Below, in pieces: positions 1-64,000 of a stretch of 64,000 nucleotides of DNA. The position numbers were made by a program, and so were the translations under genes. The notes beneath the pieces are model-generated. The model searched no databases and was not told where the DNA came from. It saw only the letters and a list, made by a program, of their open reading frames with translations. The stretch is from Pseudothermotoga hypogea DSM 11164 = NBRC 106472. Lineage in GTDB: Bacteria > Thermotogota > Thermotogae > Thermotogales > DSM-5069. Within the stretch, counting starts at the first letter, position 1. Every line of letters begins with the position of its first letter. The stretch covers positions 1,488,001 through 1,552,000 of the forward strand of contig NZ_CP007141.1 of the NCBI RefSeq assembly GCF_000816145.1, in the 5' to 3' direction.

Positions 1-1
1 C

Positions 2-529
2 AGAAAGAAAGAGCAAGAAAAGGCGGCAGAGATTCTGGGTGTTCACGAGCTGTTGTGGCTCGATTTTGAAGACCTCGGTGATTACACGATCGAACAGGTG
101 CGAGAGAAACTAATACGGATCATCAGAAAGATCGAGCCTGATGCGGTTTTCACCGTGGATCCGTTCGCACCTTACGAAGTTCATCCCGACCATCTTAGGT
201 GTGGTATGTCCACGGCACAGGCTGTGAGTCTGTACAGGCTACCGAAACTTGTTCCCGGCACATCGAACCACGACGTCACAGCTATTGGATTCTTCAACAC
301 GGCGTTCCCAAACACGTTCTATCCCATCGAGCAAGAACATCTGAACAGGAAATTTCAGGCCATCTCACAGCACAAGAGCCAGTTCGATGAAACATCTCTG
401 CAGGTGCTGTTCTCCTATCTGGCCGAAAAGAGCAGAGCTTACTCACCAGTGGAGGGTCAGCTGGTCGAGCCGTTCAAGGTGCTTCCACCCGTGGCACTTC
501 ATGTGATCAGCGAAGCGTACATGCTTTGA
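2..529 (+). CDS. PIG-L/LmbE-family deacetylase, C-terminal part
   Basis: Zinc-dependent N-acetylglucosamine-type deacetylases of this family remove acetyl groups from sugar conjugates such as GlcNAc-malate (bacillithiol pathway), GlcNAc-PI or lincomycin intermediates. The frame is open from base 2, so the start and the N-terminal PHPDD zinc motif lie outside the window. What remains includes the second family motif, VHPDHLRCG, near base 181, with its zinc-ligand histidine. The first visible TTG at 53 is internal. The physiological substrate cannot be told from this fragment. The stop at 527-529 lies about 50 bases before the tmRNA. Confidence 0.75.
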   Translation, partial: RKKEQEKAAEILGVHELLWLDFEDLGDYTIEQVREKLIRIIRKIEPDAVFTVDPFAPYEVHPDHLRCGMSTAQAVSLYRLPKLVPGTSNHDVTAIGFFNTAFPNTFYPIEQEHLNRKFQAISQHKSQFDETSLQVLFSYLAEKSRAYSPVEGQLVEPFKVLPPVALHVISEAYML

Positions 530-564
530 ACTTTTTCGAAGTGTGTCCGTCAGAGAAGATGGGG

Positions 565-570
565 TATAAT
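565..570 (+). promoter_or_regulatory. tmRNA promoter -10 box
   Basis: A perfect TATAAT lies ten bases before the first base of the mature tmRNA, which fits transcription starting at or next to position 580. No good -35 hexamer is visible at the expected distance. Confidence 0.6.
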
Positions 571-579
571 AGTTACGCT

Positions 580-935
580 GGGGGCGAAAGGTTTCGACGG
601 GTGTGAGATCCCCCAGGAAGCGAGCCGAGGTCTCCACCACCTCGTAAAAAAGGTGGAACCAAAAAGAAGTGCCAACTACGAAATGGCTCTCGCTGCCTAA
701 TAGAGAATAGGCAGCCGTCCCCCGCGAGGTCTGACCGGTGCCCGCGGAAGGGGCGTGAGACAGCCGGTCGACCGCTGAAAGGTTCGCCCCGACTTTCAGC
801 GGTTTAGCAGGGGCTGTGGCTTGCAAGGGCCTGCCTGTGGGCTCTTGAGGGCCGAGAACTAAACACAGGCTGCGCTCGGAGAAGCCTGGGGGTGCTCACA
901 TTCGGACGGGGGTTCGATTCCCCCCGCCTCCACCA
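580..935 (+). ncRNA. ssrA: transfer-messenger RNA
   Basis: tmRNA rescues stalled ribosomes and tags the unfinished peptide. The 5' end GGGGGCG pairs with CGCCTCC just before the terminal CCA, with one G-U pair. The GGTTTCGAC block of the tRNA-like domain and a T-arm with TTCGATT are present. The reading frame at 671-703 is GCC AAC TAC GAA ATG GCT CTC GCT GCC followed by TAA TAG, giving the degradation tag ANYEMALAA. The ALAA end matches known tags recognised by ClpXP-type proteases. The total length of 356 bases is normal. The gene is one piece, not permuted. Confidence 0.97.
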
Positions 936-937
936 GT

Positions 938-2146
938 TCATTCGTATCTGAGTGCCTCCACAGGATCAAGTTTGGAAGCCCTCATCGCGGGCCAGACACC
1001 GAAGAACAAGCCAACCATTATGGAAACAGACACCGCTATGAGAACAACCGTGGGTGTCACTGCTGTCTGAATCGATCCTATGCTCGCTATGAGCCTGGAT
1101 AGTCCAAAACCTGCCGCGATACCGAGCAGTCCTGCCACGAGAGTGAGCACGACGGATTCGAGCAAGAACTGAAGTAGAATGTGTCTTCTACTGGCTCCGA
1201 TGGCCTTTCTTACGCCTATCTCTCTGGTCCTCTCAGTCACTGTGACGAGCATTATGTTCATGATGCCTATACCACCGACCAGCAGAGAGATACCGGCGAT
1301 GCTCCCGAGCATGAAGCTGAGCATGGCCATGGTCTGATTGACCGTCTCGAGCAGTGCGTCCTGACTGACTATACGATACCTTTCTTCGCTTTGAAACTTC
1401 TCGAACAAGACAGAATCTATCTCAGAAACCGCTTGATTTGCCATGTTCTCCGAGATCGCTTGAGCGACTATCATCGAGACGTTCTTGCGTCTGAAGAGTC
1501 TGTTCTCCGCAGAGGCGAACGGTACCAAGATCGATCTGTCGGGATTTAGAAAGAGTAGATTTCCACTCTTTTCGAGCACTCCTATCACCACGTAGGTCTG
1601 CCTGATCGAACCGCTCGTGATCCTTATGGTTTGTCCAATGGCATCCCCGTTCGGAAAGAGCTCGTCTGCCACTTCTCTTCCTATAACGGCCACACGTCGT
1701 TTGGCCTTCTCGTCAGATTCGTCGAAGAACTCTCCTTGAGCGAGCTTAACGTTTATCATGTCGAACAGAACGGATCGTGCGGCCATGACCGTCGCCATAC
1801 TGTTCTGACGTTCATACTGAACGATGAAGTTTCCTTGCTGAACGGGCGTGACGTACTTGACCGAAGGACAAAGTTGGGATATCCTGTCTGCATCTTCTTT
1901 CTCGAGCACTTCCGTGAGCGCTGTGGCGGTACGTCCACCCACGCCTCTCGTGAAGCCCGGCGAGACGAGTATGAGGTTTGAACCTATGGAAGTCAGAGAC
2001 TGTCTGATGCTCCTGCTCGTACCTTCGGCCACAGACACAACTCCTATGACGGCCGCAACTCCTATGATGATTCCGATCATGGACAGGGCCGTGCGAAGTT
2101 TGTTGTGAGCGATCGAGCGAAGGGCTTCTTTGAGCATGTCAAGCAT
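938..2146 (-). CDS. MacB/FtsX-type ABC transporter permease
   Basis: This is the membrane subunit of a MacB/LolCDE-type transporter, which uses ATP outside the membrane bilayer to drive periplasmic substrate transfer rather than classical import. Residues 1-45 hold a short cytoplasmic segment and TM1 (KLRTALSMIGIIIGVAAV), followed by a periplasmic MacB_PCD domain. The C-terminal FtsX domain has three TM segments and the usual ERTREIGVRKAIGA coupling loop. Length is 402 aa. The ATG overlaps the stop of the ATPase gene by 8 bases, and GAGGTG sits 7 bases ahead. It is the last gene of the operon. The substrate is unknown; a peptide, antibiotic or lipid is possible. Confidence 0.93.
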   Translation of the reverse strand: MLDMLKEALRSIAHNKLRTALSMIGIIIGVAAVIGVVSVAEGTSRSIRQSLTSIGSNLILVSPGFTRGVGGRTATALTEVLEKEDADRISQLCPSVKYVTPVQQGNFIVQYERQNSMATVMAARSVLFDMINVKLAQGEFFDESDEKAKRRVAVIGREVADELFPNGDAIGQTIRITSGSIRQTYVVIGVLEKSGNLLFLNPDRSILVPFASAENRLFRRKNVSMIVAQAISENMANQAVSEIDSVLFEKFQSEERYRIVSQDALLETVNQTMAMLSFMLGSIAGISLLVGGIGIMNIMLVTVTERTREIGVRKAIGASRRHILLQFLLESVVLTLVAGLLGIAAGFGLSRLIASIGSIQTAVTPTVVLIAVSVSIMVGLFFGVWPAMRASKLDPVEALRYE

Positions 2147-2831
2147 GCACGTTCACCTCTTCACTGACGATCTTTCCATCGCGCATGCGAACGATTCGAT
2201 CTCCGTGTTTCGCAACCTCTGGATCGTGGGTGACTATGACGATGGTCTGTCCTCTCTCGTTCAGCTCAGAGAAGATCTTCAAGATCTCTTCTCCGCTCTT
2301 CGAGTCGAGATTGCCAGTTGGCTCATCCGCGAGCAGCACCATTGGATCGTTCGCGAGCGCCCTGGCTATCGCGACCCTTTGCATTTGTCCACCGGAAAGC
2401 TGCGTTGGCCTGTGGTGCAGTCTATCGCCGAGGCCAACCAATTCGAGCAACTCTTTTGCCTTCTTCCTCCTCACTGCCTTTGGAACACCGGCGTAGATCA
2501 TAGGCAACTCGACGTTTTCGAGTGCCGTGAGGCGGGGGAGCAGGTTGAACTGCTGAAACACGAATCCGATCATCTTGTTCCTTATCTTCGCAAGCTGTGA
2601 GTCGTTCAGTTTGGAAACCGCTGTCGCTGCTATGTATATTTCACCTTCGGTGGGTTTGTCCAAACAACCCATCAAATGTAGTAAGGTGGTTTTACCGCTT
2701 CCAGAAGGTCCCATGACGATCAGAAATTCTCCCTCTTCAACGACGAGGCTCACACCGTCGAGCGCCTTGACCTCGTTATCGCCCATTCTGTATATCTTCT
2801 TGACGTTCTCGACTCTTATGATCTCCACCAC
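2139..2831 (-). CDS. MacB/LolD-type ABC ATPase
   Basis: This is the ATP-binding subunit for the permease encoded next to it. It has Walker A GPSGSGKTT, a Q-loop, the signature LSGGQMQRVAIARAL, Walker B VLLADEPTGNLD and the H-loop VTHD. The NLDSKSGEEIL stretch is typical of LolD/MacB ATPases. A GTG at 2840 is in frame, but GAGGTG is then too close, so the GTG at 2831 (MVEIIRVENVKK) is the better start. The protein is about 230 aa. It follows the membrane-fusion gene at an 11-base interval and overlaps the permease gene, so all are co-translated. Confidence 0.93.
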   Translation of the reverse strand: MVEIIRVENVKKIYRMGDNEVKALDGVSLVVEEGEFLIVMGPSGSGKTTLLHLMGCLDKPTEGEIYIAATAVSKLNDSQLAKIRNKMIGFVFQQFNLLPRLTALENVELPMIYAGVPKAVRRKKAKELLELVGLGDRLHHRPTQLSGGQMQRVAIARALANDPMVLLADEPTGNLDSKSGEEILKIFSELNERGQTIVIVTHDPEVAKHGDRIVRMRDGKIVSEEVNVHA

Positions 2832-2841
2832 GCGGTCCACC

Positions 2842-3978
2842 TCACGGTCTGAACATGATGTTGGCGCCGGGCACAGGCATCTGTTGAGTTCTGTTCGTCG
2901 TGGTTGTTCTACCGGTCACCAGCACCACTTCGCCTTCTTGAAGGCCACTGACAACCTCGTAAAAGTTGTTCGTTCTCACTCCGACGCTTATCTCCCTCTC
3001 CTCCGTGGAACCGTCCGACTTCTTCACGGTGACATAAGCCTTTCCAGAGCTGAACTTCACCGCGTTGATCGGCACGGCCAGAACGTTTTCTTTGCTCATG
3101 GTGACGATGTTCACTTCGCACGAAAGTCCAGGTATGATCCTGGTGCTCTGATTCTGTGATCCGCTCTGCAGCTGTCTCTGAGGCATTTGTGCCAAGTTAC
3201 CTTGAGTTCGAAGCTGTTGCAATCTTTGCTGGAACTGAGTTGGATCGATTCCAGCTTGACTCAGTGTGCTTCTCAACTGTGGAACATCCACGCTCAACAA
3301 GTCCAGTTCTATAGGCACGACAACGATGCCCTGAGATGTTTGTGCCTCACTCGAGATGTACGTTACCCTTGCTCCAACTGTGAGGCCTTCTATCGCATCG
3401 AAACTGACCGTCGCAACCTGTCCTAAAGCGATCCTCGAATAATCCACCTCGTCCACCGAGGCGGAAACGTAGAGTTTTTCGAGGTTCACGATCCTGGCGA
3501 TGGTTTTTCCAGAACTTACCAGATCACCTTGCTTGACGTCGATCGAAATCACCACACCATCGATGGGACTGAGCAGTTTGCAGTTCTCAAGGTCTCTTTT
3601 GGCCAGTTCGAGCTCGATTTCACGCTGCTGAATCAAGAGTTTCGAACCAGAGTTCTTCGCTGTCTCGTAGTTTTGAAGAGCCTTGATGTAGGCGAGTCTG
3701 TACTCTGTATCATCGAGTTCGGCGATCACGTCTCCCGCCTTGACGGTATCACCCTTCGACACGTTCACTTTTTTCACGATACCGGAAACGAGCGATTTGA
3801 TGTCAGCGTATTCCCTTGCCTGAACGGTCCCGGAGAGCGTTATCGTATCCGTCAGGTTCGTTTTCGAAACAACATATTCGCTCACTTGAACGGTGCTGGT
3901 CTGTGCGGTGTTTCTACTACACGCGGCGAAGAACAGAATCACGAACAAAGTCATCACTATCCAACGTGTTCTGCGCAC
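2842..3978 (-). CDS. MacA-like periplasmic adaptor lipoprotein
   Basis: This is a membrane fusion protein linking an inner-membrane MacB pump to a TolC-type channel. It has a lipoprotein-like signal (TLFVILFFAACSRN, lipobox FAAC). Next is a barrel-sandwich/lipoyl half (SGTVQAREYADIKSLVSG), a short helical hairpin, the second lipoyl half (SPIDGVVISIDVKQGDLVSSG), a beta-barrel, and a membrane-proximal domain ending in GLQEGEVVLVTG. A Q-rich insert near residues 245-275 is unusual. TTG at 3984 would leave only 3 bases after GGAGG, so GTG at 3978 is preferred (9 bases). It lies between the channel and ATPase genes. Confidence 0.9.
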   Translation of the reverse strand: MRRTRWIVMTLFVILFFAACSRNTAQTSTVQVSEYVVSKTNLTDTITLSGTVQAREYADIKSLVSGIVKKVNVSKGDTVKAGDVIAELDDTEYRLAYIKALQNYETAKNSGSKLLIQQREIELELAKRDLENCKLLSPIDGVVISIDVKQGDLVSSGKTIARIVNLEKLYVSASVDEVDYSRIALGQVATVSFDAIEGLTVGARVTYISSEAQTSQGIVVVPIELDLLSVDVPQLRSTLSQAGIDPTQFQQRLQQLRTQGNLAQMPQRQLQSGSQNQSTRIIPGLSCEVNIVTMSKENVLAVPINAVKFSSGKAYVTVKKSDGSTEEREISVGVRTNNFYEVVSGLQEGEVVLVTGRTTTTNRTQQMPVPGANIMFRP

Positions 3979-3980
3979 GC

Positions 3981-5285
3981 TCAAGCACCTCCTGAAAATT
4001 CGATCAGGTCGATCCCGAGAATCATCAAAAGGTTCACCTTGTTCATGAGAAGGTCGAACTCACTCTTGAACAACTCGAGTTCAGCTTCCTCAACGTCGAG
4101 TGTAGCCGTCTCAAGGTCATGTGCTGAAACGAACTCTTTCTTCTTGCTCAGCCTGTCCAGGTTCATTTTCTTCAGTTCCAAGTCGAGTTCGGCGAGCTGT
4201 TTTGAGACCTCGGCAATTCTTATCGATGCGTACGTGTCTTTCACGGCTTTTTCCAGACTTCGCAATTTATCTTCGTAGCTCGCGCGTTGCAGGTTCAACT
4301 TGTCTTGAACGCTTTTGTAACTGTACGATCTTTCGCCCCTGTCGATCAAGTTGTAACTGAAGGAAAAGCCGAGTGAGACGGAATAACCATCTTCTTTGAA
4401 CGTCATCCCTGCGCTCAAAATTGGATTCGGCAACCACGTTTGATAAGCCCTCTCATTCTGTCTTCTGGCGATCTCCAAGGCTATGTAGGAAGCTTGAACG
4501 TCGTAGCGTGCCTTGATCGCTTCGATCGCTTCTTGTTCGGTCGGAAGTTTGGACGTCAGTTCGCACAGACGGTTCATCATCTCATCCAACATGGTTTGAG
4601 GATAGTCCTTCGAAACACTGAACTTGGCCTGACTGATCTTTTCCAGTTGCAAGACAAGGTTCTGCAGTTGCTTTTGCGTGTTCACGATGTCCTCGAAGGC
4701 AACGCCACCGACTTCGTAGACTTTCCTCAGTTCTTCCACCTGATCGTTCAGGAGCTGAAGCCTTCTGGAAGTGATCTGAAGTTTCCTGGTGTAATAAAAA
4801 CTGTTGAACACGTCGTTCGCCACGTTCACAAAAACGCTGTTCTTCGCCGACAGAAGCTTCCAGCTGACATCGAAGAGGTTCCTCTGGTTTTGCAACTGGT
4901 CCAGATCGAAGTTTGAAAACAGACTCCTCGAAACAGAAATGGTCCAACCAGAATCGCTCCATCTGTCGTCTGAAGAAGAATACTTCCAACTGTTGGAGAT
5001 GGAGAAATTGAACCCCGCGACGTTTGAAAAAGTTATTGAGAACGGCACGTTCACAACGTAAGTCACCGTGCTCTCCGAGATCGAGGTGTTGAAATTGAAC
5101 TTGTCTAAGGAAACGTAAGGTATGAGTACACTCTTGTCTTTTTGAACCTGAAACACCGCTTCCTCGTAGGAAAGCTTCGCAGAAAGATAGCTTGCATCCG
5201 TTCGCAGGTTATTCTGAACCTCGTCAAGAAACGAAGCCAGCGCGAAGACAGGCAACAGCAAAAGCAAAAGCACTCTCCTTAGCAT
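3981..5285 (-). CDS. TolC-like outer-membrane efflux protein (first)
   Basis: This is a TolC/OEP-family exit-duct protein with a signal peptide (MLRRVLLLLLLPVFALA). Beta-rich strands alternate with long charged helices (for example KAVKDTYASIRIAEVSKQLAELDLELKK), as in TolC hairpins. Length is 434 aa. The ATG at 5285 has GGAGAGTGAT ahead of it. Its last codons contain AGGAGGTG, which is the ribosome site of the next gene, so translation is coupled. In a thermotogal cell it would act in the outer toga-associated membrane; that placement is inference. Confidence 0.82.
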   Translation of the reverse strand: MLRRVLLLLLLPVFALASFLDEVQNNLRTDASYLSAKLSYEEAVFQVQKDKSVLIPYVSLDKFNFNTSISESTVTYVVNVPFSITFSNVAGFNFSISNSWKYSSSDDRWSDSGWTISVSRSLFSNFDLDQLQNQRNLFDVSWKLLSAKNSVFVNVANDVFNSFYYTRKLQITSRRLQLLNDQVEELRKVYEVGGVAFEDIVNTQKQLQNLVLQLEKISQAKFSVSKDYPQTMLDEMMNRLCELTSKLPTEQEAIEAIKARYDVQASYIALEIARRQNERAYQTWLPNPILSAGMTFKEDGYSVSLGFSFSYNLIDRGERSYSYKSVQDKLNLQRASYEDKLRSLEKAVKDTYASIRIAEVSKQLAELDLELKKMNLDRLSKKKEFVSAHDLETATLDVEEAELELFKSEFDLLMNKVNLLMILGIDLIEFSGGA

Positions 5286-5291
5286 TGTGCA

Positions 5292-6302
5292 TCACTCTCC
5301 AAGGATCGTCGATAGGACCTTGGAGAAATCTTGCTCGGTATCGATGTAGACGGCACACACGTTTTTCAAAAGAGACTTCAGCTGTGTCAAGAAAGCTTTT
5401 CTCGCATTCAGATGGGAGAGTTTTGCGTTCAGAACGTCTCTCTCCGAAGCCACACCAGCTGCGAAGTTCTTCTGCACGGTCTCGAGTTGGAGTTTTGCAA
5501 CTTCTATCTTTTCCATCTGCGCTTGTATCGATTTGACAGTATTTTGAATCGTTTGAAGTTGGTTCTCGTAAGATTTTCTCAGCGACTGCAAGTAAGATTG
5601 AACATCGGCTTGAGCTTTTTTGAGATTTCTTTCGTAATAATTCTTCGTGTACTGAGACGGATTGACCAGCCCGTCGAGATCCATCTGTGCGATCTGAACG
5701 TTCAATCTGGCCATCGCCAGCGTGATAGATTTATCCATCAACTGGTCAACCGTGGGTAGGGAGAAATTCAAATTCAGCTTCGTCGGTTCCTCCACCTTGA
5801 CGTTCCCACCTATGAGGGTTTCGAAGTCTCGCTTCGCCTGTTCGAAAGACAGCTTCGCAGCATCGAAATCCTTGCTCGCTTCAATCAAAGTGGCACTCGC
5901 GTTTTTCAGATCTTGAAGCGTTCCAACACCCTTTTCGTAGAGATCCTTCTTTTCGTTGTAATCGATCTGAGCGATCTGCAAGTTCAGTTGCGCCGTTTCG
6001 AGAGCGGATTGAGCTTCCAGCAACGCAAAATACGTGTCGATGAAATCGTTGACGAAACTTTTCAAAGATTCCCTGTGGGAATTGTCGGACTTAAGCTTCG
6101 AAAGCTGTGCGGAAAGTTCTTGTCGTTTGTTCTTCGCCTCGAGCAGCGCCTTTTGATAGTCATCCTCCGCTTGTTGACGATCTAACGTGAGTTTCAAGTA
6201 CGCTGGGCTGTTGTTCTTGAAGCTTTCCAAAGCGTCTGGGACACCTGCGAAGATCGAATAGACCAACACTAAGATCAGGCTTAGAACAACGTATCGCCTC
6301 AT
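5292..6302 (-). CDS. TolC-like outer-membrane efflux protein (second)
   Basis: This is the first gene of the export operon and a second, shorter OEP-type protein of 336 aa. It has a signal peptide (MRRYVVLSLILVLVYSIFAG). The remainder is almost wholly helical and coiled-coil (KALLEAKNKRQELSAQLSKLK; MDLDGLVNPSQYTKNYYERN). The TTG at 6308 is in frame, but GGGAGGG sits 7 bases before the ATG at 6302, which I chose. The two channel-like genes are not close copies. They may form a mixed duct, or this one may have become a periplasmic scaffold with few beta strands. Confidence 0.72.
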   Translation of the reverse strand: MRRYVVLSLILVLVYSIFAGVPDALESFKNNSPAYLKLTLDRQQAEDDYQKALLEAKNKRQELSAQLSKLKSDNSHRESLKSFVNDFIDTYFALLEAQSALETAQLNLQIAQIDYNEKKDLYEKGVGTLQDLKNASATLIEASKDFDAAKLSFEQAKRDFETLIGGNVKVEEPTKLNLNFSLPTVDQLMDKSITLAMARLNVQIAQMDLDGLVNPSQYTKNYYERNLKKAQADVQSYLQSLRKSYENQLQTIQNTVKSIQAQMEKIEVAKLQLETVQKNFAAGVASERDVLNAKLSHLNARKAFLTQLKSLLKNVCAVYIDTEQDFSKVLSTILGE

Positions 6303-6410
6303 GTGCAACCCTCCCAGATTCGTTTGTCATCGATATTTTAGACCCCCACTTTGAAAGATAGGCTATTTCTAATGGAACTCTAATGTTACCAGACGGTTCC
6401 AAAGTCGCAT

Positions 6411-6437
6411 AAAAAACGGGCCCCGAAGGGCCCGTTT
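6411..6437 (-). terminator. intrinsic terminator of the chemoreceptor gene
   Basis: On the minus strand AAACGGGCCC, a TTCG tetraloop and GGGCCCGTTT are followed by further T residues. It lies 12 bases past the restored stop of the chemoreceptor gene, and the frameshifted reading runs through it. This supports the restored frame as the original one. Confidence 0.9.
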
Positions 6438-6448
6438 GGATGAATTCT

Positions 6449-8453
6449 TCATATCTTGAACTTTCTCACCTGTTCCACCAAGCTTTCTGCTATCGAAGAT
6501 AGTTCCTCCGACAGACTGCTCACGTTCTGCGCTCCACTCGCTTGTTGCTTCACCGCCTGCGTCATCTCTTCCACCTGCTGCGCTATCGTTGTGATCGATT
6601 TGGTAGCTGTGTCCATCGCACTGCTCATCTCTTCTGCAGCAGCACTCTGCTCCTCTGCGCTCGCTGCCAAACTCTCTATCTGACTCACCATGCTGTTTAT
6701 CTGCCCTGTTATCTTGCTGAATTGTTCCCACTACAACGTCTGATTGCTTGCTCATACCTTCCACTACTTGCACTGTCTCTTTCGTAGCATTGTCTGCCCT
6801 CATCGCTCCTTGGCTTATCTGTCCAAGTATCTGTCCTATCTGATTCGTCGCTTTCTTGCTCTCCTCTGCAAGCTTTCTTATCTCATCCGCAACCACTGCA
6901 AAGCCTCTGCCTGCCTCCCCTGCCCTGGCTGCCTCTATCGCCGCGTTCAATGCCAACAAGTTCGTCTGCTCCGCTATGGAGTTTATCGTCTGCAGTATCT
7001 GTACTATGTTCTTCGCCTGCTCACTCAACTCACTCACCACAGTCGCAGTCTGTTCAACTTTGTCTTTGGCTTGTTTTATCATCTCCACGATGCTCTTTAT
7101 GGCATTGTCTCCTTCCTTGGCTGCCATACTCATCTGGCTCGATCTTTCTGTGAGCTGTTGTGCTGCTTTGGATACGTTCTGCGCACTGGCTGCTACTTCT
7201 TCTATGCCACTGGTGACTTCCTGTATGGAAGCAGATGCGTTCTGTGCTGATCTGTTCACCTCTTCCATCTGTGAGGCGAGTTCTTCGGATGAAGCACTCA
7301 ACTCTTCTGCCGTGCTCGCCAAACTTTGTGCAGAGCTGTTCACCTGCACGGAAGATTCGTCTATGCTCTTCATGGACTCTCTCAAAGCATCTGCCATCTG
7401 GGTCAAAGCCTGTGCCATCTGCGCAACTTCGTCTTTACCCTTGGCTTCGAACTTCACCGTGAGGTCGCCTTTGCCAAACTCAATTGCTTTGTTTGCGAGA
7501 GCTTTGATAGGCTTGGAGATCGATGAAGCAACGAAGAATATGAGCAAGGCTGCTACGGCTATCAAAAGTACAAAGAGCGTTAAGACCATTATGGAAAGTT
7601 GGTTGACCTGTGCGAGTATTTGTTTTTCTGGAACGCTCACTGCAAAGGACCAACCTTTTGCCACACGTATTGGTGCGTAAAAGGCATAATCTACTTGACC
7701 ATCTGGTTTTGTGATCTTTCCAAATCCACTTTCGCCGGCAAGCATCTTTTTTGCCATTTCTTCCAATCCCTTGTAGCCTTCTTTGGAAGCCTCTGTGATT
7801 TTCAGCTTCATGACCAATTCTTTGTTCGGATGTGCGAGGATCAAACCGGTTGAGTCGACAACCCAGCCATATCCAGCTTTGCCTATTTTGATTTCTGCGG
7901 CAACCTTGCTTATGGTATCCAACAACACCGTTGCACCGAAAAGGCCTATGGTTTTGTTGTTTTCATCCTTCACCGCAGCTGCAACAACGAATATGTTCTG
8001 ACCAGTTGCTCTTGATACCAGCGCATCGCTTATCGCAACATCTTGACCTTGTTTCATGATCTGAATGAAATAGTCTCTGTCGGCAACTTGTGCAACACTT
8101 CCCAACGTGGTCGGCGCAGAACCATCAGGATAAGCGATGAAAGCCATCTCGATGTGAGCTCTGTCCTTCAAACGAGGTGGCAGGTAGTTTTTCATCAGAT
8201 CTTCCCAATCGCCAGTTTTCAGAGCGTTTCTGACTGCGTTCGTGTCGGCGAACGTTTCAACTTCCTTAACAACTCCATTCAGCCATTCATCGACTATATC
8301 GGAAGCTTTACTTGCTACTTCGAGCGCCATTTCTTCGACGGTCGAAGTGAAAGATGTCTTGACCTGCAAATAGGTCAACAGCGCTATGACTGCCACGATT
8401 GCCACCACGGGGATGAGTATCAAAACCAGCATCTTTCCTCTGAGAGATCTCAC
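6449..8453 (-). pseudogene. dCache chemoreceptor (MCP) with frameshift near its C terminus
   Basis: This is a transmembrane methyl-accepting chemotaxis protein with TM1 at residues 8-28, a double-Cache ligand domain ([27 protein letters not shown]), TM2 near residue 290, HAMP, then the signalling hairpin with the tip around [21 protein letters not shown]. After GTIQQ (about 6715-6735) the frame changes. The continuing frame reads [19 protein letters not shown] and ends in VRKFKI at 6449. As written, the last 75 or so residues are replaced by a run-on tail to 6369. An 8-base repeat loss, a 1-base gain or a 2-base loss would each explain it. The GTG start has AGGAGG 8 bases ahead. It could be a real pseudogene, a phase switch or a sequence error. 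Confidence 0.85.
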
Positions 8454-8510
8454 AGCCTACGCCTCCTTTGATCGATTGGTTGAATTTGCACGTAAGGGTA
8501 CGGCCATAAA

Positions 8511-8539
8511 ATTATATGAATTTTAGATCGTTAAGTCAA
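8511..8539 (-). promoter_or_regulatory. promoter of the dCache chemoreceptor
   Basis: Reading the minus strand, TTGACT (8539-8534), 17 bases, TATAAT (8516-8511). The start codon is about 60 bases downstream. This is one of the best sigma-70-type promoters in the window. Confidence 0.8.
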
Positions 8540-8660
8540 CTATTAAAATGCTGTTTTACCGGTATAAAATCATTTTATTCTTTGAAAGAACTACAAACAG
8601 TTCGCACAACGTACAATCAAGAATTCAAATCGTCTTGATCTCACGACGAACGAGAACAGC

Positions 8661-8690
8661 TTGATACTTTCGGATCAAATGTGGTAAAAT
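8661..8690 (+). promoter_or_regulatory. promoter of the secreted protein gene at 8723
   Basis: TTGATA, 18 bases, TAAAAT, followed by a GAGGGGGCG ribosome site and the ATG at 8723. Between this and the divergent chemoreceptor promoter is an AT-rich block with an imperfect palindrome (AAAATG ... CATTTT, about 8546-8577) that could be an operator. Confidence 0.65.
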
Positions 8691-8722
8691 TAACTGTAAA
8701 ATTCCACTGAGGGGGCGATAGG

Positions 8723-9238
8723 ATGAAAAGGCTGATCTTCGCATTGATGGTACTCATGGTCGCGTCGATTGTTGTGTCGCAACACCAGCTGAACTTGCTC
8801 GATTACGAGCTCGTAGTCTACAGAGTGAGTGTGGAGGACAGAACGGCGTTGATTTCACTTCAGATCAGCGAAACCAATACCGGTGGATACGAAGTAATCT
8901 ACACCGTGAAATTTTCCGTCATAGACGAGCTCGACTACGAAGTCTTCGCGGTGCCTTACATGTATCTGATGATGAGTTACATCTACAATCCAGCGTTTTT
9001 GCCGTTCTTAGGAATGATCGATTTGGACAATCCATCGACGGTCAACCTCTACGGTATTAAGATCGTGTACGAGAAAGACGAAAAGGTCGGCAAGTACACT
9101 GGCAAACGTTTCAGCTTGTACTCGAGCGATCAAAAGCTCTTCACTTGGGTGGCATCGAAGCAGATAGAACTACCCCTCAAGTTCGAAATACCAGAACAAG
9201 GATACGTTGCAGAGCTGGTCGAATTTCGAAAGAGATGA
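8723..9238 (+). CDS. secreted protein of unknown function
   Basis: I do not recognise the family. It has 171 aa and a clear signal peptide (MKRLIFALMVLMVASIVVSQ). The mature part alternates beta strands (YELVVYRVSVEDRTALISLQI; GYEVIYTVKFSV) and ends with KFEIPEQGYVAELVEF. No cysteines remain after the signal, and there are no membrane segments. It is a single-gene unit with its own promoter, and no terminator is evident after the stop. Other short signal-peptide proteins of similar style occur in the window (for example at 30610), suggesting a set of periplasmic beta proteins of unknown role. Confidence 0.7.
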   Translation: MKRLIFALMVLMVASIVVSQHQLNLLDYELVVYRVSVEDRTALISLQISETNTGGYEVIYTVKFSVIDELDYEVFAVPYMYLMMSYIYNPAFLPFLGMIDLDNPSTVNLYGIKIVYEKDEKVGKYTGKRFSLYSSDQKLFTWVASKQIELPLKFEIPEQGYVAELVEFRKR

Positions 9239-9410
9239 CTTTATTTCGAAACAGCTTTAGAATTCTCATTCTGAGCTCGGCTCACTCGTCTATTTGTGTG
9301 GTATCGTGACAGGAACCGAGAGACGGAATTTGTCCTCAAAATTCTGAGGCTTTGGATGTGATCTTTTGTAATCATGATCCATCAGGGTTTTGCGTTCAGG
9401 GAGGTAACGT

Positions 9411-10334
9411 GTGAAGAAACGAGAGAAATTTCTGAACCGCATTAAATTCTTGTTGAAGCTCTTTGTGCTGTTCATCAGCGCCTCTTTTGGTTTCACGATT
9501 TTTCTCTTCGTCGTGCTTTTGTTCAATCTTCCTTACATTCGTCGCGCGGTTTTCGGAAAGCTGCCCTTCAAGACCGAGAAGAAACCTTGGTCAAGAGTTG
9601 TGACCTTCGAATACATGAAAAACTTGTGGGTCGACATCTTCTATCCCCGTGGCGAACCGAGAGGGGTGGTCTTGTTCGCCCACGGTGGTGGTTGGATCAG
9701 TGGTTATCGAAGACAACCCAACAATCTTTCTTGGTACAGGTTCTTGGTTTCAAGAGGCTTCATCGTTGCGGCGATAGAGTATTCTCGAGGTTACAAGGCG
9801 AAGATCGACCAACTCATCGAGGAACTCAGTCGAGCCTTGATCTTCCTCGATGAGAACAGCGACAAGTTGAATCTTCCAAAATCGCGCATCTCGCTCATGG
9901 GGCTCTCTGCCGGAGGGCATTTGGCGTTGCTCACGGCCGCAAAGATGCACAAATTTGTCAAGAATGTGGTTGCGTATTATGCTCCATGCGATTTGAAGGA
10001 CATCTTGGAATCGCCATCGTTGTTCGCGAAGATCGCCTTGCTCGCCACACTGAAGAGGTTCCCGTCAGGATCGAGCGAGACACTTGCGAAGTATTCCCCC
10101 GTCAACGTCGTGCACGAATTCATGCCTCCGGTGCTTTTGGTCCACGGAAAGAAAGATTCCGTCGTCCCGTACGATTCTTCAGTGAAACTTTACAGGAAGC
10201 TCAAACAACTCAATTGTCGAGTCGTGTTGTTGACACATCATGAAGCCAATCACGGTTTTGAGTTCGTCCTGAAGGATGGGAAGACCAAAGAGATCTTACA
10301 GAGGACGGTAGAATTTCTTACAGAAGGTGGTTAG
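9411..10334 (+). CDS. membrane-anchored alpha/beta hydrolase (esterase-like)
   Basis: This is an alpha/beta hydrolase of the Aes/BD-FAE esterase type. It has an N-terminal membrane anchor (residues 15-40, FVLFISASFGFTIFLFVVLL), the oxyanion motif HGGGW, the nucleophile elbow GLSAG, an acid residue in VHGKKDSVVPYD and the catalytic histidine in EANHGFEF. The full triad is therefore present. The GTG at 9411 follows GGGAGGTAAC. It overlaps the next hydrolase gene by 8 bases and probably forms an operon with it and a radical SAM gene. The active site likely faces the periplasm; the substrate is unknown (short-chain esters are usual). Confidence 0.88.
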   Translation: MKKREKFLNRIKFLLKLFVLFISASFGFTIFLFVVLLFNLPYIRRAVFGKLPFKTEKKPWSRVVTFEYMKNLWVDIFYPRGEPRGVVLFAHGGGWISGYRRQPNNLSWYRFLVSRGFIVAAIEYSRGYKAKIDQLIEELSRALIFLDENSDKLNLPKSRISLMGLSAGGHLALLTAAKMHKFVKNVVAYYAPCDLKDILESPSLFAKIALLATLKRFPSGSSETLAKYSPVNVVHEFMPPVLLVHGKKDSVVPYDSSVKLYRKLKQLNCRVVLLTHHEANHGFEFVLKDGKTKEILQRTVEFLTEGG

Positions 10335-11337
10335 AACGAACGTTTCGTTTGGGTATCAAAGAAGACCCATCGACTTCACCCTCGGTTACATATTCAAGGC
10401 AAAAAAGTTCAGAGCCTCCATGTTGAGGTTCCGCACCCTTTACGAAAAACCTGTGAAGGGTACCGAAACGGTGGAAACGTTCCTATTCGAGCCAAAAGAA
10501 ACCGCTGTGGGAAACCTGTTCGTCCTGCACGGACTGGGTTCGACAAACGTTCCTTTTTTGCTCTGGATGGCGACACATCTTGCCAACGCGGGCGTTCGTG
10601 TGTTCATGCCCATACTGCCAGGGAACTTCACGCGCGTCGCGCACGGATCCACCAGTGGAAAGGACTTCTTCGATCCGAACGTTGAGCGCGCCGCGAGGTT
10701 CTGGGAGCAATCCGTGGTGGACATTCTCAGTGTGGTCGACTGGGCGAAACAACAGAATCTGTGGCATTCCAAAACGCACCTGTTCGGCTTCTGCCTCGGT
10801 GGAATGGTCGCCGTTATGTTGAACGCAGTGAGCGACGACTTCGAAAAAACGATTCTGATGACCGTCGGTGGCGAGATGGCCACACTGCTTTGGAACTCTC
10901 CAACTTTGGCTTTCTTTCGTAGAGACAGAAAGCTTCTCAATGGTGCCCCATACGGTGTTGGACAGAGAGAAAACTTTCTCAGGACCTTCGAGGAAGACAT
11001 CAAAAAGCTTTCACAATTCGAAACGGTCGAACAAATGCAACGCTCAGACATCCATCCATATTTGAAACTCGATCCGCTCGCTTACGCAAAGTTCGTGAAG
11101 AAAGAGAAGATAATCTTCATAGAAGCTCTCTTCGACAGGGCACTTCCAAAGAGAAGCAGAAAGCTTCTTTGGGAAGCGCTTGGAAAGCCCAAGCGCTACG
11201 TGATACCCTCAGGTCACGTCACATGGCTTCCCTTCCAGTACGCCGTGTGCAAGTTCATCTTGAGGAACATGGACGTGAGGGAATTGAGAAGACAGCTCGA
11301 ACTGCTCAGGAGGGTCGAACTGGAAGAAAAGAAATGA
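10327..11337 (+). CDS. alpha/beta hydrolase with a cysteine nucleophile elbow
   Basis: This is an alpha/beta hydrolase fold of 336 aa without a signal peptide. It has the oxyanion segment FVLHGLGS, the elbow GFCLGG and a late acid/histidine pair (ALFDRALP, PSGHVTWLP). The usual serine is replaced by cysteine, as in dienelactone hydrolases (known elbow GYCLGG). A long cap (residues 185-255) lies between the elbow and the acid. The start GTG overlaps the previous gene, and the stop overlaps the ATG of the radical SAM gene, so these three genes are translationally coupled. No specific substrate can be assigned. Confidence 0.8.
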   Translation: MVRTNVSFGYQRRPIDFTLGYIFKAKKFRASMLRFRTLYEKPVKGTETVETFLFEPKETAVGNLFVLHGLGSTNVPFLLWMATHLANAGVRVFMPILPGNFTRVAHGSTSGKDFFDPNVERAARFWEQSVVDILSVVDWAKQQNLWHSKTHLFGFCLGGMVAVMLNAVSDDFEKTILMTVGGEMATLLWNSPTLAFFRRDRKLLNGAPYGVGQRENFLRTFEEDIKKLSQFETVEQMQRSDIHPYLKLDPLAYAKFVKKEKIIFIEALFDRALPKRSRKLLWEALGKPKRYVIPSGHVTWLPFQYAVCKFILRNMDVRELRRQLELLRRVELEEKK

Positions 11338-12209
11338 GACTGAGCGGTGCCGAACTTGAAAGAAGGATACAAAGGTTGTACGAAATCATGGAAACCTGCA
11401 CGCTCTGTCCGAGGAACTGCAAGGTGAACAGGTTCGTCTCGAAGAACGGTGCGTGCAAGACGGGCGCCAGGCCGATCGTTTCCAGTTTCGGACCACATTT
11501 CGGTGAAGAAAGCTTTCTCGTGGGAAACAATGGTTCTGGAACTATATTCTTCACCAACTGCAACCTCAACTGCGTTTTTTGCCAGAACTGGGAGATCAGT
11601 CAAATGGGTGTGGGTGAAGAGATCGATGTGGAAGAACTTTCAAAGATCATGCTCAAACTGCAAAGGATGGGATGCGAAAACATCAACTTGGTCAGTCCAA
11701 CACACCAAGTGCCTATGATAGTCGATGCCGTGTCTCGAGCTTGGCAGAAAGGTTTGAAACTTCCCATCGTCTACAACTGCGGTGGTTACGAATCGATCGA
11801 GACACTGAAACTTCTGGAAGGCATCGTGGACATCTACATGCCCGACTTCAAGTACGGAGACGACGAAAAGGCTTTGAGATACTCAAAGGTTTCCAACTAC
11901 ACCAGCGTCGCAAAGCGCGCGCTCGAAGAGATGTACAGACAAGTCGGACCTCTGAAGATCGAAAATGGGGTGGCCACACGGGGAGTCTTCGTGAGACACT
12001 TGATCATGCCGAACGACCCATCTTCAAGTGAGAAGGTGTTGCAGCTCATCGTCTCCGTTTCTTCGGACATCCCAGTGAACATCATGACGCAGTACTATCC
12101 TACCTTCAAAGCGCACCATTACATGGAGTTGAACAGACGCATCACTCGAGAAGAGTTCATAAAAGTTGTCGAGAAAGCCAAAGCGCTGGGTCTGAAGATC
12201 GTCAGTTGA
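11334..12209 (+). CDS. radical SAM protein, COG1313 (PflA-like)
   Basis: This is a radical SAM enzyme with the cluster motif CNLNCVFC (CxxxCxxC) and, ahead of it, a conserved cysteine region (CTLCPRNCKVNR ... GACKTG) typical of the COG1313 group often named putative pyruvate formate-lyase activating enzyme. No specific activity is proven for this group; a glycyl radical partner gene is not seen nearby. Upstream in-frame codons reach 11169, but the ATG at 11334 overlaps the previous stop (ATGA) and gives the family-like length of 291 aa. The 3' end overlaps the convergent peptidase gene by 8 bases. Confidence 0.9.
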   Translation: MRLSGAELERRIQRLYEIMETCTLCPRNCKVNRFVSKNGACKTGARPIVSSFGPHFGEESFLVGNNGSGTIFFTNCNLNCVFCQNWEISQMGVGEEIDVEELSKIMLKLQRMGCENINLVSPTHQVPMIVDAVSRAWQKGLKLPIVYNCGGYESIETLKLLEGIVDIYMPDFKYGDDEKALRYSKVSNYTSVAKRALEEMYRQVGPLKIENGVATRGVFVRHLIMPNDPSSSEKVLQLIVSVSSDIPVNIMTQYYPTFKAHHYMELNRRITREEFIKVVEKAKALGLKIVS

Positions 12210-13824
12210 TACGTCTCAAAAATTCGTTCTTCAGCAGTAAATCGATCACATCCTGAGTCGTCTTCGCATCCACGTTCAAATACGTCGAAGCGAATGTGAC
12301 CGTGGCGTCGTAATCTTGTGTGTACCTTGCGGCGAGCTGTATGACCTCTCCGAGGTTGACGATCTCTCGCTTTTCAGAGAGCTCACCAGCCTTGTCGAAC
12401 CATTCGTAACCCAGAGGACCTTCAGCCGCAGCGAATATATGAAGTTTTGGTTCTACGGGCTCGATCTTTTCCCCGTGCGCCCTTTTCACAACACTTTCTA
12501 TGATATCGCTTCCAGGCTTTCCAACTATTTTTTTCAAGAAACCCCTCACCCTTCCAAACGCCTGTTCGACGATGTAGTCTGGCAACGAAGGCGCGAGTTC
12601 CACAGTTCTCAGCACCGCCTTGCCAACCCATTCGAACATCTCAGGATCACACTTGTCAGGAGTGTCTTCATTGGTGTGATAGTACCTGTCGGGCCACTGA
12701 CCGAGGAAAGGTGAAGGAACAGCGTAGTTCTCGAACACCGAATGGTCCGAACCGGATTTGAACGTGCTTCGGTAAAATCTTCTGCTGAACGAATCGGAAC
12801 TCGTGGGTGCGAAAAGCATCATGGAATCATAGAGAAGTTCATCGTAGATCGTGTTCAGCAACGGCGGAGTTTCGTGCAGCATCATGGTGGAACCTGTCTT
12901 CTGCTGATCTTCCCCCACCATGTCCAGATTGATCACGAACTCGTAGTCGTTGTTCTGAGACGCGTAGGGAAGACTCCCGTAGAATTCGGGAAGCAGTATC
13001 ACGTCCACACCAAAACCTAAGGTTTTCTGCTTCAGTTCTCTACAAAGATGGAGCGCGAGCGCAGAACCTGAGGCGTTGTCGTTCGCCCCTGGACTTGGAT
13101 GACAAAGATGCGCCACGATGCCGATTCTCTTTTTCATAGCACCCTCAAAGCGCACCCTCAGAACCTGCAACGTTCCAACGTTCAACGATGCGTCCACGAA
13201 CAATCTCACTTTGAAATTTTTGTTGGTCAAGCTCTTCAGAAGTTCGTACTGTCTATAGGTGAGTGAGAAACCGAAACTTTTGTGTTGACTTGCCTTGAGC
13301 GTGTGGGGAAGCGAAAGATAATTCACCGTGTCTGGCATCTGTGCCGGCGTTCTTCCGATCGACTCGTCCTGGGCTCTCATGAAATAGACCAACAAACACT
13401 TCGCGCCACGTTCCTCGACGAACTGCTTGAACGCTTTGGACGGGTTCATCTGTACCAGAACAGCCTTGTCTCTCAAATCGCCCGTGTAAGTTTCATCCAC
13501 CAACTCGAGACTCTTCCAACCGTTCGTCGAATGGCTTCCGAAGAGCACCGAAGTCTTGCAATTTTTGAAACTGCTCAGAAACGTTCTGGGTTTTTCCAGC
13601 CAGAGTTCAGCATCCTTCACGTTCCAAACCATCGTCGAATCGAAGTTTCCGTAGCGAACCCCACCCGTCGAATACTCGATCGTTTCTATCTGCCGTTCTT
13701 CTATCCCCCAAGATAGTAAAAGTTCCTTCAGCCTTTCGAGCAGAAGCTTGTATTCGTCGCTACCCCTTGCCCTGTGGAATTGGCTTATGAACCTCACCGT
13801 GTCGATGATCTCTTGCCCGTCCAT
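12202..13824 (-). CDS. M28-family zinc peptidase with extra C-terminal domain
   Basis: This is an aminopeptidase-like zinc enzyme. The M28 core shows the metal-ligand segment HLCHPSPGANDNASGSA, NLDMVGED and a late histidine in YYHTNEDTPDKCD. An N-terminal region of about 230 residues includes a PA-like insert. The C-terminal 100 residues carry a possible winged-helix-like segment ending in DLLLKNEFLRRIN. No signal peptide is visible, so it is cytoplasmic. GTG at 13839 is in frame, but GGGAGGG lies just ahead of the ATG at 13824, which is preferred (540 aa). It resembles the DUF4910/aminopeptidase-like group; the substrate is unknown. Confidence 0.82.
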   Translation of the reverse strand: MDGQEIIDTVRFISQFHRARGSDEYKLLLERLKELLLSWGIEERQIETIEYSTGGVRYGNFDSTMVWNVKDAELWLEKPRTFLSSFKNCKTSVLFGSHSTNGWKSLELVDETYTGDLRDKAVLVQMNPSKAFKQFVEERGAKCLLVYFMRAQDESIGRTPAQMPDTVNYLSLPHTLKASQHKSFGFSLTYRQYELLKSLTNKNFKVRLFVDASLNVGTLQVLRVRFEGAMKKRIGIVAHLCHPSPGANDNASGSALALHLCRELKQKTLGFGVDVILLPEFYGSLPYASQNNDYEFVINLDMVGEDQQKTGSTMMLHETPPLLNTIYDELLYDSMMLFAPTSSDSFSRRFYRSTFKSGSDHSVFENYAVPSPFLGQWPDRYYHTNEDTPDKCDPEMFEWVGKAVLRTVELAPSLPDYIVEQAFGRVRGFLKKIVGKPGSDIIESVVKRAHGEKIEPVEPKLHIFAAAEGPLGYEWFDKAGELSEKREIVNLGEVIQLAARYTQDYDATVTFASTYLNVDAKTTQDVIDLLLKNEFLRRIN

Positions 13825-13960
13825 CTCGCACCCTCCCACAAAGATTCTAAGAGCGAACGAACGTGATCCGAAAGATTAGAGTTTTCTTAAAAACCAAAAC
13901 AAAAATCTTTCATGACAGGACAATAGAAATGGAAACACAAAACTTCAGGAGGTGGTTAGA

Positions 13961-14506
13961 GTGAAAAGGTTCATGGTTTTGACAGTGGCACTGGTGATTT
14001 TCTCAACAATGATCTTCGCAGCAGGAAGATTTTCAAACCTTCCACAGGCCAGGTTTCAGGCTCCTTTCATGAAAAACATGCCAGCTTACAGACAAACCTT
14101 AGCTCCAAGGTATCAAGCAAGACAACAGCTCACCTACGAAGAAATGTTCAAAGAGATGAACTTGACAAAAGAACAAGCTCAAAGGATACTCAACGTGATC
14201 AAGGATGCGAATGCAAAACTTGAACAGTTACAGAAGCAGTACGAAGAACTGTACGAGAACGCCAAGAACATGAGCGTGTACGAGTTCAGAGCCAGAGTGA
14301 GGGAACTGAACCAAAAGCGTGCGGAGATCATGCAACAGATGAGAGAAGAGATAGAAAAGACGATCAACGTAGAACAGCTTCAGAGGTTGATGCAAACTTA
14401 CAAACTCAGAAGGGCTGAGATGTTCGCAGGGCCTAAGGTAGGTTTCAGAGGACCAGCGTTCTTGGACGAAGAGTTCATAGACGCGCTCGAAGAGTACGTA
14501 AAGTGA
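13961..14506 (+). CDS. Spy/CpxP-like periplasmic protein
   Basis: This is a secreted helical protein of 181 aa. The signal peptide (MKRFMVLTVALVIFSTMIFAAG) is followed by a Pro/Ala/Gln-rich linker, then LTYEEMFKEMNLTKEQAQRI, which resembles the LTxxQ motif of Spy/CpxP chaperones. A long charged coiled coil (QKRAEIMQQMREEIEKT) and a basic tail follow. AGGAGG is placed 8 bases before the GTG at 13961; the GTG at 13952 is too close. It likely binds unfolded envelope proteins or metals; that role is inferred from the family. Confidence 0.65.
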   Translation: MKRFMVLTVALVIFSTMIFAAGRFSNLPQARFQAPFMKNMPAYRQTLAPRYQARQQLTYEEMFKEMNLTKEQAQRILNVIKDANAKLEQLQKQYEELYENAKNMSVYEFRARVRELNQKRAEIMQQMREEIEKTINVEQLQRLMQTYKLRRAEMFAGPKVGFRGPAFLDEEFIDALEEYVK

Positions 14507-14527
14507 ATCGCACCATCCCCACAACGC

Positions 14528-14550
14528 GCCGGCTCAGCCGGCTCTTTTTT
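14528..14550 (+). terminator. intrinsic terminator after the Spy-like gene
   Basis: GCCGGC, a TCA loop, GCCGGC, then TCTTTTTT. It lies 22 bases after the stop at 14506 and before the KaiC-like operon. Confidence 0.85.
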
Positions 14551-14579
14551 GTTTTAATAAAGGTTGGAGGTGATGTAGC

Positions 14580-15464
14580 GTGACGGAACGCTACGAGAAC
14601 TACGAGTCTCAAGTTGAACCGAGAGTCGTCGAAGAGAGCATCATCGTTATGGGCGAAGCCGTTAAACAAGCACCTAAGATCACGGGTGTCCCTACAGGTA
14701 TAGAGGGTCTGGACGAGTTGTTCTTCACGGTCGAGGTCAAGGACGGCAAACCCGTCAAAAAGTCCCTCGGAGGCATTCCCGCTTATGCCGTCTTCAACGT
14801 GACGGGTATTTCGGACACCGGAAAATCCCTCTTCGTTGAACAGTTCGCCGTCGCTCAGGCAGCGCGCGGTGAGAAAGTGGCCTTCGTCACAGTCGAATCA
14901 CCCGCAGTTTTCGTGGCTAAGGGGTTGGAAATGCGAGCGGTAGCCATGGGGCACGAACCAGCAAAGATCGAGAAGAACATCGTACTCATCGACGCAGCTT
15001 CCCATGGATCGCTCAGAGAAAACGTGCCAGACTTGCTCACGACGCTCGCTTACGTTATAAAGCAGTACAAGGTGAGGTTCGTCGTGATCGATTCAGTCAC
15101 GGGACTCTACGAGAACAAAGAAGTCGCAGCACGGGCGATCGTCAGAAGACTTTTCAACTTCATGAAAAAGTGGTACCAAACGGCACTGTTCGTCTCACAG
15201 AAGCGGAGCGGACACGAAGAGCTCACAGCGGAAGCCGCAGGAGGTTACGCGGTGAGCCACATCGTGGATGGTTGCTTCGTTTTCGCGAAAGAACTCGTAG
15301 ACAGCCAGTACAAGTCAAAGATGTATGGAAAGCAAGTTGGAGACATCGTCAGACTGTTCAGAATCGACGGCTGTAGACTTTCAGGTCACGACACGCGAAC
15401 GTACATCATGGAGATCACCGAAACAGGTTTGGTGAAAATTCTCAGTCCCATCGGTGGGAGGTGA
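14580..15464 (+). CDS. KaiC-like RecA-superfamily ATPase
   Basis: This is a single-domain KaiC/RadA-type ATPase of 294 aa. It has Walker A GISDTGKS, the KaiC-type opening TGIEGLDELFF, and Walker B VRFVVIDSVTGLYE. A Lys/Arg-rich arm (VSQKRSGHEELTAEAAGG) follows. Such proteins are mostly archaeal; the clock function of cyanobacterial KaiC does not apply. The GTG at 14580 has GGAGGTGAT ahead. The next gene starts 4 bases after the stop and belongs to a family defined by adjacency to KaiC genes, so the two likely act together, perhaps in signal transduction or DNA-linked regulation. Confidence 0.88.
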   Translation: MTERYENYESQVEPRVVEESIIVMGEAVKQAPKITGVPTGIEGLDELFFTVEVKDGKPVKKSLGGIPAYAVFNVTGISDTGKSLFVEQFAVAQAARGEKVAFVTVESPAVFVAKGLEMRAVAMGHEPAKIEKNIVLIDAASHGSLRENVPDLLTTLAYVIKQYKVRFVVIDSVTGLYENKEVAARAIVRRLFNFMKKWYQTALFVSQKRSGHEELTAEAAGGYAVSHIVDGCFVFAKELVDSQYKSKMYGKQVGDIVRLFRIDGCRLSGHDTRTYIMEITETGLVKILSPIGGR

Positions 15465-15468
15465 TGGG

Positions 15469-15897
15469 ATGATACTGGAACCAAGGCCGTCCAACACTGG
15501 AAAGCAGATCGAACAACTCGCCACGAAGGTCCTACTCAGATCGATAGAGCTCCTCGGAGGGCTCAGTAAGCTCGCTCAACATAGAAATTTGACGTGGCTC
15601 GCATCGCTCGCCCGCGCTTGCATCGCGGTTGTATTGAAAGAAGAATACATGAAGACTGAAAAGGAGATAGCGGAGTATCTGGGTGTGTCGACTGCATCTG
15701 TGAGGAACATGTTGAGGGCTAACGTTGACGTCGTGAAAGAGAAACTCGCAGACCTCGACAAACTCTCTGAGGAAGAGAAGGGCGAACTCAAAACGCACAC
15801 GGCTGGAGCCGTCGCAAAGTTCGCGTACAGGCTGGTGAAACAGGAGCAAAACACCGACACGTTGATCGAAGGATTGTCGGCCGGTGAGCCGGGCTGA
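15469..15897 (+). CDS. near-KaiC putative regulatory protein
   Basis: This is a 142-aa protein resembling the family described as a probable regulatory domain found next to KaiC-like genes (TIGR03879 type). Residues 30-75 are helical, then KTEKEIAEYLGVSTASVRNMLRA forms a clear helix-turn-helix, followed by a charged helical tail. The ATG at 15469 has GGAGGTGAT 7 bases ahead; the GTG at 15454 sits inside the upstream gene. It could bind DNA as an output of the KaiC-like ATPase. The family naming is from memory of sequence style, so the link is inference. Confidence 0.72.
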   Translation: MILEPRPSNTGKQIEQLATKVLLRSIELLGGLSKLAQHRNLTWLASLARACIAVVLKEEYMKTEKEIAEYLGVSTASVRNMLRANVDVVKEKLADLDKLSEEEKGELKTHTAGAVAKFAYRLVKQEQNTDTLIEGLSAGEPG

Positions 15898-15916
15898 AAG
15901 TTCCAGGTTCGAAGTA

Positions 15917-16309
15917 TCAAAGACCAAACAATAGAACGAAGTTCTCAGAGATGTTCGGTGTCTTTCGGATCTCAATCTGCACGAGCCTGTAAATGATGGT
16001 GGAACCGGAAGGATTCAAGATCGTTGTCGTGGCTTGCAAAGTGTGAATTCGTGGAAACACGTTAGTGGAGTTGGGACCATGGAAAGAAGTGTTGATGATT
16101 TCAGCTATGTTGCTTGGCAGCTGTGTACCTATCCTGTACTCAGCCAGGTAGCTTTGTGCGAATTTCAAAAGCGACATGGTTTTGATCTCCAGTTCCCACT
16201 TGTTGACCATGTTCAAAGAATTCGTGATCGTCTCGAAGGCGAAGACGACAGTTATGGCGATCAAGACCAAACTGATGAGTACCTCAACGAGGCTCATACC
16301 GATCTTCAT
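15917..16309 (-). CDS. minor type IV pilin-like protein (GspI/PilV-like)
   Basis: This is a short prepilin with a class III leader: MKIG, then MSLVEVLISLVLIAITVVFAFET. Glu at +5 and the hydrophobic helix are as required for PilD cleavage and assembly. The mature body is about 125 residues. Its ATG shares one base with the stop of the long upstream gene (TGATG), so they are translated together. It faces the near-KaiC gene with a 19-base convergent gap and no visible terminator. Confidence 0.82.
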   Translation of the reverse strand: MKIGMSLVEVLISLVLIAITVVFAFETITNSLNMVNKWELEIKTMSLLKFAQSYLAEYRIGTQLPSNIAEIINTSFHGPNSTNVFPRIHTLQATTTILNPSGSTIIYRLVQIEIRKTPNISENFVLLFGL

Positions 16310-18006
16310 CAGTAGATCCCCCTGATCGCAAGCAAGACAAATCCTTCACGTTTTGCGGGCGTACCTATCGCGCTGATGCCCTCCAAGATCTTGTAATCGT
16401 AAATGTAGTTCTTGTAGTAGCCTGTTTGAATCCTATCTCCACTAAACGTCCCAACAGGTCCACGGTAATACTGCATCAAAGAGCCAAAGATCGTGAGTTG
16501 ACCGGCAGGACTACCCTGATCGTAGCCTTCAACTTGAAAACTCTGGTCGAATGAGTAGATACTCGCCGTGATTTTGAGATTCCTTTGTTTCTCTTTGACC
16601 AAAACGTACTTGTCGGCGACGATGTTGAGAAAATCTGTTCGTGTTGCGTTTTTCATCCGTTCAACCAAATTGTTATCGACGACGATGCCATCGATCCTGT
16701 TGTATGGAAAGAGATCGCGAAAATCTTCGTACACAATGTGATCGTAGATCTCTACATTCTCCTTGGAATATATCGTGTACCTTCCGTCGACGTACATCGG
16801 TTTGTCGTTGTTGGAACGGTTGGTCAAGGCGATCGTCAGGTCACTCATGAGCACGCCGTTGAAGTCCACGTCCTTGTTGTACTCGGATGGATTGCCTGGG
16901 ATGATTCCAGTTAGATCGAGCCATTTTCTCGCGTTCTCGCCATGGATGGTTATTTGCTGTGCTCCTTCTCTTGGTTTGATGGTGAAGAGATTATCTATGC
17001 CAGTCGTATACCCTTGCCTGTACTCAACCAAAACCCTGATGAAATGGTCTGCTCCCTGACCTTGAGCGCTCTTGAACTCGACGATGAGTTTTTGTGCCGT
17101 TCTGGTGTTATTTCCAACTTGTATCGTTTTTCCTTTAAGATTCAACTTTATGCCTGACTCCGCATCACTTGTCACGAACTGGTTCATCGGTTTGACCAAA
17201 GCCTCCAGATCGTTGGCGTAGTTCTGCTTTATCTTGGTCATGTTGTAATCTTCGATGTCCTGCTGGATTAAACGTTTCCATCCCATTTCGAAGCTGGGGC
17301 TTCCGGAGACTATGTTTACGTCTCCTACCTCAACAGTCGATCTGAAAATTGGATTTCCCCAAATGTTTATCGTGTCGTTGGATCTCATCGGACCATCTAT
17401 CAAGTCTCGCGTGACGAAGTATATCTTCCCACCACCGGGACGAGTCTCCCTTTCAGTGAAATACGCATACTTGTTCAAAAAATCTATCGCTAAAACGGCC
17501 AAGGCGTAACTTTCCATCTTTCCGACCGAATTTCGGCTGACCACCAGAACCGAGTACGGATTTCCACCCACCATGTATGTCCCTGTAATGGGCACGACGA
17601 CCGTCGAACCGCTGAGGCCAAAGGATGCTAGAGCTTCGTTGAACTTGTTCACGGCACTCAGATCGAAATATCTGTTCTCGTTGACTCTCTGAAAGAAGTT
17701 GCGCCAGAAATCACCGTCAGACTGGCTGAACAACCAGTTCTTGAACCTGTCCCACCAACCCACGTTACTCGAAACGTTGCCGTTCACCCAAGGCAATACC
17801 ACACCCCTCACACCGCTGAAGCTTGGCTTCAGGAACGCCACAGACAGCTGGAGTAAATTGTGCGCACCCAGGTGTGAGAGATTCTTAGCATTTTGGAGGC
17901 TAACTCTTTTAACGTAGGCAGATAAGTTTGTGAGTATGGCAACAACGAAGATTGAAACGATGATCAACAGAACCAAGGTGAGAACCAGAACGTGGCCCTT
18001 TCTCAC
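16309..18006 (-). CDS. PilX/PulK-like large pilus-assembly protein
   Basis: This 565-aa protein has an N-terminal helix like minor pilins of the PilX/GspK class (MRKGHVLVLTLVLLIIVSIFVVAIL) but lacks a strong GF-type leader. The large mature domain is beta-rich with many polar turns (SGSTVVVPITGTYMVGGNPY; KYVLVKEKQRNLKITASIYSF). It is encoded between two prepilin genes, starts at a GTG after GAGGTGAAACG, and probably caps or primes the pilus tip. The function is inferred from architecture and neighbours. Confidence 0.68.
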   Translation of the reverse strand: MRKGHVLVLTLVLLIIVSIFVVAILTNLSAYVKRVSLQNAKNLSHLGAHNLLQLSVAFLKPSFSGVRGVVLPWVNGNVSSNVGWWDRFKNWLFSQSDGDFWRNFFQRVNENRYFDLSAVNKFNEALASFGLSGSTVVVPITGTYMVGGNPYSVLVVSRNSVGKMESYALAVLAIDFLNKYAYFTERETRPGGGKIYFVTRDLIDGPMRSNDTINIWGNPIFRSTVEVGDVNIVSGSPSFEMGWKRLIQQDIEDYNMTKIKQNYANDLEALVKPMNQFVTSDAESGIKLNLKGKTIQVGNNTRTAQKLIVEFKSAQGQGADHFIRVLVEYRQGYTTGIDNLFTIKPREGAQQITIHGENARKWLDLTGIIPGNPSEYNKDVDFNGVLMSDLTIALTNRSNNDKPMYVDGRYTIYSKENVEIYDHIVYEDFRDLFPYNRIDGIVVDNNLVERMKNATRTDFLNIVADKYVLVKEKQRNLKITASIYSFDQSFQVEGYDQGSPAGQLTIFGSLMQYYRGPVGTFSGDRIQTGYYKNYIYDYKILEGISAIGTPAKREGFVLLAIRGIY

Positions 18007-18015
18007 CGTTTCACC

Positions 18016-18507
18016 TCACTTCAAGTTATAGAGCACCACCGAGGAATCAAGCTTACCCAACGTCACGTTCTTCTTTGTTAGACTGTACCTTATCAACTTC
18101 CCTTGCCCCTCGAACCGACAGTCATCAAGTTCACCGAGCACAATCCTTTTCATATATCCAGCGTCATCGCTGATCTGAAGTTCGAGTTTCTTGTTCAGGA
18201 ATATGAGCCTGTAACTTAGTCTGGTGGCAGAAGCGTAAGTTCCGTAGAGCTGTTTTGAGAAAGGAACGATCACGTAGAATTCAACAGAAGTGCTTTGTAC
18301 CGTCAATCCTTCTATCGTTGGCCCAACCTTCAGCAATTCCCTGCGGATGGCTGCATCTATCATGGTCAGTTCATCCTGAACGGTTATTCTGTCGAAAGAC
18401 ACGATTGAACCTCTGTAGACGCTCGTCATGAGAAGCACGACTATAGAGAGAGCTATTGAGAGGACTATCATAACGACGAGCACTTCCGTCAAAGTAAACC
18501 CCCGCAC
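18016..18507 (-). CDS. prepilin-type minor pilin (GspJ/PilW-like)
   Basis: The leader is MRG, then FTLTEVLVVMIVLSIALSIVVLLMTSVYRG, with Glu at +5. The body of about 130 residues ends in a beta-rich domain (SVEFYVIVPFSKQLYG). An ATG at 18543 is in frame but has no ribosome site. The GTG at 18507 has GGTGGTGA just ahead and gives a normal short leader, so I prefer it. It is the first gene of a three-gene minor-pilin set likely needed for type IV pilus or secretion pseudopilus initiation. Confidence 0.8.
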   Translation of the reverse strand: MRGFTLTEVLVVMIVLSIALSIVVLLMTSVYRGSIVSFDRITVQDELTMIDAAIRRELLKVGPTIEGLTVQSTSVEFYVIVPFSKQLYGTYASATRLSYRLIFLNKKLELQISDDAGYMKRIVLGELDDCRFEGQGKLIRYSLTKKNVTLGKLDSSVVLYNLK

Positions 18508-18643
18508 ACTCTTCACCACCGAAGACTTTTTTGATTTTACCATATTTTAGCACGGACATATCTTGATTATTACATAAGGTGTACAGTTTTTCCCCAAAAC
18601 AACGGTCGATTCGTGTTCGAAGCACGTCGAGCTTCGTTTGCTT

Positions 18644-18850
18644 TCAAGCCAAAAGGTCCATACGTGCTTTAGTGTAGTTTTCCACCGCGATGCGAACCAA
18701 CTTCACGTTCAAACCGTTCTGTTGGTAGAAGGCGAAACTCAGAAGCTTCAGAAAATCTTCTTTGCTCACCAATGCTACTTCTTGTGGTTGTTTCGGTGCA
18801 GAAATGAAGTTCAAAGCGATACGATTGTTCGACACACCGTCGATCCTCAT
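18644..18850 (-). CDS. small protein of unknown function
   Basis: This 68-aa protein starts MRIDGVSNNRIALNF and ends VENYTKARMDLLA. The ATG at 18850 follows AGGTGAT. No signal peptide or membrane segment is visible; the C-terminal half is helical. The opening and the basic helical end vaguely recall FlgM anti-sigma factors, but the match is too weak to name. It lies between the patatin gene and the pilin genes on the same strand, 64 bases after the former. Confidence 0.5.
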   Translation of the reverse strand: MRIDGVSNNRIALNFISAPKQPQEVALVSKEDFLKLLSFAFYQQNGLNVKLVRIAVENYTKARMDLLA

Positions 18851-18914
18851 ATGAATCACCTGTTCTTTTATCGTTCAAACGCGAAAAAATTTGAACTGCT
18901 TGGAACTCTCACGA

Positions 18915-20132
18915 TTACATTTTCCTTGTCGCATTCTTGTAGACGAAGATCACGAAGTCTAAAAGTTTTCTGTATCTGATCTGGATGGCAACTTTGCTGA
19001 GCAAATTCTCAGGTTCAGTGCTGTGGACGATCGCTTCGAGTAATTCCAAAGGCGTGTAAATTTTCAATCTGTCGACGTTCAACACCTTTGCCAGACTCTC
19101 CAAAAGTTTGATCGGCACCTTCTTGGGTTCATCGAAAAAAGAGAGCGTTTCGAGCCTCAAACGAGGAAGTATGAAAGATTCGTACTGCTGTTCCGCCGAC
19201 AGTTCGCTTGGAAGTTTCAATCCCAGCAAGAAACCTGCGATGTCTCTCTCTTTCGCGTCGAGCTTCGCATAGAGCTGTTTCAAAACGTCCTCTTCGCTCG
19301 AAAGGTAATACTGTTCCCCGTAAAGTTTTCCAAAGTACGCGAGCGTGTCGAGATAACCTTCAACGAAGTATTTCCTGATCACTTCCCTATCGAAGTTCAG
19401 CACGTTTCCGAAATGTTCCCTCGGTCTGATGTACCCGATCCGAGTTCTCTCGCGAAAGATTCTCAGATAATCAAGAATATCCGCCAGACCGATCGTTCCG
19501 ATATCGACGACCAAGATGTTTTCCCAGCCTTTCTCAACCGCCATGCGCACAGGAACGTTGCTGTAGATTCCACCATCGATGAACAACTTGCCTGCGATCT
19601 CTTCTCTTTTGAAGAGTGGAAAGTTCGCACTCGAGAGTATGTAATCTGCCAGCATGCCTTCGGGGATCTCTTCTATGTACAACATGTAAGGCTTCAAATC
19701 ACTGATGCAGTAGGTCACCAAGCCATAGTGAACCTTAGAACTTCTTATCTTCTCCTCGGGCAGCAAGAGCTTCAGTTTCTCCCGAAGAGGCGTGATGTCT
19801 ATGCCACCAGACTCGACAAGATTCTTCGCCACTTCAAAGGCTTTGAAGATGTTGAGTTCGAATATGCCACCGCTCAAGATCTTTTTCATCTCTTCGGGTA
19901 CGTTCATCACCTGTTCGAATTCGACCTCGAGCCAGGCTTTTTCAGCAAAGTCGTAATCGCCATAGGCGATGAGTGCCCCGTTGATGGCTCCAACGGAAGT
20001 TCCATACACGGCAACGATATCGATGTTCAACTCTCTCAAAGCTTTCCACACACCTATTTGGTAAGCCCCCCGCGCCCCACCACCTGAAAGCACCAAAGCC
20101 ACGCTGGTCGCAGCCGCCAAGAACGCGCTCAC
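18915..20132 (-). CDS. patatin-like phospholipase
   Basis: This is a Ser/Asp-dyad acyl hydrolase. It has the oxyanion loop [11 protein letters not shown] at residues 15-25, the nucleophile elbow [10 protein letters not shown] near 45 and the catalytic Asp in [10 protein letters not shown] near 187. The C-terminal 150 residues are helical and unlike the core. A possible short N-terminal hydrophobic stretch ([15 protein letters not shown]) is part of the first beta strand rather than a signal. The GTG at 20132 has GGGTGA ahead. It probably acts on membrane phospholipids or lysophospholipids in the cytoplasm. Confidence 0.9.
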
Positions 20133-20150
20133 GATCTGTCACCCAAAAAG

Positions 20151-20158
20151 ATTATAAT
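20151..20158. promoter_or_regulatory. shared palindromic -10 for patatin and panD
   Basis: ATTATAAT reads TATAAT on both strands (plus 20153-20158, minus 20156-20151). It lies in the 45-base gap between the divergent patatin and panD genes. The two promoters would overlap, so transcription in the two directions may be mutually exclusive. Confidence 0.5.
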
Positions 20159-20177
20159 TTCTACGGAGGTGTGCACG

Positions 20178-20528
20178 ATGATGCGCTTGATGCTGAAATC
20201 GAAACTTCACATGGCCACCGTGACTGGAAAGAACCTCGAATACGAGGGGAGCATAGAAATAGATGAGGAGCTCATGAAGGCGGTGGACTTGAAAGAGAAC
20301 GAGTTCGTCTTGGTTGCGGACGTGAACAACGGTGCAAGGTTCGAAACTTACGTGATCAAAGGGAAAGCAGGAAGTGGAACGATAGCCTTGAACGGCGCCG
20401 CAGCGCGCCTGGTGGAAGTCGGGGACAAAATCATCATCATGAGCTTTGGTCTGTTCGACGAGAACGAATACCGAGGACCGAAGGTCGCGATATTGGGAGA
20501 AGGGAACAAGGTGGTGGGGCTGAAGTGA
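20178..20528 (+). CDS. panD: aspartate 1-decarboxylase precursor
   Basis: This enzyme makes beta-alanine for pantothenate and CoA by decarboxylating L-aspartate, using a pyruvoyl group formed by self-cleavage. The cleavage site YEGS is visible. Counting from the first ATG of the ATGATG pair at 20178 puts the reactive serine at residue 25, exactly as in E. coli. [12 protein letters not shown]-type strand residues (here [12 protein letters not shown]) and [13 protein letters not shown] are conserved. Length is 116 aa, slightly short at the C terminus. The ribosome site GGAGGTG lies 6 bases ahead. No other pan genes are nearby. Confidence 0.97.
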
Positions 20529-20562
20529 GAGCTGTCATTCTTCTGCTTTCATTTTTTCCACT

Positions 20563-20971
20563 TCACCACCAGATGGGTACGACGAAGCTATAGCTTACAC
20601 CCGTTTCGGTGACGGTTGCTCCCGGTAGAACGCTCTGCAACCTGCTATAATCCACAACTCCGCTGTAAGTTATGGTGACATGATAAGCTTCATCGTTTCT
20701 GGTGGCAGAGAGTGTAATGGGCAAGTTCCTGCACGCTCGTGAGATAGCTCTTACTCACAAGAAAGTTCAGATCGAAGTTCGTCTGCGTGGGTGGTTTTTC
20801 GACCGAAACGTAGCTTTCAGCGGCGGCTCTGATGTTTCTCAGGTTCATCGCAACTCGTGTTGCTCTTGCTTGGTGTACCGCGTTCACGGCGAAGGATGTC
20901 ACTATGGTGAGAAGAATCGCAATTACAGCTAAAACGGTCAGAAGTTCGATCAAGGTGAAGGCTTTAAGCAT
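20563..20971 (-). pseudogene. type IV pilin-like gene with frameshift
   Basis: The prepilin start MLKAFTLIELLTVLAVIAILLTIV is intact and closely resembles the pilin encoded just upstream at 21181-21603 (RNIRAAAESYV against RNIRSAAESFV). After YLTSVQEL the frame is lost at a TT pair (20723-20724 on the plus strand AA). Removing one base restores PITLSATRNDEAYHV ... SYSFVVPIWW and a stop at 20563, matching the paralogue's end YSFSIPIWW. As written the protein stops early at residue 93. A real lesion and a homopolymer read error are both possible. Confidence 0.82.
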
Positions 20972-21006
20972 TTTTCCCGAACCTTTCCGTCGGTATCGAT
21001 CAATTC

Positions 21007-21036
21007 ATTATAAACCATGGCCTTGGGAAAATACAA
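21007..21036 (-). promoter_or_regulatory. promoter of the frameshifted pilin gene
   Basis: On the minus strand TTGTAT (21036-21031), 18 bases, TATAAT (21012-21007). The pilin ATG at 20971 is 36 bases downstream. This gene thus has its own promoter and is separated from the upstream pilin by a terminator. Confidence 0.65.
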
Positions 21037-21137
21037 CTCTTTTATGGGCTTTACACAAGGAATTTTGTTTCGAGGAAAATTGTGAGGTTAGCCTCTCGCC
21101 CTTCAACGATATGGGTATCGAGCTTAAGGGTAAAATG

Positions 21138-21162
21138 AAAAAAACCGGCGAGACCGCCGGTT
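21138..21162 (-). terminator. intrinsic terminator of the upstream pilin
   Basis: On the minus strand AACCGGCG, GTCT loop, CGCCGGTT, then a T run. It is 19 bases after the pilin stop at 21181. Confidence 0.9.
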
Positions 21163-21180
21163 GAGTTTCTTTAATGACGC

Positions 21181-21603
21181 TCACCACCAGATCGGGATGC
21201 TGAAGCTGTAAGTTACGTTGTTGCCAGTACGGGTTGCTTCTGGTAATATGCCTCTCAGCTTATCGATATCAACACCACCTGTGTACACTATTTGGGCAGT
21301 CACAACCGTTGCAGCCTGCGTTGCTGTTATCCTGTAGTTTTCCAAGCCAGCCGTGTTCGTGAGATAACCCTGAGTCTTGAGGTTATCAATGCTTAAACCC
21401 GTTGCGGTTTTGTTAATCATAACGAAGCTTTCTGCAGCCGATCTAATGTTCCTCAGGTTCGACGCCACCTGTGTTGCCTTCGCCTGCGCCACTGCGTTCA
21501 GCGCGACTGGGGTCGCTATCGCCAGCAATGCCGCGATGACTGCCAAGACGATCAAAAGTTCGATCAACGTGAAACCTCTCACCATTTTTCTGATTTTCTT
21601 CAT
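21181..21603 (-). CDS. major type IV pilin-like protein
   Basis: This is a prepilin with a basic leader ending in RG, then FTLIELLIVLAVIAALLAIATPVALN, with Glu +5. The mature body of about 125 residues has ATQVASNLRNIRSAAESFV and ends in SIPIWW. No cysteine pair is present, which is common in thermophile pilins. GTG at 21612 is inside the GGAGGTG ribosome site; the ATG at 21603 is correctly spaced. It has its own promoter and strong terminator, as expected for an abundant subunit. It is the intact twin of the broken pilin gene downstream. Confidence 0.88.
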   Translation of the reverse strand: MKKIRKMVRGFTLIELLIVLAVIAALLAIATPVALNAVAQAKATQVASNLRNIRSAAESFVMINKTATGLSIDNLKTQGYLTNTAGLENYRITATQAATVVTAQIVYTGGVDIDKLRGILPEATRTGNNVTYSFSIPIWW

Positions 21604-21632
21604 ACGTTTCACCTCCGTTCGGTTTTGTTTTA

Positions 21633-21662
21633 ATTATACACCCAACCGTTGGAAAAATGCAA
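21633..21662 (-). promoter_or_regulatory. pilin promoter
   Basis: On the minus strand TTGCAT (21662-21657), 18 bases, TATAAT (21638-21633), about 30 bases before the start codon. Confidence 0.7.
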
Positions 21663-21754
21663 GTTCATTATTGCGTAACTGTGTAGTTCCACCAAACAAC
21701 TTTTTTCGCTGTTCATGACAAGAGTGCTAAACTCCTTACTGTGAGGTGGTCGCC

Positions 21755-22657
21755 GTGAAGAGGTGCGGACTGTTGTTGGTAGTGTTGGCGAACTGTATCT
21801 TTGCTCAGTTGCTCTACATTTCTCCCGCGATGGATCTGGCACTCAGTGTGTACGAACCGTTCTTCGTGAGTCAACCCATCAGGCCAGGTGAGATCGGTTT
21901 GTTCAGGGTGATGAACGCGGCGAGCACGATACAGATAATGTCTTTCGAGGTTGGTCCGAACGTGACTCTCGATCAACTTGCCCTCTCCACGAAACAAGCA
22001 GCGATGAACGAAAGAAGCACTGGCAAAATCAAGATCGCGAACGTCGACTGTTTCTTTCGCTGGTTCTCCATCGAAACTTCCGGCAGGATCGTTCAATCTT
22101 TTCAGCTCATCTTTCTTCGCTTGGCCAAAGCGTACGTTTCGAGTTACTTTGCGCCCGAAGAAGAATTCTACACCTACTTGGTCCCAGCGTTGTTGACCGT
22201 TCAAAGTCTCAAAGGTCCAACGTGGTTCAACCACGTGGATGAAAAGCACGGCTACAAGCTCATGCTTTACGAACCTTTCCAACCTGCGGAAGTTGAAGAA
22301 GGAGAGATCGGTTCTTTCATAGCACTGGACCAAGCAAAGGTGGGTTACATTCAGATCGTTCAGGAAAAGCTTCCAAAACGTATGAAAGTCGACGAATATG
22401 CGAATCTGGTTGAGAAAAACACGCTGTCAAAACTGAACCAGTACAAGCTGTTCTCTTCGAGGAAGAATTTGGTTGAAGGCAACGAATTCTTCTGGAGGAT
22501 CTTTTCTTTCACTCAGAACCAGATGAACTTCAAAGCACTCCAAGCTCACCTCGTAGTAGACCAAGTTGCCATTACCCTCACTTACCTTTCGAGCGAGGAA
22601 AACTTCGAACAGTTCTTGCCCGCCGCCATCGGAACGATCTTCTCGTTCAGGATGTGA
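21755..22657 (+). CDS. secreted protein with two similar halves
   Basis: I do not recognise the family. The signal peptide is MKRCGLLLVVLANCIFAQ. The mature part is two related halves of about 130-140 residues: DLALSVYEPFFVSQPIRPGEIGLF and, later, YKLMLYEPFQPAEVEEGEIGSF. Their ends also correspond (EEEFYTYLVPALLTVQSL and EENFEQFLPAAIGTIFSF). This pattern of strands closed by a C-terminal helix recalls PsbP/DcrB-like folds, which is only a guess. GTG at 21755 has GAGGTGG ahead; the GTG at 21746 is too near. A short gap separates it from the PqaA-like gene. Confidence 0.68.
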   Translation: MKRCGLLLVVLANCIFAQLLYISPAMDLALSVYEPFFVSQPIRPGEIGLFRVMNAASTIQIMSFEVGPNVTLDQLALSTKQAAMNERSTGKIKIANVDCFFRWFSIETSGRIVQSFQLIFLRLAKAYVSSYFAPEEEFYTYLVPALLTVQSLKGPTWFNHVDEKHGYKLMLYEPFQPAEVEEGEIGSFIALDQAKVGYIQIVQEKLPKRMKVDEYANLVEKNTLSKLNQYKLFSSRKNLVEGNEFFWRIFSFTQNQMNFKALQAHLVVDQVAITLTYLSSEENFEQFLPAAIGTIFSFRM

Positions 22658-22716
22658 GACCTTCCACGAACGTTCTCAACGTCCGCAGGGTGTATAATCT
22701 TGACGGAGGTGCTGGT

Positions 22717-23949
22717 ATGAAAAAAATCTTTGTGTGGTTCATCGTGGTACTGACATGTGTCGCGATAGGTCAAGAATTGTTCGAGTACGTTCGAACCCAC
22801 AAAGATGTTTCATACAAAGTAGTTTCCGAAAAAGTCTCGGAGAACGGGTTCAAGATGATCCACGTACTTTTGAAGAGTCAAACGTGGCGCGGGTTCGAGT
22901 GGAAGCACGACGTTCTGATCGTTATACCTCCAAAAGTCGAGTTCGAGAACACCGCGGTGTTGCTCATCACGGGAGACTTCGATCCAACGAGAGCTAAAGA
23001 AGTCGAAGATTTCCTCTGGATTGCAGAAAAGTTTGGAGCACCCTTCATCGTACTGGGGGACGTTCCGAATCAGCCCATCTTCGGCTTGAGGGAAGACGAT
23101 CTCATCGCACACACCTTCGTTCAGTACGGTGAAACGAACGATCCAACCTGGCCATTGCTTTTCCCGATGACTACATCGGCCGTGGCTGCGATGGACATGG
23201 CACAAGAAATGCTGAACGTTGAAAAGTTCTTCGTCACAGGTGCTTCAAAACGTGGTTGGACAACTTGGTTGACTGCGGTGCTGGACGATCGAGTCTTCGC
23301 CATAGCACCGATCGTTTTCGACAATTTGAACTTTGAAAAACAACTCGCCCAACAGATGAAGATGTACGGTGAATACAGTAGAAGCATTTCACCGTACGTT
23401 GAGAGGGGTTTGCCCGAATACGTGCGTACCGAGGTTGGACAAAAACTTCTGAAGATGGTTGATCCGTACAGTTATAGAGATCGTCTCACGATGCCGAAGT
23501 ACATCGTGAACGCCACCAACGATGAGTACTGGACCATATATTCCAGCATGCTGTACTTCTTCGACCTTCCAGGGAAGAACTATCTGCTGTACGTGCCGAA
23601 CAATCCCCATGGGATAAAGAACATACCCTACGTGGTGGACAATCTTTCAAGCTTCTTCAAACTCGTGCTGAAGAATGTACTTCCCCAGATCAGTTTTGAA
23701 ATCTCCGATGGAACTATCGTGATAAAGGATGATCCTGTGATTCGTCAAGTTTACTTGCACAGGGCCGTTTCTGACACGACCGATTTCAGAAAATCTCTCT
23801 GGTTGAGATTTCCAATCCTGCCCGATGCGGGTGTATACTCGATCTCGGTGGAACCACCTCAAGGCAGGCACGTGGCGTATTATGCTGAGATCGTGCTCGA
23901 AATCGAAGGTCTGACACTGAGCGTGTGCACTCCGGGGGTGTACAAATGA
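22717..23949 (+). CDS. PhoPQ-activated pathogenicity-related (PqaA-like) hydrolase-fold protein
   Basis: This secreted member of the PqaA family (PF10142) has an alpha/beta hydrolase-like fold of uncertain reaction. It has a signal peptide (MKKIFVWFIVVLTCVAIG) and the elbow FVTGASKRGWTTWLTAVLDDRV with serine in GAS. The family segment YGEYSRSISPYVERGL is present, with a late histidine in NNPHGI. The ATG at 22717 follows GGAGGTGCTGG; the frame is open upstream but without a start signal. In the family the name comes from Salmonella PhoPQ regulation, which does not apply here. It overlaps the racemase gene by 4 bases. Confidence 0.85.
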   Translation: MKKIFVWFIVVLTCVAIGQELFEYVRTHKDVSYKVVSEKVSENGFKMIHVLLKSQTWRGFEWKHDVLIVIPPKVEFENTAVLLITGDFDPTRAKEVEDFLWIAEKFGAPFIVLGDVPNQPIFGLREDDLIAHTFVQYGETNDPTWPLLFPMTTSAVAAMDMAQEMLNVEKFFVTGASKRGWTTWLTAVLDDRVFAIAPIVFDNLNFEKQLAQQMKMYGEYSRSISPYVERGLPEYVRTEVGQKLLKMVDPYSYRDRLTMPKYIVNATNDEYWTIYSSMLYFFDLPGKNYLLYVPNNPHGIKNIPYVVDNLSSFFKLVLKNVLPQISFEISDGTIVIKDDPVIRQVYLHRAVSDTTDFRKSLWLRFPILPDAGVYSISVEPPQGRHVAYYAEIVLEIEGLTLSVCTPGVYK

Positions 23950-24623
23950 GGAAAATCGCTGGTATAGTTGGAGGCATGGGTTCGCTCTCGACGGTGGATT
24001 TCTTGAAGAAGGTCGTCGAATCGACATACGCTGAAAAGGATCAAGATCACATAAGAATGATCGTCGATTTCAACACCTCAGTTCCTGACAGAACGACCGC
24101 CATCTTGCACAACGGCGAAGATCCCACACCGTACTTGGTCGACTCGGTGAAGAGGCTGGAAAAAGCTGGAGCCGATTTCGCACTCTTCGTCTGCAACACC
24201 GCTCACGCCTTTTTGGGAAAGGTGCAAGGGCAGGTGAACATACCGATTCTGAACTTGCCGAAGCTGGCTCTGGAAAAACTGGCAAGCGTGGGTGTGAAGA
24301 GCGCGTGGCTCACCGGGACCAAGGGACTCATAGCGAGTGGAATGTACCAGAAGGTGGCAAGAGAGGTGGGCTTCGAGCTGAAGGTGCCAGATTTATCCGT
24401 GCAGGATGCCGTGATGAACGTGATCTATTCTGTGAAAGCTGGAAAGCTCGAGGAGGCAAGGAAAGTCTGGCTCGAGAAGGTCGAACCTCATTTGGACGGA
24501 TATGTTCTTCTCGCTTGCACGGAACTTCCCGTCGTGGCATGCAGCAACAGGCTCAAGCTCGTCGATCTGAACGAACTGTGGGCGAAGATGATCGTGGAAA
24601 TGTGCGGTGGGAGGCTGAGATGA
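23946..24623 (+). CDS. aspartate/glutamate racemase family protein
   Basis: This is a PLP-independent amino acid racemase with two cysteine acid/bases. The opening IVGGMGSLSTVDFLKKV is that of aspartate racemases. The first cysteine is in FVCNTAH and the second in LLACTELPVV. Length is 225 aa. The ATG overlaps the stop of the PqaA-like gene (ATGA). Aspartate or a related acidic amino acid is the likely substrate, with D-amino acids perhaps used in the cell wall. Hydantoin- or maleate-active relatives exist, so the substrate is not certain. Confidence 0.88.
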   Translation: MRKIAGIVGGMGSLSTVDFLKKVVESTYAEKDQDHIRMIVDFNTSVPDRTTAILHNGEDPTPYLVDSVKRLEKAGADFALFVCNTAHAFLGKVQGQVNIPILNLPKLALEKLASVGVKSAWLTGTKGLIASGMYQKVAREVGFELKVPDLSVQDAVMNVIYSVKAGKLEEARKVWLEKVEPHLDGYVLLACTELPVVACSNRLKLVDLNELWAKMIVEMCGGRLR

Positions 24624-24646
24624 GACGCAGGAGGTGAGACCAAAAA

Positions 24647-27600
24647 ATGAACGTTGCAAGGCAAGCCTCCAAAAGACCTGTCGCGGTTTTCATGCTGCTG
24701 CTCGCCATCGCAGCGCTGGGTGTGATTGCCCTTCGAAGACTCCACCTCGAGCTCATTCCAAACCTTGAATATCCCTACGCTGCAGTTTTCGCCACTTACA
24801 TGGGTGCCGGTACTGAAGAAGTCGAACAACTCGTCACCGAACCTTTGGAGCGCATCATCGCTACAGTCCCCGGGGTAAAGAGGTTCACTTCCGTATCTCA
24901 ACCCGGTTTTTCCTTCATTCTCATCGAATACGCTTGGGGTGTGGACGTACTTTCTGCCTCGTCTCGGCTCGAGAGATATCTGAGCCTCGCACAAGCGAAT
25001 TTACCGGAACAAGTGAAGCCTTCCGTCGTGGAGTTCGATCCTTCGTTGTTGCCGGTTTTCGTGTTCTCAACAGAACAGGATGTGGAATCGTTCGTTGATC
25101 AAATAAAGAGACTTCCAGATGTGGCGGGCGTTGAGGTGCTTGGCAAAGCAAGCAAACGCGTTGTCGTGAGGCTCGATCCAGAAAAGGTTGAACAGCTTGG
25201 ACTCGATCTTTCACTCATGGAGATGTTTCTCTCTGGCAACGCGATCTATCCGATGGGCCAGGTCAAAGATGAAAACGGTAACGTTTATCCCATCACGGTT
25301 GATGCACGCTTTAGGAACTTGGAAGAACTGAGAAATGCGATCGTGGGTTTCAGGGGCCTGACCTACCAGACAGCGATGAGCGGGCAACTTCCCAAGTTGC
25401 TGGTGCCGATCAGGCTGGGACAAGTGGCGTCCATCGAAGTGGTGGAAGAAGAAGTCCGTGGGGTCGTGAGGGTCAACGGTCATTCGACGAACGTTGTGGC
25501 GGTCAGGAAAAGATCGGGCGCGAACACTGTCGAGAGTGTGAGACAAATCAAGAATCTGTTGAAGCAGTTGAAAGTTTCTTACACACCTTTGATAGACCAA
25601 TCACTCTACACGCAGAGGGCTGTGAACAACTTGTTGAAGAACTTGCTCTTGGGATTGCTGTGCGCTTCCATCGTGGTTGCGATATTCGTTCCGAACATCT
25701 TCAACACGCTGATCGTTTCTTTGAGCATCCCTGTTTCACTGATCATCGCGATAGTTTTGATGTACTTCTTCAAACTGAACTTCGATCTCCTCACACTCGG
25801 AGGACTCACGATGGCCGTGGGGATGCTCGTTGACAACGCGATCGTGGTGTTCGAAAACATCTTCAGGCACAAGAGCGAAGGTCAAGATTATCTTGAAGCC
25901 GCTTCTCGGGGTACCAAGGAAGTTTTCGGTGCGATCTTCGCTTCCACCGCGACGACCGTCATAGTGTTCGTGCCACTGTTGTTCACAGAAAGCTTTGCTG
26001 CAACGATGTTCAAGTACTTCGCAGCCACGCTTTCGTTGGCGTTGGGTGCGTCTTTGGCCGTGGCGGGTGTGCTCGTGCCGGCAGGATCGAAGTGGATCAT
26101 GTCGAGAAAGATCGAAGCGTACGAGAAATTCAGGATCACTTACAAAAACTCTCTGGAGCGTTTGCTGGACAGAAAAGTCGTGGTGCTTCCGTTAGTTCTG
26201 GTGATCTTGCTGTTCAGTGTCTTCGTGTTGATGAACAGACCGAGAAGCTTCACACCGAAGTTCGAATCGAACACTCTATCGATCGTTGTGAAGATGAACG
26301 AGCAGGCCGGTTATGAAAAGACGTCTCAGGTCGTTTCCGAATTAGAGAAATTCATTCTCGAGAGGAAAGAAAAGTTCAACGTGCAACACGTCTATTGTGA
26401 AGTTGGAATAACGAGCGAACTTTCACAGATCGTTGGCGGCGCGAGCGAAGACAAGGGAACGATCTACGTTTGGTTCGGTGGCAAAAGGACAGAGTACGTT
26501 GAGAACAAGAAGGCGTTGCTCTCAGAACTTCAGAAATTTCAAATCCAAGGTGCCACGTTGAGCGTTGGCGAATCGGACTTCATGTCAGAGTTGTTCGGAT
26601 ATCCTCTCACGATAGTTCTGAGGGGAAAAGACATAGACCTTCTCTTGAAAGAGGCTGAAAGACTCAGCGATGCGTTGAAGCAGAAGGGTATCGGTCAGGT
26701 CGCAGTCCGTGGTAAAGCCACTCTGCAAACCATGATGGTTGATATAGACAGAACCAAAGCGATCTTCTCAGGTTTGCTTCCGGGCCAATTGCTCATGGAA
26801 TTTCAGCGTCGAACGGTCGGACAGGCCATCGGCATCGTTTCAACCGAGGAAGGAAGTTTACCAGTCTTTTTGAAGGTCTCCAGCCTTGGAACGGTTGAAG
26901 ACGTTGGGGGCGTTGTGTTCAAGAACATGAGGAATCAACAGATACCGCTGGACGTGATCGCGAACGTTGAGAAAAGACAGACCTTGACATCCATTTCGCA
27001 CATGAACGGAGAACGTGTGGTGTACGTGGACGTTACGGAATCGCAATTCTCCGTGTCGAAGTTGACACGAATCGCAGAGGAAACCATCAACGATTTGAAA
27101 CTGAAAGTGGACCACGAGTTCTCCGGGCAGAAGAACTCGATGGACACGCTCTTCTCTGAATTCAGAACCATCATAATCATCGCCGCGATACTCGTCTACA
27201 TGTTTCTGGCGGCCCAGTTCGAATCTCTCGTCGTGCCGTTCATCATATTCATGTCCGTGCCGATCGCGTTGGTGGCACTCACACTCACAATGCTCATCTT
27301 CAATTACGAGTTGAACCTTCCCGTACTGGTGGGGAGTCTGACGTTGGTCGGTACCGTGGTGAACAACGCCATTGTGATGGTGAGCTTCGTACTTCAAAGA
27401 AGACGTGAAGCGAAAGAAGTTTCGTTCAGAACGATCATCACAGAATCGGCTTCGTTGAGGCTCAGGCCCATCTTGATGACCAGCCTCACCACGATCTTGG
27501 CTCTGCTTCCCGTCGCACTCAGCAGGGCTGAAGGTTCAGAGCTCGAATCGCCAATCGCGTGGACGATCATCTTAGGCTTGAGCATCACGACACTTTTCAC

Positions 27601-27658
27601 ACTGTATGTCGTTCCGATGTTGCTCGAGCTGTTGCTGAAAAGATCAACTCGAGCTTGA
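24647..27658 (+). CDS. RND-family efflux permease (AcrB/HAE-like)
   Basis: This is a proton-driven trimeric efflux pump of 1003 aa with 12 expected TM segments and two large periplasmic loops. TM1 is residues 13-32, followed by the porter domain (AGTEEVEQLVTEPLERII). In TM4 the motif is VGMLVDNAIVVFENI: the first Asp is kept and the second, present in AcrB as DD, is Asn, as in many HAE-like pumps. The second half repeats the fold (TLVGTVVNNAIVMVSFV). No adaptor or channel gene is adjacent. It may use the two TolC-like proteins of the 938-6302 operon. The AGGAGGTG site is 12 bases from the ATG. Confidence 0.93.
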   Translation: MNVARQASKRPVAVFMLLLAIAALGVIALRRLHLELIPNLEYPYAAVFATYMGAGTEEVEQLVTEPLERIIATVPGVKRFTSVSQPGFSFILIEYAWGVDVLSASSRLERYLSLAQANLPEQVKPSVVEFDPSLLPVFVFSTEQDVESFVDQIKRLPDVAGVEVLGKASKRVVVRLDPEKVEQLGLDLSLMEMFLSGNAIYPMGQVKDENGNVYPITVDARFRNLEELRNAIVGFRGLTYQTAMSGQLPKLLVPIRLGQVASIEVVEEEVRGVVRVNGHSTNVVAVRKRSGANTVESVRQIKNLLKQLKVSYTPLIDQSLYTQRAVNNLLKNLLLGLLCASIVVAIFVPNIFNTLIVSLSIPVSLIIAIVLMYFFKLNFDLLTLGGLTMAVGMLVDNAIVVFENIFRHKSEGQDYLEAASRGTKEVFGAIFASTATTVIVFVPLLFTESFAATMFKYFAATLSLALGASLAVAGVLVPAGSKWIMSRKIEAYEKFRITYKNSLERLLDRKVVVLPLVLVILLFSVFVLMNRPRSFTPKFESNTLSIVVKMNEQAGYEKTSQVVSELEKFILERKEKFNVQHVYCEVGITSELSQIVGGASEDKGTIYVWFGGKRTEYVENKKALLSELQKFQIQGATLSVGESDFMSELFGYPLTIVLRGKDIDLLLKEAERLSDALKQKGIGQVAVRGKATLQTMMVDIDRTKAIFSGLLPGQLLMEFQRRTVGQAIGIVSTEEGSLPVFLKVSSLGTVEDVGGVVFKNMRNQQIPLDVIANVEKRQTLTSISHMNGERVVYVDVTESQFSVSKLTRIAEETINDLKLKVDHEFSGQKNSMDTLFSEFRTIIIIAAILVYMFLAAQFESLVVPFIIFMSVPIALVALTLTMLIFNYELNLPVLVGSLTLVGTVVNNAIVMVSFVLQRRREAKEVSFRTIITESASLRLRPILMTSLTTILALLPVALSRAEGSELESPIAWTIILGLSITTLFTLYVVPMLLELLLKRSTRA

Positions 27659-28354
27659 GAATATCTCCTGATAGATCCGCGAAACCAGCTTTTGGTAAAT
27701 GGGCTCGTCGAGGATCTCGATGGTTCTTGGTTTTTTCAATTCCACATCGAAGATCCTTCTGACCCTTGCAGGTCTCTGTGAAAGTAAAACGATCCTGTCT
27801 GCGAGAAAGACGGCCTCCTCAACGCTGTGCGTCACGAGTAAGACGGTTATGTTCTCTCTCGCCACAAGCTCGGAAAACAACAGCTGTAAACTTCTTCGAG
27901 TCTGTGCATCCACAGAGCTGAAAGGTTCGTCCATCAACAATATCTTTGCGCCAGTGACTAAAGCGCGTGCGAGTGAGACTCTTTGCCTCATACCGCCGGA
28001 AAGTTCGTATACCCATCTGTAGGCCCAATCTTCGAGCTGAACCTTTTTCAAATACTCCATGGCCATGGTTCTCGCTTCGCGCTTGCTCATACCGTTCAAG
28101 CGAAGCGGCAGAGAAACGTTGTCGATACAATTCATCCATTCGAACAGTGTGTCCCGCTGCGGCATGTATCCTACTCTCTCGCTGTTCAATAAGACTTCGC
28201 CGGTGTAGTCCACCAAACCCAAGATGGCCTTCAACAACGTCGTTTTGCCACAACCAGAGGGGCCGAGCACGGCCACGATTTCACCGCGCTCGACCCACAG
28301 ATCGACACCATCTATCACCAACAAGCGATCGTAAGAAACTACAAGATTCTTCAC
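27644..28354 (-). CDS. ABC ATPase of the TPP-regulated transporter
   Basis: This is the ATPase for the importer encoded just upstream (ThiZ/SsuB type). Walker A is GPSGCGKTT, then the Q-loop PQRDTLF, the signature LSGGMRQRVSLARAL, Walker B ILLMDEPFSSVD and the H-loop VTHS. The upstream frame is open to 28429, but the GTG at 28354 overlaps the binding-protein stop (GTGA) and gives the usual N terminus MKNLVVSYDRLLV. The last 15 bases overlap the convergent RND gene. It is the last gene of the thi operon. Confidence 0.92.
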   Translation of the reverse strand: MKNLVVSYDRLLVIDGVDLWVERGEIVAVLGPSGCGKTTLLKAILGLVDYTGEVLLNSERVGYMPQRDTLFEWMNCIDNVSLPLRLNGMSKREARTMAMEYLKKVQLEDWAYRWVYELSGGMRQRVSLARALVTGAKILLMDEPFSSVDAQTRRSLQLLFSELVARENITVLLVTHSVEEAVFLADRIVLLSQRPARVRRIFDVELKKPRTIEILDEPIYQKLVSRIYQEIFSSSS

Positions 28355-29298
28355 TCCGAGGGCAAGAACTCGTTCGTGAACGCCTTCTCTATCTGAAGTT
28401 CTGGAACCAAGTTGTTCTCTCTCATCCACGCGTAGAACCTCCTCCAGATTTTCTCATCCTGCCATCCCCACTTCGGTGAATCTTCCCAGTACTTCGAAGA
28501 CAAATACCGCTGCGATTCGATGACCAATCTTTCGTCGAGCTCTGGAGCATGCTTGAGCAATATCTTCGCCGACTCTTCCGGATTCTTCATTGCGTAGAGA
28601 TAACCCTTGCTCACCGCTCTCAGAAACTTTCTGACCAAATCTGGCGATTGTTGGATCAGTTTCTCGCTGGTGATCAGCACGGGCGTATAGTAGTCGAAGG
28701 TTTCATCAATGTCTTTCAGTGCCAAAAACTCCACATCGAGGCCCGCGAGCTTCGCCGCGATCACTTCCCAACCGTAGAAGACCCATTGGAAATCGAAAAT
28801 CCTCTGTCTCAAACCCGTCACGAAGTCGAGCTGTCCGACGGTTTGCATCTTCACCTTCGACCAATCGATACCGTACTTTTTCGCAATTGTTTTGAGTATG
28901 ACTTCTTCTATCTCCGTGCCCCAGGCGCCGTAGACCTTGCCTTCCCAATCTTTTGGAGAAGAGATGCCAGAATTTCTCAACCAAGCGAAACCACTCGTGT
29001 TGTGCTGAATGACGGCCGCGATCGAAACCACCGGAAGACCTTGGGCGCGTGCGTAGGTCACGAACTCCTGAAAACTCACGCCGAAATGCGCGTTGCCACT
29101 CGCCACCATTTGTTCGGCACTCATCTTCGCTGGTTCAACTATGGAAACGTTCAAACCTTCCTGAGCGAAGTAACCCTTTTCGAGTGCCACGTACAGACCC
29201 GTGTGGTTCGTGTTGGGATACCAGTCCAGCACGACGACGATCTGTTGTGCGAACGAAATCGTGCAGGCAAGCAACAAAACAAGCCAGACCTTCTTCAC
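28351..29298 (-). CDS. NMT1/THI5-like substrate-binding protein
   Basis: This periplasmic binding protein (ThiY-like) collects a thiamine precursor such as formylaminopyrimidine or HMP. The signal peptide is MKKVWLVLLLACTISFAQ. The mature opening VVVLDWYPNTNHTGLYVALEKGYF is diagnostic for the NMT1/THI5-like family. AKMSAEQMVASGNAHFGVS and the late aromatic KYWEDSPKWGWQ are also family-like. A longer frame to 29592 is shadow; GTG at 29298 has GGAGGTGGC ahead. Its location under a TPP riboswitch supports the thiamine link. Confidence 0.92.
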   Translation of the reverse strand: MKKVWLVLLLACTISFAQQIVVVLDWYPNTNHTGLYVALEKGYFAQEGLNVSIVEPAKMSAEQMVASGNAHFGVSFQEFVTYARAQGLPVVSIAAVIQHNTSGFAWLRNSGISSPKDWEGKVYGAWGTEIEEVILKTIAKKYGIDWSKVKMQTVGQLDFVTGLRQRIFDFQWVFYGWEVIAAKLAGLDVEFLALKDIDETFDYYTPVLITSEKLIQQSPDLVRKFLRAVSKGYLYAMKNPEESAKILLKHAPELDERLVIESQRYLSSKYWEDSPKWGWQDEKIWRRFYAWMRENNLVPELQIEKAFTNEFLPSE

Positions 29299-29300
29299 CT

Positions 29301-30050
29301 TCAGCCACCTCCCTCGAGCTTTGTTGCCCATGGAAAGAGTTTTCTTTGAAGAAACTGAAGCGTATAGAACAGCGTGAGCGTGAACACGATGATGATGAAA
29401 ACAGCCGTGAAGACCCTGTCGACCCTGAAAGAGTTCAAGGCTCTTATGATATAGATGCCGAGCCCTGCCTGTGCACCCATCCATTCGGCAATGACTGCGG
29501 CCGTCAAAGAGTAGGTGATCGCGACCTTCATGCCCGCGATCGTGTAAGGAACGGTGTGTGGTAGGTAGAGATGCTCGAGCTTGTGGTACCACTTCGCACC
29601 GTGAGCTTTGAGAAACTCGAGTTTCTCTCTGTCAACGGTTTTGAACCCCTCGTAAGTGTTCACAACGATGGGAAAGAAACACAGAAAGGCCACGGTGCCT
29701 ATCTTCGTACCGATTCCAAAGCCGAACCATATGGCGACGATGGGCGCCACCACCGTGATGGGGATCGTCTGTGTGAACACTATGATTGGGAGCAAGGTTC
29801 TTGCTACGCTCTCAACGAGGAACATGAGCGAGGCGATCGCAACACCTAAGAGCAACGCGAGAAAATAACCAGCTATCGCTTCGTACAGCGTCACAGAAGT
29901 GTGTCTCAGAAGAACATCTTGGTTTCTCAGGAGCTCAAGCAAGATCTGCGAAGGTTTCGGCAACAAATACGTCGGCACGGGAACTATTTGCCAGAGAAAG
30001 ATCAGAGTCGCAACACTGATGAGCTCAACGATACTTCGCGATCTTTTCAT
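29301..30050 (-). CDS. ABC permease of the TPP-regulated transporter
   Basis: This is the permease of the ThiX/SsuC type with about six TM segments (SIVELISVATLIFLWQ; GYFLALLLGVAIASLMFLV) and the EAA loop KAHGAKWYHKLEHLYLP. Length is 249 aa. The ATG at 30050 lies inside the end of the thiamine-binding-domain gene (26-base overlap), which couples them. It works with the binding protein and ATPase encoded after it. Confidence 0.92.
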   Translation of the reverse strand: MKRSRSIVELISVATLIFLWQIVPVPTYLLPKPSQILLELLRNQDVLLRHTSVTLYEAIAGYFLALLLGVAIASLMFLVESVARTLLPIIVFTQTIPITVVAPIVAIWFGFGIGTKIGTVAFLCFFPIVVNTYEGFKTVDREKLEFLKAHGAKWYHKLEHLYLPHTVPYTIAGMKVAITYSLTAAVIAEWMGAQAGLGIYIIRALNSFRVDRVFTAVFIIIVFTLTLFYTLQFLQRKLFPWATKLEGGG

Positions 30051-30312
30051 CAATGTTCACACCACTCTTTGCGCAGTCGAAGGCAACTTCCAAAACGTAT
30101 CTGTCGCACAGCGGTGTTATCTTTTTGTAGATTTCTTCGATGAGCTTGAGTAGCTGGGAGAACTCACCTTCGACGGTGGTTTCAGATGGCCCAACCAGGT
30201 ACTTCAACCCACTGTTAGCTATAACACCGATCGCTTCGTCCACGAGTCCGTAGATTTGATCTTTGCTTTCCGCCTTCAAAGGCAACAGTCTGATCGAACA
30301 TGTGATCTTCAT
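30025..30312 (-). CDS. MTH1187/YkoF-type thiamine-binding protein
   Basis: This small ferredoxin-like protein (95 aa) has the start MKITCSIRLLPLKAESKD and GPSETTVEGEFSQLLKLIEEIY. This matches the thiamine-binding (MTH1187/YkoF, PF01910) family, which binds thiamine or HMP in the cytoplasm. GGGAGGTG lies ahead of the ATG at 30312. It is the first gene after the TPP riboswitch, an unusual position: in most bacteria YkoF is found with an ECF or ThiXYZ set but not always first. Confidence 0.85.
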   Translation of the reverse strand: MKITCSIRLLPLKAESKDQIYGLVDEAIGVIANSGLKYLVGPSETTVEGEFSQLLKLIEEIYKKITPLCDRYVLEVAFDCAKSGVNIDEKIAKYR

Positions 30313-30330
30313 ACCAACACCTCCCAAAGC

Positions 30331-30351
30331 AAAAAACCCGTCGGCGACGGG
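30331..30351 (-). terminator. terminator controlled by the TPP riboswitch
   Basis: On the minus strand CCCGTC, a three-base loop, GACGGG and a TTTTTT run. It lies just after the aptamer and 19 bases before the first gene, so binding of TPP can stop transcription here. Confidence 0.85.
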
Positions 30352-30364
30352 CTGAGATTTCTCA

Positions 30365-30450
30365 CTCTCCCTACGCCGGCATTACCCGGATCAGGTTCAA
30401 TGGGTCGAGGACTTCCGCCCTCCTCTCAGCCCCGGATCAGGAGCTCCCCA
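30365..30450 (-). promoter_or_regulatory. TPP riboswitch (THI element)
   Basis: On the minus strand the hallmark pieces are in order: GGGGAGC at the 5' end, GGCTGAGA, ACCCATTGAACCTGATCCGG, GTAATGCCGGCGTAGGGA. These form the two sensor arms of a thiamine pyrophosphate aptamer, with a small P3 stem. With the terminator that follows, it should turn the operon off when TPP is plentiful. This supports a thiamine or precursor uptake role for the four genes that follow. Confidence 0.95.
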
Positions 30451-30481
30451 GAGTTCGAAGATATTCACTTTTCCCATGCTT

Positions 30482-30511
30482 ATTATAACACATCCAGAAC
30501 TCAGCGTTCAA
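30482..30511 (-). promoter_or_regulatory. promoter of the TPP-regulated operon
   Basis: On the minus strand TTGAAC (30511-30506), 18 bases, TATAAT (30487-30482), 33 bases ahead of the aptamer. Confidence 0.75.
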
Positions 30512-30609
30512 CCACGCTACGAGTTGCGGTAAAATAGCTTTGGCTTTCGAACTGTTCAGATTCTAATGTCTTTTTAATGAGAGATCTGATAACATGTGAT
30601 GGTGGTAGA

Positions 30610-31125
30610 ATGAGAAGAATTGTTGTCTTCTGTTTCTTACTGGTATCGATCCTGTCTGTGACACAGGATTTCATGGAGAGAGTCGTACTCAACGCGTCTT
30701 TGTATGAGACGCTCGATTTTTCTCAAATCAATCTCACGATCCTTGACGCGATCAATCTGACGAACGAAAAAGACGTGGTCGCAGCGTACCTGACACTCGT
30801 TGAAAACAAGCTCGTGTGGATCGTTCTCAGCTTGAAATACGAATATACCATCTCCACATCGAAAGCCAGGATACTGTCAAAGAAACCCATTCAAATCAAA
30901 CCATTCACTTACACCGTCGGTTTGAGAGAGGCCATATCGTTGACGGTGATGTCCATAGGAAAGAATGTGTTGTTCGGAGTGTATCGATCCGACAGTTGGG
31001 TGGTTGGAAACAACAAGAACATGGCGTTCGTGAGCATGAAGACACCCGCGATTCTGAGGATCGATTCGTCGCCGGAAGTTTTCAAACAGGTCCAGCAAGA
31101 AATTCTCAAGAAACAGCAGAAGTAG
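30610..31125 (+). CDS. secreted protein of unknown function
   Basis: This protein has 171 aa and a signal peptide (MRRIVVFCFLLVSILSVTQ). The mature part alternates strands and short helices (VENKLVWIVLSLKYEYTISTS; VMSIGKNVLFGVYRSDSWVVG) and ends in a charged helix. I do not recognise the family. The ATG at 30610 is preferred over the upstream frame for its signal peptide. It ends 12 bases before the two-component pair on the same strand, so it may be the periplasmic sensor or target of that pair. Confidence 0.65.
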   Translation: MRRIVVFCFLLVSILSVTQDFMERVVLNASLYETLDFSQINLTILDAINLTNEKDVVAAYLTLVENKLVWIVLSLKYEYTISTSKARILSKKPIQIKPFTYTVGLREAISLTVMSIGKNVLFGVYRSDSWVVGNNKNMAFVSMKTPAILRIDSSPEVFKQVQQEILKKQQK

Positions 31126-31137
31126 CGGGTGGTCAGG

Positions 31138-31812
31138 ATGAGGATACTCGTTGTGGAGGACAACGAAGACTTAGCGAATTCCATAAAGAGAGGACTCGAA
31201 AAGGAAGGTTACTCGGTGCAGCTCGCCTTCGATGGCGATACGGGTCTTGACATGGCGTTGGAAGGAAATTACGACTGCATCGTTTTGGACGTGTTGCTTC
31301 CTGGTGTGGATGGTTTCGAGTTCGTCCAGACGCTCAGAGAAACCAACGTTCAAACACCCGTGTTGATGCTGACAGCTTTGGATTCTGTGGACGACAAAGT
31401 AACTGGTCTGAGCAGCGGTGCGGACGACTATTTGACCAAACCTTTCGATTTCAGAGAGTTGCTCGCACGCGTTCAAAGCCTCATAAGAAGAAGCCACCTT
31501 TTGAGAGGGGAAGTCCTCAGCTTCAAAGACATTCAGCTGAACAGCAGAACACGCAAAGTGACGGTCAAAGGCGCTGAGCTGAAACTGAGCAGAAGAGAAT
31601 TCGATCTACTGGAACTCTTCATGCGCGATCCAAACGTGGTATTCAGTCGTGAAGAGATCCTCGAACGCGTTTGGGGAAACGAGCGAGAGACCAAAAGCAA
31701 CGTGGTCGATGTTTATGTACTCTATCTGAGGAGCAAGCTCAAGCCCTTCGGTTACGACAAATTCCTCGAGAGCGTCCCTGGGATCGGCTACAGGCTCAGA
31801 ACGGAGGCGTGA
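31138..31812 (+). CDS. OmpR-family response regulator
   Basis: This is a two-component regulator of 224 aa. The receiver has the acidic pair in VVEDNED, the phosphorylated Asp in VLDVLLPG, Thr in LTAL and Lys in TKPF. The C-terminal winged helix has LSRREFDLLELFM and the recognition helix near NVVDVYVLYLRSKL. GTG at 31129 is in frame, but the ATG at 31138 is better placed. The partner kinase starts 2 bases after its stop and carries an internal amber codon. Confidence 0.95.
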   Translation: MRILVVEDNEDLANSIKRGLEKEGYSVQLAFDGDTGLDMALEGNYDCIVLDVLLPGVDGFEFVQTLRETNVQTPVLMLTALDSVDDKVTGLSSGADDYLTKPFDFRELLARVQSLIRRSHLLRGEVLSFKDIQLNSRTRKVTVKGAELKLSRREFDLLELFMRDPNVVFSREEILERVWGNERETKSNVVDVYVLYLRSKLKPFGYDKFLESVPGIGYRLRTEA

Positions 31813-31814
31813 GC

Positions 31815-33083
31815 ATGCCCACATTGAGGCATGCCATCGAGAAGTATTACCTTTCGATATTCGTCGTTTCCATGGTCGTCATGTCCGCCGTGTTGATCCT
31901 CTTGCTCCACAGCCTCGCGATCAAAAGGATAGACCAAGAGATGCTCGTGTTCACGAACGATCTGCTCAGATTTCTCGAAAAGCCCGAAGGTCAGCCAGTT
32001 GCCATATTCGGAAAGAAGAACTACGCGTTCCACGTCACCGAACAGGGTAGAACAATAGCGAGTTACAACCTCCCGGACGATTTCGTGGTGCCGAAGACCG
32101 AAGGCTTTCACACGATCCACTCTCAGCGTTATGTGAAGTTGATCAGGGACGATCTGGAAGTGATCGTCACACGAAATTTGAAGGATCATTTCAGTTTTCT
32201 CGCTTCCTTGTCGATAACTCTGATGGCGGTACTGGTGCCGCTCACTTTTCTTGTACTGTTCTTTGGTCGAAGGCTGACTCGTAAGCTGACTACACCCATA
32301 GAGATGATCGGTGAACAGATGCAGCTGGTTTCGAAAGGCATGCTGGAAAAGATATAGATAGAACCCACGAGTAAGGAGGCCGAGATATTACAGACCCAGC
32401 TGAACGAAGCCATAGACAGATTGAACAGAACCATGGAAGAACTGAGAGACTTCGCAACCACTATATCCCACCAGCTGAGAAATCCCCTCGCCAGTGCCAA
32501 AACAAGGCTCGAAGTGCTCTTGACGGAGGATCTACCCGACAACGTGAAGATCGAGATGGAGAAGATCAAGCACAACATCGACAGGATGGTCGAGATCACA
32601 TCACAACTGTTGCTCATCGCGAGAACGCAACACACCTCGGCGAAGAACTTCGAAGAGGAAGACCTGTCGAGCTTGATACTCGAGAGCATAGACCAAGTTT
32701 CACAGAAGTACAACAACAAGGAGTTCCTGATCGACTCGATCAAGGAGATAAAAGTAAAGTGCGTTGGTCCACTGTTGATACACGCCTTCGCCAATCTTCT
32801 CGACAACGCGTGTAAGTACTCCAGTTCAGAAAAACCTATCACTTTGCACGTCGAAGAGAGCGGAGAAACTGTGAAAGTGGAAGTTTGCAATTACGGAGAT
32901 CCCATCCCAGAACAGGATCGAGACAAGATTTTTCTCAAGTTCTTCAGATCGAGCAACGCAAGAACCGAGGGCTTTGGCCTCGGTTTGGCCGTGGTGAAGG
33001 CCATAGCTGATCTGCACAGGGCGCAGGTTTACTACGAATGTGAAGACGGGGTCAACAAGTTCGTCATGATCCTGCCAAAGTGA
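31815..33083 (+). pseudogene. sensor histidine kinase interrupted by an amber codon
   Basis: The N-terminal part (residues 1-180) has TM1, a short periplasmic domain, TM2 and the start of HAMP, ending MLEKI then TAG at 32355-32357. The same frame continues IEPTSKEAEILQTQL, a normal HAMP end, then HisKA (SHQLRNPL, His at codon 219) and HATPase (LDNACKY, FGLGLAVV). The expected residue is Glu, so GAG to TAG is the simplest cause. AAGGAGG lies just after the stop, and an ATA or the TTG at 32421 could allow re-initiation. It may be a real mutation, a split kinase or a base error. Confidence 0.85.
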
Positions 33084-33086
33084 AAG

Positions 33087-34334
33087 TCATTCGAGCACAG
33101 GCAGGGTGGAGTTCGCGTATGGCATGAACAGAATCGACGCTGACTTTCCATGTTTTTCGAGCGCCGCATCGACCGCTCTCTGTGGATCGCTGAAGGGTGT
33201 CATGAATATCTCTCTCACAACGTTCTCGTCCATGCTCGAACACAGAAAGATGTCGGTCTTCTTGAGAACTCTGCAGAAGCCCACAGCTTTGTGGCCTCCC
33301 AGCACGAAGTTGGACCTTATCCACTGCAACGGTTCGTCTGGGCTTTTTGCTTTTCTCATCCACTCTTCGAAAGTTCGTTCCCCAAAACCTTCTCTGCACT
33401 CTGCTATAAGTACGATTGTGCCGTTGTCCTTCACCGCATGCGACGCATTGTCCAAACCCTTTTGCGCTTGATAGAGGTTTATGTCCTTCGGAAAACCACC
33501 GCACGAAACGATCACAACGTCGTACTTCTTCTTTATCGGAACCTTGTACATCGCATCTATGTACTTCACGCCCTCACGATGCGCGGTTATGGGGTGGCCC
33601 GCGACCGCTTTCACAATCTCTTTCTTGCTGTTGAGCACTACGTTCACGATGAACTTGACGTTGGTCATGGCACCGGCCTCTTCTATGTCGAGCCTCACTG
33701 GGCTGTTGATGTTTCCAGCGACGGCGCCTTCTGAAAGCATGAGCGAATGGTTTTTCTCGATGGTCCTCTTGCTGCACACACCCGGAAGAAGTGCTTTATA
33801 ACCGCCACTGTAGCCGACGAACCAGTGTAGTTCAAGATTACCCGTGGCGATGATCAAGTCCGACTCAGCGACTAGTCTGAAGACGTCCACGGGAGTTCCC
33901 CGACTCGTCTCACCGATGTACACGCACTCATTGATGTCGTGGTTGATACAGTCGTAATGTTCGAACGCTTCTTCACCGACGGCTTTTTTCATCTCCTCTT
34001 CGCTCATCTTCCTGTGAAAACCAAGTGCGAAGACGATCTTTATCTGTTCACGTTTCACGCCCGCCCTACTCAGTTCGTCCAGAATCGGAGGAACGATGAT
34101 GTGCGAAGGACTCGGACGCGTCAGGTCGCTCACCAATATGGCGATCTTCCTTGGTTTCATGTTTTCAACGATTTGCGTCAACGTAGGACTCGCTATGGGA
34201 TTGTCCAAAGCCCTGCGGACTTCGCCGAACGGATCATCGACGCCCGGAAACTCTGTTTTGGGCGAAAGAATCTCTGTGTGATCCGGAACGTCGATTTGTA
34301 GCTGTTTTTCACCGTATTTCAGAGAGACTTTCAT
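33087..34334 (-). CDS. LarA-family nickel-pincer racemase/epimerase
   Basis: This LarA-type enzyme (415 aa) interconverts alpha-hydroxy acid enantiomers using nickel-pincer nucleotide. The conserved Lys sits in YSGGYKALLPGV, with histidines in GFHRKM, ELHWF and EKNHSL. LarBCE, the cofactor-making genes, are not in the window. Known LarA homologues act on lactate, malate and sugar acids. Here it closes an operon with a malic enzyme, so malate or a similar diacid is a sensible substrate. The ATG at 34334 has AGGTGA ahead. The 3' end is 3 bases from the convergent kinase stop. Confidence 0.88.
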   Translation of the reverse strand: MKVSLKYGEKQLQIDVPDHTEILSPKTEFPGVDDPFGEVRRALDNPIASPTLTQIVENMKPRKIAILVSDLTRPSPSHIIVPPILDELSRAGVKREQIKIVFALGFHRKMSEEEMKKAVGEEAFEHYDCINHDINECVYIGETSRGTPVDVFRLVAESDLIIATGNLELHWFVGYSGGYKALLPGVCSKRTIEKNHSLMLSEGAVAGNINSPVRLDIEEAGAMTNVKFIVNVVLNSKKEIVKAVAGHPITAHREGVKYIDAMYKVPIKKKYDVVIVSCGGFPKDINLYQAQKGLDNASHAVKDNGTIVLIAECREGFGERTFEEWMRKAKSPDEPLQWIRSNFVLGGHKAVGFCRVLKKTDIFLCSSMDENVVREIFMTPFSDPQRAVDAALEKHGKSASILFMPYANSTLPVLE

Positions 34335-34345
34335 GATAGCTCACC

Positions 34346-35500
34346 TCACAGGGTGGGTTGTGTGAGGTAGATGCCGAACTCGTGGTGTCTCAGCATCTCA
34401 CTTTTGGTCAATTTGCCGTTCAGAACTTCGATCAACTTGTGGAACAGTCTTTCTCCGGCCTGCTGGATGGTCGTCTTTCCTTCGAGCACGTCGCTCACGT
34501 CGACGTCTATGTTGTCGCTCATCCTGCTGTAGGTCTTCGCGTTCGCCGTGACTTTGATCACGGGTGCTATGGGACAACCTGTGGGTGTACCTCGGCCCGT
34601 TGTGAAGATCACAACCTGTGCCCCGCCGGCGACCATACCGCTGACCGACTCAACGTCATGCCCTGGACTATCCATGAAATAGAGTCCACCCGTTGGTATG
34701 GGTTCAGCGTACTCGAGGACTTTCTTTATGGGTTTCGTCCCAGCTTTGTAGATGGCTCCAAGCGATTTTTCCTCCAGAGTGGTCAAGCCTCCACGAATGT
34801 TTCCAGGCGTCGGATTGACACCGCGGATGTCTTCACCACCTGCGAGAGCGCTTCGCTCACACCTGTCCACAAGTTCAAGCAGCTTTTTCGCCACCTCTTC
34901 GTTCACGGCGCGCCTGGCCAAAAGGTGCTCCGCACCGATGATTTCTGTGGTTTCTGAGAAGACCACGGTCGCACCCAAATCGATGAGTTTGTCCGCCACG
35001 TACCCGACAACGGGATTGGAAGCGATTCCAGAGGTCGTGTCCGAGCCACCACATTCGATTGCGACAGTGACGCTGGAAAGATCCACTTCAATTTCTTTAA
35101 TCTCACACTGTTCCATCATCCTCTGTAAGATTCGAACGCCTTTTTCAATCGTTCTGAGCGTGCCACCCTCTTCCTGTATGATCAGACATTCGGCAGGTTT
35201 CCCCGTCGCACGCACCGATTCGAAGATCTTCATGGTGGGAACCGTTTCACAGCCCAGTCCGACGAACAACACACCAGCGACGTTCGGATTGCACGCCATC
35301 CCCTTCAACACGTTCACAACTTTCTTCTCGTCGTCCTTCATGTGGTTACAACCGTGCTGGTTGTGCAGATACACAACGTTTGGAAAATTGCTCGCGATCT
35401 CTTCCGCTGTCCTCGTCGCGCAGATCACCGTTGGAACGACCAAGAAATGGTTGCGAAAACCTATCTTGCCGTCTGGCCTGAGAAATCCTTTCAGTTTCAC
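34346..35500 (-). CDS. UxaA-type dehydratase/lyase, large subunit
   Basis: This is the catalytic half of the UxaA/GarD/SuyB family, which eliminates water (altronate, galactarate) or sulfite (sulfolactate) from hydroxy acids. It has 384 aa with NQHGCNHMKDD near residues 49-59, IECGGSDTTSG and VNPTPGNIRGGLTTLEEKSLG. The cysteines and histidine are typical of the metal site. The GTG overlaps the stop of the small-subunit gene by 4 bases. The split organisation is like SuyAB and many altronate dehydratases. The substrate is not determined; the neighbours point to a C4 or related acid. Confidence 0.9.
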   Translation of the reverse strand: MKLKGFLRPDGKIGFRNHFLVVPTVICATRTAEEIASNFPNVVYLHNQHGCNHMKDDEKKVVNVLKGMACNPNVAGVLFVGLGCETVPTMKIFESVRATGKPAECLIIQEEGGTLRTIEKGVRILQRMMEQCEIKEIEVDLSSVTVAIECGGSDTTSGIASNPVVGYVADKLIDLGATVVFSETTEIIGAEHLLARRAVNEEVAKKLLELVDRCERSALAGGEDIRGVNPTPGNIRGGLTTLEEKSLGAIYKAGTKPIKKVLEYAEPIPTGGLYFMDSPGHDVESVSGMVAGGAQVVIFTTGRGTPTGCPIAPVIKVTANAKTYSRMSDNIDVDVSDVLEGKTTIQQAGERLFHKLIEVLNGKLTKSEMLRHHEFGIYLTQPTL

Positions 35501-35784
35501 GATCGACGCCCCCTCACACCGCGCTGGCCCGTAACGTTGTGAACGTGGACGTATTGGCCTTTCTTGATATCCATCGTGGCAACTCCGATCGGTTCACCGT
35601 ACTTCACCACTTGGACACCCTGAGGAATATCGACCAGGGCAAATTTGTGCCCGAACGGCACATCTTCGAGCAACTCCACTGTGAGCTTTTCTTCTCCCAG
35701 AGCCACAGTGACTCGCTGCCCCTTGGAAAGGTCTTTTATCGCGGTCGCCACGTTGTCCTTCTTTGAAAACGCTATGGCGTCCAT
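35497..35784 (-). CDS. UxaA-type SAF-domain small subunit
   Basis: This SAF-domain protein of 95 aa contains DVPFGHKFALVDIPQGVQVVKYGEPIG and KGQYVHVHNV, the typical opening domain of UxaA/GarD dehydratases (as SuyA). It binds substrate with the large subunit encoded next. GTG at 35793 is in frame; the ATG at 35784 has GAGGTG 6 bases ahead and is preferred. It lies between the malic enzyme gene and the large-subunit gene. Confidence 0.9.
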   Translation of the reverse strand: MDAIAFSKKDNVATAIKDLSKGQRVTVALGEEKLTVELLEDVPFGHKFALVDIPQGVQVVKYGEPIGVATMDIKKGQYVHVHNVTGQRGVRGRRS

Positions 35785-35794
35785 CGTCTTCACC

Positions 35795-37126
35795 TCACGG
35801 AAGTTTTATCAAGCGAGACTGAACCAAGACTTTCTCCATCTCTCTGCCCATGTTGATTCTTTCTTTGATCTTCTTCAAGAGCTCTTCGTCGGAAAGCGGA
35901 TTTCTCGCAACATTTTGTTCAATCGCTTTCTTCGCCACGGCGAAGGCCTCTTCGACGTAGACCTCGCTCTCCTCCATCGTGGGCACTATGTACTCTTCAT
36001 GGATTCCTTTCCTGTATGCGAAGTCCGCTATAGCCTGAGCAGCCGCGATGCACATCTCGTCGGTCACTTTCGTTGCGCGAACATCGAGCACGCCTCTGAA
36101 GATCGCTGGGAAACCAAGAGAATTGTTCACCTGATTTGGAAAATCGCTCCTGCCGGTCGCAACGATCCTTGCTCCAGCTTCTTTCGCTTCCCAAGGCCAT
36201 ATTTCTGGCACGGGGTTCGCTCCAGCGAAGACGATGGCATCTTTGTTCATCTTCTTGATCCATTCGGGTTTGATCACACCCGGTCCACTCTTCGAATAAG
36301 CGATGCACACGTCCGCGCCGATCAACGATTCTTCTATGCCTCCACTGACGTTGTCTGCGTTGGTCTTGATCCACATGCGTTTTGTGATGGGATCGAGTTG
36401 CTCTGCACGATCTTTCGTTATTATTCCCTTCGAATCGACGACCAGCACGTTGCCGAGATCCACACCCATCTTCTCTAAAAGCCTTGCGAAGGCGTAGTTG
36501 GCACTGCCAGCTCCTATGAGGGTGATCTTCACCTCGTTTATCTTCTTACCAACTATCCTCAACGCGTTGATCAATCCTGCCAACGTGATAGTCGCGGTTC
36601 CTTGCTGATCGTCGTGAAACACGGGGATGGAGAGTTCTTCTTGGAGTCTTTCGAGTAGAGCAAAGCATTTCGGCTTTTCTACGTCCTCCAAGTTTATACC
36701 AGAAATGCTGGGTGAGAGCCATTTGCAGAACTGAACGATCTCTTCGATCTCTTTGGTCCCCACGCAGAGAGGTATAGCATCCACTCCACCCAAGTATTTG
36801 AAGAGCAAGGCCTTACCCTCCATCACAGGCAAGCCTGCCTCTGGACCTATGTCCCCCAGGCCGAGTATCCTCGTACCATCGGTGACTATTGCGATCGTGT
36901 TCTCTTTGTTTGTGTATTCGTAAACTTTCGAAGGATCTTTCACTATCTCCTGACAGACCTTCGCAACACCTGGTGTGTACCAGATCGCGAAATCGTCGTA
37001 CGATCTCACTGGTACTTTCGGTGCGGTCTGTATCTTTCCTCTGTAAAAGGGGTGCAACTTCAATGCCTCCTCGGACGGTTTCTGAGCTTTCTTCAACAGT
37101 TCTTCGACGTTCTTCTTGTAGTCCAT
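35795..37126 (-). CDS. NAD(P)-dependent malic enzyme
   Basis: Malic enzyme converts L-malate to pyruvate and CO2. The protein has 443 aa. It shows the N-terminal domain YTPGVAKVCQEI, GTRILGLGDIG and a metal/active site region EAGLPVMEGK; VFHDDQQGTATI is also present. The cofactor fold is VKITLIGAGSANYAFARLL. Its position after a tricarboxylate/C4 transporter and before UxaA and LarA indicates a catabolic rather than anabolic task. The ATG at 37126 is followed by a normal N terminus. Confidence 0.95.
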   Translation of the reverse strand: MDYKKNVEELLKKAQKPSEEALKLHPFYRGKIQTAPKVPVRSYDDFAIWYTPGVAKVCQEIVKDPSKVYEYTNKENTIAIVTDGTRILGLGDIGPEAGLPVMEGKALLFKYLGGVDAIPLCVGTKEIEEIVQFCKWLSPSISGINLEDVEKPKCFALLERLQEELSIPVFHDDQQGTATITLAGLINALRIVGKKINEVKITLIGAGSANYAFARLLEKMGVDLGNVLVVDSKGIITKDRAEQLDPITKRMWIKTNADNVSGGIEESLIGADVCIAYSKSGPGVIKPEWIKKMNKDAIVFAGANPVPEIWPWEAKEAGARIVATGRSDFPNQVNNSLGFPAIFRGVLDVRATKVTDEMCIAAAQAIADFAYRKGIHEEYIVPTMEESEVYVEEAFAVAKKAIEQNVARNPLSDEELLKKIKERINMGREMEKVLVQSRLIKLP

Positions 37127-37140
37127 TTTCTACACCTCCA

Positions 37141-37596
37141 TTAAAAGAATAGTCCTCTCGGGAGAGGTACATGCAGGAGTCTGCCGAGAGCGTACCAAAA
37201 AATGAAAACGATCGCACAGTAACCGAGCGAGTAAAGAACAAAATGCTTTACTTTCAAACTCCTTCCGGCCAGTATCGCGAATATGACGATACCGAACACG
37301 ATACTTCCCAACAGAAAGCCCAAAACCCAATCCATCATGTACACCCAGAGAAAGCTCAGAATCGCAACGAGAAAGATATAGAAGAAATCTTTCAAGGAAA
37401 TGGACCTTGCGGCGCTCGGACCCCGCTTTTTGAAAAGCACGAGCGCTCTGATCAGTAGGATCACACTCAAGATCACCAAGAGTCCAAGGACAAATCGAGG
37501 AAACACGGCGGATAAATAGTTGTACTGCGTTGTTTGACCGAAAAGAACGACACTGAGGATCAAGATAACAATTGGGGTCAATATCTCAGCAATCAT
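37141..37596 (-). CDS. tctB: tripartite tricarboxylate transporter small membrane subunit
   Basis: This TctB-family protein (151 aa) has four TM segments (ILTPIVILILSVVLFG; PRFVLGLLVILSVILLIRAL; FFYIFLVAILSFLWVYM; HFVLYSLGYCAIVFIFWYALG). It is poorly conserved, as usual for TctB. The ATG overlaps the TctA stop by 4 bases (ATGA). It works with TctA and the TctC binding protein. Confidence 0.88.
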   Translation of the reverse strand: MIAEILTPIVILILSVVLFGQTTQYNYLSAVFPRFVLGLLVILSVILLIRALVLFKKRGPSAARSISLKDFFYIFLVAILSFLWVYMMDWVLGFLLGSIVFGIVIFAILAGRSLKVKHFVLYSLGYCAIVFIFWYALGRLLHVPLPRGLFF

Positions 37597-39113
37597 TTTT
37601 GATCACCACCCGGAATAACCATGCGTTTTTTCATGATCACAGGCCACAGCAAGAAAAACACGGAGAGCAGGATGAACACCCAGCACAACGGCCTGGTGAT
37701 GAAGATCAACCAAGGCTGTGGATACTTTTTTCCTATCAACAAACCTTGAACCAAGCCTGATTCGATTATGGGACCCAATATCAAGCCCAAAGTTATGGGA
37801 CCCGCTTCGAAACCAAGTTTTCTCAGCAGAAACCCGAGAAGACCAAGCATGAGCATCATGTACACATCAGAGATGTTGTTACTCACGCAATAAGATCCAA
37901 TCATGGTCAAGAAGATGATCGTCGGTGCGAGCAAGCTGAGAGGGATTTTGGTTATGAGCTTTGCCATTCCCCTTCCGAAGGCCAGACCAACCGGCACCAT
38001 GACGAAAGTCGCAAGGATGACACCTGCGACGAAGGTGTAAACCACATCAGCCCTTGTTGTGAACAACTCGGCGCCTGGCCTTAAACCTTGCATTAACAAA
38101 GCTCCGTACAGGATCGCATCCACGGGTGTGCCAGGAACTCCGAGCGTCATCAATGGTACAAAGCCTCCACCCACCACGGCGTTGTTCGAAGCCTCCGTGG
38201 CTATCACACCTTCAGGAATACCAGTTCCAAACTTTTCTGGATGCTTCGAAGCTCTCACAGCTTCACTGTACGCAACGAGGTTCGCTATGTTTCCGCCCGC
38301 GCCCGGCAACACACCTATGATGAAACCGATGACTGAGGCTCTGAGCAGATCGATCTGTCTCTTCATCACGTTGACGAACGTTTTCCAGAGCAAACCTTTC
38401 TGCACCTTAGCCTCCTGATACAACTGTTGTTTTGATCTGTTCAGTATCATCTCGATGACCTGGGGTATACAGAACAAACCGACCAGCGCCGGGATCAAAC
38501 CCACACCACCGATCAACTCGGGTATGTTGAAGGTGAAACGCACGTTGCCCCCAACGGGTGCAACACCTATCGTGCTGAGCAGCACACCTATCAAACCACC
38601 GATGAAGCCCTTGAGGGTGTTGCCACGCGACAGTGAAGAGATCACTGTCAGACCAAATATTCCGAGCCAGAAGTACTCGGGAGGTCCGAACTTGAGAGCA
38701 ACACGCGCGAGCATGGGCGCGAAGATCAAAAACATGAACAGACCGAACAGACCACCATAGAGTGATGAAAAGGTCGCGGTAAGGATTGCTTCCCACCCTC
38801 TACCTTGCTTAGACATGGGATAACCATCGAAGGTAGTGCCTATGTTGGATGGAGTACCCGGTGTTCTGAGCAGTATCGCCGAGAACGAACCACCGTATAT
38901 CGCGGCCATGTAGAGTGAACCCAGAAAGACCAGACTGTCCGAAGCCGAGAGCCAGTAAGTTATAGGGAGAAACAAAGCCACACCCATCGTCGCGCTCAGA
39001 CCTGGAAGCGCACCGATCACAAGGCCAACGCAGACGCCTCCCAACATCAACAAAAGAGTTTTCACGACGAACAGATGGGCAAAACCGTAGGCGAGGTATT
39101 GAAGACTCGACAT
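37593..39113 (-). CDS. tctA: tripartite tricarboxylate transporter large membrane subunit
   Basis: This TctA-family permease of about 506 aa has 11-12 TM segments. Family motifs include GALPGLSATMGVALFLP near residue 35 and GVLPGAGGNIANLVAYSEAVR near 270. The frame is open to 39149, but GGGGGAAG lies 7 bases before the ATG at 39113 (MSSLQYLAYGFA). A terminator-like hairpin lies just upstream, between this gene and the TctC gene. Citrate, malate, tartrate or related acids are usual substrates. Confidence 0.95.
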   Translation of the reverse strand: MSSLQYLAYGFAHLFVVKTLLLMLGGVCVGLVIGALPGLSATMGVALFLPITYWLSASDSLVFLGSLYMAAIYGGSFSAILLRTPGTPSNIGTTFDGYPMSKQGRGWEAILTATFSSLYGGLFGLFMFLIFAPMLARVALKFGPPEYFWLGIFGLTVISSLSRGNTLKGFIGGLIGVLLSTIGVAPVGGNVRFTFNIPELIGGVGLIPALVGLFCIPQVIEMILNRSKQQLYQEAKVQKGLLWKTFVNVMKRQIDLLRASVIGFIIGVLPGAGGNIANLVAYSEAVRASKHPEKFGTGIPEGVIATEASNNAVVGGGFVPLMTLGVPGTPVDAILYGALLMQGLRPGAELFTTRADVVYTFVAGVILATFVMVPVGLAFGRGMAKLITKIPLSLLAPTIIFLTMIGSYCVSNNISDVYMMLMLGLLGFLLRKLGFEAGPITLGLILGPIIESGLVQGLLIGKKYPQPWLIFITRPLCWVFILLSVFFLLWPVIMKKRMVIPGGDQK

Positions 39114-39136
39114 GTAGATTCTTCCCCCTTTCAAAC

Positions 39137-39165
39137 AAAAAACCCGCACCCTCGTGGGGTGCGGG
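39137..39165 (-). terminator. attenuator-like terminator between tctC and tctA
   Basis: On the minus strand CCCGCACCC, five-base loop, GGGTGCGGG, then TTTTTT. It lies in the 61-base gap between the binding-protein gene and tctA. It should let the binding protein be made in excess of the membrane subunits. Confidence 0.85.
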
Positions 39166-39174
39166 AGGGAACGA

Positions 39175-40116
39175 TCACTTTCCCTGAGTCTCTTCCCACA
39201 GCTGCTTGTAGTACGGTATCAACTCTGACACGAGCTTCGCAGAGGCAGCTTCATCGTAGTTCTCGATGACGAAGCCCATTTCAAGCATCTTCGCAACGAA
39301 CTCAGGATTGTTGTTGACTTCCCTGAAGGCGGCCTCGAGTACTCGTTTCACATCCTCTGGTGTTCCAGGAGGCACAGCAACTCCCCTGTACGCTTTCTCA
39401 ACCAAGTCTATTCCGAGTTCTCTAAAGGTTGGGACATCTGGGAACAGTGGGATCCTCTCTTCGGTCGCCACGGCGATAACCTTCATCTTGTCCTTGTACT
39501 GTATCGCCATCGTCGTGTAGGTCATCAGACCATCGACGTGTCCACCGAGCAGCGCTGGAACGGCTGTACCTGAACCTGAGAAAGGAACATAGGTGATGTT
39601 CAAACCTGTGAGTTTTGCGAGCCTCACGGTTGCAAAACTGTTCGCAGAAGGCTGTCCACTGCCTCCCAGAGTGACCATACCTTTCTTTTTCGCGTACTCA
39701 ACGAAGTCTTCGAATGTGTTAATTGGGCTGTCGATTCTCACCGCGAGTACACACGGGGTGGACTGGAAGAAGTAGATGTTGTTTATCTGCTCGGTCTTGT
39801 AACCAACGCCACCCTGAAGCGGTTGAAGGATGGTGTGCGGCAAGTTCGTTCCGTAGATGGTATAGCCATCAGGTTTGGCACGGGTCACGAGCTCTGTCCA
39901 ACCGACGGCGCCTCCTCCACCTTCCTTGTACGTTATCACGATGGGTACTCCCAAGATCTTCTCCAGGTACGGCTGCTGCAATCGCGCTGTGATGTCAGAT
40001 TCTCCACCGGGGGCGAAGCAGATGACGTACGTGATGGGTTTGCTTGGGTATTTCTCTGCAAGGACGAAAGTCACTGCAAACAGTGCAAACAGAACCACCA
40101 GCATACGGACTTTCAT
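39175..40116 (-). CDS. tctC: tripartite tricarboxylate transporter substrate-binding protein
   Basis: This periplasmic binding protein has a signal peptide (MKVRMLVVLFALFAVTFVLA). The mature start EKYPSKPITYVICFAPGGESDITAR is typical of the TctC/Bug family. The ligand loop region GGSGQPSANSFATVRLAKLTG is also typical. Length is 313 aa. It is the first gene of the seven-gene hydroxy-acid operon, with a strong promoter and GAGGAGGT ribosome site. Bug-type proteins bind carboxylates such as citrate, malate or nicotinate, so the ligand cannot be read directly. Confidence 0.95.
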   Translation of the reverse strand: MKVRMLVVLFALFAVTFVLAEKYPSKPITYVICFAPGGESDITARLQQPYLEKILGVPIVITYKEGGGGAVGWTELVTRAKPDGYTIYGTNLPHTILQPLQGGVGYKTEQINNIYFFQSTPCVLAVRIDSPINTFEDFVEYAKKKGMVTLGGSGQPSANSFATVRLAKLTGLNITYVPFSGSGTAVPALLGGHVDGLMTYTTMAIQYKDKMKVIAVATEERIPLFPDVPTFRELGIDLVEKAYRGVAVPPGTPEDVKRVLEAAFREVNNNPEFVAKMLEMGFVIENYDEAASAKLVSELIPYYKQLWEETQGK

Positions 40117-40154
40117 ACTCTTTACCTCCTCACGAAAGGTTTGTACTGCTTACA

Positions 40155-40184
40155 TTATAGCGAATTCACATCCAAAGAATCAAG
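40155..40184 (-). promoter_or_regulatory. promoter of the tct-mae-uxa-lar operon
   Basis: On the minus strand TTGATT (40184-40179), 18 bases, TATAAT (40160-40155), then a short leader with GAGGAGGTAAAG before the ATG at 40116. Confidence 0.75.
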
Positions 40185-40232
40185 CAACTTCGTTTTTTTG
40201 ACACTCATGCCAGATGGGGCGATGAACAGCAC

Positions 40233-40254
40233 AAAAAGCCCCGTTTCGGGGCTT
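40233..40254 (-). terminator. terminator downstream of the CoA-binding gene
   Basis: On the minus strand AAGCCCCG, AAA loop, CGGGGCTT, then TTTTG. It stops transcription coming from the CoA-binding gene 225 bases upstream and separates it from the tctC promoter. Confidence 0.85.
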
Positions 40255-40255
40255 G

Positions 40256-40478
40256 AGGTTATCCTACTCAGTTTATCCGTGTTTTCCTGTCGTCTCGCTG
40301 CTTGAACAACTTACAAAAACCTACTGTCCAGACGCTTCACTTTTCTTGAGGGAGAAATTCTCATTATGATGTGGCAAGAAAAAGATGAGCTCGCGAGTTT
40401 GATTTCGTGAAAGATAACACCAAACTCGATGGGAGTGTGCTCGGATCTGTAAGCACACTCGCGAATGTTCGGCAAACT
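40256..40478 (-). other. 223-base non-coding stretch with two hairpins
   Basis: No credible gene is seen. Two long stems occur: CGAGTTTG ... CAAACTCG (about 40393-40427) and GAGTGTGCT ... AGCACACTC (about 40434-40461). The region lies between the CoA-binding stop and its terminator, so it is probably transcribed as a structured 3' tail. It could be a 3' UTR-derived RNA. Confidence 0.4.
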
Positions 40479-40850
40479 TCAAAAACTCGTCTCCACCATT
40501 ATGCAACGGCCTATGGAGTACTCGACACCGTTGTTCTTGACCAGATCTTCTATCTGCTTTGAACCCGCACCCGGTTGGAACCAGAGACGGTTGAAACCAA
40601 GTTTGATCGCCTTGTCCGCCACCTGAATGCCCACATCTGGTGGGACCACAAAGACTATGAGATCCACATCCCTGGGAAGTTCTTCGATGTCTCTGTAGCA
40701 CCTGACGCCCTCTATGGCTTCGGATCTTGGATTGACAGGATAAACTTCAAAACCTTTTGAAAGAAGATCTCGAACGATCTTGTTTCCGTATTTTCTTCTG
40801 TCTTCACTCGCTCCGACGACAGCTATCCTCTTCACGCCGTTCAACTCCAA
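40479..40850 (-). CDS. CoA-binding (YccU-like) Rossmann protein
   Basis: This is a CoA-binding domain protein of 123 aa. The fold markers are VKRIAVVGASEDRRKYG near the N terminus, GFEVYPVNPRSEAIEG, and VFVVPPDVG with LWFQPGAGS at the ligand side. The longer frame to 40937 lies inside the upstream ligase gene. GGGGGTGA is placed 7 bases before the TTG at 40850. Relatives of succinyl-CoA synthetase alpha N-domains include this family, but no activity is known. It follows the ATP-grasp gene by 13 bases. Confidence 0.85.
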   Translation of the reverse strand: MELNGVKRIAVVGASEDRRKYGNKIVRDLLSKGFEVYPVNPRSEAIEGVRCYRDIEELPRDVDLIVFVVPPDVGIQVADKAIKLGFNRLWFQPGAGSKQIEDLVKNNGVEYSIGRCIMVETSF

Positions 40851-40863
40851 TGTTTCACCCCCG

Positions 40864-41859
40864 TCACACATGGATGGGTTGGATGAGTCCATAACGTTGC
40901 ATCGCGTTCTCCAATATGTGCAATACGAGCTCTTCATAAGTGAAACCAGCAGCTTCCGCGATCCTGGGCAGGTCGGAAAAGCCTCTCACCATACCGGGAA
41001 GGGGATTGATCTCCAAGAAATATGGATTCCCGTCCTCCTGCGAAACTCTCAAATCTATCCTCGCCACGTCCTTTATGTCCAGACTCTTGCAAACCTTTAT
41101 TGCCATGCTGGTGAGCTTTCTCTCAAGCACAGGGTCTATCTTCGCTGGACAGGTGTAGTCGACGTAGTAGTCGGAATTCTTCTTGACCTTGTAACTGTAG
41201 AATTCTTTTCCATGTTTGAAGTGTATCTCCATGATGGGCAGAACCCTGTATTTGTTTCCTTCTTGTAGAACCCCTATCGTGAACTCTTTACCTCTTATGT
41301 ACTCCTCCACGAGAACTGGCTCGTTGTAAATGGAGAACAATCTCTCGATTTCTTTCCTGTACTCGACCATGTCATGAACCAGGCCCGTCTCGGAAATACC
41401 CTTTGAAGAACCTTCCGCGTTCAACTTCAGTATCAATGGAAATCTCATGTTCTTCCTGAGCTTGTCATTCAAAGAGCGTATCACCTGGAACCTCGGTGTT
41501 CGTATGTCTTTGGTCAGAAGTACCTGCTTGGTCAAGGCTTTGTCGAGACACACGGCCAACGTGGTGGCGTCCGAGCCAGTGTAGGGAATGCCATAGAAAC
41601 TCAGGATAGCAGGCACTTGAGCTTCTCTTGCCCTTCCGAAAGTGCCCTCAGCGAAGTTGTAGACGATGTCTACCCTCTCGTTCAGCAGCGTTGGGATGAA
41701 CTTCTCAGGCACGGCTTCCATCAGAACGACTTCGTGGCCACCACTCTCAATGGACTGCTTGATGTCCATCACGACTTCCATCGAATCGTACTCCGCTTCC
41801 CAATCCTCCACATCGGGCCTCACACCACGCTGTACGTTGTACGCTAACCCAACTTTCGT
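40864..41859 (-). CDS. D-Ala-D-Ala ligase-like ATP-grasp protein
   Basis: This ATP-grasp ligase is related to D-alanine-D-alanine ligase. It has the N-terminal domain KVGLAYNVQRG and ILSFYGIPYTGSDATTLAVCLDK, the grasp lysines in PLILKLNAEGSSKGI, VEEYIRGKEFTIGV and the metal-binding end FLEINPLPGM. At about 331 aa it is near normal. GGAGG (41872-41868) is followed after 8 bases by ACG at 41859, where an ATG would be expected; the GTG at 41868 overlaps the ribosome site. I therefore place the start at ACG with caution. A true Ddl role or another dipeptide ligase role is open. Confidence 0.78.
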   Translation of the reverse strand, partial: TKVGLAYNVQRGVRPDVEDWEAEYDSMEVVMDIKQSIESGGHEVVLMEAVPEKFIPTLLNERVDIVYNFAEGTFGRAREAQVPAILSFYGIPYTGSDATTLAVCLDKALTKQVLLTKDIRTPRFQVIRSLNDKLRKNMRFPLILKLNAEGSSKGISETGLVHDMVEYRKEIERLFSIYNEPVLVEEYIRGKEFTIGVLQEGNKYRVLPIMEIHFKHGKEFYSYKVKKNSDYYVDYTCPAKIDPVLERKLTSMAIKVCKSLDIKDVARIDLRVSQEDGNPYFLEINPLPGMVRGFSDLPRIAEAAGFTYEELVLHILENAMQRYGLIQPIHV

Positions 41860-42030
41860 AGAGACCACCTCCAGGTTTTCTTCAACTCGATTATCATCCC
41901 TTCGAACGTAAAAGATTTTTCATTAAGTGGATGATTCGTTGTCTTTTTTTCAACAAACAAGAGACATGAGCCAGTCGTAGAGAAAAGACAGGATGAAGCC
42001 ACCTTCGTGGTCTGTGATTCTTCTTAAGCT

Positions 42031-42059
42031 ATGACAAAAATCGCTTGCCATGGTATAAA
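42031..42059 (+). promoter_or_regulatory. promoter of the broken HTH regulator gene
   Basis: ATGACA, 17 bases, TATAAA, followed by GAGGGGGGAAT and the ATG at 42082. Confidence 0.65.
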
Positions 42060-42081
42060 TTCTTCAAGAGGGGGGAATCAC

Positions 42082-43773
42082 ATGGACTTCGGTAAGAAAC
42101 TCAGCCTTTTGATGAGCGTGTTGAGCGTTTCGAACAGTGCGCTCGCCAAAGCCTTGTCGGTGGACCCTTCCCTGATCAGCCGTTGGAGGTCGGGTTCGAG
42201 AATTCCCGCGAAAGACAGCGGTTACATCGAAATGATCGCTTCTTATTTGGTGGAACACGCCAAGATGGAGCACCAAAAGCTTGCCATATGTGAGATCACA
42301 GGCTGTGTTCCGGAGGCACTCGAAAAGGAGGAACTCAAAGAACTCGTGAAGAGATGGCTGATGGATGCACCCATACCCGATACTCGAGTGATAGGTGGTT
42401 TTCTGAGCAAGGTAGGGTTGTTCAGGATCCCCCAGGCTCAGGTGCAGTTTCCTACGATGACTCTGGAAGGACAAACGGCTAACTTCGAGGTTTTCTTTGG
42501 TAAAGAAGGAAAGCAACGTGCAGCGATGAAGTTCCTCCTCCACGCGATGAATTCGAAAGAACCAGGCACAATACTCTTGTACAGCGATGAGAGCGTCGAT
42601 TGGTTCCTCGTCGACAGAGAGTACGCCTTGCGACTCGGCGCGACGATGATCGAGCTCACCAAGAGAGGCTGGAAGATCAACATGGTTCACACGTTGAGCA
42701 GGGATATTTCAGAAATGCTCCGTGCGATAGAGTTCTGGCTACCCCTCTACATGACGGGTTCTGTGACACCTTACTACAACCCCAAGTACAGAGTAACACT
42801 ATTTTAGGAGGACTCTCTTCGTCGTGCCGAAGTTGGTGGCCCTCACCTGCGCGGCGTTTGAAGACTTCCCACAAACTGTGAACCTCCTAACGACGGAACC
42901 ACACGTGGTTGAATTGTTCGAACAAGAGTACCAGCAATTTTTGAACACGTGCCGACCACTCATGCGCATACCGCTATTTTAGGAGGACTCTCTTCGTCGT
43001 GCCGAAGTTGGTGGTGGCCCTCACCTGCGCGGCGTTTGAAGACTTACCCACAAACTGTGAACCTCCTAACGACGGAACCACACGTGGTTGAATTGTTCGG
43101 ACAAGAGTACCAGCAATTTTTGAACACGTGCCGACCACTCATGCGCATACCGCAAGTTGGTTCACAGGAGATGTTTTCACTCTTGGAAGACTTCGAAGAT
43201 CAATCCGCAACGTGTCTTGTGATCAGCGATGGTCTGCCACTGGTCACCATGCCAGGTGAGGTCTTGGGGAGGATCTTGGAACGAAATTCGTTGAAAGACT
43301 CCGAGCAGATCCTCTCACACTGGAGAAAACGAACCGCTTCGTTCGAAAGGAATCTGAAGCAACATTCACACATTCACATCGTCGCACTGCCCGACGTCGA
43401 ACAAGTGAAAGCCGCCAAAGGCGTCGTGGAACTGCCCGAATCTGGCGGTATCCTGTTCTACACGGTTGAAGAATACGTGGATCATCTGAAACATTTACTT
43501 TCTCTGTTGAAAAAGTACGAGAACTATCAGTTGTGCATCTCTCCAAGGAGCATGAGTGCCAGCGTGCACACAGCAGTGAAAGACCAGATCGGTGTGCTCG
43601 TGTTCAAGAAAGATCCTCCCGTGAGACTGTTTGCGATGAACCATCCGGACATGACGAACGCGTTCTACTGTTACGCCGAGGATTTTCTGAATAGACTGCC
43701 ACCGCAGAGCAAGAACAAAGAGCAAGTGATCGAAACGATCCAACTGATGATACGACAACTCGAAAACCACTGA
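42082..43773 (+). pseudogene. HTH transcriptional regulator broken by frameshifts and a tandem duplication
   Basis: The first part (42082-42807) has an XRE-like helix-turn-helix (NSALAKALSVDPSLISRWRSG) and a helical domain, and runs to PYYNPKYRVTLF then TAG. In another frame the next bases read HYFRRTLFVVPKLVALTCAAFEDF, a natural continuation. A 175-base tandem copy follows. The second copy has a 1-base and a 3-base insertion, after which the original frame continues through LLTTEPHVVELFGQEYQQF to a 43773 stop. The restored protein would be over 480 aa. The apparent AGGAGG inside each copy codes for Arg-Arg and may not be a start signal. Confidence 0.78.
42799..43152 (+). repeat. imperfect tandem duplication, 175 and 179 bp
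   Basis: Unit 1 is 42799-42973 and unit 2 is 42974-43152. Both begin CTATTTTAGGAGGACTC and end at GCGCATACCG. Differences are an extra GTG, one inserted A (CTTACCC against CTTCCC) and one A to G change (GAA/GGA codon). Only unit 2 joins the unique downstream sequence. Confidence 0.95.
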
Positions 43774-43815
43774 GCCACCGCTTGGATATTCACACCAATT
43801 TAACATTTCTTCGTG

Positions 43816-43911
43816 TATAATGTCCTGCCGTGAGGAGCTCGCATTTAAATAGAGGATGCTCCCGTCTTGCCAGCAGGCAAGACCAAAAAGGCCGAGGGAG
43901 GAGGTCGGTGA
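43816..43911 (+). promoter_or_regulatory. rpsF operon -10 box and hairpin leader
   Basis: TATAAT (43816-43821) starts a leader of about 85 bases. It contains the strong hairpin GTCTTGCC-AGCA-GGCAAGAC (43864-43883), flanked by CCG-containing strands, ahead of GGAGGAGG. In many bacteria an S6:S18 complex binds its own mRNA leader; this hairpin could serve that role here, which is inference. Confidence 0.5.
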
Positions 43912-44256
43912 ATGAGGATCTACGAGACGATGTTCATCATCGATCCACGACTGAGCGAGGAAGAACGTGAGGCTTTCGTGGAGAAGGTCAAAAGCATCAT
44001 CACAGAACGTGTGAGTGGTCAGATCAGAGAGGTCAGCAGATGGGGCTTGAGGAGGCTCGCTTATCCCATCGCCCACCAGAGTGAAGGAGACTACACTGTG
44101 ATCTTGTTCACGGCTGATCCAGCGAACGTGAACAGACTCGAGGAATTTTACCGCGTCACACCACAGATAATTCGCTGGCAGACCTTCAGAAGAGAAGACC
44201 TCGAGAAGAAAGAAAAGAAAGTGGCACAAACGAGCAACGTCGAGCAGAGGGAGTAA
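43912..44256 (+). CDS. rpsF: 30S ribosomal protein S6
   Basis: S6 binds the central domain of 16S rRNA together with S18. The sequence opens MRIYETMFIIDPRLSEEERE. GLRRLAYPI and the typical beta strand YTVILFTADPANVNRLEEFYR follow. It is 114 aa with a charged C-terminal tail. GGAGGAGG is ahead of the ATG. The order rpsF-ssb-rpsR is classical. Confidence 0.97.
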   Translation: MRIYETMFIIDPRLSEEEREAFVEKVKSIITERVSGQIREVSRWGLRRLAYPIAHQSEGDYTVILFTADPANVNRLEEFYRVTPQIIRWQTFRREDLEKKEKKVAQTSNVEQRE

Positions 44257-44262
44257 TCCGTC

Positions 44263-44709
44263 GTGCCGTATTACAACCGCGTGATCTTGGTGGGTCGGCT
44301 CACGAGAGATCCAGATACGCGCATGACGACCACAGGCTCTGCGGTCGCGTCCTTCACCCTCGCCGTCGACAGGCCCCCGAGGTCCTCAGACGGCCAGAGA
44401 ACGACGGATTTCATAAGGATAGTGGCGTTCAACAAACTCGCGGACTTCGTGAGGTTGTATCTGAAGAAAGGCCAACTGGTCTTGGTCGAGGGAGAGCTGA
44501 GGATAAACAAGTGGCAGTCCCGCGACGGGGCGAACATGACCACACCTGAGATCTGGGCGAGGGACATCAGGTTCATGGAGAAGAAAGCAGCAATGGAAGA
44601 AACCGTCGAAGAGATCGAGAAGTTCGAAGAACCGATCGTCAATCCCGAAGATATCTTCGGTCCTGAAGAAGAACTGGACAGTGAAGACGAAGATAAGCCA
44701 CCGTTCTGA
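44263..44709 (+). CDS. ssb: single-stranded DNA-binding protein
   Basis: SSB coats single-stranded DNA in replication and repair. The OB fold is seen in YNRVILVGRLTRDPD, TDFIRIVAFNKLADFVRLYLKKGQLVLVEGEL and WARDIRFM. The acidic tail ends DEDKPPF, the conserved tip that recruits partner enzymes. GTG at 44263 follows GAGGGAG. It is encoded between rpsF and rpsR. Confidence 0.97.
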   Translation: MPYYNRVILVGRLTRDPDTRMTTTGSAVASFTLAVDRPPRSSDGQRTTDFIRIVAFNKLADFVRLYLKKGQLVLVEGELRINKWQSRDGANMTTPEIWARDIRFMEKKAAMEETVEEIEKFEEPIVNPEDIFGPEEELDSEDEDKPPF

Positions 44710-44721
44710 GGAGGTGTCCGT

Positions 44722-44955
44722 GTGGACCAGCAGAGGAGAAGGAGAAGGAAGAGAATCAAGAAATGTAGGCTCTGCGAAATGAAGATCGAGTACGTGGATT
44801 ACAAAGACATCAGACTCCTGAGCGATTATCTGAACGAAAAAGGCAAAATCATACCCAAACGTGTGACCGGCAACTGCGCGAAACATCAGAGGATGATCAA
44901 AGTCGCCATAAAGCGTGCAAGACACATGGCTCTTTTGCCGTACATCAAGATGTGA
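44722..44955 (+). CDS. rpsR: 30S ribosomal protein S18, zinc-type
   Basis: S18 partners S6 on the 30S platform. [22 protein letters not shown] carries a CxxC and the later CAKH completes a four-ligand zinc site, the C+ form. Length is 77 aa. The GTG at 44722 has GAGGAGGTG ahead. It closes the rpsF operon and is followed by a hairpin terminator. Confidence 0.95.
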
Positions 44956-44976
44956 AACACTCGACAATCGATTCTT

Positions 44977-45009
44977 AACGGGAGGGACTTTGAGTCCCTC
45001 CGTTTGTTC
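44977..45009 (+). terminator. terminator after rpsR
   Basis: AACGG-GAGGGACT, TTG loop, AGTCCCTCCGTT with one bulged G, then TTTGTTCT. The T run is weak, so some read-through into the carbamate kinase gene is possible. Confidence 0.7.
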
Positions 45010-45024
45010 TGGGAGGGAATGAAG

Positions 45025-45963
45025 ATGAAGAAACTCGCCGTGGTTGCCATCGGTGGGAACGCGGTGAACAGACCCGGAGAAAGACCCACAGCAGAGAACA
45101 TGCTCAGCGCTATCAAAGAGGCGATGGGCTATCTCGTCGACATGCTCGATGAATACGACATCGTGATCACGCACGGGAACGGTCCGCAGGTGGGGAACAT
45201 ACTCATCCAGCAGGAGATGGCAAAAGAAGTCATTCCTCCTTTTCCCATCGACGTGAACGACGCGCAGACTCAAGGAAGTCTGGGTTACATGATCGTCCAG
45301 GCCTTGAGGAACCGACTCGCAGAGAGAGGCTTGAACAGAGAAGTTGCGGCATTGATCACGCAGATAGTTGTCGACAAGAACGACGAGGCGTTCAAGAAAC
45401 CTTCCAAACCCGTTGGACCGTTCTACACGGAAGAAGAGGCCAGGAAACTCATGATGGAGAAAGGTTGGATCATGAAGGAAGACGCGGGCCGTGGTTGGAG
45501 AAGGGTCGTACCTTCACCTAAGCCTCTGGACATAGTGGAAAAAGAAGTCGTGCGGATGCTTCTGAAGAACGGTGTCATCGTTGTCGCGGCTGGTGGAGGC
45601 GGAATACCCGTCGTGAGAGAGAACGGCGTTTTGAAAGGTGTCGAAGCGGTGATAGACAAAGATAGAGCGAGTGCACTCTTGGCGATAGAGATCAACGCAG
45701 ACGAGTTGATCATTCTGACGGGGGTTGAAAAAGTCGCGCTCAACTATGGCAAGCCGAATCAAACTTTCGTGGACAAACTCACTGTTGAAGAAGCCTTGAA
45801 ATACTTGAAGGAAGGCCATTTCCCTGCAGGAAGCATGGGACCGAAGATAGAAGCGGCGATCGATTTTGTCACGGCCACCAGCAGAACCTGTCTGATAACG
45901 GACATGAAGAAGCTCAAAGAAGCTCTCTCTGGTGAAACAGGTACGAGAATCGTCCGTGAATGA
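45025..45963 (+). CDS. arcC: carbamate kinase
   Basis: Carbamate kinase moves phosphate between carbamoyl phosphate and ADP, usually making ATP in arginine or other nitrogen catabolism. It has 312 aa with VVAIGGNAVNRPGERPT near residue 5, THGNGPQVGN and VVAAGGGGIPVV. LITDMKKLKEAL near the end completes the amino acid kinase fold. ATGs at 45019 and 45025 are both possible; GGGAGGG is well spaced only for 45025. No arcA or arcB is near. Confidence 0.95.
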   Translation: MKKLAVVAIGGNAVNRPGERPTAENMLSAIKEAMGYLVDMLDEYDIVITHGNGPQVGNILIQQEMAKEVIPPFPIDVNDAQTQGSLGYMIVQALRNRLAERGLNREVAALITQIVVDKNDEAFKKPSKPVGPFYTEEEARKLMMEKGWIMKEDAGRGWRRVVPSPKPLDIVEKEVVRMLLKNGVIVVAAGGGGIPVVRENGVLKGVEAVIDKDRASALLAIEINADELIILTGVEKVALNYGKPNQTFVDKLTVEEALKYLKEGHFPAGSMGPKIEAAIDFVTATSRTCLITDMKKLKEALSGETGTRIVRE

Positions 45964-46012
45964 GGGGTCTTCTCAAAGGCAAATTCGTGTGGTATATTTA
46001 TGAAGGAACGGT

Positions 46013-46087
46013 GGGTGCGTAGCTCAGAGGAAGAGCGTCTGCCTTACGAGCAGAAGGTCGTAGGTTCGAGTCCTGCCGCACCCACCA
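46013..46087 (+). tRNA. tRNA-Val (anticodon TAC)
   Basis: Acceptor GGGTGCG pairs with CGCACCC, and the encoded CCA follows. The D arm is GCTC ... GAGC. The anticodon loop CTTACGA gives TAC. The T arm contains TTCGAGT. A possible -10, TATATT, lies about 20 bases upstream. Confidence 0.97.
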
Positions 46088-46094
46088 AAGGAGT

Positions 46095-46170
46095 GGCCAG
46101 GTAGCTCAGTTGGTAGAGCACTGGACTGAAAATCCAGGTGTCGGCGGTTCGATTCCGCCCCTGGCCACCA
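46095..46170 (+). tRNA. tRNA-Phe (anticodon GAA)
   Basis: Acceptor GGCCAGG pairs with CCTGGCC, with encoded CCA. The anticodon loop CTGAAAA gives GAA. The T arm GGCGG-TTCGATT-CCGCC is perfect. It is 8 bases after tRNA-Val and clearly co-transcribed. Confidence 0.97.
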
Positions 46171-46173
46171 ACG

Positions 46174-46198
46174 AGCCCGGCGCACGCCGGGCTTTTTG
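46174..46198 (+). terminator. tRNA operon terminator
   Basis: AGCCCGGC, GCAC loop, GCCGGGCT, then TTTTTG. It follows the tRNA-Phe CCA by 3 bases. Confidence 0.92.
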
Positions 46199-46342
46199 TT
46201 TGACTCGCTTAAGTATTCTGGACTTTGGTTGTTTTTCTATTTAGTGTGTGGCTCAGTAGTAATGATCGGAATGGGCCCACTCTTTGGGGGAAGTTCAGTA
46301 GGATGATGTTAAGATTATTTAGTTAACGTTTTGGTAACTCAA

Positions 46343-46370
46343 TTGTCTTTTTTTGTTTGTTTCGTATTAT
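46343..46370 (+). promoter_or_regulatory. promoter of the chemosensory operon
   Basis: TTGTCT, 16 bases, TATTAT, about 55 bases before the parA-like ATG. The stretch 46199-46425 has no gene and is much richer in A+T than its surroundings. An inverted repeat AGTTA ... TAACT (about 46321-46339) just before the -35 could be an operator. Confidence 0.55.
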
Positions 46371-46425
46371 AGAATCTGGTTGACTCTCTTACTTATCCGT
46401 CTTGTTTGGAGGAATTGATGCCTCC

Positions 46426-47196
46426 ATGGCAAAGACTCTTAGTTTTGCCAATCTCAAGGGAGGAACTGGGAAAACCACACTATGTTACAACATCGCTGCT
46501 CTGTTCGTGGATATGGGCTACAGAAGCTTGCTCATCGATCTCGACGCTCAAGCCCATGCTACGACCCACGCCGGTTTTGAACCGATCAAAATAAAGAAAG
46601 GCGTCTTCGAAGCAATCAGTGAGTATCTGAAAAAACAGAGTGTGGACAGTCAGGTTATTCTTCGCCAGCAAGGATTGTCCATACTGCCTTCCAACTCCAA
46701 GACAGTGCTTCTGGAGGAAGAACTCGCATCGCTCACAAACAAGGAAAGTGTCTTGAAAGACTTCCTCATGGAGCTTGACAGAGACTTCGATTTCATTTTC
46801 ATAGACACCCCACCTTCTTTAGGGTTAACAGTCTTGAATGCACTCGTCGCTTCTGACTACCTTTTGATACCCGTGAGGTTCGACTTTTTCTCCCTCGTTG
46901 GTCTGGCACAGATGATCAACTTCTACTACAAAGTCAACACAACGCTCTCGCCCTACCTCAAATTGCTCGGTTTGATACCAATTTCGATCTCAGCAAGGGC
47001 GCGTGTATGCAACGACGTGTTGAACGAGCTCAGGACCACCTTCGGTGAAAAGCTTCTGTTTCCAACGCTGAGAAACGACATCAAAGTTGTCGAAGCATCG
47101 AGTCACGGCTTGCCCGTTCATCGCTATGCACCCAAGAGTAGGGCGAGTGAGGACCTGACGAAGATCAGCCAAGAGATCCTGCGGAGGCTGACTTGA
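46426..47196 (+). CDS. ParA/MinD-family ATPase heading the chemosensory operon
   Basis: ParA-type ATPases bind DNA non-specifically when ATP-bound and position cargo such as plasmids, origins or chemosensory arrays. The deviant Walker A LKGGTGKTT lies at residues 10-18, LIDLDAQAHAT is A', and FIDTPPSLG is the Walker B. Length is 256 aa, the small chromosomal Soj-like type without an N-terminal HTH. The ATG at 46426 is 13 bases after GGAGG, and TGGAGG can pair with CCTCCA covering the start. The next genes are a ParB-tip-like TPR protein and then chemosensory genes, so this ATPase probably positions the array and not the chromosome. Confidence 0.9.
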   Translation: MAKTLSFANLKGGTGKTTLCYNIAALFVDMGYRSLLIDLDAQAHATTHAGFEPIKIKKGVFEAISEYLKKQSVDSQVILRQQGLSILPSNSKTVLLEEELASLTNKESVLKDFLMELDRDFDFIFIDTPPSLGLTVLNALVASDYLLIPVRFDFFSLVGLAQMINFYYKVNTTLSPYLKLLGLIPISISARARVCNDVLNELRTTFGEKLLFPTLRNDIKVVEASSHGLPVHRYAPKSRASEDLTKISQEILRRLT

Positions 47197-47197
47197 G

Positions 47198-47500
47198 ATG
47201 TCGAAGAGGCTGGGTAGAGGTTTGGATCTGTTTCTTTCGGAGCCATCCGAAGAACAACTTTTCAGAAGCGCCGTTGAGCTTGAAGAGAACGGCGAGTGGC
47301 TCATGGCCTTTCATTTGTACATGATGGTGATAAACATGAGCGGACCTCACAAGGTCAAAGCTCTCAACAACGCCGCGGCTATACTCGCAGAACATGGCTT
47401 CGTGGACAAAGCGATCGAGTTTCTAAAGGAGGCACTCTCCATCGACCCATCCAACGAGCAAATAAAGGAGAACTTGAAAGCGCTGAAGGAGGAGCGATGA
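47198..47500 (+). CDS. small TPR-like protein with a ParB-type N-terminal tip
   Basis: This 100-aa protein begins MSKRLGRGLDLFLSE. KRLGRGLxxL is the form of the N-terminal peptide by which ParB stimulates ParA. No ParB DNA-binding domain follows. Instead there are TPR-like helices (EEQLFRSAVELEENGEWLMAF; KALNNAAAILAEHGFVDKAIEFLKEALSIDPSNEQIK). It starts 1 base after the ParA stop and ends 1 base before the Hsp70-like gene. I infer an adaptor that links ParA to the protein cargo through TPR contacts. The general TPR call is firm; the ParB likeness rests on about 10 residues. Confidence 0.8.
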   Translation: MSKRLGRGLDLFLSEPSEEQLFRSAVELEENGEWLMAFHLYMMVINMSGPHKVKALNNAAAILAEHGFVDKAIEFLKEALSIDPSNEQIKENLKALKEER

Positions 47501-47501
47501 G

Positions 47502-48992
47502 ATGATCGTTGGTATAGATTTCGGTACAACGAACACGTTGGTGGCTTACGTGGACAGTTCATTGAGAACCCAGATCATCGTCAATGAGCGTGGTTCTCGC
47601 ATAACACCAACGGTCGTTTACTTCAAGAACGAAAAACAAGTGGTCGTGGGCGAGTTGGCAAAATCTCAGGCGCTCATTAAACCTGATAGAACCATCCTTC
47701 GCGTGAAGCGTGTGATGGGAACGAGTCGAACGTACACGATCTTCGATCAAACGTTCACGCCCTCGGAGATCGCTTCGTTCGTGTTCAGAAAGTGCAAGAA
47801 GTTCGCCTCGGAGTATCTCGGAAAAGAAGTCGAAAAAGCCGTCGTTACCGTACCAGCTTATTTCGACGACAACCAACGACAAGCGGTGGTATTGGCGGCG
47901 AAACTCGCAGGCTTGGAAGTGGTGAAACTGTTGAACGAACCCACCGCCGCTGCTCTGGCTTACGAACCAGAAGATCAGCACGAAAAGATGATACTCGTGC
48001 TCGATTTTGGCGGAGGTACCTTTGACATAACCTTGATGCGTCAGCAGAAAGGTCTTTACGAAGTGCTCGCCACTGGTGGTAGCACGAATCTTGGAGGCTT
48101 CGACTTCGACGAAGTGCTGACCAGGTGGATTTTGGAGACCATGCGGAACGAAAAGTCGATCGATTTGTCCAAAGATCCCATAGCGTTACAGCAGATATAC
48201 ACGCACGCTGAACAGGCGAAGATAGATCTTTCAAGCGTTCTCGAAACCAGCATCGTCATACCTTACATAGCTCTCTCACCGGAGTATGGGCCTGTTCATG
48301 TGAACGTCGTGCTGTCGAGGGAGAGATTCGAGAACTTGACCCGCTCCCTGTTGCTCAGGGCGCAACAACTGATAGACGACGTTTTGACACAAGCCAACGT
48401 TCGAAGCGAAGACGTGAACATCGTCATTTTCTCTGGTGGGATCTCCAGGATGCCCGCATTCAGAGAACTGGTTTCAAGAATGTTTCCAAACTCGCAGAAA
48501 CTCGGAGGGATAAACCCAGACGAGGTGGTTGCCGTCGGTGCAGCAAAGATGGCCGCGATGCTGGAAGGAAGGTTGAACAGCATCGAGTTGAAGGACGTAC
48601 TTCCACATTCGCTTGGCATCTTGGATGACAATGGCCAGTTCGTTCCCATCATCGAGCGCGGAACTATCTATCCAACCACGTCGACAAGGATCTTTACCAA
48701 CACCGAGGACGATCAGGATCACGTCGTGATAAAGGTTCTGCAGAAACACGATGAAGAGTTGGTGGAACTGGGAGACTTCAAATTCTCCTCTGGAAGGCTC
48801 TGGAAAAAGGGTGAGGCGAACATCGCCGTCAGTTTTTCCATCACACACGATGGGACCTTGACCGTGACAGCCGAAGACATCAACAGCGGTGAGGCTCAGG
48901 ATGTGACCATCCACGGACAGTTTGCCCAGATGAGGGTGCCAACACCCGACCCGCGGAGGATGGAACAGTTGTGGGGTATCGAGGTCTTGTGA
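47502..48992 (+). CDS. Hsp70-like protein without C-terminal lid
   Basis: This is an Hsp70/DnaK-family protein of 496 aa. The ATPase domain shows IDFGTTNTLVAY at the start, VTVPAYFDDNQRQA, NEPTAAALAY, DFGGGTFDITLM (Asp 168) and FSGGISRMP. A beta-sandwich substrate domain follows (DVLPHSLGILDDNGQFVPIIERGT; TVTAEDINSGEAQDV). DnaK would continue about 100 more residues into a helical lid; here it ends soon after with RRMEQLWGIEVL. No DnaJ or GrpE gene is adjacent. It may chaperone array proteins or act as a switchable ATPase scaffold. Confidence 0.92.
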   Translation: MIVGIDFGTTNTLVAYVDSSLRTQIIVNERGSRITPTVVYFKNEKQVVVGELAKSQALIKPDRTILRVKRVMGTSRTYTIFDQTFTPSEIASFVFRKCKKFASEYLGKEVEKAVVTVPAYFDDNQRQAVVLAAKLAGLEVVKLLNEPTAAALAYEPEDQHEKMILVLDFGGGTFDITLMRQQKGLYEVLATGGSTNLGGFDFDEVLTRWILETMRNEKSIDLSKDPIALQQIYTHAEQAKIDLSSVLETSIVIPYIALSPEYGPVHVNVVLSRERFENLTRSLLLRAQQLIDDVLTQANVRSEDVNIVIFSGGISRMPAFRELVSRMFPNSQKLGGINPDEVVAVGAAKMAAMLEGRLNSIELKDVLPHSLGILDDNGQFVPIIERGTIYPTTSTRIFTNTEDDQDHVVIKVLQKHDEELVELGDFKFSSGRLWKKGEANIAVSFSITHDGTLTVTAEDINSGEAQDVTIHGQFAQMRVPTPDPRRMEQLWGIEVL

Positions 48993-49005
48993 GGGGGAAG
49001 GCTGT

Positions 49006-50052
49006 ATGCAGAACGATGAGAAACTCAGAAAACTCACCGAGATCGAAAAGGTCTCTTCGCCTGAGGATGTGGATGTACTGATCGAGGCTCTCAAGAGCGA
49101 CGATGTGCTCATCAGGGAGGCTGCCTTCGACAAACTCAAGCAATTCAAGTTCCCGCAAGTACCTGTGAAGGTCGCGAAACTCTTCAAAGACAGCGAAGCA
49201 TACGTCAGAAACGCTGCTGTGCTGCTGATGGCGGAGATGTGGGATCTGTCGAAGGAAGAACTGACGAAACTGTTGCACGATCCAGACAAAGATGTGCGTA
49301 AGCTCGCGCTGGACAGTCTGCATTACGTGGTGGGCGATCCTTCCGTTGAGGATCTCATAGCCGTCGGTCTGGAAGATGTCGAATTGAACAACGTGATAGC
49401 CGCCGTTGAATATCTGGGTGAACTGCAAAGCAAAAAGTACACGGATTGCATACTCAAGTTGCTCGCCGAGGGTGACAACGAATTTCTATTGGCAACGTGC
49501 ATCAGAGCACTATCGAAGATGGCGGATGAAAGAATTGCTGAGAGAGTCGTTCAGCTTTTCCCTGAGCTCGAGAGGATCGACGACATCACCTTGATGGCTT
49601 ATCTCAGGTTTCTTGCGAGTTTCCCAAGAACATTGAAGAACTTGAGCTCACTGATCGACTTGGCCGAAAAGAAGTGGGACATAGCGCTCAAAGAGTTTTT
49701 GGATCTGTTCGCGGCGATCTTGGATACAACAGAACTCAGCGCGGAACAGAAGGACAGAATGTTCGAATTCCTCAGGCGCATCTTCGCTTCGGACATACCT
49801 TCCCCGAACAAGTACGAAGTGCTCCTTCTCATGGCGAGGTTGAATCCAGACCACGTGAAAAGAGAGATCGTCAACTATCTGTACAGCAACGATCCCATGA
49901 TCCAGCTCGCCGCCGTCGAGCTGATCGACCAGTTCTCGTGGGTGGATTACCTCGATGATCTCAAGCACATCTGCGCGTCAGCAGTGGATGAAGATCTCAG
50001 GGCAGCGGCGGAGTTGGTGATCGAGAGGTTCGAAAACGTGGAAAGGGAATGA
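49006..50052 (+). CDS. HEAT-like helical repeat protein
   Basis: This 348-aa protein is built of HEAT/armadillo-like helix pairs, for example VDVLIEALKSDDVLIREAAFDKLKQF, VPVKVAKLFKDSEAYVRNAAVLLMAEM, LTKLLHDPDKDVRKLALDSLHYV and MIQLAAVELIDQFSWVD. The Asp-Val-Arg-Ala pattern (DxxVRxxA) is repeated. It has no signal or TM segments. It lies between the Hsp70-like gene and cheR and overlaps the latter by 4 bases. HEAT proteins serve as scaffolds; array assembly is a plausible role. Confidence 0.88.
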   Translation: MQNDEKLRKLTEIEKVSSPEDVDVLIEALKSDDVLIREAAFDKLKQFKFPQVPVKVAKLFKDSEAYVRNAAVLLMAEMWDLSKEELTKLLHDPDKDVRKLALDSLHYVVGDPSVEDLIAVGLEDVELNNVIAAVEYLGELQSKKYTDCILKLLAEGDNEFLLATCIRALSKMADERIAERVVQLFPELERIDDITLMAYLRFLASFPRTLKNLSSLIDLAEKKWDIALKEFLDLFAAILDTTELSAEQKDRMFEFLRRIFASDIPSPNKYEVLLLMARLNPDHVKREIVNYLYSNDPMIQLAAVELIDQFSWVDYLDDLKHICASAVDEDLRAAAELVIERFENVERE

Positions 50053-50885
50053 TCGCCGTGTCGGTGAGCTTTGGTTTTGCTGAATTCAAAGAAATCAGGG
50101 ATCTTATCCACACAAAGACTGGAATCTACATACCTGACGAGAAGATCTACCTTTTGAAGAAAAGAGTTGAGAAACGCTTGGCGGAACGATCCATCAAGAG
50201 CGTCGAAGAGTATGTCAAACTTCTCAGATACTTCGATCGCGGAGGCGAAGAGTTCGCCAAGCTGATAAACGACGTGGCTGTCAACGAAACTTACTTCTTC
50301 AGGGAGTTTCCACAGCTTCAGATCTTCGCGGAGTATTGTCTACCTGAGTATGTTGAACGGACGAAAACCAAATTCGTAAAGGTGCTGTCGGCGGGATGTT
50401 CATCCGGTGAGGAGCCTTACACTCTGTCGATCATATGTTCTGAAATGCTCGACAGCGATTGCACGTTCAAAATCGTGGCCGTTGATATAGACGACGACGC
50501 ACTCGAGAAAGCGCAGAGGGCAATTTACGATCAAAGATCGGTGAAGGACGTGCCCAAGCTGTATTTGAAGAAGTACTTCAAGCAGGCGGAGCAAGGCTAC
50601 GCGGTATCGGACGAGGTCAAAAAGTACGTCACGTTCTACAAGATGAACCTGCTCGATCGTGACCAGCTGTTGAGTTTGGGAAGAGACTTCGACTTCATCT
50701 TCTGTAGGAACGTGCTGATATACTTCTCCGACGACTCCAGGCGCAGAGTCGTGGAGACTTTCTTTCTGATGATGAAGCCCGGTGGCTACATCTTCTTGGG
50801 ACATTCAGAATCGTTGAGCAGGATCACCACGCTCTTTGAACTCAGAAGAATGGGAAATGGCTTGGTCTATCGAAAGCCTCTGTGA
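50049..50885 (+). CDS. cheR: CheR chemoreceptor methyltransferase
   Basis: CheR methylates glutamates on chemoreceptor helices using SAM. The N-terminal helical domain (IRDLIHTKTGIYIPDEK; INDVAVNETYFFREFPQ) is followed by the SAM fold VLSAGCSSGEEPYTLSI, VAVDIDDDALEKAQ and CRNVLIYFS. It has 278 aa, with no extra receptor-tethering tail. The ATG overlaps the upstream stop (ATGA). It probably modifies the double-tip receptor encoded downstream. Confidence 0.96.
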   Translation: MIAVSVSFGFAEFKEIRDLIHTKTGIYIPDEKIYLLKKRVEKRLAERSIKSVEEYVKLLRYFDRGGEEFAKLINDVAVNETYFFREFPQLQIFAEYCLPEYVERTKTKFVKVLSAGCSSGEEPYTLSIICSEMLDSDCTFKIVAVDIDDDALEKAQRAIYDQRSVKDVPKLYLKKYFKQAEQGYAVSDEVKKYVTFYKMNLLDRDQLLSLGRDFDFIFCRNVLIYFSDDSRRRVVETFFLMMKPGGYIFLGHSESLSRITTLFELRRMGNGLVYRKPL

Positions 50886-50896
50886 GGTGTTGAAGC

Positions 50897-51277
50897 ATGG
50901 CGAGGATCTTGATCGTGGATGACTCGAAGATGACGCGCGATTTTCATGCCTATGTTCTTCGTGCCTCGCGCTACGAGGTCGTGGAAGCCATCGACGGGGC
51001 CGATGCGATCGAAAAGTTGTACAGACATCCAGACATAAAATGCATCGTCACGGACATAAACATGCCCAACATGGACGGTCTCACGATGCTGAAGAAAATC
51101 AGATCCACGCCGGAACTGGCGCACATTCCAGTGGTGGTGGTGACGACCATAGACAGGCCCGAAGAGCAAATGGAGGCACTGAAAGCCGGGGCGAACTTCT
51201 ATCTCATCAAGCCTGTGAAACCTTCGATCCTCGTGGCGAGCATTCGCATGGTCGTGCGGGACGGTGACAGGGTATGA
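50897..51277 (+). CDS. CheY-like response regulator (first)
   Basis: This is a single receiver domain of 126 aa. The acidic pocket is in LIVDDSKMTR, the phosphorylated Asp in CIVTDINMPNMDG, Thr in VVTTI and Lys in LIKPVKP. With no flagellar genes nearby, it need not target a motor; it could act on the pilus or compete for CheA phosphate. The stop overlaps the cheA ATG (ATGA), so it is made together with the kinase. Confidence 0.95.
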   Translation: MARILIVDDSKMTRDFHAYVLRASRYEVVEAIDGADAIEKLYRHPDIKCIVTDINMPNMDGLTMLKKIRSTPELAHIPVVVVTTIDRPEEQMEALKAGANFYLIKPVKPSILVASIRMVVRDGDRV

Positions 51278-53676
51278 AGTTCAAAGAGGACGACGTCGAG
51301 ATACTCAAGGGGGTTCTCGAGGAATCTTCAGAACTTTTGAAGGGGTTAGAGGACAAGCTCATAATGCTCGAGCAGACCAAGACCAAAGAATCCGTCAACG
51401 ACGTGTTCAGAGTGTTCCACTCGCTGAAGGGGCTCGCGGGTTTTGCGAACCTCAGCTTGATAGTCGATGTCACGCACGCGGTTGAATCCATCTTGAAACG
51501 GATCAGGGACGAAGGGGCAGCCATAAAGCCCGAGCTCATAGATCTGTTGCTCGATGCCGCTGATTTCTGTAAGATCGTCTTCGACAAAATCGCGGCAACC
51601 GTTTCAACGTACAGTGGCGGTGAATTGGAACTAATGCTCGAAGATCTCGGTGAGAAAGAAATCGTCGATCGCGCAAACAGTTACTTCGAGGAAAAACAAA
51701 AGGAACCACAACAGCCTCAGTCCGATCAACCGAGTATCGTGACTGAAGAATTCAGCAGGGAAGCGTTCTCCGACTTTTTGGACGAGCTGGAGGAGAACCT
51801 CCATGGTGCTGAGATCACGATGGTCGAACTGGAGAAATCTCAAGATGTTGGTCTGTTGAGGGATCTCATGAGATACATGCACAGCATAAAGGGTGGAGCG
51901 CGGTTGCTGCTCTCCATTTGTGGTGATTCGACATTGACCGAACCCGTCAAGAGCATCGAAAGGATATCCCACGCTTTGGAAGATCAGATTCAAAGGACGA
52001 TCAAAGAGAATGCTCAGATGGATCTACAGTCCGTCTTTGAAGGGATCGATGTGCTGAAAAAACTTGCCAGCGCTTTGAGGACAGGTTCGATTGTGGAAGA
52101 CAAGGAAATCGAGGCACTGTTCGCGCCGAAGGAGATCTCAGCGACAAATGTAGAACAAGGAGAGGAAGAAAGTGTCGAAGATCTCGCAACCAAGGAAGCT
52201 TTCTTCAACATTGCCTCTCAACTGGTCCAGTATGCGGAGTTCTTGATCGAAACACGCGCAGGCGATAGAACGGAACTCAGAAGGATCGCCGAGCCTTTGA
52301 AAGCTGGTCTCTTAATGATAGGCCATCCAGAGAAGATCGAGCTCGTCGACAAGATGATCGAGGCCGGTGAGTCAGACGACTTTCAAAGGCTCAAGGCTCT
52401 GGCCGACGAGTTTCTGAGCTGGTTGAGTGGCAAGAAGGTTGCGGCCGATCAAGTATCTCAACCGATCAGTTCACAAACCACCCCCGAGAAAGTCGTAGCG
52501 CAAACGGTGAGGGTGAACAAATCCAAACTGGATCTGATGGTGAATCTCGTTGGAGAACTGATCACGTTGAAGAACTCGTTGAAATACTTCCTCGCCGCCA
52601 TCACATCGAGACTCCCTGAACTTCAGTCCGATCTCAAGGCCCTGAGTATGAGGTTTGAAAGGCTGTCTTATGACTTTCAAACCGCGGTGCTGTCTTTGAG
52701 AATGACGCCTGTTGGAGAGCTGTTTCAACGCTACAAGCGAACCGTCAGGGATCTGGCAAAATCGCTCAACAAGAGAGTGTCGCTCGTCACAGAAGGTGAA
52801 GACGTCGAGCTCGACAGGTCTGTTCTGGAACTGCTCAGCGATCCTTTGACTCACTTGGTCAGGAACGCGGTCGATCATGGGATAGAGCCACCCGAAGAGA
52901 GAAAAAGGCTTGGCAAGAACGAAGAGGGCAAGGTGGTCCTCAGAGCTTTCTACAAGGGTAACTTCGCTTTCGTCGAGGTGGAAGACGACGGCAGGGGTAT
53001 AGATGTTTCAAGAGTGAGGATGAAGGCCATAGACAGGGGCATCGTCGATCAAGAGGAAGCTTTGAGGATGAGCGACGAACAGGTCCTGCAGCTGATCTTT
53101 CTGCCGGGATTTTCCACAGCCGAAAGAGTGACAGATCTGTCGGGCCGTGGTGTCGGAATGGACGTTGTGAAAACCAACATCGAGAGCATCGGAGGCAGAG
53201 TGGCAATCAGGACTGAGCTTGGCAAAGGTTCAACCGTGTCGATGATGATTCCCCTCTCGCTCATGGCGATCAAGGGTTTGCTCGTCAAGATCGGCGAAGA
53301 AAAATACATCATCCCAACAGACACCGTCAAGGAGATTTTGAAGGTGCCCCTCAACCGTTTGTACTCCTACAGAGATTCCTTCTTCGCAAACATACGTGGT
53401 GATGCGATCCCCGTCGTGTTCGCCGAAGAGTTGCTCACACAGGACCACGTTGAGCTGTCTCAAAAGCAATTCTTGTTCGACCTCGTACCCATCTTGGTCG
53501 TGCAAGGAGCAAACTCAACGTTCGGTGTCATAGTCGATGTGTTCCTCGAAGAGAGTGACTATCTCGTGAAGAGCGTTCCAGAGCAGGCGCGCGCTTCGAA
53601 TTTGATCAGCGGTGCGACCGTGATGGGGGATGGTTCTGTGGTTCTGATACTCAATCCGGAAGGTCTCATCACTTGA
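51274..53676 (+). CDS. cheA: CheA histidine kinase with two HPt domains
   Basis: This 800-aa array kinase has phosphorylatable histidines at about residue 49 (FHSLKGLAGF) and 203 (MHSIKGGARL), so it has two HPt domains. A third HPt-like helical region (about 305-385) seems to lack the His. The dimerisation helices start near 413 (NKSKLDLMVNLVGEL). The ATPase has the N box HLVRNAVDHG near 527, G1 EDDGRGID near 570 and G2 SGRGVGMD near 624. The CheW-like domain fills residues 665-795. Multi-HPt kinases are typical of alternative (non-flagellar) or pilus systems; here there are two CheYs and an HD-GYP regulator as likely phosphoacceptors. Confidence 0.95.
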   Translation: MKFKEDDVEILKGVLEESSELLKGLEDKLIMLEQTKTKESVNDVFRVFHSLKGLAGFANLSLIVDVTHAVESILKRIRDEGAAIKPELIDLLLDAADFCKIVFDKIAATVSTYSGGELELMLEDLGEKEIVDRANSYFEEKQKEPQQPQSDQPSIVTEEFSREAFSDFLDELEENLHGAEITMVELEKSQDVGLLRDLMRYMHSIKGGARLLLSICGDSTLTEPVKSIERISHALEDQIQRTIKENAQMDLQSVFEGIDVLKKLASALRTGSIVEDKEIEALFAPKEISATNVEQGEEESVEDLATKEAFFNIASQLVQYAEFLIETRAGDRTELRRIAEPLKAGLLMIGHPEKIELVDKMIEAGESDDFQRLKALADEFLSWLSGKKVAADQVSQPISSQTTPEKVVAQTVRVNKSKLDLMVNLVGELITLKNSLKYFLAAITSRLPELQSDLKALSMRFERLSYDFQTAVLSLRMTPVGELFQRYKRTVRDLAKSLNKRVSLVTEGEDVELDRSVLELLSDPLTHLVRNAVDHGIEPPEERKRLGKNEEGKVVLRAFYKGNFAFVEVEDDGRGIDVSRVRMKAIDRGIVDQEEALRMSDEQVLQLIFLPGFSTAERVTDLSGRGVGMDVVKTNIESIGGRVAIRTELGKGSTVSMMIPLSLMAIKGLLVKIGEEKYIIPTDTVKEILKVPLNRLYSYRDSFFANIRGDAIPVVFAEELLTQDHVELSQKQFLFDLVPILVVQGANSTFGVIVDVFLEESDYLVKSVPEQARASNLISGATVMGDGSVVLILNPEGLIT

Positions 53677-53691
53677 AGGAGGGGTGAACGG

Positions 53692-55665
53692 ATGGAAAGG
53701 AAAAGACTGGAAGTGCCAGAGAGTGAGGAAAAGAAGGCCGAGGAAAAACCAAAGGGAACTGGAATAAGATTGCGCGAAGACGAAGAGGAACTCAAGGCCA
53801 GAAGGGAAGAAGCTAAGAAACGTGCGCAAGAGCGTGCCAGAGCAAGAACCTTAGCCAAACGTCAAGCGCTCGCCGAAAGGATAGCGGGCGCATCGGAACA
53901 ACTCCTCTCCGGGGTCGAACAGGCATCGGCAGCTGCAGAAGAACTCTCCAGAGCCGTCGAACAGATCGCTGCGGGAGCCGAGGAATCTTCGAGTGCAGCG
54001 GACGAAACGAGGGCTGCGGTGGCACAGATTTCCGCGAGTGCCACGAACATACAGGAAGTCATCAAGCAGATGATGGCGGATGCGAACAACGCCCGTGAGG
54101 CCACCTCGATCATGATGGAGAACGTGCGAGGCTTGATCGAAGCAGTCGAGCACACCGTAGAGAAGAACAAAGAATCTGCCAAACTCATCGAGAAACTTGA
54201 AGAGGAATCCAACAAGATCGGTCAAATCGTCAAGACAGTCGTGATGATCGCGGATCAAACGAACTTGCTCGCTTTGAACGCAGCGATAGAGGCTGCGAGG
54301 GCCGGCGAACACGGTAGTGGTTTCGCCGTCGTCGCTGACGAAGTCAGAGGATTGGCGGAGGTGTCCGAGAGAGCTGCAAAGGAAATAACGAACGTGGTCG
54401 ACGAAATCGCCAACGCGGTGAAACAAACCGTGGCCGACATACAGAGAATCTCAGATGAATCTAAGCAACAATCCGAGCTCGGTATCCAAATAACCGAGGA
54501 ACTCAAAGAGATCGCCAAGAGCTTTGACGAACTCATCAACCACTTCCTCAAAATCCAAAAGGACATGGACGAAGTGGCCCGAGTTGCGAAGGAACTGCTG
54601 GCGGCCGCAGAACAGGTGGCGAGCGGTTCAGAACAGATAAGCTCTGCCGCGGTGGAATCCTCCAAGGCCGTTGAACAACAGGTGAAAGCGTTCGCGGAGA
54701 TCAAGACCGCAACACAGGAATTGGTCGAGCTCGCAGAGGAACTGAAGACGTCCACCGATACCAGCAAATCTTCCGAGACGGTCGCGGCGGCAGCCGAAGA
54801 ACTGTCTTCGAACATCGAAGTACTATCTTCTGCTGCGCAGCAGATCAGTTCTGGTATAGAACAGCTCAGCAAAGGTGCACAGTTGCTGTCGGAGGCCACG
54901 GAGAAAGGCAGAGAGATCGCTTCGGACCTCATGAAGAGAGTCAGTGACCTCCAGAGCTTGGTAAGCTCAGACGTGAAGCTCTTGCGCGAGTTCATCCAAA
55001 AATTTGCGGACAACAGGGTCAACATCGAGAAGCTGATATCCAACATAGGAGAGGCGGCCCAGCGTTATGGTGACGCTGCCAAGAACGTCTCAGAGCTCGA
55101 GAGCAGGGCTCGAAGGATAACCAAAACCGTTGACACGATCGACAGGGTGACCATACAGACGAACATGCTCGCGGTGAACGGATTCATCGAAGCCGCACGC
55201 GCTGGCGAGTATGGTAAGGGGTTCGCCGTGGTGGCGAACGACATAAGAAACCTCGCCAACGAATCTGGTTCCAACGCTGAACAGATCAAGGATCTGGTGA
55301 GCAACATGCAGTACCTCGTTGCCACAGTCTCTGCGGACATAAACGAATCTGTGAGAACGTCCATGGGTGAAGTGAACAGAGCCAAGGAAACCACAAAAAT
55401 CATAGAGCAAACGAGACAAGCGCTTGAGAAGCTCTTGGGCGCATTCGAGAATGTCAACAAGGAAATAGACCAGATCGCATCGGCAATAGAAGAAACGAAC
55501 AAAGCGATCGAGCAGATCAACGCAGCTGCTCAAGAGTCCGCGTCTGCGATCGAAGAAGCGTCCAAAGGTGCGAGTGAGCAAGCCAAAGGTATCGAGGAAC
55601 TGGCGAAAGCAATTGAGGAGATCGCCGCTATAGCAGATGAGCTTCAGTCGGAAGCGGGGGTGTAA
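53692..55665 (+). CDS. cytoplasmic chemoreceptor with two signalling tips
   Basis: This 657-aa soluble receptor has no TM or recognisable sensor domain. A highly charged helix (residues 1-60, KKAEEKPKG ... RRAEEAKKR-like) leads into the first signalling hairpin, whose tip ([20 protein letters not shown]) is at about 187-206. A second full hairpin has its tip ([21 protein letters not shown]) at about 487-507. Each arm is about 135-160 residues. Vibrio cholerae DosM is a known double receptor that stabilises sandwiched cytoplasmic arrays. The same architecture here suggests two parallel CheA/CheW sheets held apart by one polypeptide. Confidence 0.92.
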
Positions 55666-55668
55666 AGT

Positions 55669-57141
55669 ATGAGCACCTCCACTTTGGAACAGTACGTCAC
55701 TTTCATCCTCGGAGAAGAGACGTACGCCGTCTCAGTGGCGAACGTCAGGGAGATCGTCAAAGCGAGTAAGATCACACGGATCCCACTGGCTCCTGCGCAC
55801 ATCGAAGGTGTGATGAACCTCCGAGGTGAGGTGCTGCCCATAATCAATCTCAGGAAACTCCTTGGATTGCCAGAACATGATCCTTCGTTGTCGAAGGTTG
55901 TTGTACTGACACGGGACGGTAAGACGCTCGGTGTGCTGGTCGACAGAACGGCTCAGGTCATCAGGTCGACGGAGAGTGAACAACAGGATGCCATGGCCGA
56001 GAGCAAATTCGTGAAGAGGGTGTTGCGAACTAACGCTGGAATGTGCTTGCTTTTCGACATCGATGAACTGTTCGAGGAGGGTACGAAGAAGTTCGAAGGA
56101 CGAAGTTCCAGTGGATTACAAGAGAAAAGCACGGAAACGACAGTTACGAAAACGGAGAACTACACACAGTTGGTGTCCTTCGAACTCTCTGGGGGAATCT
56201 ACGCATTCAAGATCACCGGGGTGCAGGAGATCATCAGGTACGTCGAGCCAACACCAATCCCAAGCGCACCTGAATACATGATGGGCCTGATAGAACTGAG
56301 GAAGAGTGTCTTACCGATCGTTGACATGAGAAGACTGCTGGACCTTTCTGCGACAAAGACGGACGAGTTCACGAAGGTGATAGTACTCAGAGCGGGAGGT
56401 TCACTCGTTGGGGTCGTGGTGGACAGGATAAGGGAAGTGCTGAGGATTGACGAATCGAAGGTTCTTCCACCACCCACGCTGGAACGTGAGAAGACGAAGG
56501 AGCTCGTCGGAGTCATTCAGAACGACGATGAAATGATTCTGGTGATTGATCACGAGCAACTCTTGGCGAACAGAGTTGTGGGTACTCGGCAACAAGAACA
56601 AGAAGAAACAGTCGAAAGGCTGGCGAGCGAGGAAGAGAAGCAGTACGTCATTTTCAACGTGGGTGGTGAGGATTACGGTGTTCAAATCGAAGAAATCAGA
56701 GAAATAAACAGATTGACGTCGGTCGCAAAAGTACCCAGGGCTCCGGAATACCTCGAGGGGCTCATGAATTTGCGTGGGGAGATCGTACCCGTGGTGGATC
56801 TAAGAAAGAAATTCGGATTGCTCACCGTTGAGAAGAACAAGCAGATGGAACGTGTCGTTGTCACTGAAAGCGATGGCAAGAAGATAGCCTTCATCGTGGA
56901 TTCAGTGGTGGGCGTGCGGCGCATCCCGGTCAGTGCGATAAGTGATCTACCAGACACGTTGACTGAAAGCGAGTCTGCCAGGTTCATCTCGAAGATCGCG
57001 CGCATTGGTGAACAGGTGGTTTTGTTGTTGCAGATGTCCAAGGTGCTGAGCGAGAGAGAAAAGCAAACGGTGACGAACGTGGCTGAGAAAGCGAGTGGCA
57101 AAGAAGATCAGCAGTCGAAGAAGTTGAGACGTTTGAAATGA
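55669..57141 (+). CDS. protein with three CheW domains
   Basis: This coupling protein has 490 aa. Three CheW domains lie at about 5-140 (YVTFILGEETYAVSVANVRE; GVMNLRGEVLPIINLRKLLG), 165-300 (FELSGGIYAFKITGVQEI; GLIELRKSVLPIVDMRRLL) and 322-455 (VIFNVGGEDYGVQIEEIRE; GLMNLRGEIVPVVDLRKKF). The middle copy has lost the NLRG form (ELRK). No single CheW gene is in the operon, so all CheW sites of this array come in threes. The ATG follows the receptor stop by 3 bases. A geometric role in hexagon packing is likely but inferred. Confidence 0.94.
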   Translation: MSTSTLEQYVTFILGEETYAVSVANVREIVKASKITRIPLAPAHIEGVMNLRGEVLPIINLRKLLGLPEHDPSLSKVVVLTRDGKTLGVLVDRTAQVIRSTESEQQDAMAESKFVKRVLRTNAGMCLLFDIDELFEEGTKKFEGRSSSGLQEKSTETTVTKTENYTQLVSFELSGGIYAFKITGVQEIIRYVEPTPIPSAPEYMMGLIELRKSVLPIVDMRRLLDLSATKTDEFTKVIVLRAGGSLVGVVVDRIREVLRIDESKVLPPPTLEREKTKELVGVIQNDDEMILVIDHEQLLANRVVGTRQQEQEETVERLASEEEKQYVIFNVGGEDYGVQIEEIREINRLTSVAKVPRAPEYLEGLMNLRGEIVPVVDLRKKFGLLTVEKNKQMERVVVTESDGKKIAFIVDSVVGVRRIPVSAISDLPDTLTESESARFISKIARIGEQVVLLLQMSKVLSEREKQTVTNVAEKASGKEDQQSKKLRRLK

Positions 57142-57151
57142 GGTGATCTTT

Positions 57152-58228
57152 TTGCCGAAGATCAGAGTCTTGGTCGCGGACGATTCCGCGCTCATGAGGA
57201 AGACGCTCAAGAGTCTCATTGAGTCCGACCCATCCCTGGTGGTGATCGACACCGCCAGGGATGGCGAGGACGCCGTTGAGAAGGCACGCAAACTGCAACC
57301 TGACGTGATAACCATGGACGTCAACATGCCAAAGATGGATGGTTTGACCGCTCTTCAGATCATAGTTGAAGAAGAGATAGCACCGGTGGTCGTGGTGTCT
57401 TCCCTCACGCAGGAAGGTTCAGTGACGGCGTTCGAAGCGTTGGAACTTGGCGCGTTCGACTACGTTCCCAAACCCGGTGGCACGGTCTCCTTGAACATAG
57501 GAGCGGTACGGGACGAGATCATATACAAGATAAAGGCTGCATACGAAGCCTCGAGGAGCACGAAAGTGATGCGGAGATTGGCTTCCGCGAAAAGCAAAGT
57601 GAAGATCGACACCTCCAAGAAGATCGTGACACCTTCTCCTGTCTCGGTGGATTTCTACGCGGTGGCCATAGGAATATCGACAGGAGGACCGAAAACCATC
57701 TACGATGTGCTCCCACAGCTTCCAGCGGACTTGAACGCCGCGGTGTTCCTCGTCCAACACATGCCACCCTCGTTCACAGCTCAGTACGCAGAAAGGCTCG
57801 ATCAATATTGCCAGCTCAAGGTTGTGGAAGCGTCCGACGGCATGCAGGTCACACCCGGAGTGGTGTACGTCGGCAAGGGTGGATTCCACCTGAAGCTCCG
57901 CAGGGCTGACGGTGGTTTGAAGATCTGGCTCTCTCGAATCCCCAAACACATGTTCATGCCCTCTGCGGACGTGATGATGGAATCAGTCCTCGAGCATTTC
58001 GGACCGAAGACGGTGGGTGTACTCATGACAGGTATGGGAGACGATGGTGCCAACGCGATGGTGAAGATAAAACAAGCCGGTGGCTACACGATAGCCGAAT
58101 CGGAAGAAACAGCCATAGTTTTTGGAATGCCAGCGGAAGCGATAAGGCGTGGTGGAGCTTGCGAAGTATTGCCTTCCTACGAGATAGCGAGCCGAATCCT
58201 GCGCAAAGTGGGGGTGAGGAGAGGATGA
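57152..58228 (+). CDS. cheB: CheB methylesterase/deamidase response regulator
   Basis: CheB removes receptor methyl groups when phosphorylated. The receiver (1-120) has LVADDSALMRK and ITMDVNMPKMDG. After a basic linker, the esterase triad is Ser176 (IGISTGGPKT), His203 (VQHMPP) and Asp297 (GMGDDGA). GTG at 57143 is in frame but abuts the GAGGTGAT ribosome site, so TTG at 57152 (MPKIRVLVADDS) is preferred. With CheR it gives this array a full adaptation system. The stop overlaps the next gene (ATGA). Confidence 0.95.
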   Translation: MPKIRVLVADDSALMRKTLKSLIESDPSLVVIDTARDGEDAVEKARKLQPDVITMDVNMPKMDGLTALQIIVEEEIAPVVVVSSLTQEGSVTAFEALELGAFDYVPKPGGTVSLNIGAVRDEIIYKIKAAYEASRSTKVMRRLASAKSKVKIDTSKKIVTPSPVSVDFYAVAIGISTGGPKTIYDVLPQLPADLNAAVFLVQHMPPSFTAQYAERLDQYCQLKVVEASDGMQVTPGVVYVGKGGFHLKLRRADGGLKIWLSRIPKHMFMPSADVMMESVLEHFGPKTVGVLMTGMGDDGANAMVKIKQAGGYTIAESEETAIVFGMPAEAIRRGGACEVLPSYEIASRILRKVGVRRG

Positions 58229-58593
58229 GCAAAAAGGTGCTCGTCGTCGACGATTCACCACTGGTGAGAAACTTGGTGAAGAAGGCGCTCGCTGGCAACA
58301 GTGAATTCTCTGTCGTTGGTGAAGCTTCGAATGGCAAAGAAGCCGTGGAAATGGCGCAAAAACTTGAACCTGATATCATCACTTTGGATGTGACGATGCC
58401 GGTGATGGATGGACTGGAGGCGGCAAGAGAAATTCTTAAAAGGAACAGCAGGGTCAAAATCCTTCTTCTGAGCGCGATGGGGGACGATTCTCTAATTTCT
58501 CAGGCCCAGAGTCTTGGGATAAAGCATTCACTCCAGAAACCGTTCAAAGCGGAGCAACTCTTGGAGGCGCTCGGAAAAGTCTTGGGGGCTTGA
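58225..58593 (+). CDS. CheY-like response regulator (second)
   Basis: This is a single receiver of 122 aa: LVVDDSPLVRN, ITLDVTMPVMDG, LLSAMGDD and QKPF. The Ser in LLSA replaces the Thr of the first CheY, which is normal for the family. It resembles the CheB receiver more than the first CheY in its opening. Its ATG overlaps the cheB stop. Output or phosphate-sink roles are equally possible. Confidence 0.94.
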   Translation: MSKKVLVVDDSPLVRNLVKKALAGNSEFSVVGEASNGKEAVEMAQKLEPDIITLDVTMPVMDGLEAAREILKRNSRVKILLLSAMGDDSLISQAQSLGIKHSLQKPFKAEQLLEALGKVLGA

Positions 58594-58596
58594 TCT

Positions 58597-59073
58597 ATGG
58601 ACAAGAGCATCGAAAAGTTGGTTCTGGAAAGCTTCATCAAGTCCATGTGCAGCGTGTACAAGAATCTGACCAACAAGGAACTGATCATCAAAGGAGTAGA
58701 AAAGATGATGAGCCCTGCGTTCAAGTATTCCGGAGCGGTCACGATCGTAGGTTTCTCCGGCATGATCTCTGGTAGAATGATCGTAGCCATGCCCAAGGAG
58801 TTGTCCGCGATCGTGTACGAAGCTCTGGGTGGGGAGCAACCTTCAGATGATGACTTGTTGCTCGCCGTGGGCGAGTTTGGCAACATGGTCGCTGGCAATG
58901 CCATCACGCGGATAAACAATCATTTGAAGGATGCCAATGTGAGACTATCACCACCAAGTTCCTTTCTCGGAAAGGACCTGACTTTCTTCAATTTCAAAAT
59001 GAATGCCCACAACATACTCTTCGAGTCGGAAGGTCTCGTCTCAAGGCTGAACATCGCGCTGAAGGAGGTTTAA
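58597..59073 (+). CDS. CheX-like CheY phosphatase (first)
   Basis: This CheX-family protein has 158 aa. The catalytic helix signature ExxN is in VGEFGNMVAGNAITRIN, and SGAVTIVGFSGMISGRMIVAM forms the typical strand pair. CheX dephosphorylates CheY-P. It starts 3 bases after the CheY stop. No CheC/CheD pair is present in this operon, so the two CheX-like proteins are its signal terminators. Confidence 0.88.
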   Translation: MDKSIEKLVLESFIKSMCSVYKNLTNKELIIKGVEKMMSPAFKYSGAVTIVGFSGMISGRMIVAMPKELSAIVYEALGGEQPSDDDLLLAVGEFGNMVAGNAITRINNHLKDANVRLSPPSSFLGKDLTFFNFKMNAHNILFESEGLVSRLNIALKEV

Positions 59074-59076
59074 CGA

Positions 59077-59520
59077 ATGATCGATGAACTTGCAAACATT
59101 GCCAAGCAAGTGCTCGTGAGCATGAACGTACAAGTTTCAGGAGTGAGACTTTCGAAGGATTCTTTGCACCTGGTCAACAGCCCTTTGTGTGTCGTCATAG
59201 GACTTGTGAACAAGAAAGGAGAAGAGAAGGGGATTCTCGGTTTTGAATTCAGCGAAGCGTTCGCGAAGTATGCCCTGAATTGTTTAATGCCCGGTTACAA
59301 CGTGGACATGCTTTCGGAGATTGGCCTGAGTGCCTTGCTGGAACTTGCAAACATGACGTGCGGAAACATGTTGACCCGTATTTCACCAGATGCCGTGACA
59401 ACTCCGCCCACGGCGGTATTCGGTAAAAATGCGAAGATGCTTTTGAACACGGCTCCTTGCTACAGGATGATCTTCGATACACCGAGCAGTTCTCTTGTGG
59501 TGAGCTTGAGCGTAACGTAG
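59077..59520 (+). CDS. CheX-like CheY phosphatase (second)
   Basis: This is a second, diverged CheX-like protein of 147 aa. The ExxN helix is in ALLELANMTCGNMLTRIS. FEFSEAFAKYALNCLMPGY fits the fold but other residues are poorly conserved. GGAGG lies ahead of the ATG. It could work as a heterodimer with the first copy or serve the other CheY or the HD-GYP regulator. Confidence 0.82.
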   Translation: MIDELANIAKQVLVSMNVQVSGVRLSKDSLHLVNSPLCVVIGLVNKKGEEKGILGFEFSEAFAKYALNCLMPGYNVDMLSEIGLSALLELANMTCGNMLTRISPDAVTTPPTAVFGKNAKMLLNTAPCYRMIFDTPSSSLVVSLSVT

Positions 59521-59531
59521 GAGGAAGAAAG

Positions 59532-60563
59532 ATGGGGATGGTGTCGGTTCTCATCGCTGAAGACGATGCCTACTACAGAAAATACTTGGAGAAGTCGCTC
59601 TTGAGCGCCGGGTTCACGGCGAGATCTTGCCAAGATGGACTCGAAGCTTATCATGCGTTCAGCTCGGATCCGGCGAGCTACAGGATACTGCTTGTCGATC
59701 TACTCATGCCGAACATGGACGGTTTCGAACTCATAAGGCAAGTGAGAACAAACTTCAAGCATCTGTATCCCTACATTTTCGTAGTCACATCCCTGGGGGA
59801 CGATGAGGACGTTGTGCGAGCATTACAAATCGGTGCCGATGAGGTCTTGATCAAACCGATAAGTCCTAAGAGACTCGTTGCTTCCGTGACTTCAGGTCTC
59901 CAAAAATTGAAACTGATCACTTTCGACGTCCTGATAGATTCCTTCGTTGAGATGTTGGACATGAGGGATCGATACACGGGGAGACATTCGAAAAACGTCC
60001 AACTGTTGGCGAGCTTGCTCGCTAAGCTGTACGCCGAGCAGGAAGACTTGACGAACGTGGACTTCATAAACGGCTTGTCGGCGGGTGCGGTTCTGCACGA
60101 CATAGGAAAGATATTGATACCCGAATCCATACTGCAGAAACCGGATAGACTGACCTCTGAAGAATTCGAAACGGTCAAGAAGCACACGATCTTCGGTTCG
60201 CAGATTCTCGTCCAATCTTTGATGAAGCATCCAGAGAACGACGTTTTGAAATTCGCTCATGAGGTGATCAGATCCCATCACGAGCGGTGGGACGGAAAGG
60301 GTTATCCGGATGGATTGAAAGAAACCGAGATACCATTGGTGGCCAGAATCGTGAAAATCGCCGACGTTTTCGACGCGTTGACCTCCGATAGATATTACAG
60401 GAAGGCTTATTCTCCAGAGGACGCAATCAAAATCATGGAGTCCGATGCGGACGCCTTCGATCCGGAAATCTTTGCTCTGTTCCTCGAGCATCGCAAATTC
60501 TTCATGGCCCTCGAAAGGAGAAAGTACGAAGAAGCTCGTAGAAACAGGAACTCATCCAACTAA
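59532..60563 (+). CDS. response regulator with HD-GYP c-di-GMP phosphodiesterase domain
   Basis: This is a two-domain output protein of 343 aa. The receiver has LIAEDDAYYR and LLVDLLMPNMDG, with Lys in LIKPISP. The HD-GYP domain shows RHSKNVQ, AVLHDIGKI and the full HHERWDGKGYPDG. Such domains hydrolyse cyclic di-GMP to pGpG or GMP. AGGAGG is 7 bases before the ATG. As the last gene of the operon and the only effector, it suggests that the array controls c-di-GMP. Confidence 0.95.
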   Translation: MGMVSVLIAEDDAYYRKYLEKSLLSAGFTARSCQDGLEAYHAFSSDPASYRILLVDLLMPNMDGFELIRQVRTNFKHLYPYIFVVTSLGDDEDVVRALQIGADEVLIKPISPKRLVASVTSGLQKLKLITFDVLIDSFVEMLDMRDRYTGRHSKNVQLLASLLAKLYAEQEDLTNVDFINGLSAGAVLHDIGKILIPESILQKPDRLTSEEFETVKKHTIFGSQILVQSLMKHPENDVLKFAHEVIRSHHERWDGKGYPDGLKETEIPLVARIVKIADVFDALTSDRYYRKAYSPEDAIKIMESDADAFDPEIFALFLEHRKFFMALERRKYEEARRNRNSSN

Positions 60564-60574
60564 TGTGAAGTATC

Positions 60575-60598
60575 AAAAAGCCCCTCGAATCGAGGGGC
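60575..60598 (-). terminator. prfB terminator
   Basis: On the minus strand GCCCCTCG, ATT loop, CGAGGGGC, then TTTTTG. It lies 15 bases after the prfB stop. It may also slow transcription from the convergent chemosensory operon, though no T run lies on that side. Confidence 0.9.
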
Positions 60599-60612
60599 GA
60601 ATCGTTTATGGG

Positions 60613-61710
60613 TCATTTCTTCGCAAAGTACAGCAATTCGGCCTCTATGAAGGGATCGAGTTCGCCATCGAGCACGGCGTCTGCGTTGCCAACTTCGACT
60701 TCGGTCCTGTGATCTTTGACCATCTTGTACGGGTGCAACACGTAAGATCTTATCTGATTTCCCCAAGCGATGTCTTTGAGCTCTCCCTGAATTTCTTCGA
60801 GCTGTTCTTTCCTCTTCGCGAGTTCCATTTGATACAGTCTCGCCTTCAACATCTTCAAAGCGACAGCCTTGTTCTGGTGCTGAGATCTTTCACTCTGACA
60901 GCTCACAACGATACCCGTTGGAATGTGTGTTATTCTCACGGCCGAGTCGGTCTTGTTCACGTACTGACCACCGTGGCCGGACGCCCTGAAGGTCTCTATC
61001 TTCAGGTCCTCGGGCCTTATGTCGATCTCTATGTCGTCTTCGATCTCAGGTATCACATTCACAGATGCGAAAGACGTGTGGCGCCTGCGAGATGCGTCGA
61101 AGGGTGATATCCTCACCAGTCTGTGTACACCACGTTCGTGCTTCAACAAACCGTAGGCGTACTCTCCTTTGATCAGGATCGTGGCGCTCTTGACTCCGGC
61201 CTCCTCGCCCGGCTGGAAGTCGAGCAGTTCAACTCCAAAGCCCTTCCTTTCAGCCCAGCGCATGTACATTCTCAGAAGCATCTGTGCCCAGTCGTGAGAC
61301 TCCGTACCCCCGGCACCCGGGTGCACGGAAAGATAAGCGTTGTTGATGTCCAAAGGATCGTTCAAAATCAATTCCAGTTCCAAACGCTTTATGTTCTTCT
61401 CCAGCTCAACAACGATCTGTTCCACATGCTGGGCTATCTCGTTGTCCTCCTCGGCCAGTTCAAGACCGACATCGACGTCTTCGAAGCCCTTCTTGATCTT
61501 TTCGAAGTCCGTGAGCAGGTCTTTGATGTGCTGTATTCTCTTGGAAACTTCCGCAGCTCTCTTTGGATCTTTCCAGACATCGTTGTTGGATAGCTCCTTT
61601 TCCAGTTCCGCAAGTTCTCTGTTCAAACTTTCCGGCTCCACCAGTTTGGACAGACCCTCGAACTTGTCTCTCAGTTCGTCTATCTTGACTTTTGTTTCGT
61701 AAGCGATCAT
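60613..61710 (-). CDS. prfB: peptide chain release factor 2
   Basis: RF2 ends translation at UGA and UAA. It has 365 aa with the SPF recognition motif ([15 protein letters not shown]) and the hydrolysis motif [18 protein letters not shown]. The E. coli-type programmed frameshift near codon 26 is absent: the frame is continuous through [16 protein letters not shown]. The ATG at 61710 is 4 bases after the secA stop and follows AGGTGAAAG, so the two are translated together, a common pairing. Confidence 0.97.
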
Positions 61711-61714
61711 ACTT

Positions 61715-64000
61715 TCACCTCTTTATTTTGAAACGCTTTATTTTCTCGTTTTTTTGTACCTTTCTTCGCTCGGCCCTGTTAACGATGTTGAACTCTTCAT
61801 GAACGAGCCTGAGGTTTGCCAAGTCTTTCTTTGCCTCTCGCTGTGCTTTTTCTTCGTCCACTTTCACGACCCTGAACATGAGGCCGATCACCGTGTCCGT
61901 CACGCGGGACATCATCTCGTCGAACATCGCGTAGGTCTCTTTCTTGAACTCGATGATCGGATCTCTCTGACCGTAGGCTCTGAGATTGACGGCTTCCTTG
62001 ACGTGGTCGACTTCTTCCAAGTACTGTCTCCAGTTGTCATCCACAACGCGCAGGATCAGAAACCTCAAGAATCTATCGTACTCTTCTCCGATCTCTTCCT
62101 TTTTGGCAGTGTACGCTTTCTTCAACTGCTGCAAGAGATACTCTTTCACTTCCCCAGAGGAGTCGAACCTTGCTCCGTCAAGGTTGATTATACCCCTTGG
62201 TAGAACGAGCAAAGAAGCTTTCAATCCCTCTAAGTCCCATTCTCTGCCGTTGCAATAACTTTCGATTCTTCTCTCAACAAAGTCTTCCATGAACCTGTCC
62301 AGATGCTCTTCTATGTTCTTTCCCTGTAAAATCCAGTCCCTCAGGGAGTAGACGTAGTTTCTCTGAGCGTCCAGCACGGTATCCATTTCCATCAAGTGTT
62401 TTCTTATGGAGAAGTTGATGCCCTCGACCTTCTTCTGTACCATCTCGACGAGCCTTGTGAGTAAAGGATGTTCGATGGGTTCTCCTGGTTTTATCTTCAA
62501 AACGTTCATGACCTTTTCGAGCTGTTCGGCACCGAAGATCCTCAGTAGATCGTCTTCGAGAGACAGATAGAACCTCGATTCACCAGGATCGCCCTGTCTA
62601 CCCGAGCGTCCCCTCAGCTGGTTGTCGATGCGTCGGCTCTCGTGCCTTTCTGTACCTATGACACACAGTCCCCCGAGCTCTGCGACGCCTTCACCGAGCT
62701 TTATGTCCGTTCCACGACCGGCCATGTTCGTTGCGATCGTGACGGCACCTTTTTCTCCGGCCTTGGCTATGATTTCCGCCTCTTTTTCGTGGTACTTCGC
62801 GTTCAAAACTTGGTGCGGTATTCCAAGCTTCTTCAACATGCTGCTCAGCAATTCGCTCTTCTCTATAGACGTCGTCCCAACGAGCACGGGTTGGCCCTTC
62901 TTGTGACGCTCGACGATGTCATTGATTATCGCGGCGTACTTCTCCGCTTGGGTTCTGTAGATCACATCGTCATGGTCTGTCCTTATCATGGGCTTGTGCG
63001 TCGGAATGACGACAACTTCCATGTTGTAAATTTGTTTGAACTCTTCCTCTTCAGTCTTGGCGGTCCCAGTCATGCCCGCCAATTTTTCGTACATTCTGAA
63101 GTAGTTCTGGAAGGTTATGGTCGCATAGGTGATCGATTCTTCTTTTATGGCTACGCCTTCTTTGGCCTCGATCGCCTGGTGCAAACCTCCACTGTAGCGT
63201 CTCCCAAACAAAAGTCTTCCGGTGAACTCGTCGACGATGACAACCTCACCGTTCATCACAACATAATCGACATCCCTCTTGTACAGATGCAGTGCTTTAA
63301 GCGCGTTCAACAGGTGGTACAACTGGTTCGCATTTGCAGGATTGTACAAATTCTCAACACCTATCAATTTTTCGGCCTTCTCGATGCCTTTCTCTGTGAG
63401 GACCACGGTCCTGACCTTCTCGTCCACCGTGAAATCCACGTCCTTGACGAACTTCTTCGCCAACGATGCGAACTGTCTGTAGACGGATGCTCCGGTTTTG
63501 GAAGGGCCAGATATGATCAGAGGCGTTCTTGCTTCGTCTATGAGTATGCTGTCGACCTCGTCGACTATGGCGTAGAAGTGTCCCCTCTGAACTTTGTCGC
63601 TGAGATCGTAAACGAGGTTGTCCCTGAGATAATCGAAGCCGAACTCGTTGTTCGTTCCGTACGTGATGTCGCACTCGTACGCCTGTCTTCTGGAGATCTC
63701 CACCAGTTGAACCTCGAAAGCCTGAACGGCACGAGGATCCTTCATAGAGTCCTTAAGAAACTCGCCATCGAAGTCTTCAGGCCAGACAGAAAGGTTTTCT
63801 TCGATCGCCGACTCGAACAACTCAGGGTTCTTCCAGACGACCTCGTAAGATTTTCCGAGCTGGTTTATCACGCCGACCCGCAGGCCCAGAAACAGATACA
63901 GTGGACCCATCCAGAGCGCGTCACGGCGAGCGAGATAATCGTTCACGGTGACCAGATGAACGTTCTTTTTCGTGAGAGAGTTGAAATATAAAGGCATCGT
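61715..64000 (-). CDS. secA: preprotein translocase ATPase SecA (5' end outside window)
   Basis: SecA drives protein export through SecYEG. The visible 760 or so residues start at [10 protein letters not shown] just after the Walker A, which lies outside. [35 protein letters not shown], the [11 protein letters not shown] box, [13 protein letters not shown] and [13 protein letters not shown] are clear. An insert of about 60 residues ([20 protein letters not shown] and on) near the start is a known thermotogal feature. The C terminus is a basic tail (KRFKIKR) without the Cys-rich zinc site, so SecB binding by that site is not expected. Confidence 0.97.

Follow-up and report, generated by a model that had tools for sequence, protein, structure and literature searches.

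A ParB-like N-terminal peptide on a small TPR protein suggests probable ParA-based positioning of a cytoplasmic chemosensory array

In the window, a 64,000-nucleotide stretch of Pseudothermotoga hypogea DNA, a series of 14 same-strand genes begins with those for a ParA-family ATPase and a 100-residue adaptor, the ParA stop lying one base before the adaptor ATG (46426-47196 versus 47198). We preferred ATG 46426 to TTG 46402 as the start of ParA by its match to orthologues. The features of the locus are collected in Table 1. Judged by its two-headed receptor and triple CheW, which characterise the cytoplasmic F9 arrays of V. cholerae (PMC7534058), the operon is a second chemosensory system of the F9/DosM type in a genome with two CheA loci. 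Its receptor shows no transmembrane segment, the maximum 19-residue hydropathy being 1.13. The Hsp70 match stops at profile position 499 of 599 and its prok_dnaK score is 461 bits, short of the cut-off (822); the HEAT-repeat gene stands upstream of cheR in relatives too. Promoter-like sites number 4 in the stretch, compared with 1.0 ± 1.1 in shuffles.

Just upstream of the operon lie tRNA-Val and tRNA-Phe (46013-46194), with a terminator-like hairpin at 46173-46194. The adaptor has no match in any of the genus's other four genomes; gain of the operon at a tRNA site, or its loss elsewhere, may account for this pattern. Further upstream, an imperfect tandem duplication (42794-43158; spacing about 175-179 bases, copies 96-97% alike) separates a putative HTH regulator gene from the ORF that follows it.

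Table 1. Features of the chemosensory operon and of its first two genes, in positions of the window.
Feature	Position	Strand	Basis and remarks
Promoter-like site before parA	46343-46370	+	TTGTCT-16-TATTAT, 9/12; weak, consensus alone
ParA-family ATPase, first operon gene	46426-47196	+	Deviant Walker A KGGTGKTT; AAA_31 1e-44
TPR adaptor gene	47198-47500	+	ATG start, 100 aa, begins MSKRLGRGLDLFLSEPSEEQLF
ParB-type candidate ParA-contact peptide MSKRLGRGLDLFL	47198-47236	+	LGRGL at 47210-47224; predicted flexible
Two TPRs and capping helix of the adaptor (predicted)	47249-47494	+	AlphaFold2 pLDDT >90, Foldseek, TPR_2 3e-6
Hsp70/DnaK-like protein, 496 aa, without C-terminal lid region	47502-48992	+	HSP70 4e-134
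HEAT-repeat protein	49006-50052	+	HEAT_2 7e-22
CheR	50049-50885	+	CheR 4e-57
CheY	50897-51277	+	Response_reg 7e-26
CheA, second of the genome	51274-53676	+	Hpt, H-kinase_dim, HATPase_c, CheW
Soluble DosM-like chemoreceptor, signalling regions in both halves	53692-55665	+	MCPsignal, 3 stretches; each half matched by NCBIfam receptor models
Triple CheW	55669-57141	+	CheW, 3 stretches, 1e-102
CheB	57143-58228	+	CheB_methylest 1e-60 and receiver
Second CheY	58222-58593	+	Response_reg 3e-29
CheX/CheC-type phosphatase	58597-59073	+	CheX 4e-17
Second CheX-like protein	59077-59520	+	CheX 2e-9
Response regulator with HD domain	59532-60563	+	HD_5 5e-35 and receiver

A preliminary description of this DNA had read the adaptor as TPR-like helices behind a ParB-like tip, with neither a ParB box nor an HTH, and this architecture held up. 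Pfam matches are to TPR alone, above or near the cut-off, and neither a ParB_N/Srx domain nor an HTH was found with Pfam and NCBIfam. The AlphaFold2 model, with 24 orthologues in the alignment, reaches a mean pLDDT of 90, with residues 1-10 at about 51 and residues 1-4 below 50, and its helices (18-30, 34-45, 52-65, 69-82 and 87-99) make two TPRs and a cap. Foldseek gives consensus and designed TPR proteins as the nearest solved folds (TM 0.64-0.80). On this model, the 100-residue adaptor is a TPR fold behind a flexible N-terminus.

That N-terminus is a near match to the motif of chromosomal ParB. We collected 36 ParB-type sequences from a Firmicutes class and the phylum of the Caldatribacterium locus, both of which hold orthologues of the adaptor; 34 of them (12 distinct) contain an LGxGL segment, with the consensus RGLG[RK]GL[DE]AL[LIF]. 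The likeness to the ParA-contacting tip of ParB had been proposed earlier together with a profile search as its check, and a position-specific scoring matrix (PSSM) built from the 34 ParB N-termini alone, adaptors left out, bore it out: the adaptor scores 16.0 bits, or P 1.7e-5 per random N-terminus of operon composition, while the 13 remaining proteins of the operon lie at P 0.008-0.97. The receptor N-terminus, at P 0.31, is among the latter; the candidate contact peptide is on the TPR protein and not on the receptor. Orthologous adaptors score unevenly (P 3e-6 to 2e-3).

About 0.03 N-termini scoring like the adaptor are expected per ~2000 proteins, and by itself the PSSM score is suggestive of ParB likeness; position and conservation decide. 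A lone match to so short a motif is not very strange at that rate, and LGxGL could be an unrelated amphipathic tail, contacting the membrane, CheA or the array, that resembles ParB by convergence; that the central R/K of the motif is often lost would fit such an origin. We nevertheless regard it as highly improbable: small TPR proteins of the phylum that do not belong to the group (weaker matches in readable frames) show no LGxGL, and at each locus the pocket of the neighbouring ParA is largely of the ParB-binding type.

Orthologues occur in 9 of 103 Thermotogota genomes, in 3 of 50 genomes from the phylum of the Caldatribacterium locus and in 15 of 63 genomes from the class of HGW-Firmicutes-15, and these make up the 27 loci compared here; a wider draw of 398 genomes from the phylum of HGW-Firmicutes-15 re-found five known orthologues and zero new ones. 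The preliminary description had named a motif not conserved in orthologues as grounds for giving its reading up; L-G-x-G-L is kept in 27/27 loci, across three phyla. L5, G6, G8 and L9 are invariant in the 24-row adaptor alignment, with the same motif in the remaining loci, and whereas the spacer that joins the peptide to the TPRs ranges in length from zero to about 30 residues, the peptide is constant. Adaptor residues L5, L9, F12 and L13 align with L11, L15, L18 and I19 of M. xanthus ParB, and R7 with R13 (positions from PMC12462528).

The central residue is less uniform. It is R/K in 8/9 Thermotogota, 3/3 Caldatribacterium-group and 1/15 Firmicutes adaptors, and is replaced by M, T, I or L in 14/15 Firmicutes adaptors and by M in 1/9 from Thermotogota. 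As judged from these alignments, the loss in many adaptors of a residue important in ParB counts against the peptide being an activator of the ParA ATPase. It might instead bind ParA as an anchor or inhibitor, without ATPase activation, so that the array would be tethered at a pole or a fixed site, as by ParC/ParP, and not be nucleoid-borne. Such a role would agree with the stricter retention of the hydrophobic binding residues than of the central R/K linked to stimulation (PMC12462528), and Vibrio ParC-ParP is indeed a polar, ParA-like array system (PMC5706961). However, 11/12 non-Firmicutes adaptors, the one in the window included, have the central R/K, Pfam finds no CheW-like domain in the adaptor, and the basic residue at the DNA-contact position R238 is kept (K/R in all 15 che-ParAs compared), which together make an anchor or inhibitor decidedly unlikely. 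A separate explanation of the lost R/K, avoidance of cross-talk with chromosomal ParB, fits the Firmicutes; we rejected it as a general rule because Caldatribacterium-group genomes pair an LGKGL ParB with LGRGL adaptors.

The ParA of the window is Soj-type by its Walker A motif, its AAA_31 match and its similarity to the T. thermophilus segregation protein (1wcv, 1.5e-33). Its closest solved structure is 8ray (2e-36), which we read as the D60A construct of M. xanthus ParA described in PMC12462528 because its length and D-to-A change fit. The ParB site of M. xanthus ParA includes the hydrophobic residues V116, L150, L152, L155, L187 and L192, with Y81, E82, D110 and E117 round the motif arginine (PMC12462528). 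In the same numbering and order, the window ParA has E, L, L, L, K and L at the former and F, E, K and E at the latter positions, differing at three mapped sites (V116E, L187K and D110K). M. xanthus L150-L155 and L192 correspond to L131-L136 and L173 of the window ParA, numbered over the translation of 46429-47193. As far as aligned residues tell, the ParB-binding pocket is largely, not wholly, kept.

Most of these positions are conserved across 15 che-ParAs: L150 and G151 as well as an aromatic residue at Y81 are found in 15/15, position 155 is always L/I/V, and E82 and E117 are kept in 14/15 and 13/15, respectively. The 150-155 loop is not kept in the FlhG, MinD and Mrp of the genome, where positions 150, 151, 152 and 155 read I, E, R and R in MinD and F, N, E and E in FlhG. 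Position 187 is K/R in 15/15 che-ParAs, L in M. xanthus and E in T. thermophilus, a possible specificity mark of the che-ParA group. We also folded, as a monomer, the ParA-adaptor read-through chain that G056 yields when its single in-frame stop (TGA) is translated as G; its peptide (residues 259-268) has a pLDDT below 50 and is undocked in this monomer model, whereas the site needs a ParA dimer.

The genome has no detected ParB_N domain and zero matches to the parS sequence TGTTNCACGTGNAACA at up to 1 mismatch. Nor was a ParB_N match of chromosomal-ParB strength found in any of the 103 Thermotogota genomes; the weak PF02195 matches in 7 of them (best 5e-9) were rejected as chromosomal ParB, as they look like other ParB-like proteins and lack the motif. 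Strong ParB_N matches are found in 59/63 and 41/50 genomes of the comparison groups (the Firmicutes class and the phylum of the Caldatribacterium locus, respectively). Because the pocket is mostly kept and the genome is without ParB_N and parS, the cargo is most naturally taken to be a protein, in support of the earlier proposal that ParA could be recruited to such a cargo and not to parS DNA. Wherever the flanks are long enough to judge, che genes surround the pair, and the cargo is therefore very probably a cytoplasmic chemosensory array.

Putting together sequence, structural models and analogy to known systems, we consider it likely that ParA positions the cytoplasmic F9/DosM-like chemosensory array via the TPR adaptor. 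Bound to ATP, ParA forms dimers that attach to the nucleoid non-specifically; here the adaptor would link ParA to the array, and the array would be tethered and positioned, the ParA-TPR pair serving as the cargo-positioning module of the second, purely cytoplasmic array. We infer the binding of the adaptor peptide to ParA, the stimulation of the ATPase and the identity of the array as cargo; the ParA motor probably positions a soluble sensor cluster rather than DNA.

The order of ParA and then its presumed activator, likened at the outset to parA-parB, recurs throughout, with ParA directly upstream of the adaptor in 27/27 loci. An Hsp70 gene follows the adaptor directly in 26/27, and the whole CheA-ParA-adaptor-Hsp70 block is kept in most loci, so that linkage alone does not tell which protein the adaptor serves. 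TPR proteins are classic partners of Hsp70/Hsp90. The pair could accordingly serve the lidless Hsp70, with the TPR protein as co-chaperone and ParA positioning or releasing Hsp70 in array assembly, array positioning being secondary. We judge this unlikely: at G039 (L038 14980-17251), the sole such locus of the 27, ParA-adaptor adjoins the receptor with no Hsp70 in between, which argues that the pair is independent of a neighbouring Hsp70, and the window Hsp70 ends in WGIEVL and not in EEVD. Service to Hsp70 would itself still employ a ParB-like peptide on ParA. Two further loci show breaks: at G147 (L072/L073) a frameshift, from decay or sequencing error, splits the adaptor into two ORFs flanked by ParA and Hsp70, and at G102 (L035 1045-3042) the double-headed receptor reads as a pair of ORFs (418 and 247 aa) separated by a stop or break.

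If ParA does position the array in this way, the tip with which ParB contacts ParA would be a transferable unit, able to function without DNA binding. The finding could also aid in predicting which cytoplasmic arrays ParA positions. With 256 and 100 aa, and coming from what is probably a thermophile, the pair would offer a compact target for the structure of a ParA dimer bound to its activator, which has been hard to obtain so far, the M. xanthus crystals being without peptide (PMC12462528). A further step, rather unlikely as we see it, would be that in Thermotogota the pair of ParA and ParB-type activator survives solely as an array cargo system, in which the lidless Hsp70 would take an active part by remodelling or splitting the array at division.

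We found no ParA-TPR-Hsp70 chemosensory module in a search of mostly open-access literature, but its elements have known counterparts. With chromosomal ParA-ParB (Soj-Spo0J) the pair shares the order of ParA and activator, LG[RK]GL[DE] with a hydrophobic pair, and a largely common ParA pocket, whereas the partner here is without ParB_N or HTH and the genome without parS. Short basic N-terminal activator peptides on otherwise unrelated proteins are also known from PomX-PomZ, McdB-McdA and ParG-ParF; the PomX, McdB and ParG peptides are described as rich in basic residues (PMC7993993). Among arrays, the V. cholerae F9 system (CheA VC1397, triple CheW VC1402 and DosM VC1403) shares the soluble two-headed receptor and triple CheW (PMC7534058); the comparison covered receptor and CheW, and the operon here also has genes for ParA, TPR adaptor and Hsp70. 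Vibrio ParC-ParP likewise uses a ParA-like ATPase and an adaptor to localise chemosensory arrays (PMC5706961), the adaptor here being a TPR protein without a CheW-like domain. The closest precedent for a ParB-like peptide on a non-ParB protein is PpfA-TlpT of Rhodobacter sphaeroides: PpfA is a ParA homologue encoded in a che operon, next to a second CheA system, the receptors are soluble, and a ParB-like N-terminus makes the contact (PMC3964821, PMC7993993); ppfA homologues were found in che operons of 37% of the species studied (PMC2829493). In R. sphaeroides the receptor TlpT itself bears this N-terminus, whereas here it sits on a separate 100-residue TPR protein, in an F9/DosM-type operon with Hsp70. 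The positioning principle is already known from PpfA-TlpT, and the novelty is the dedicated TPR adaptor, its near-exact chromosomal ParB motif and the Hsp70 beside it.
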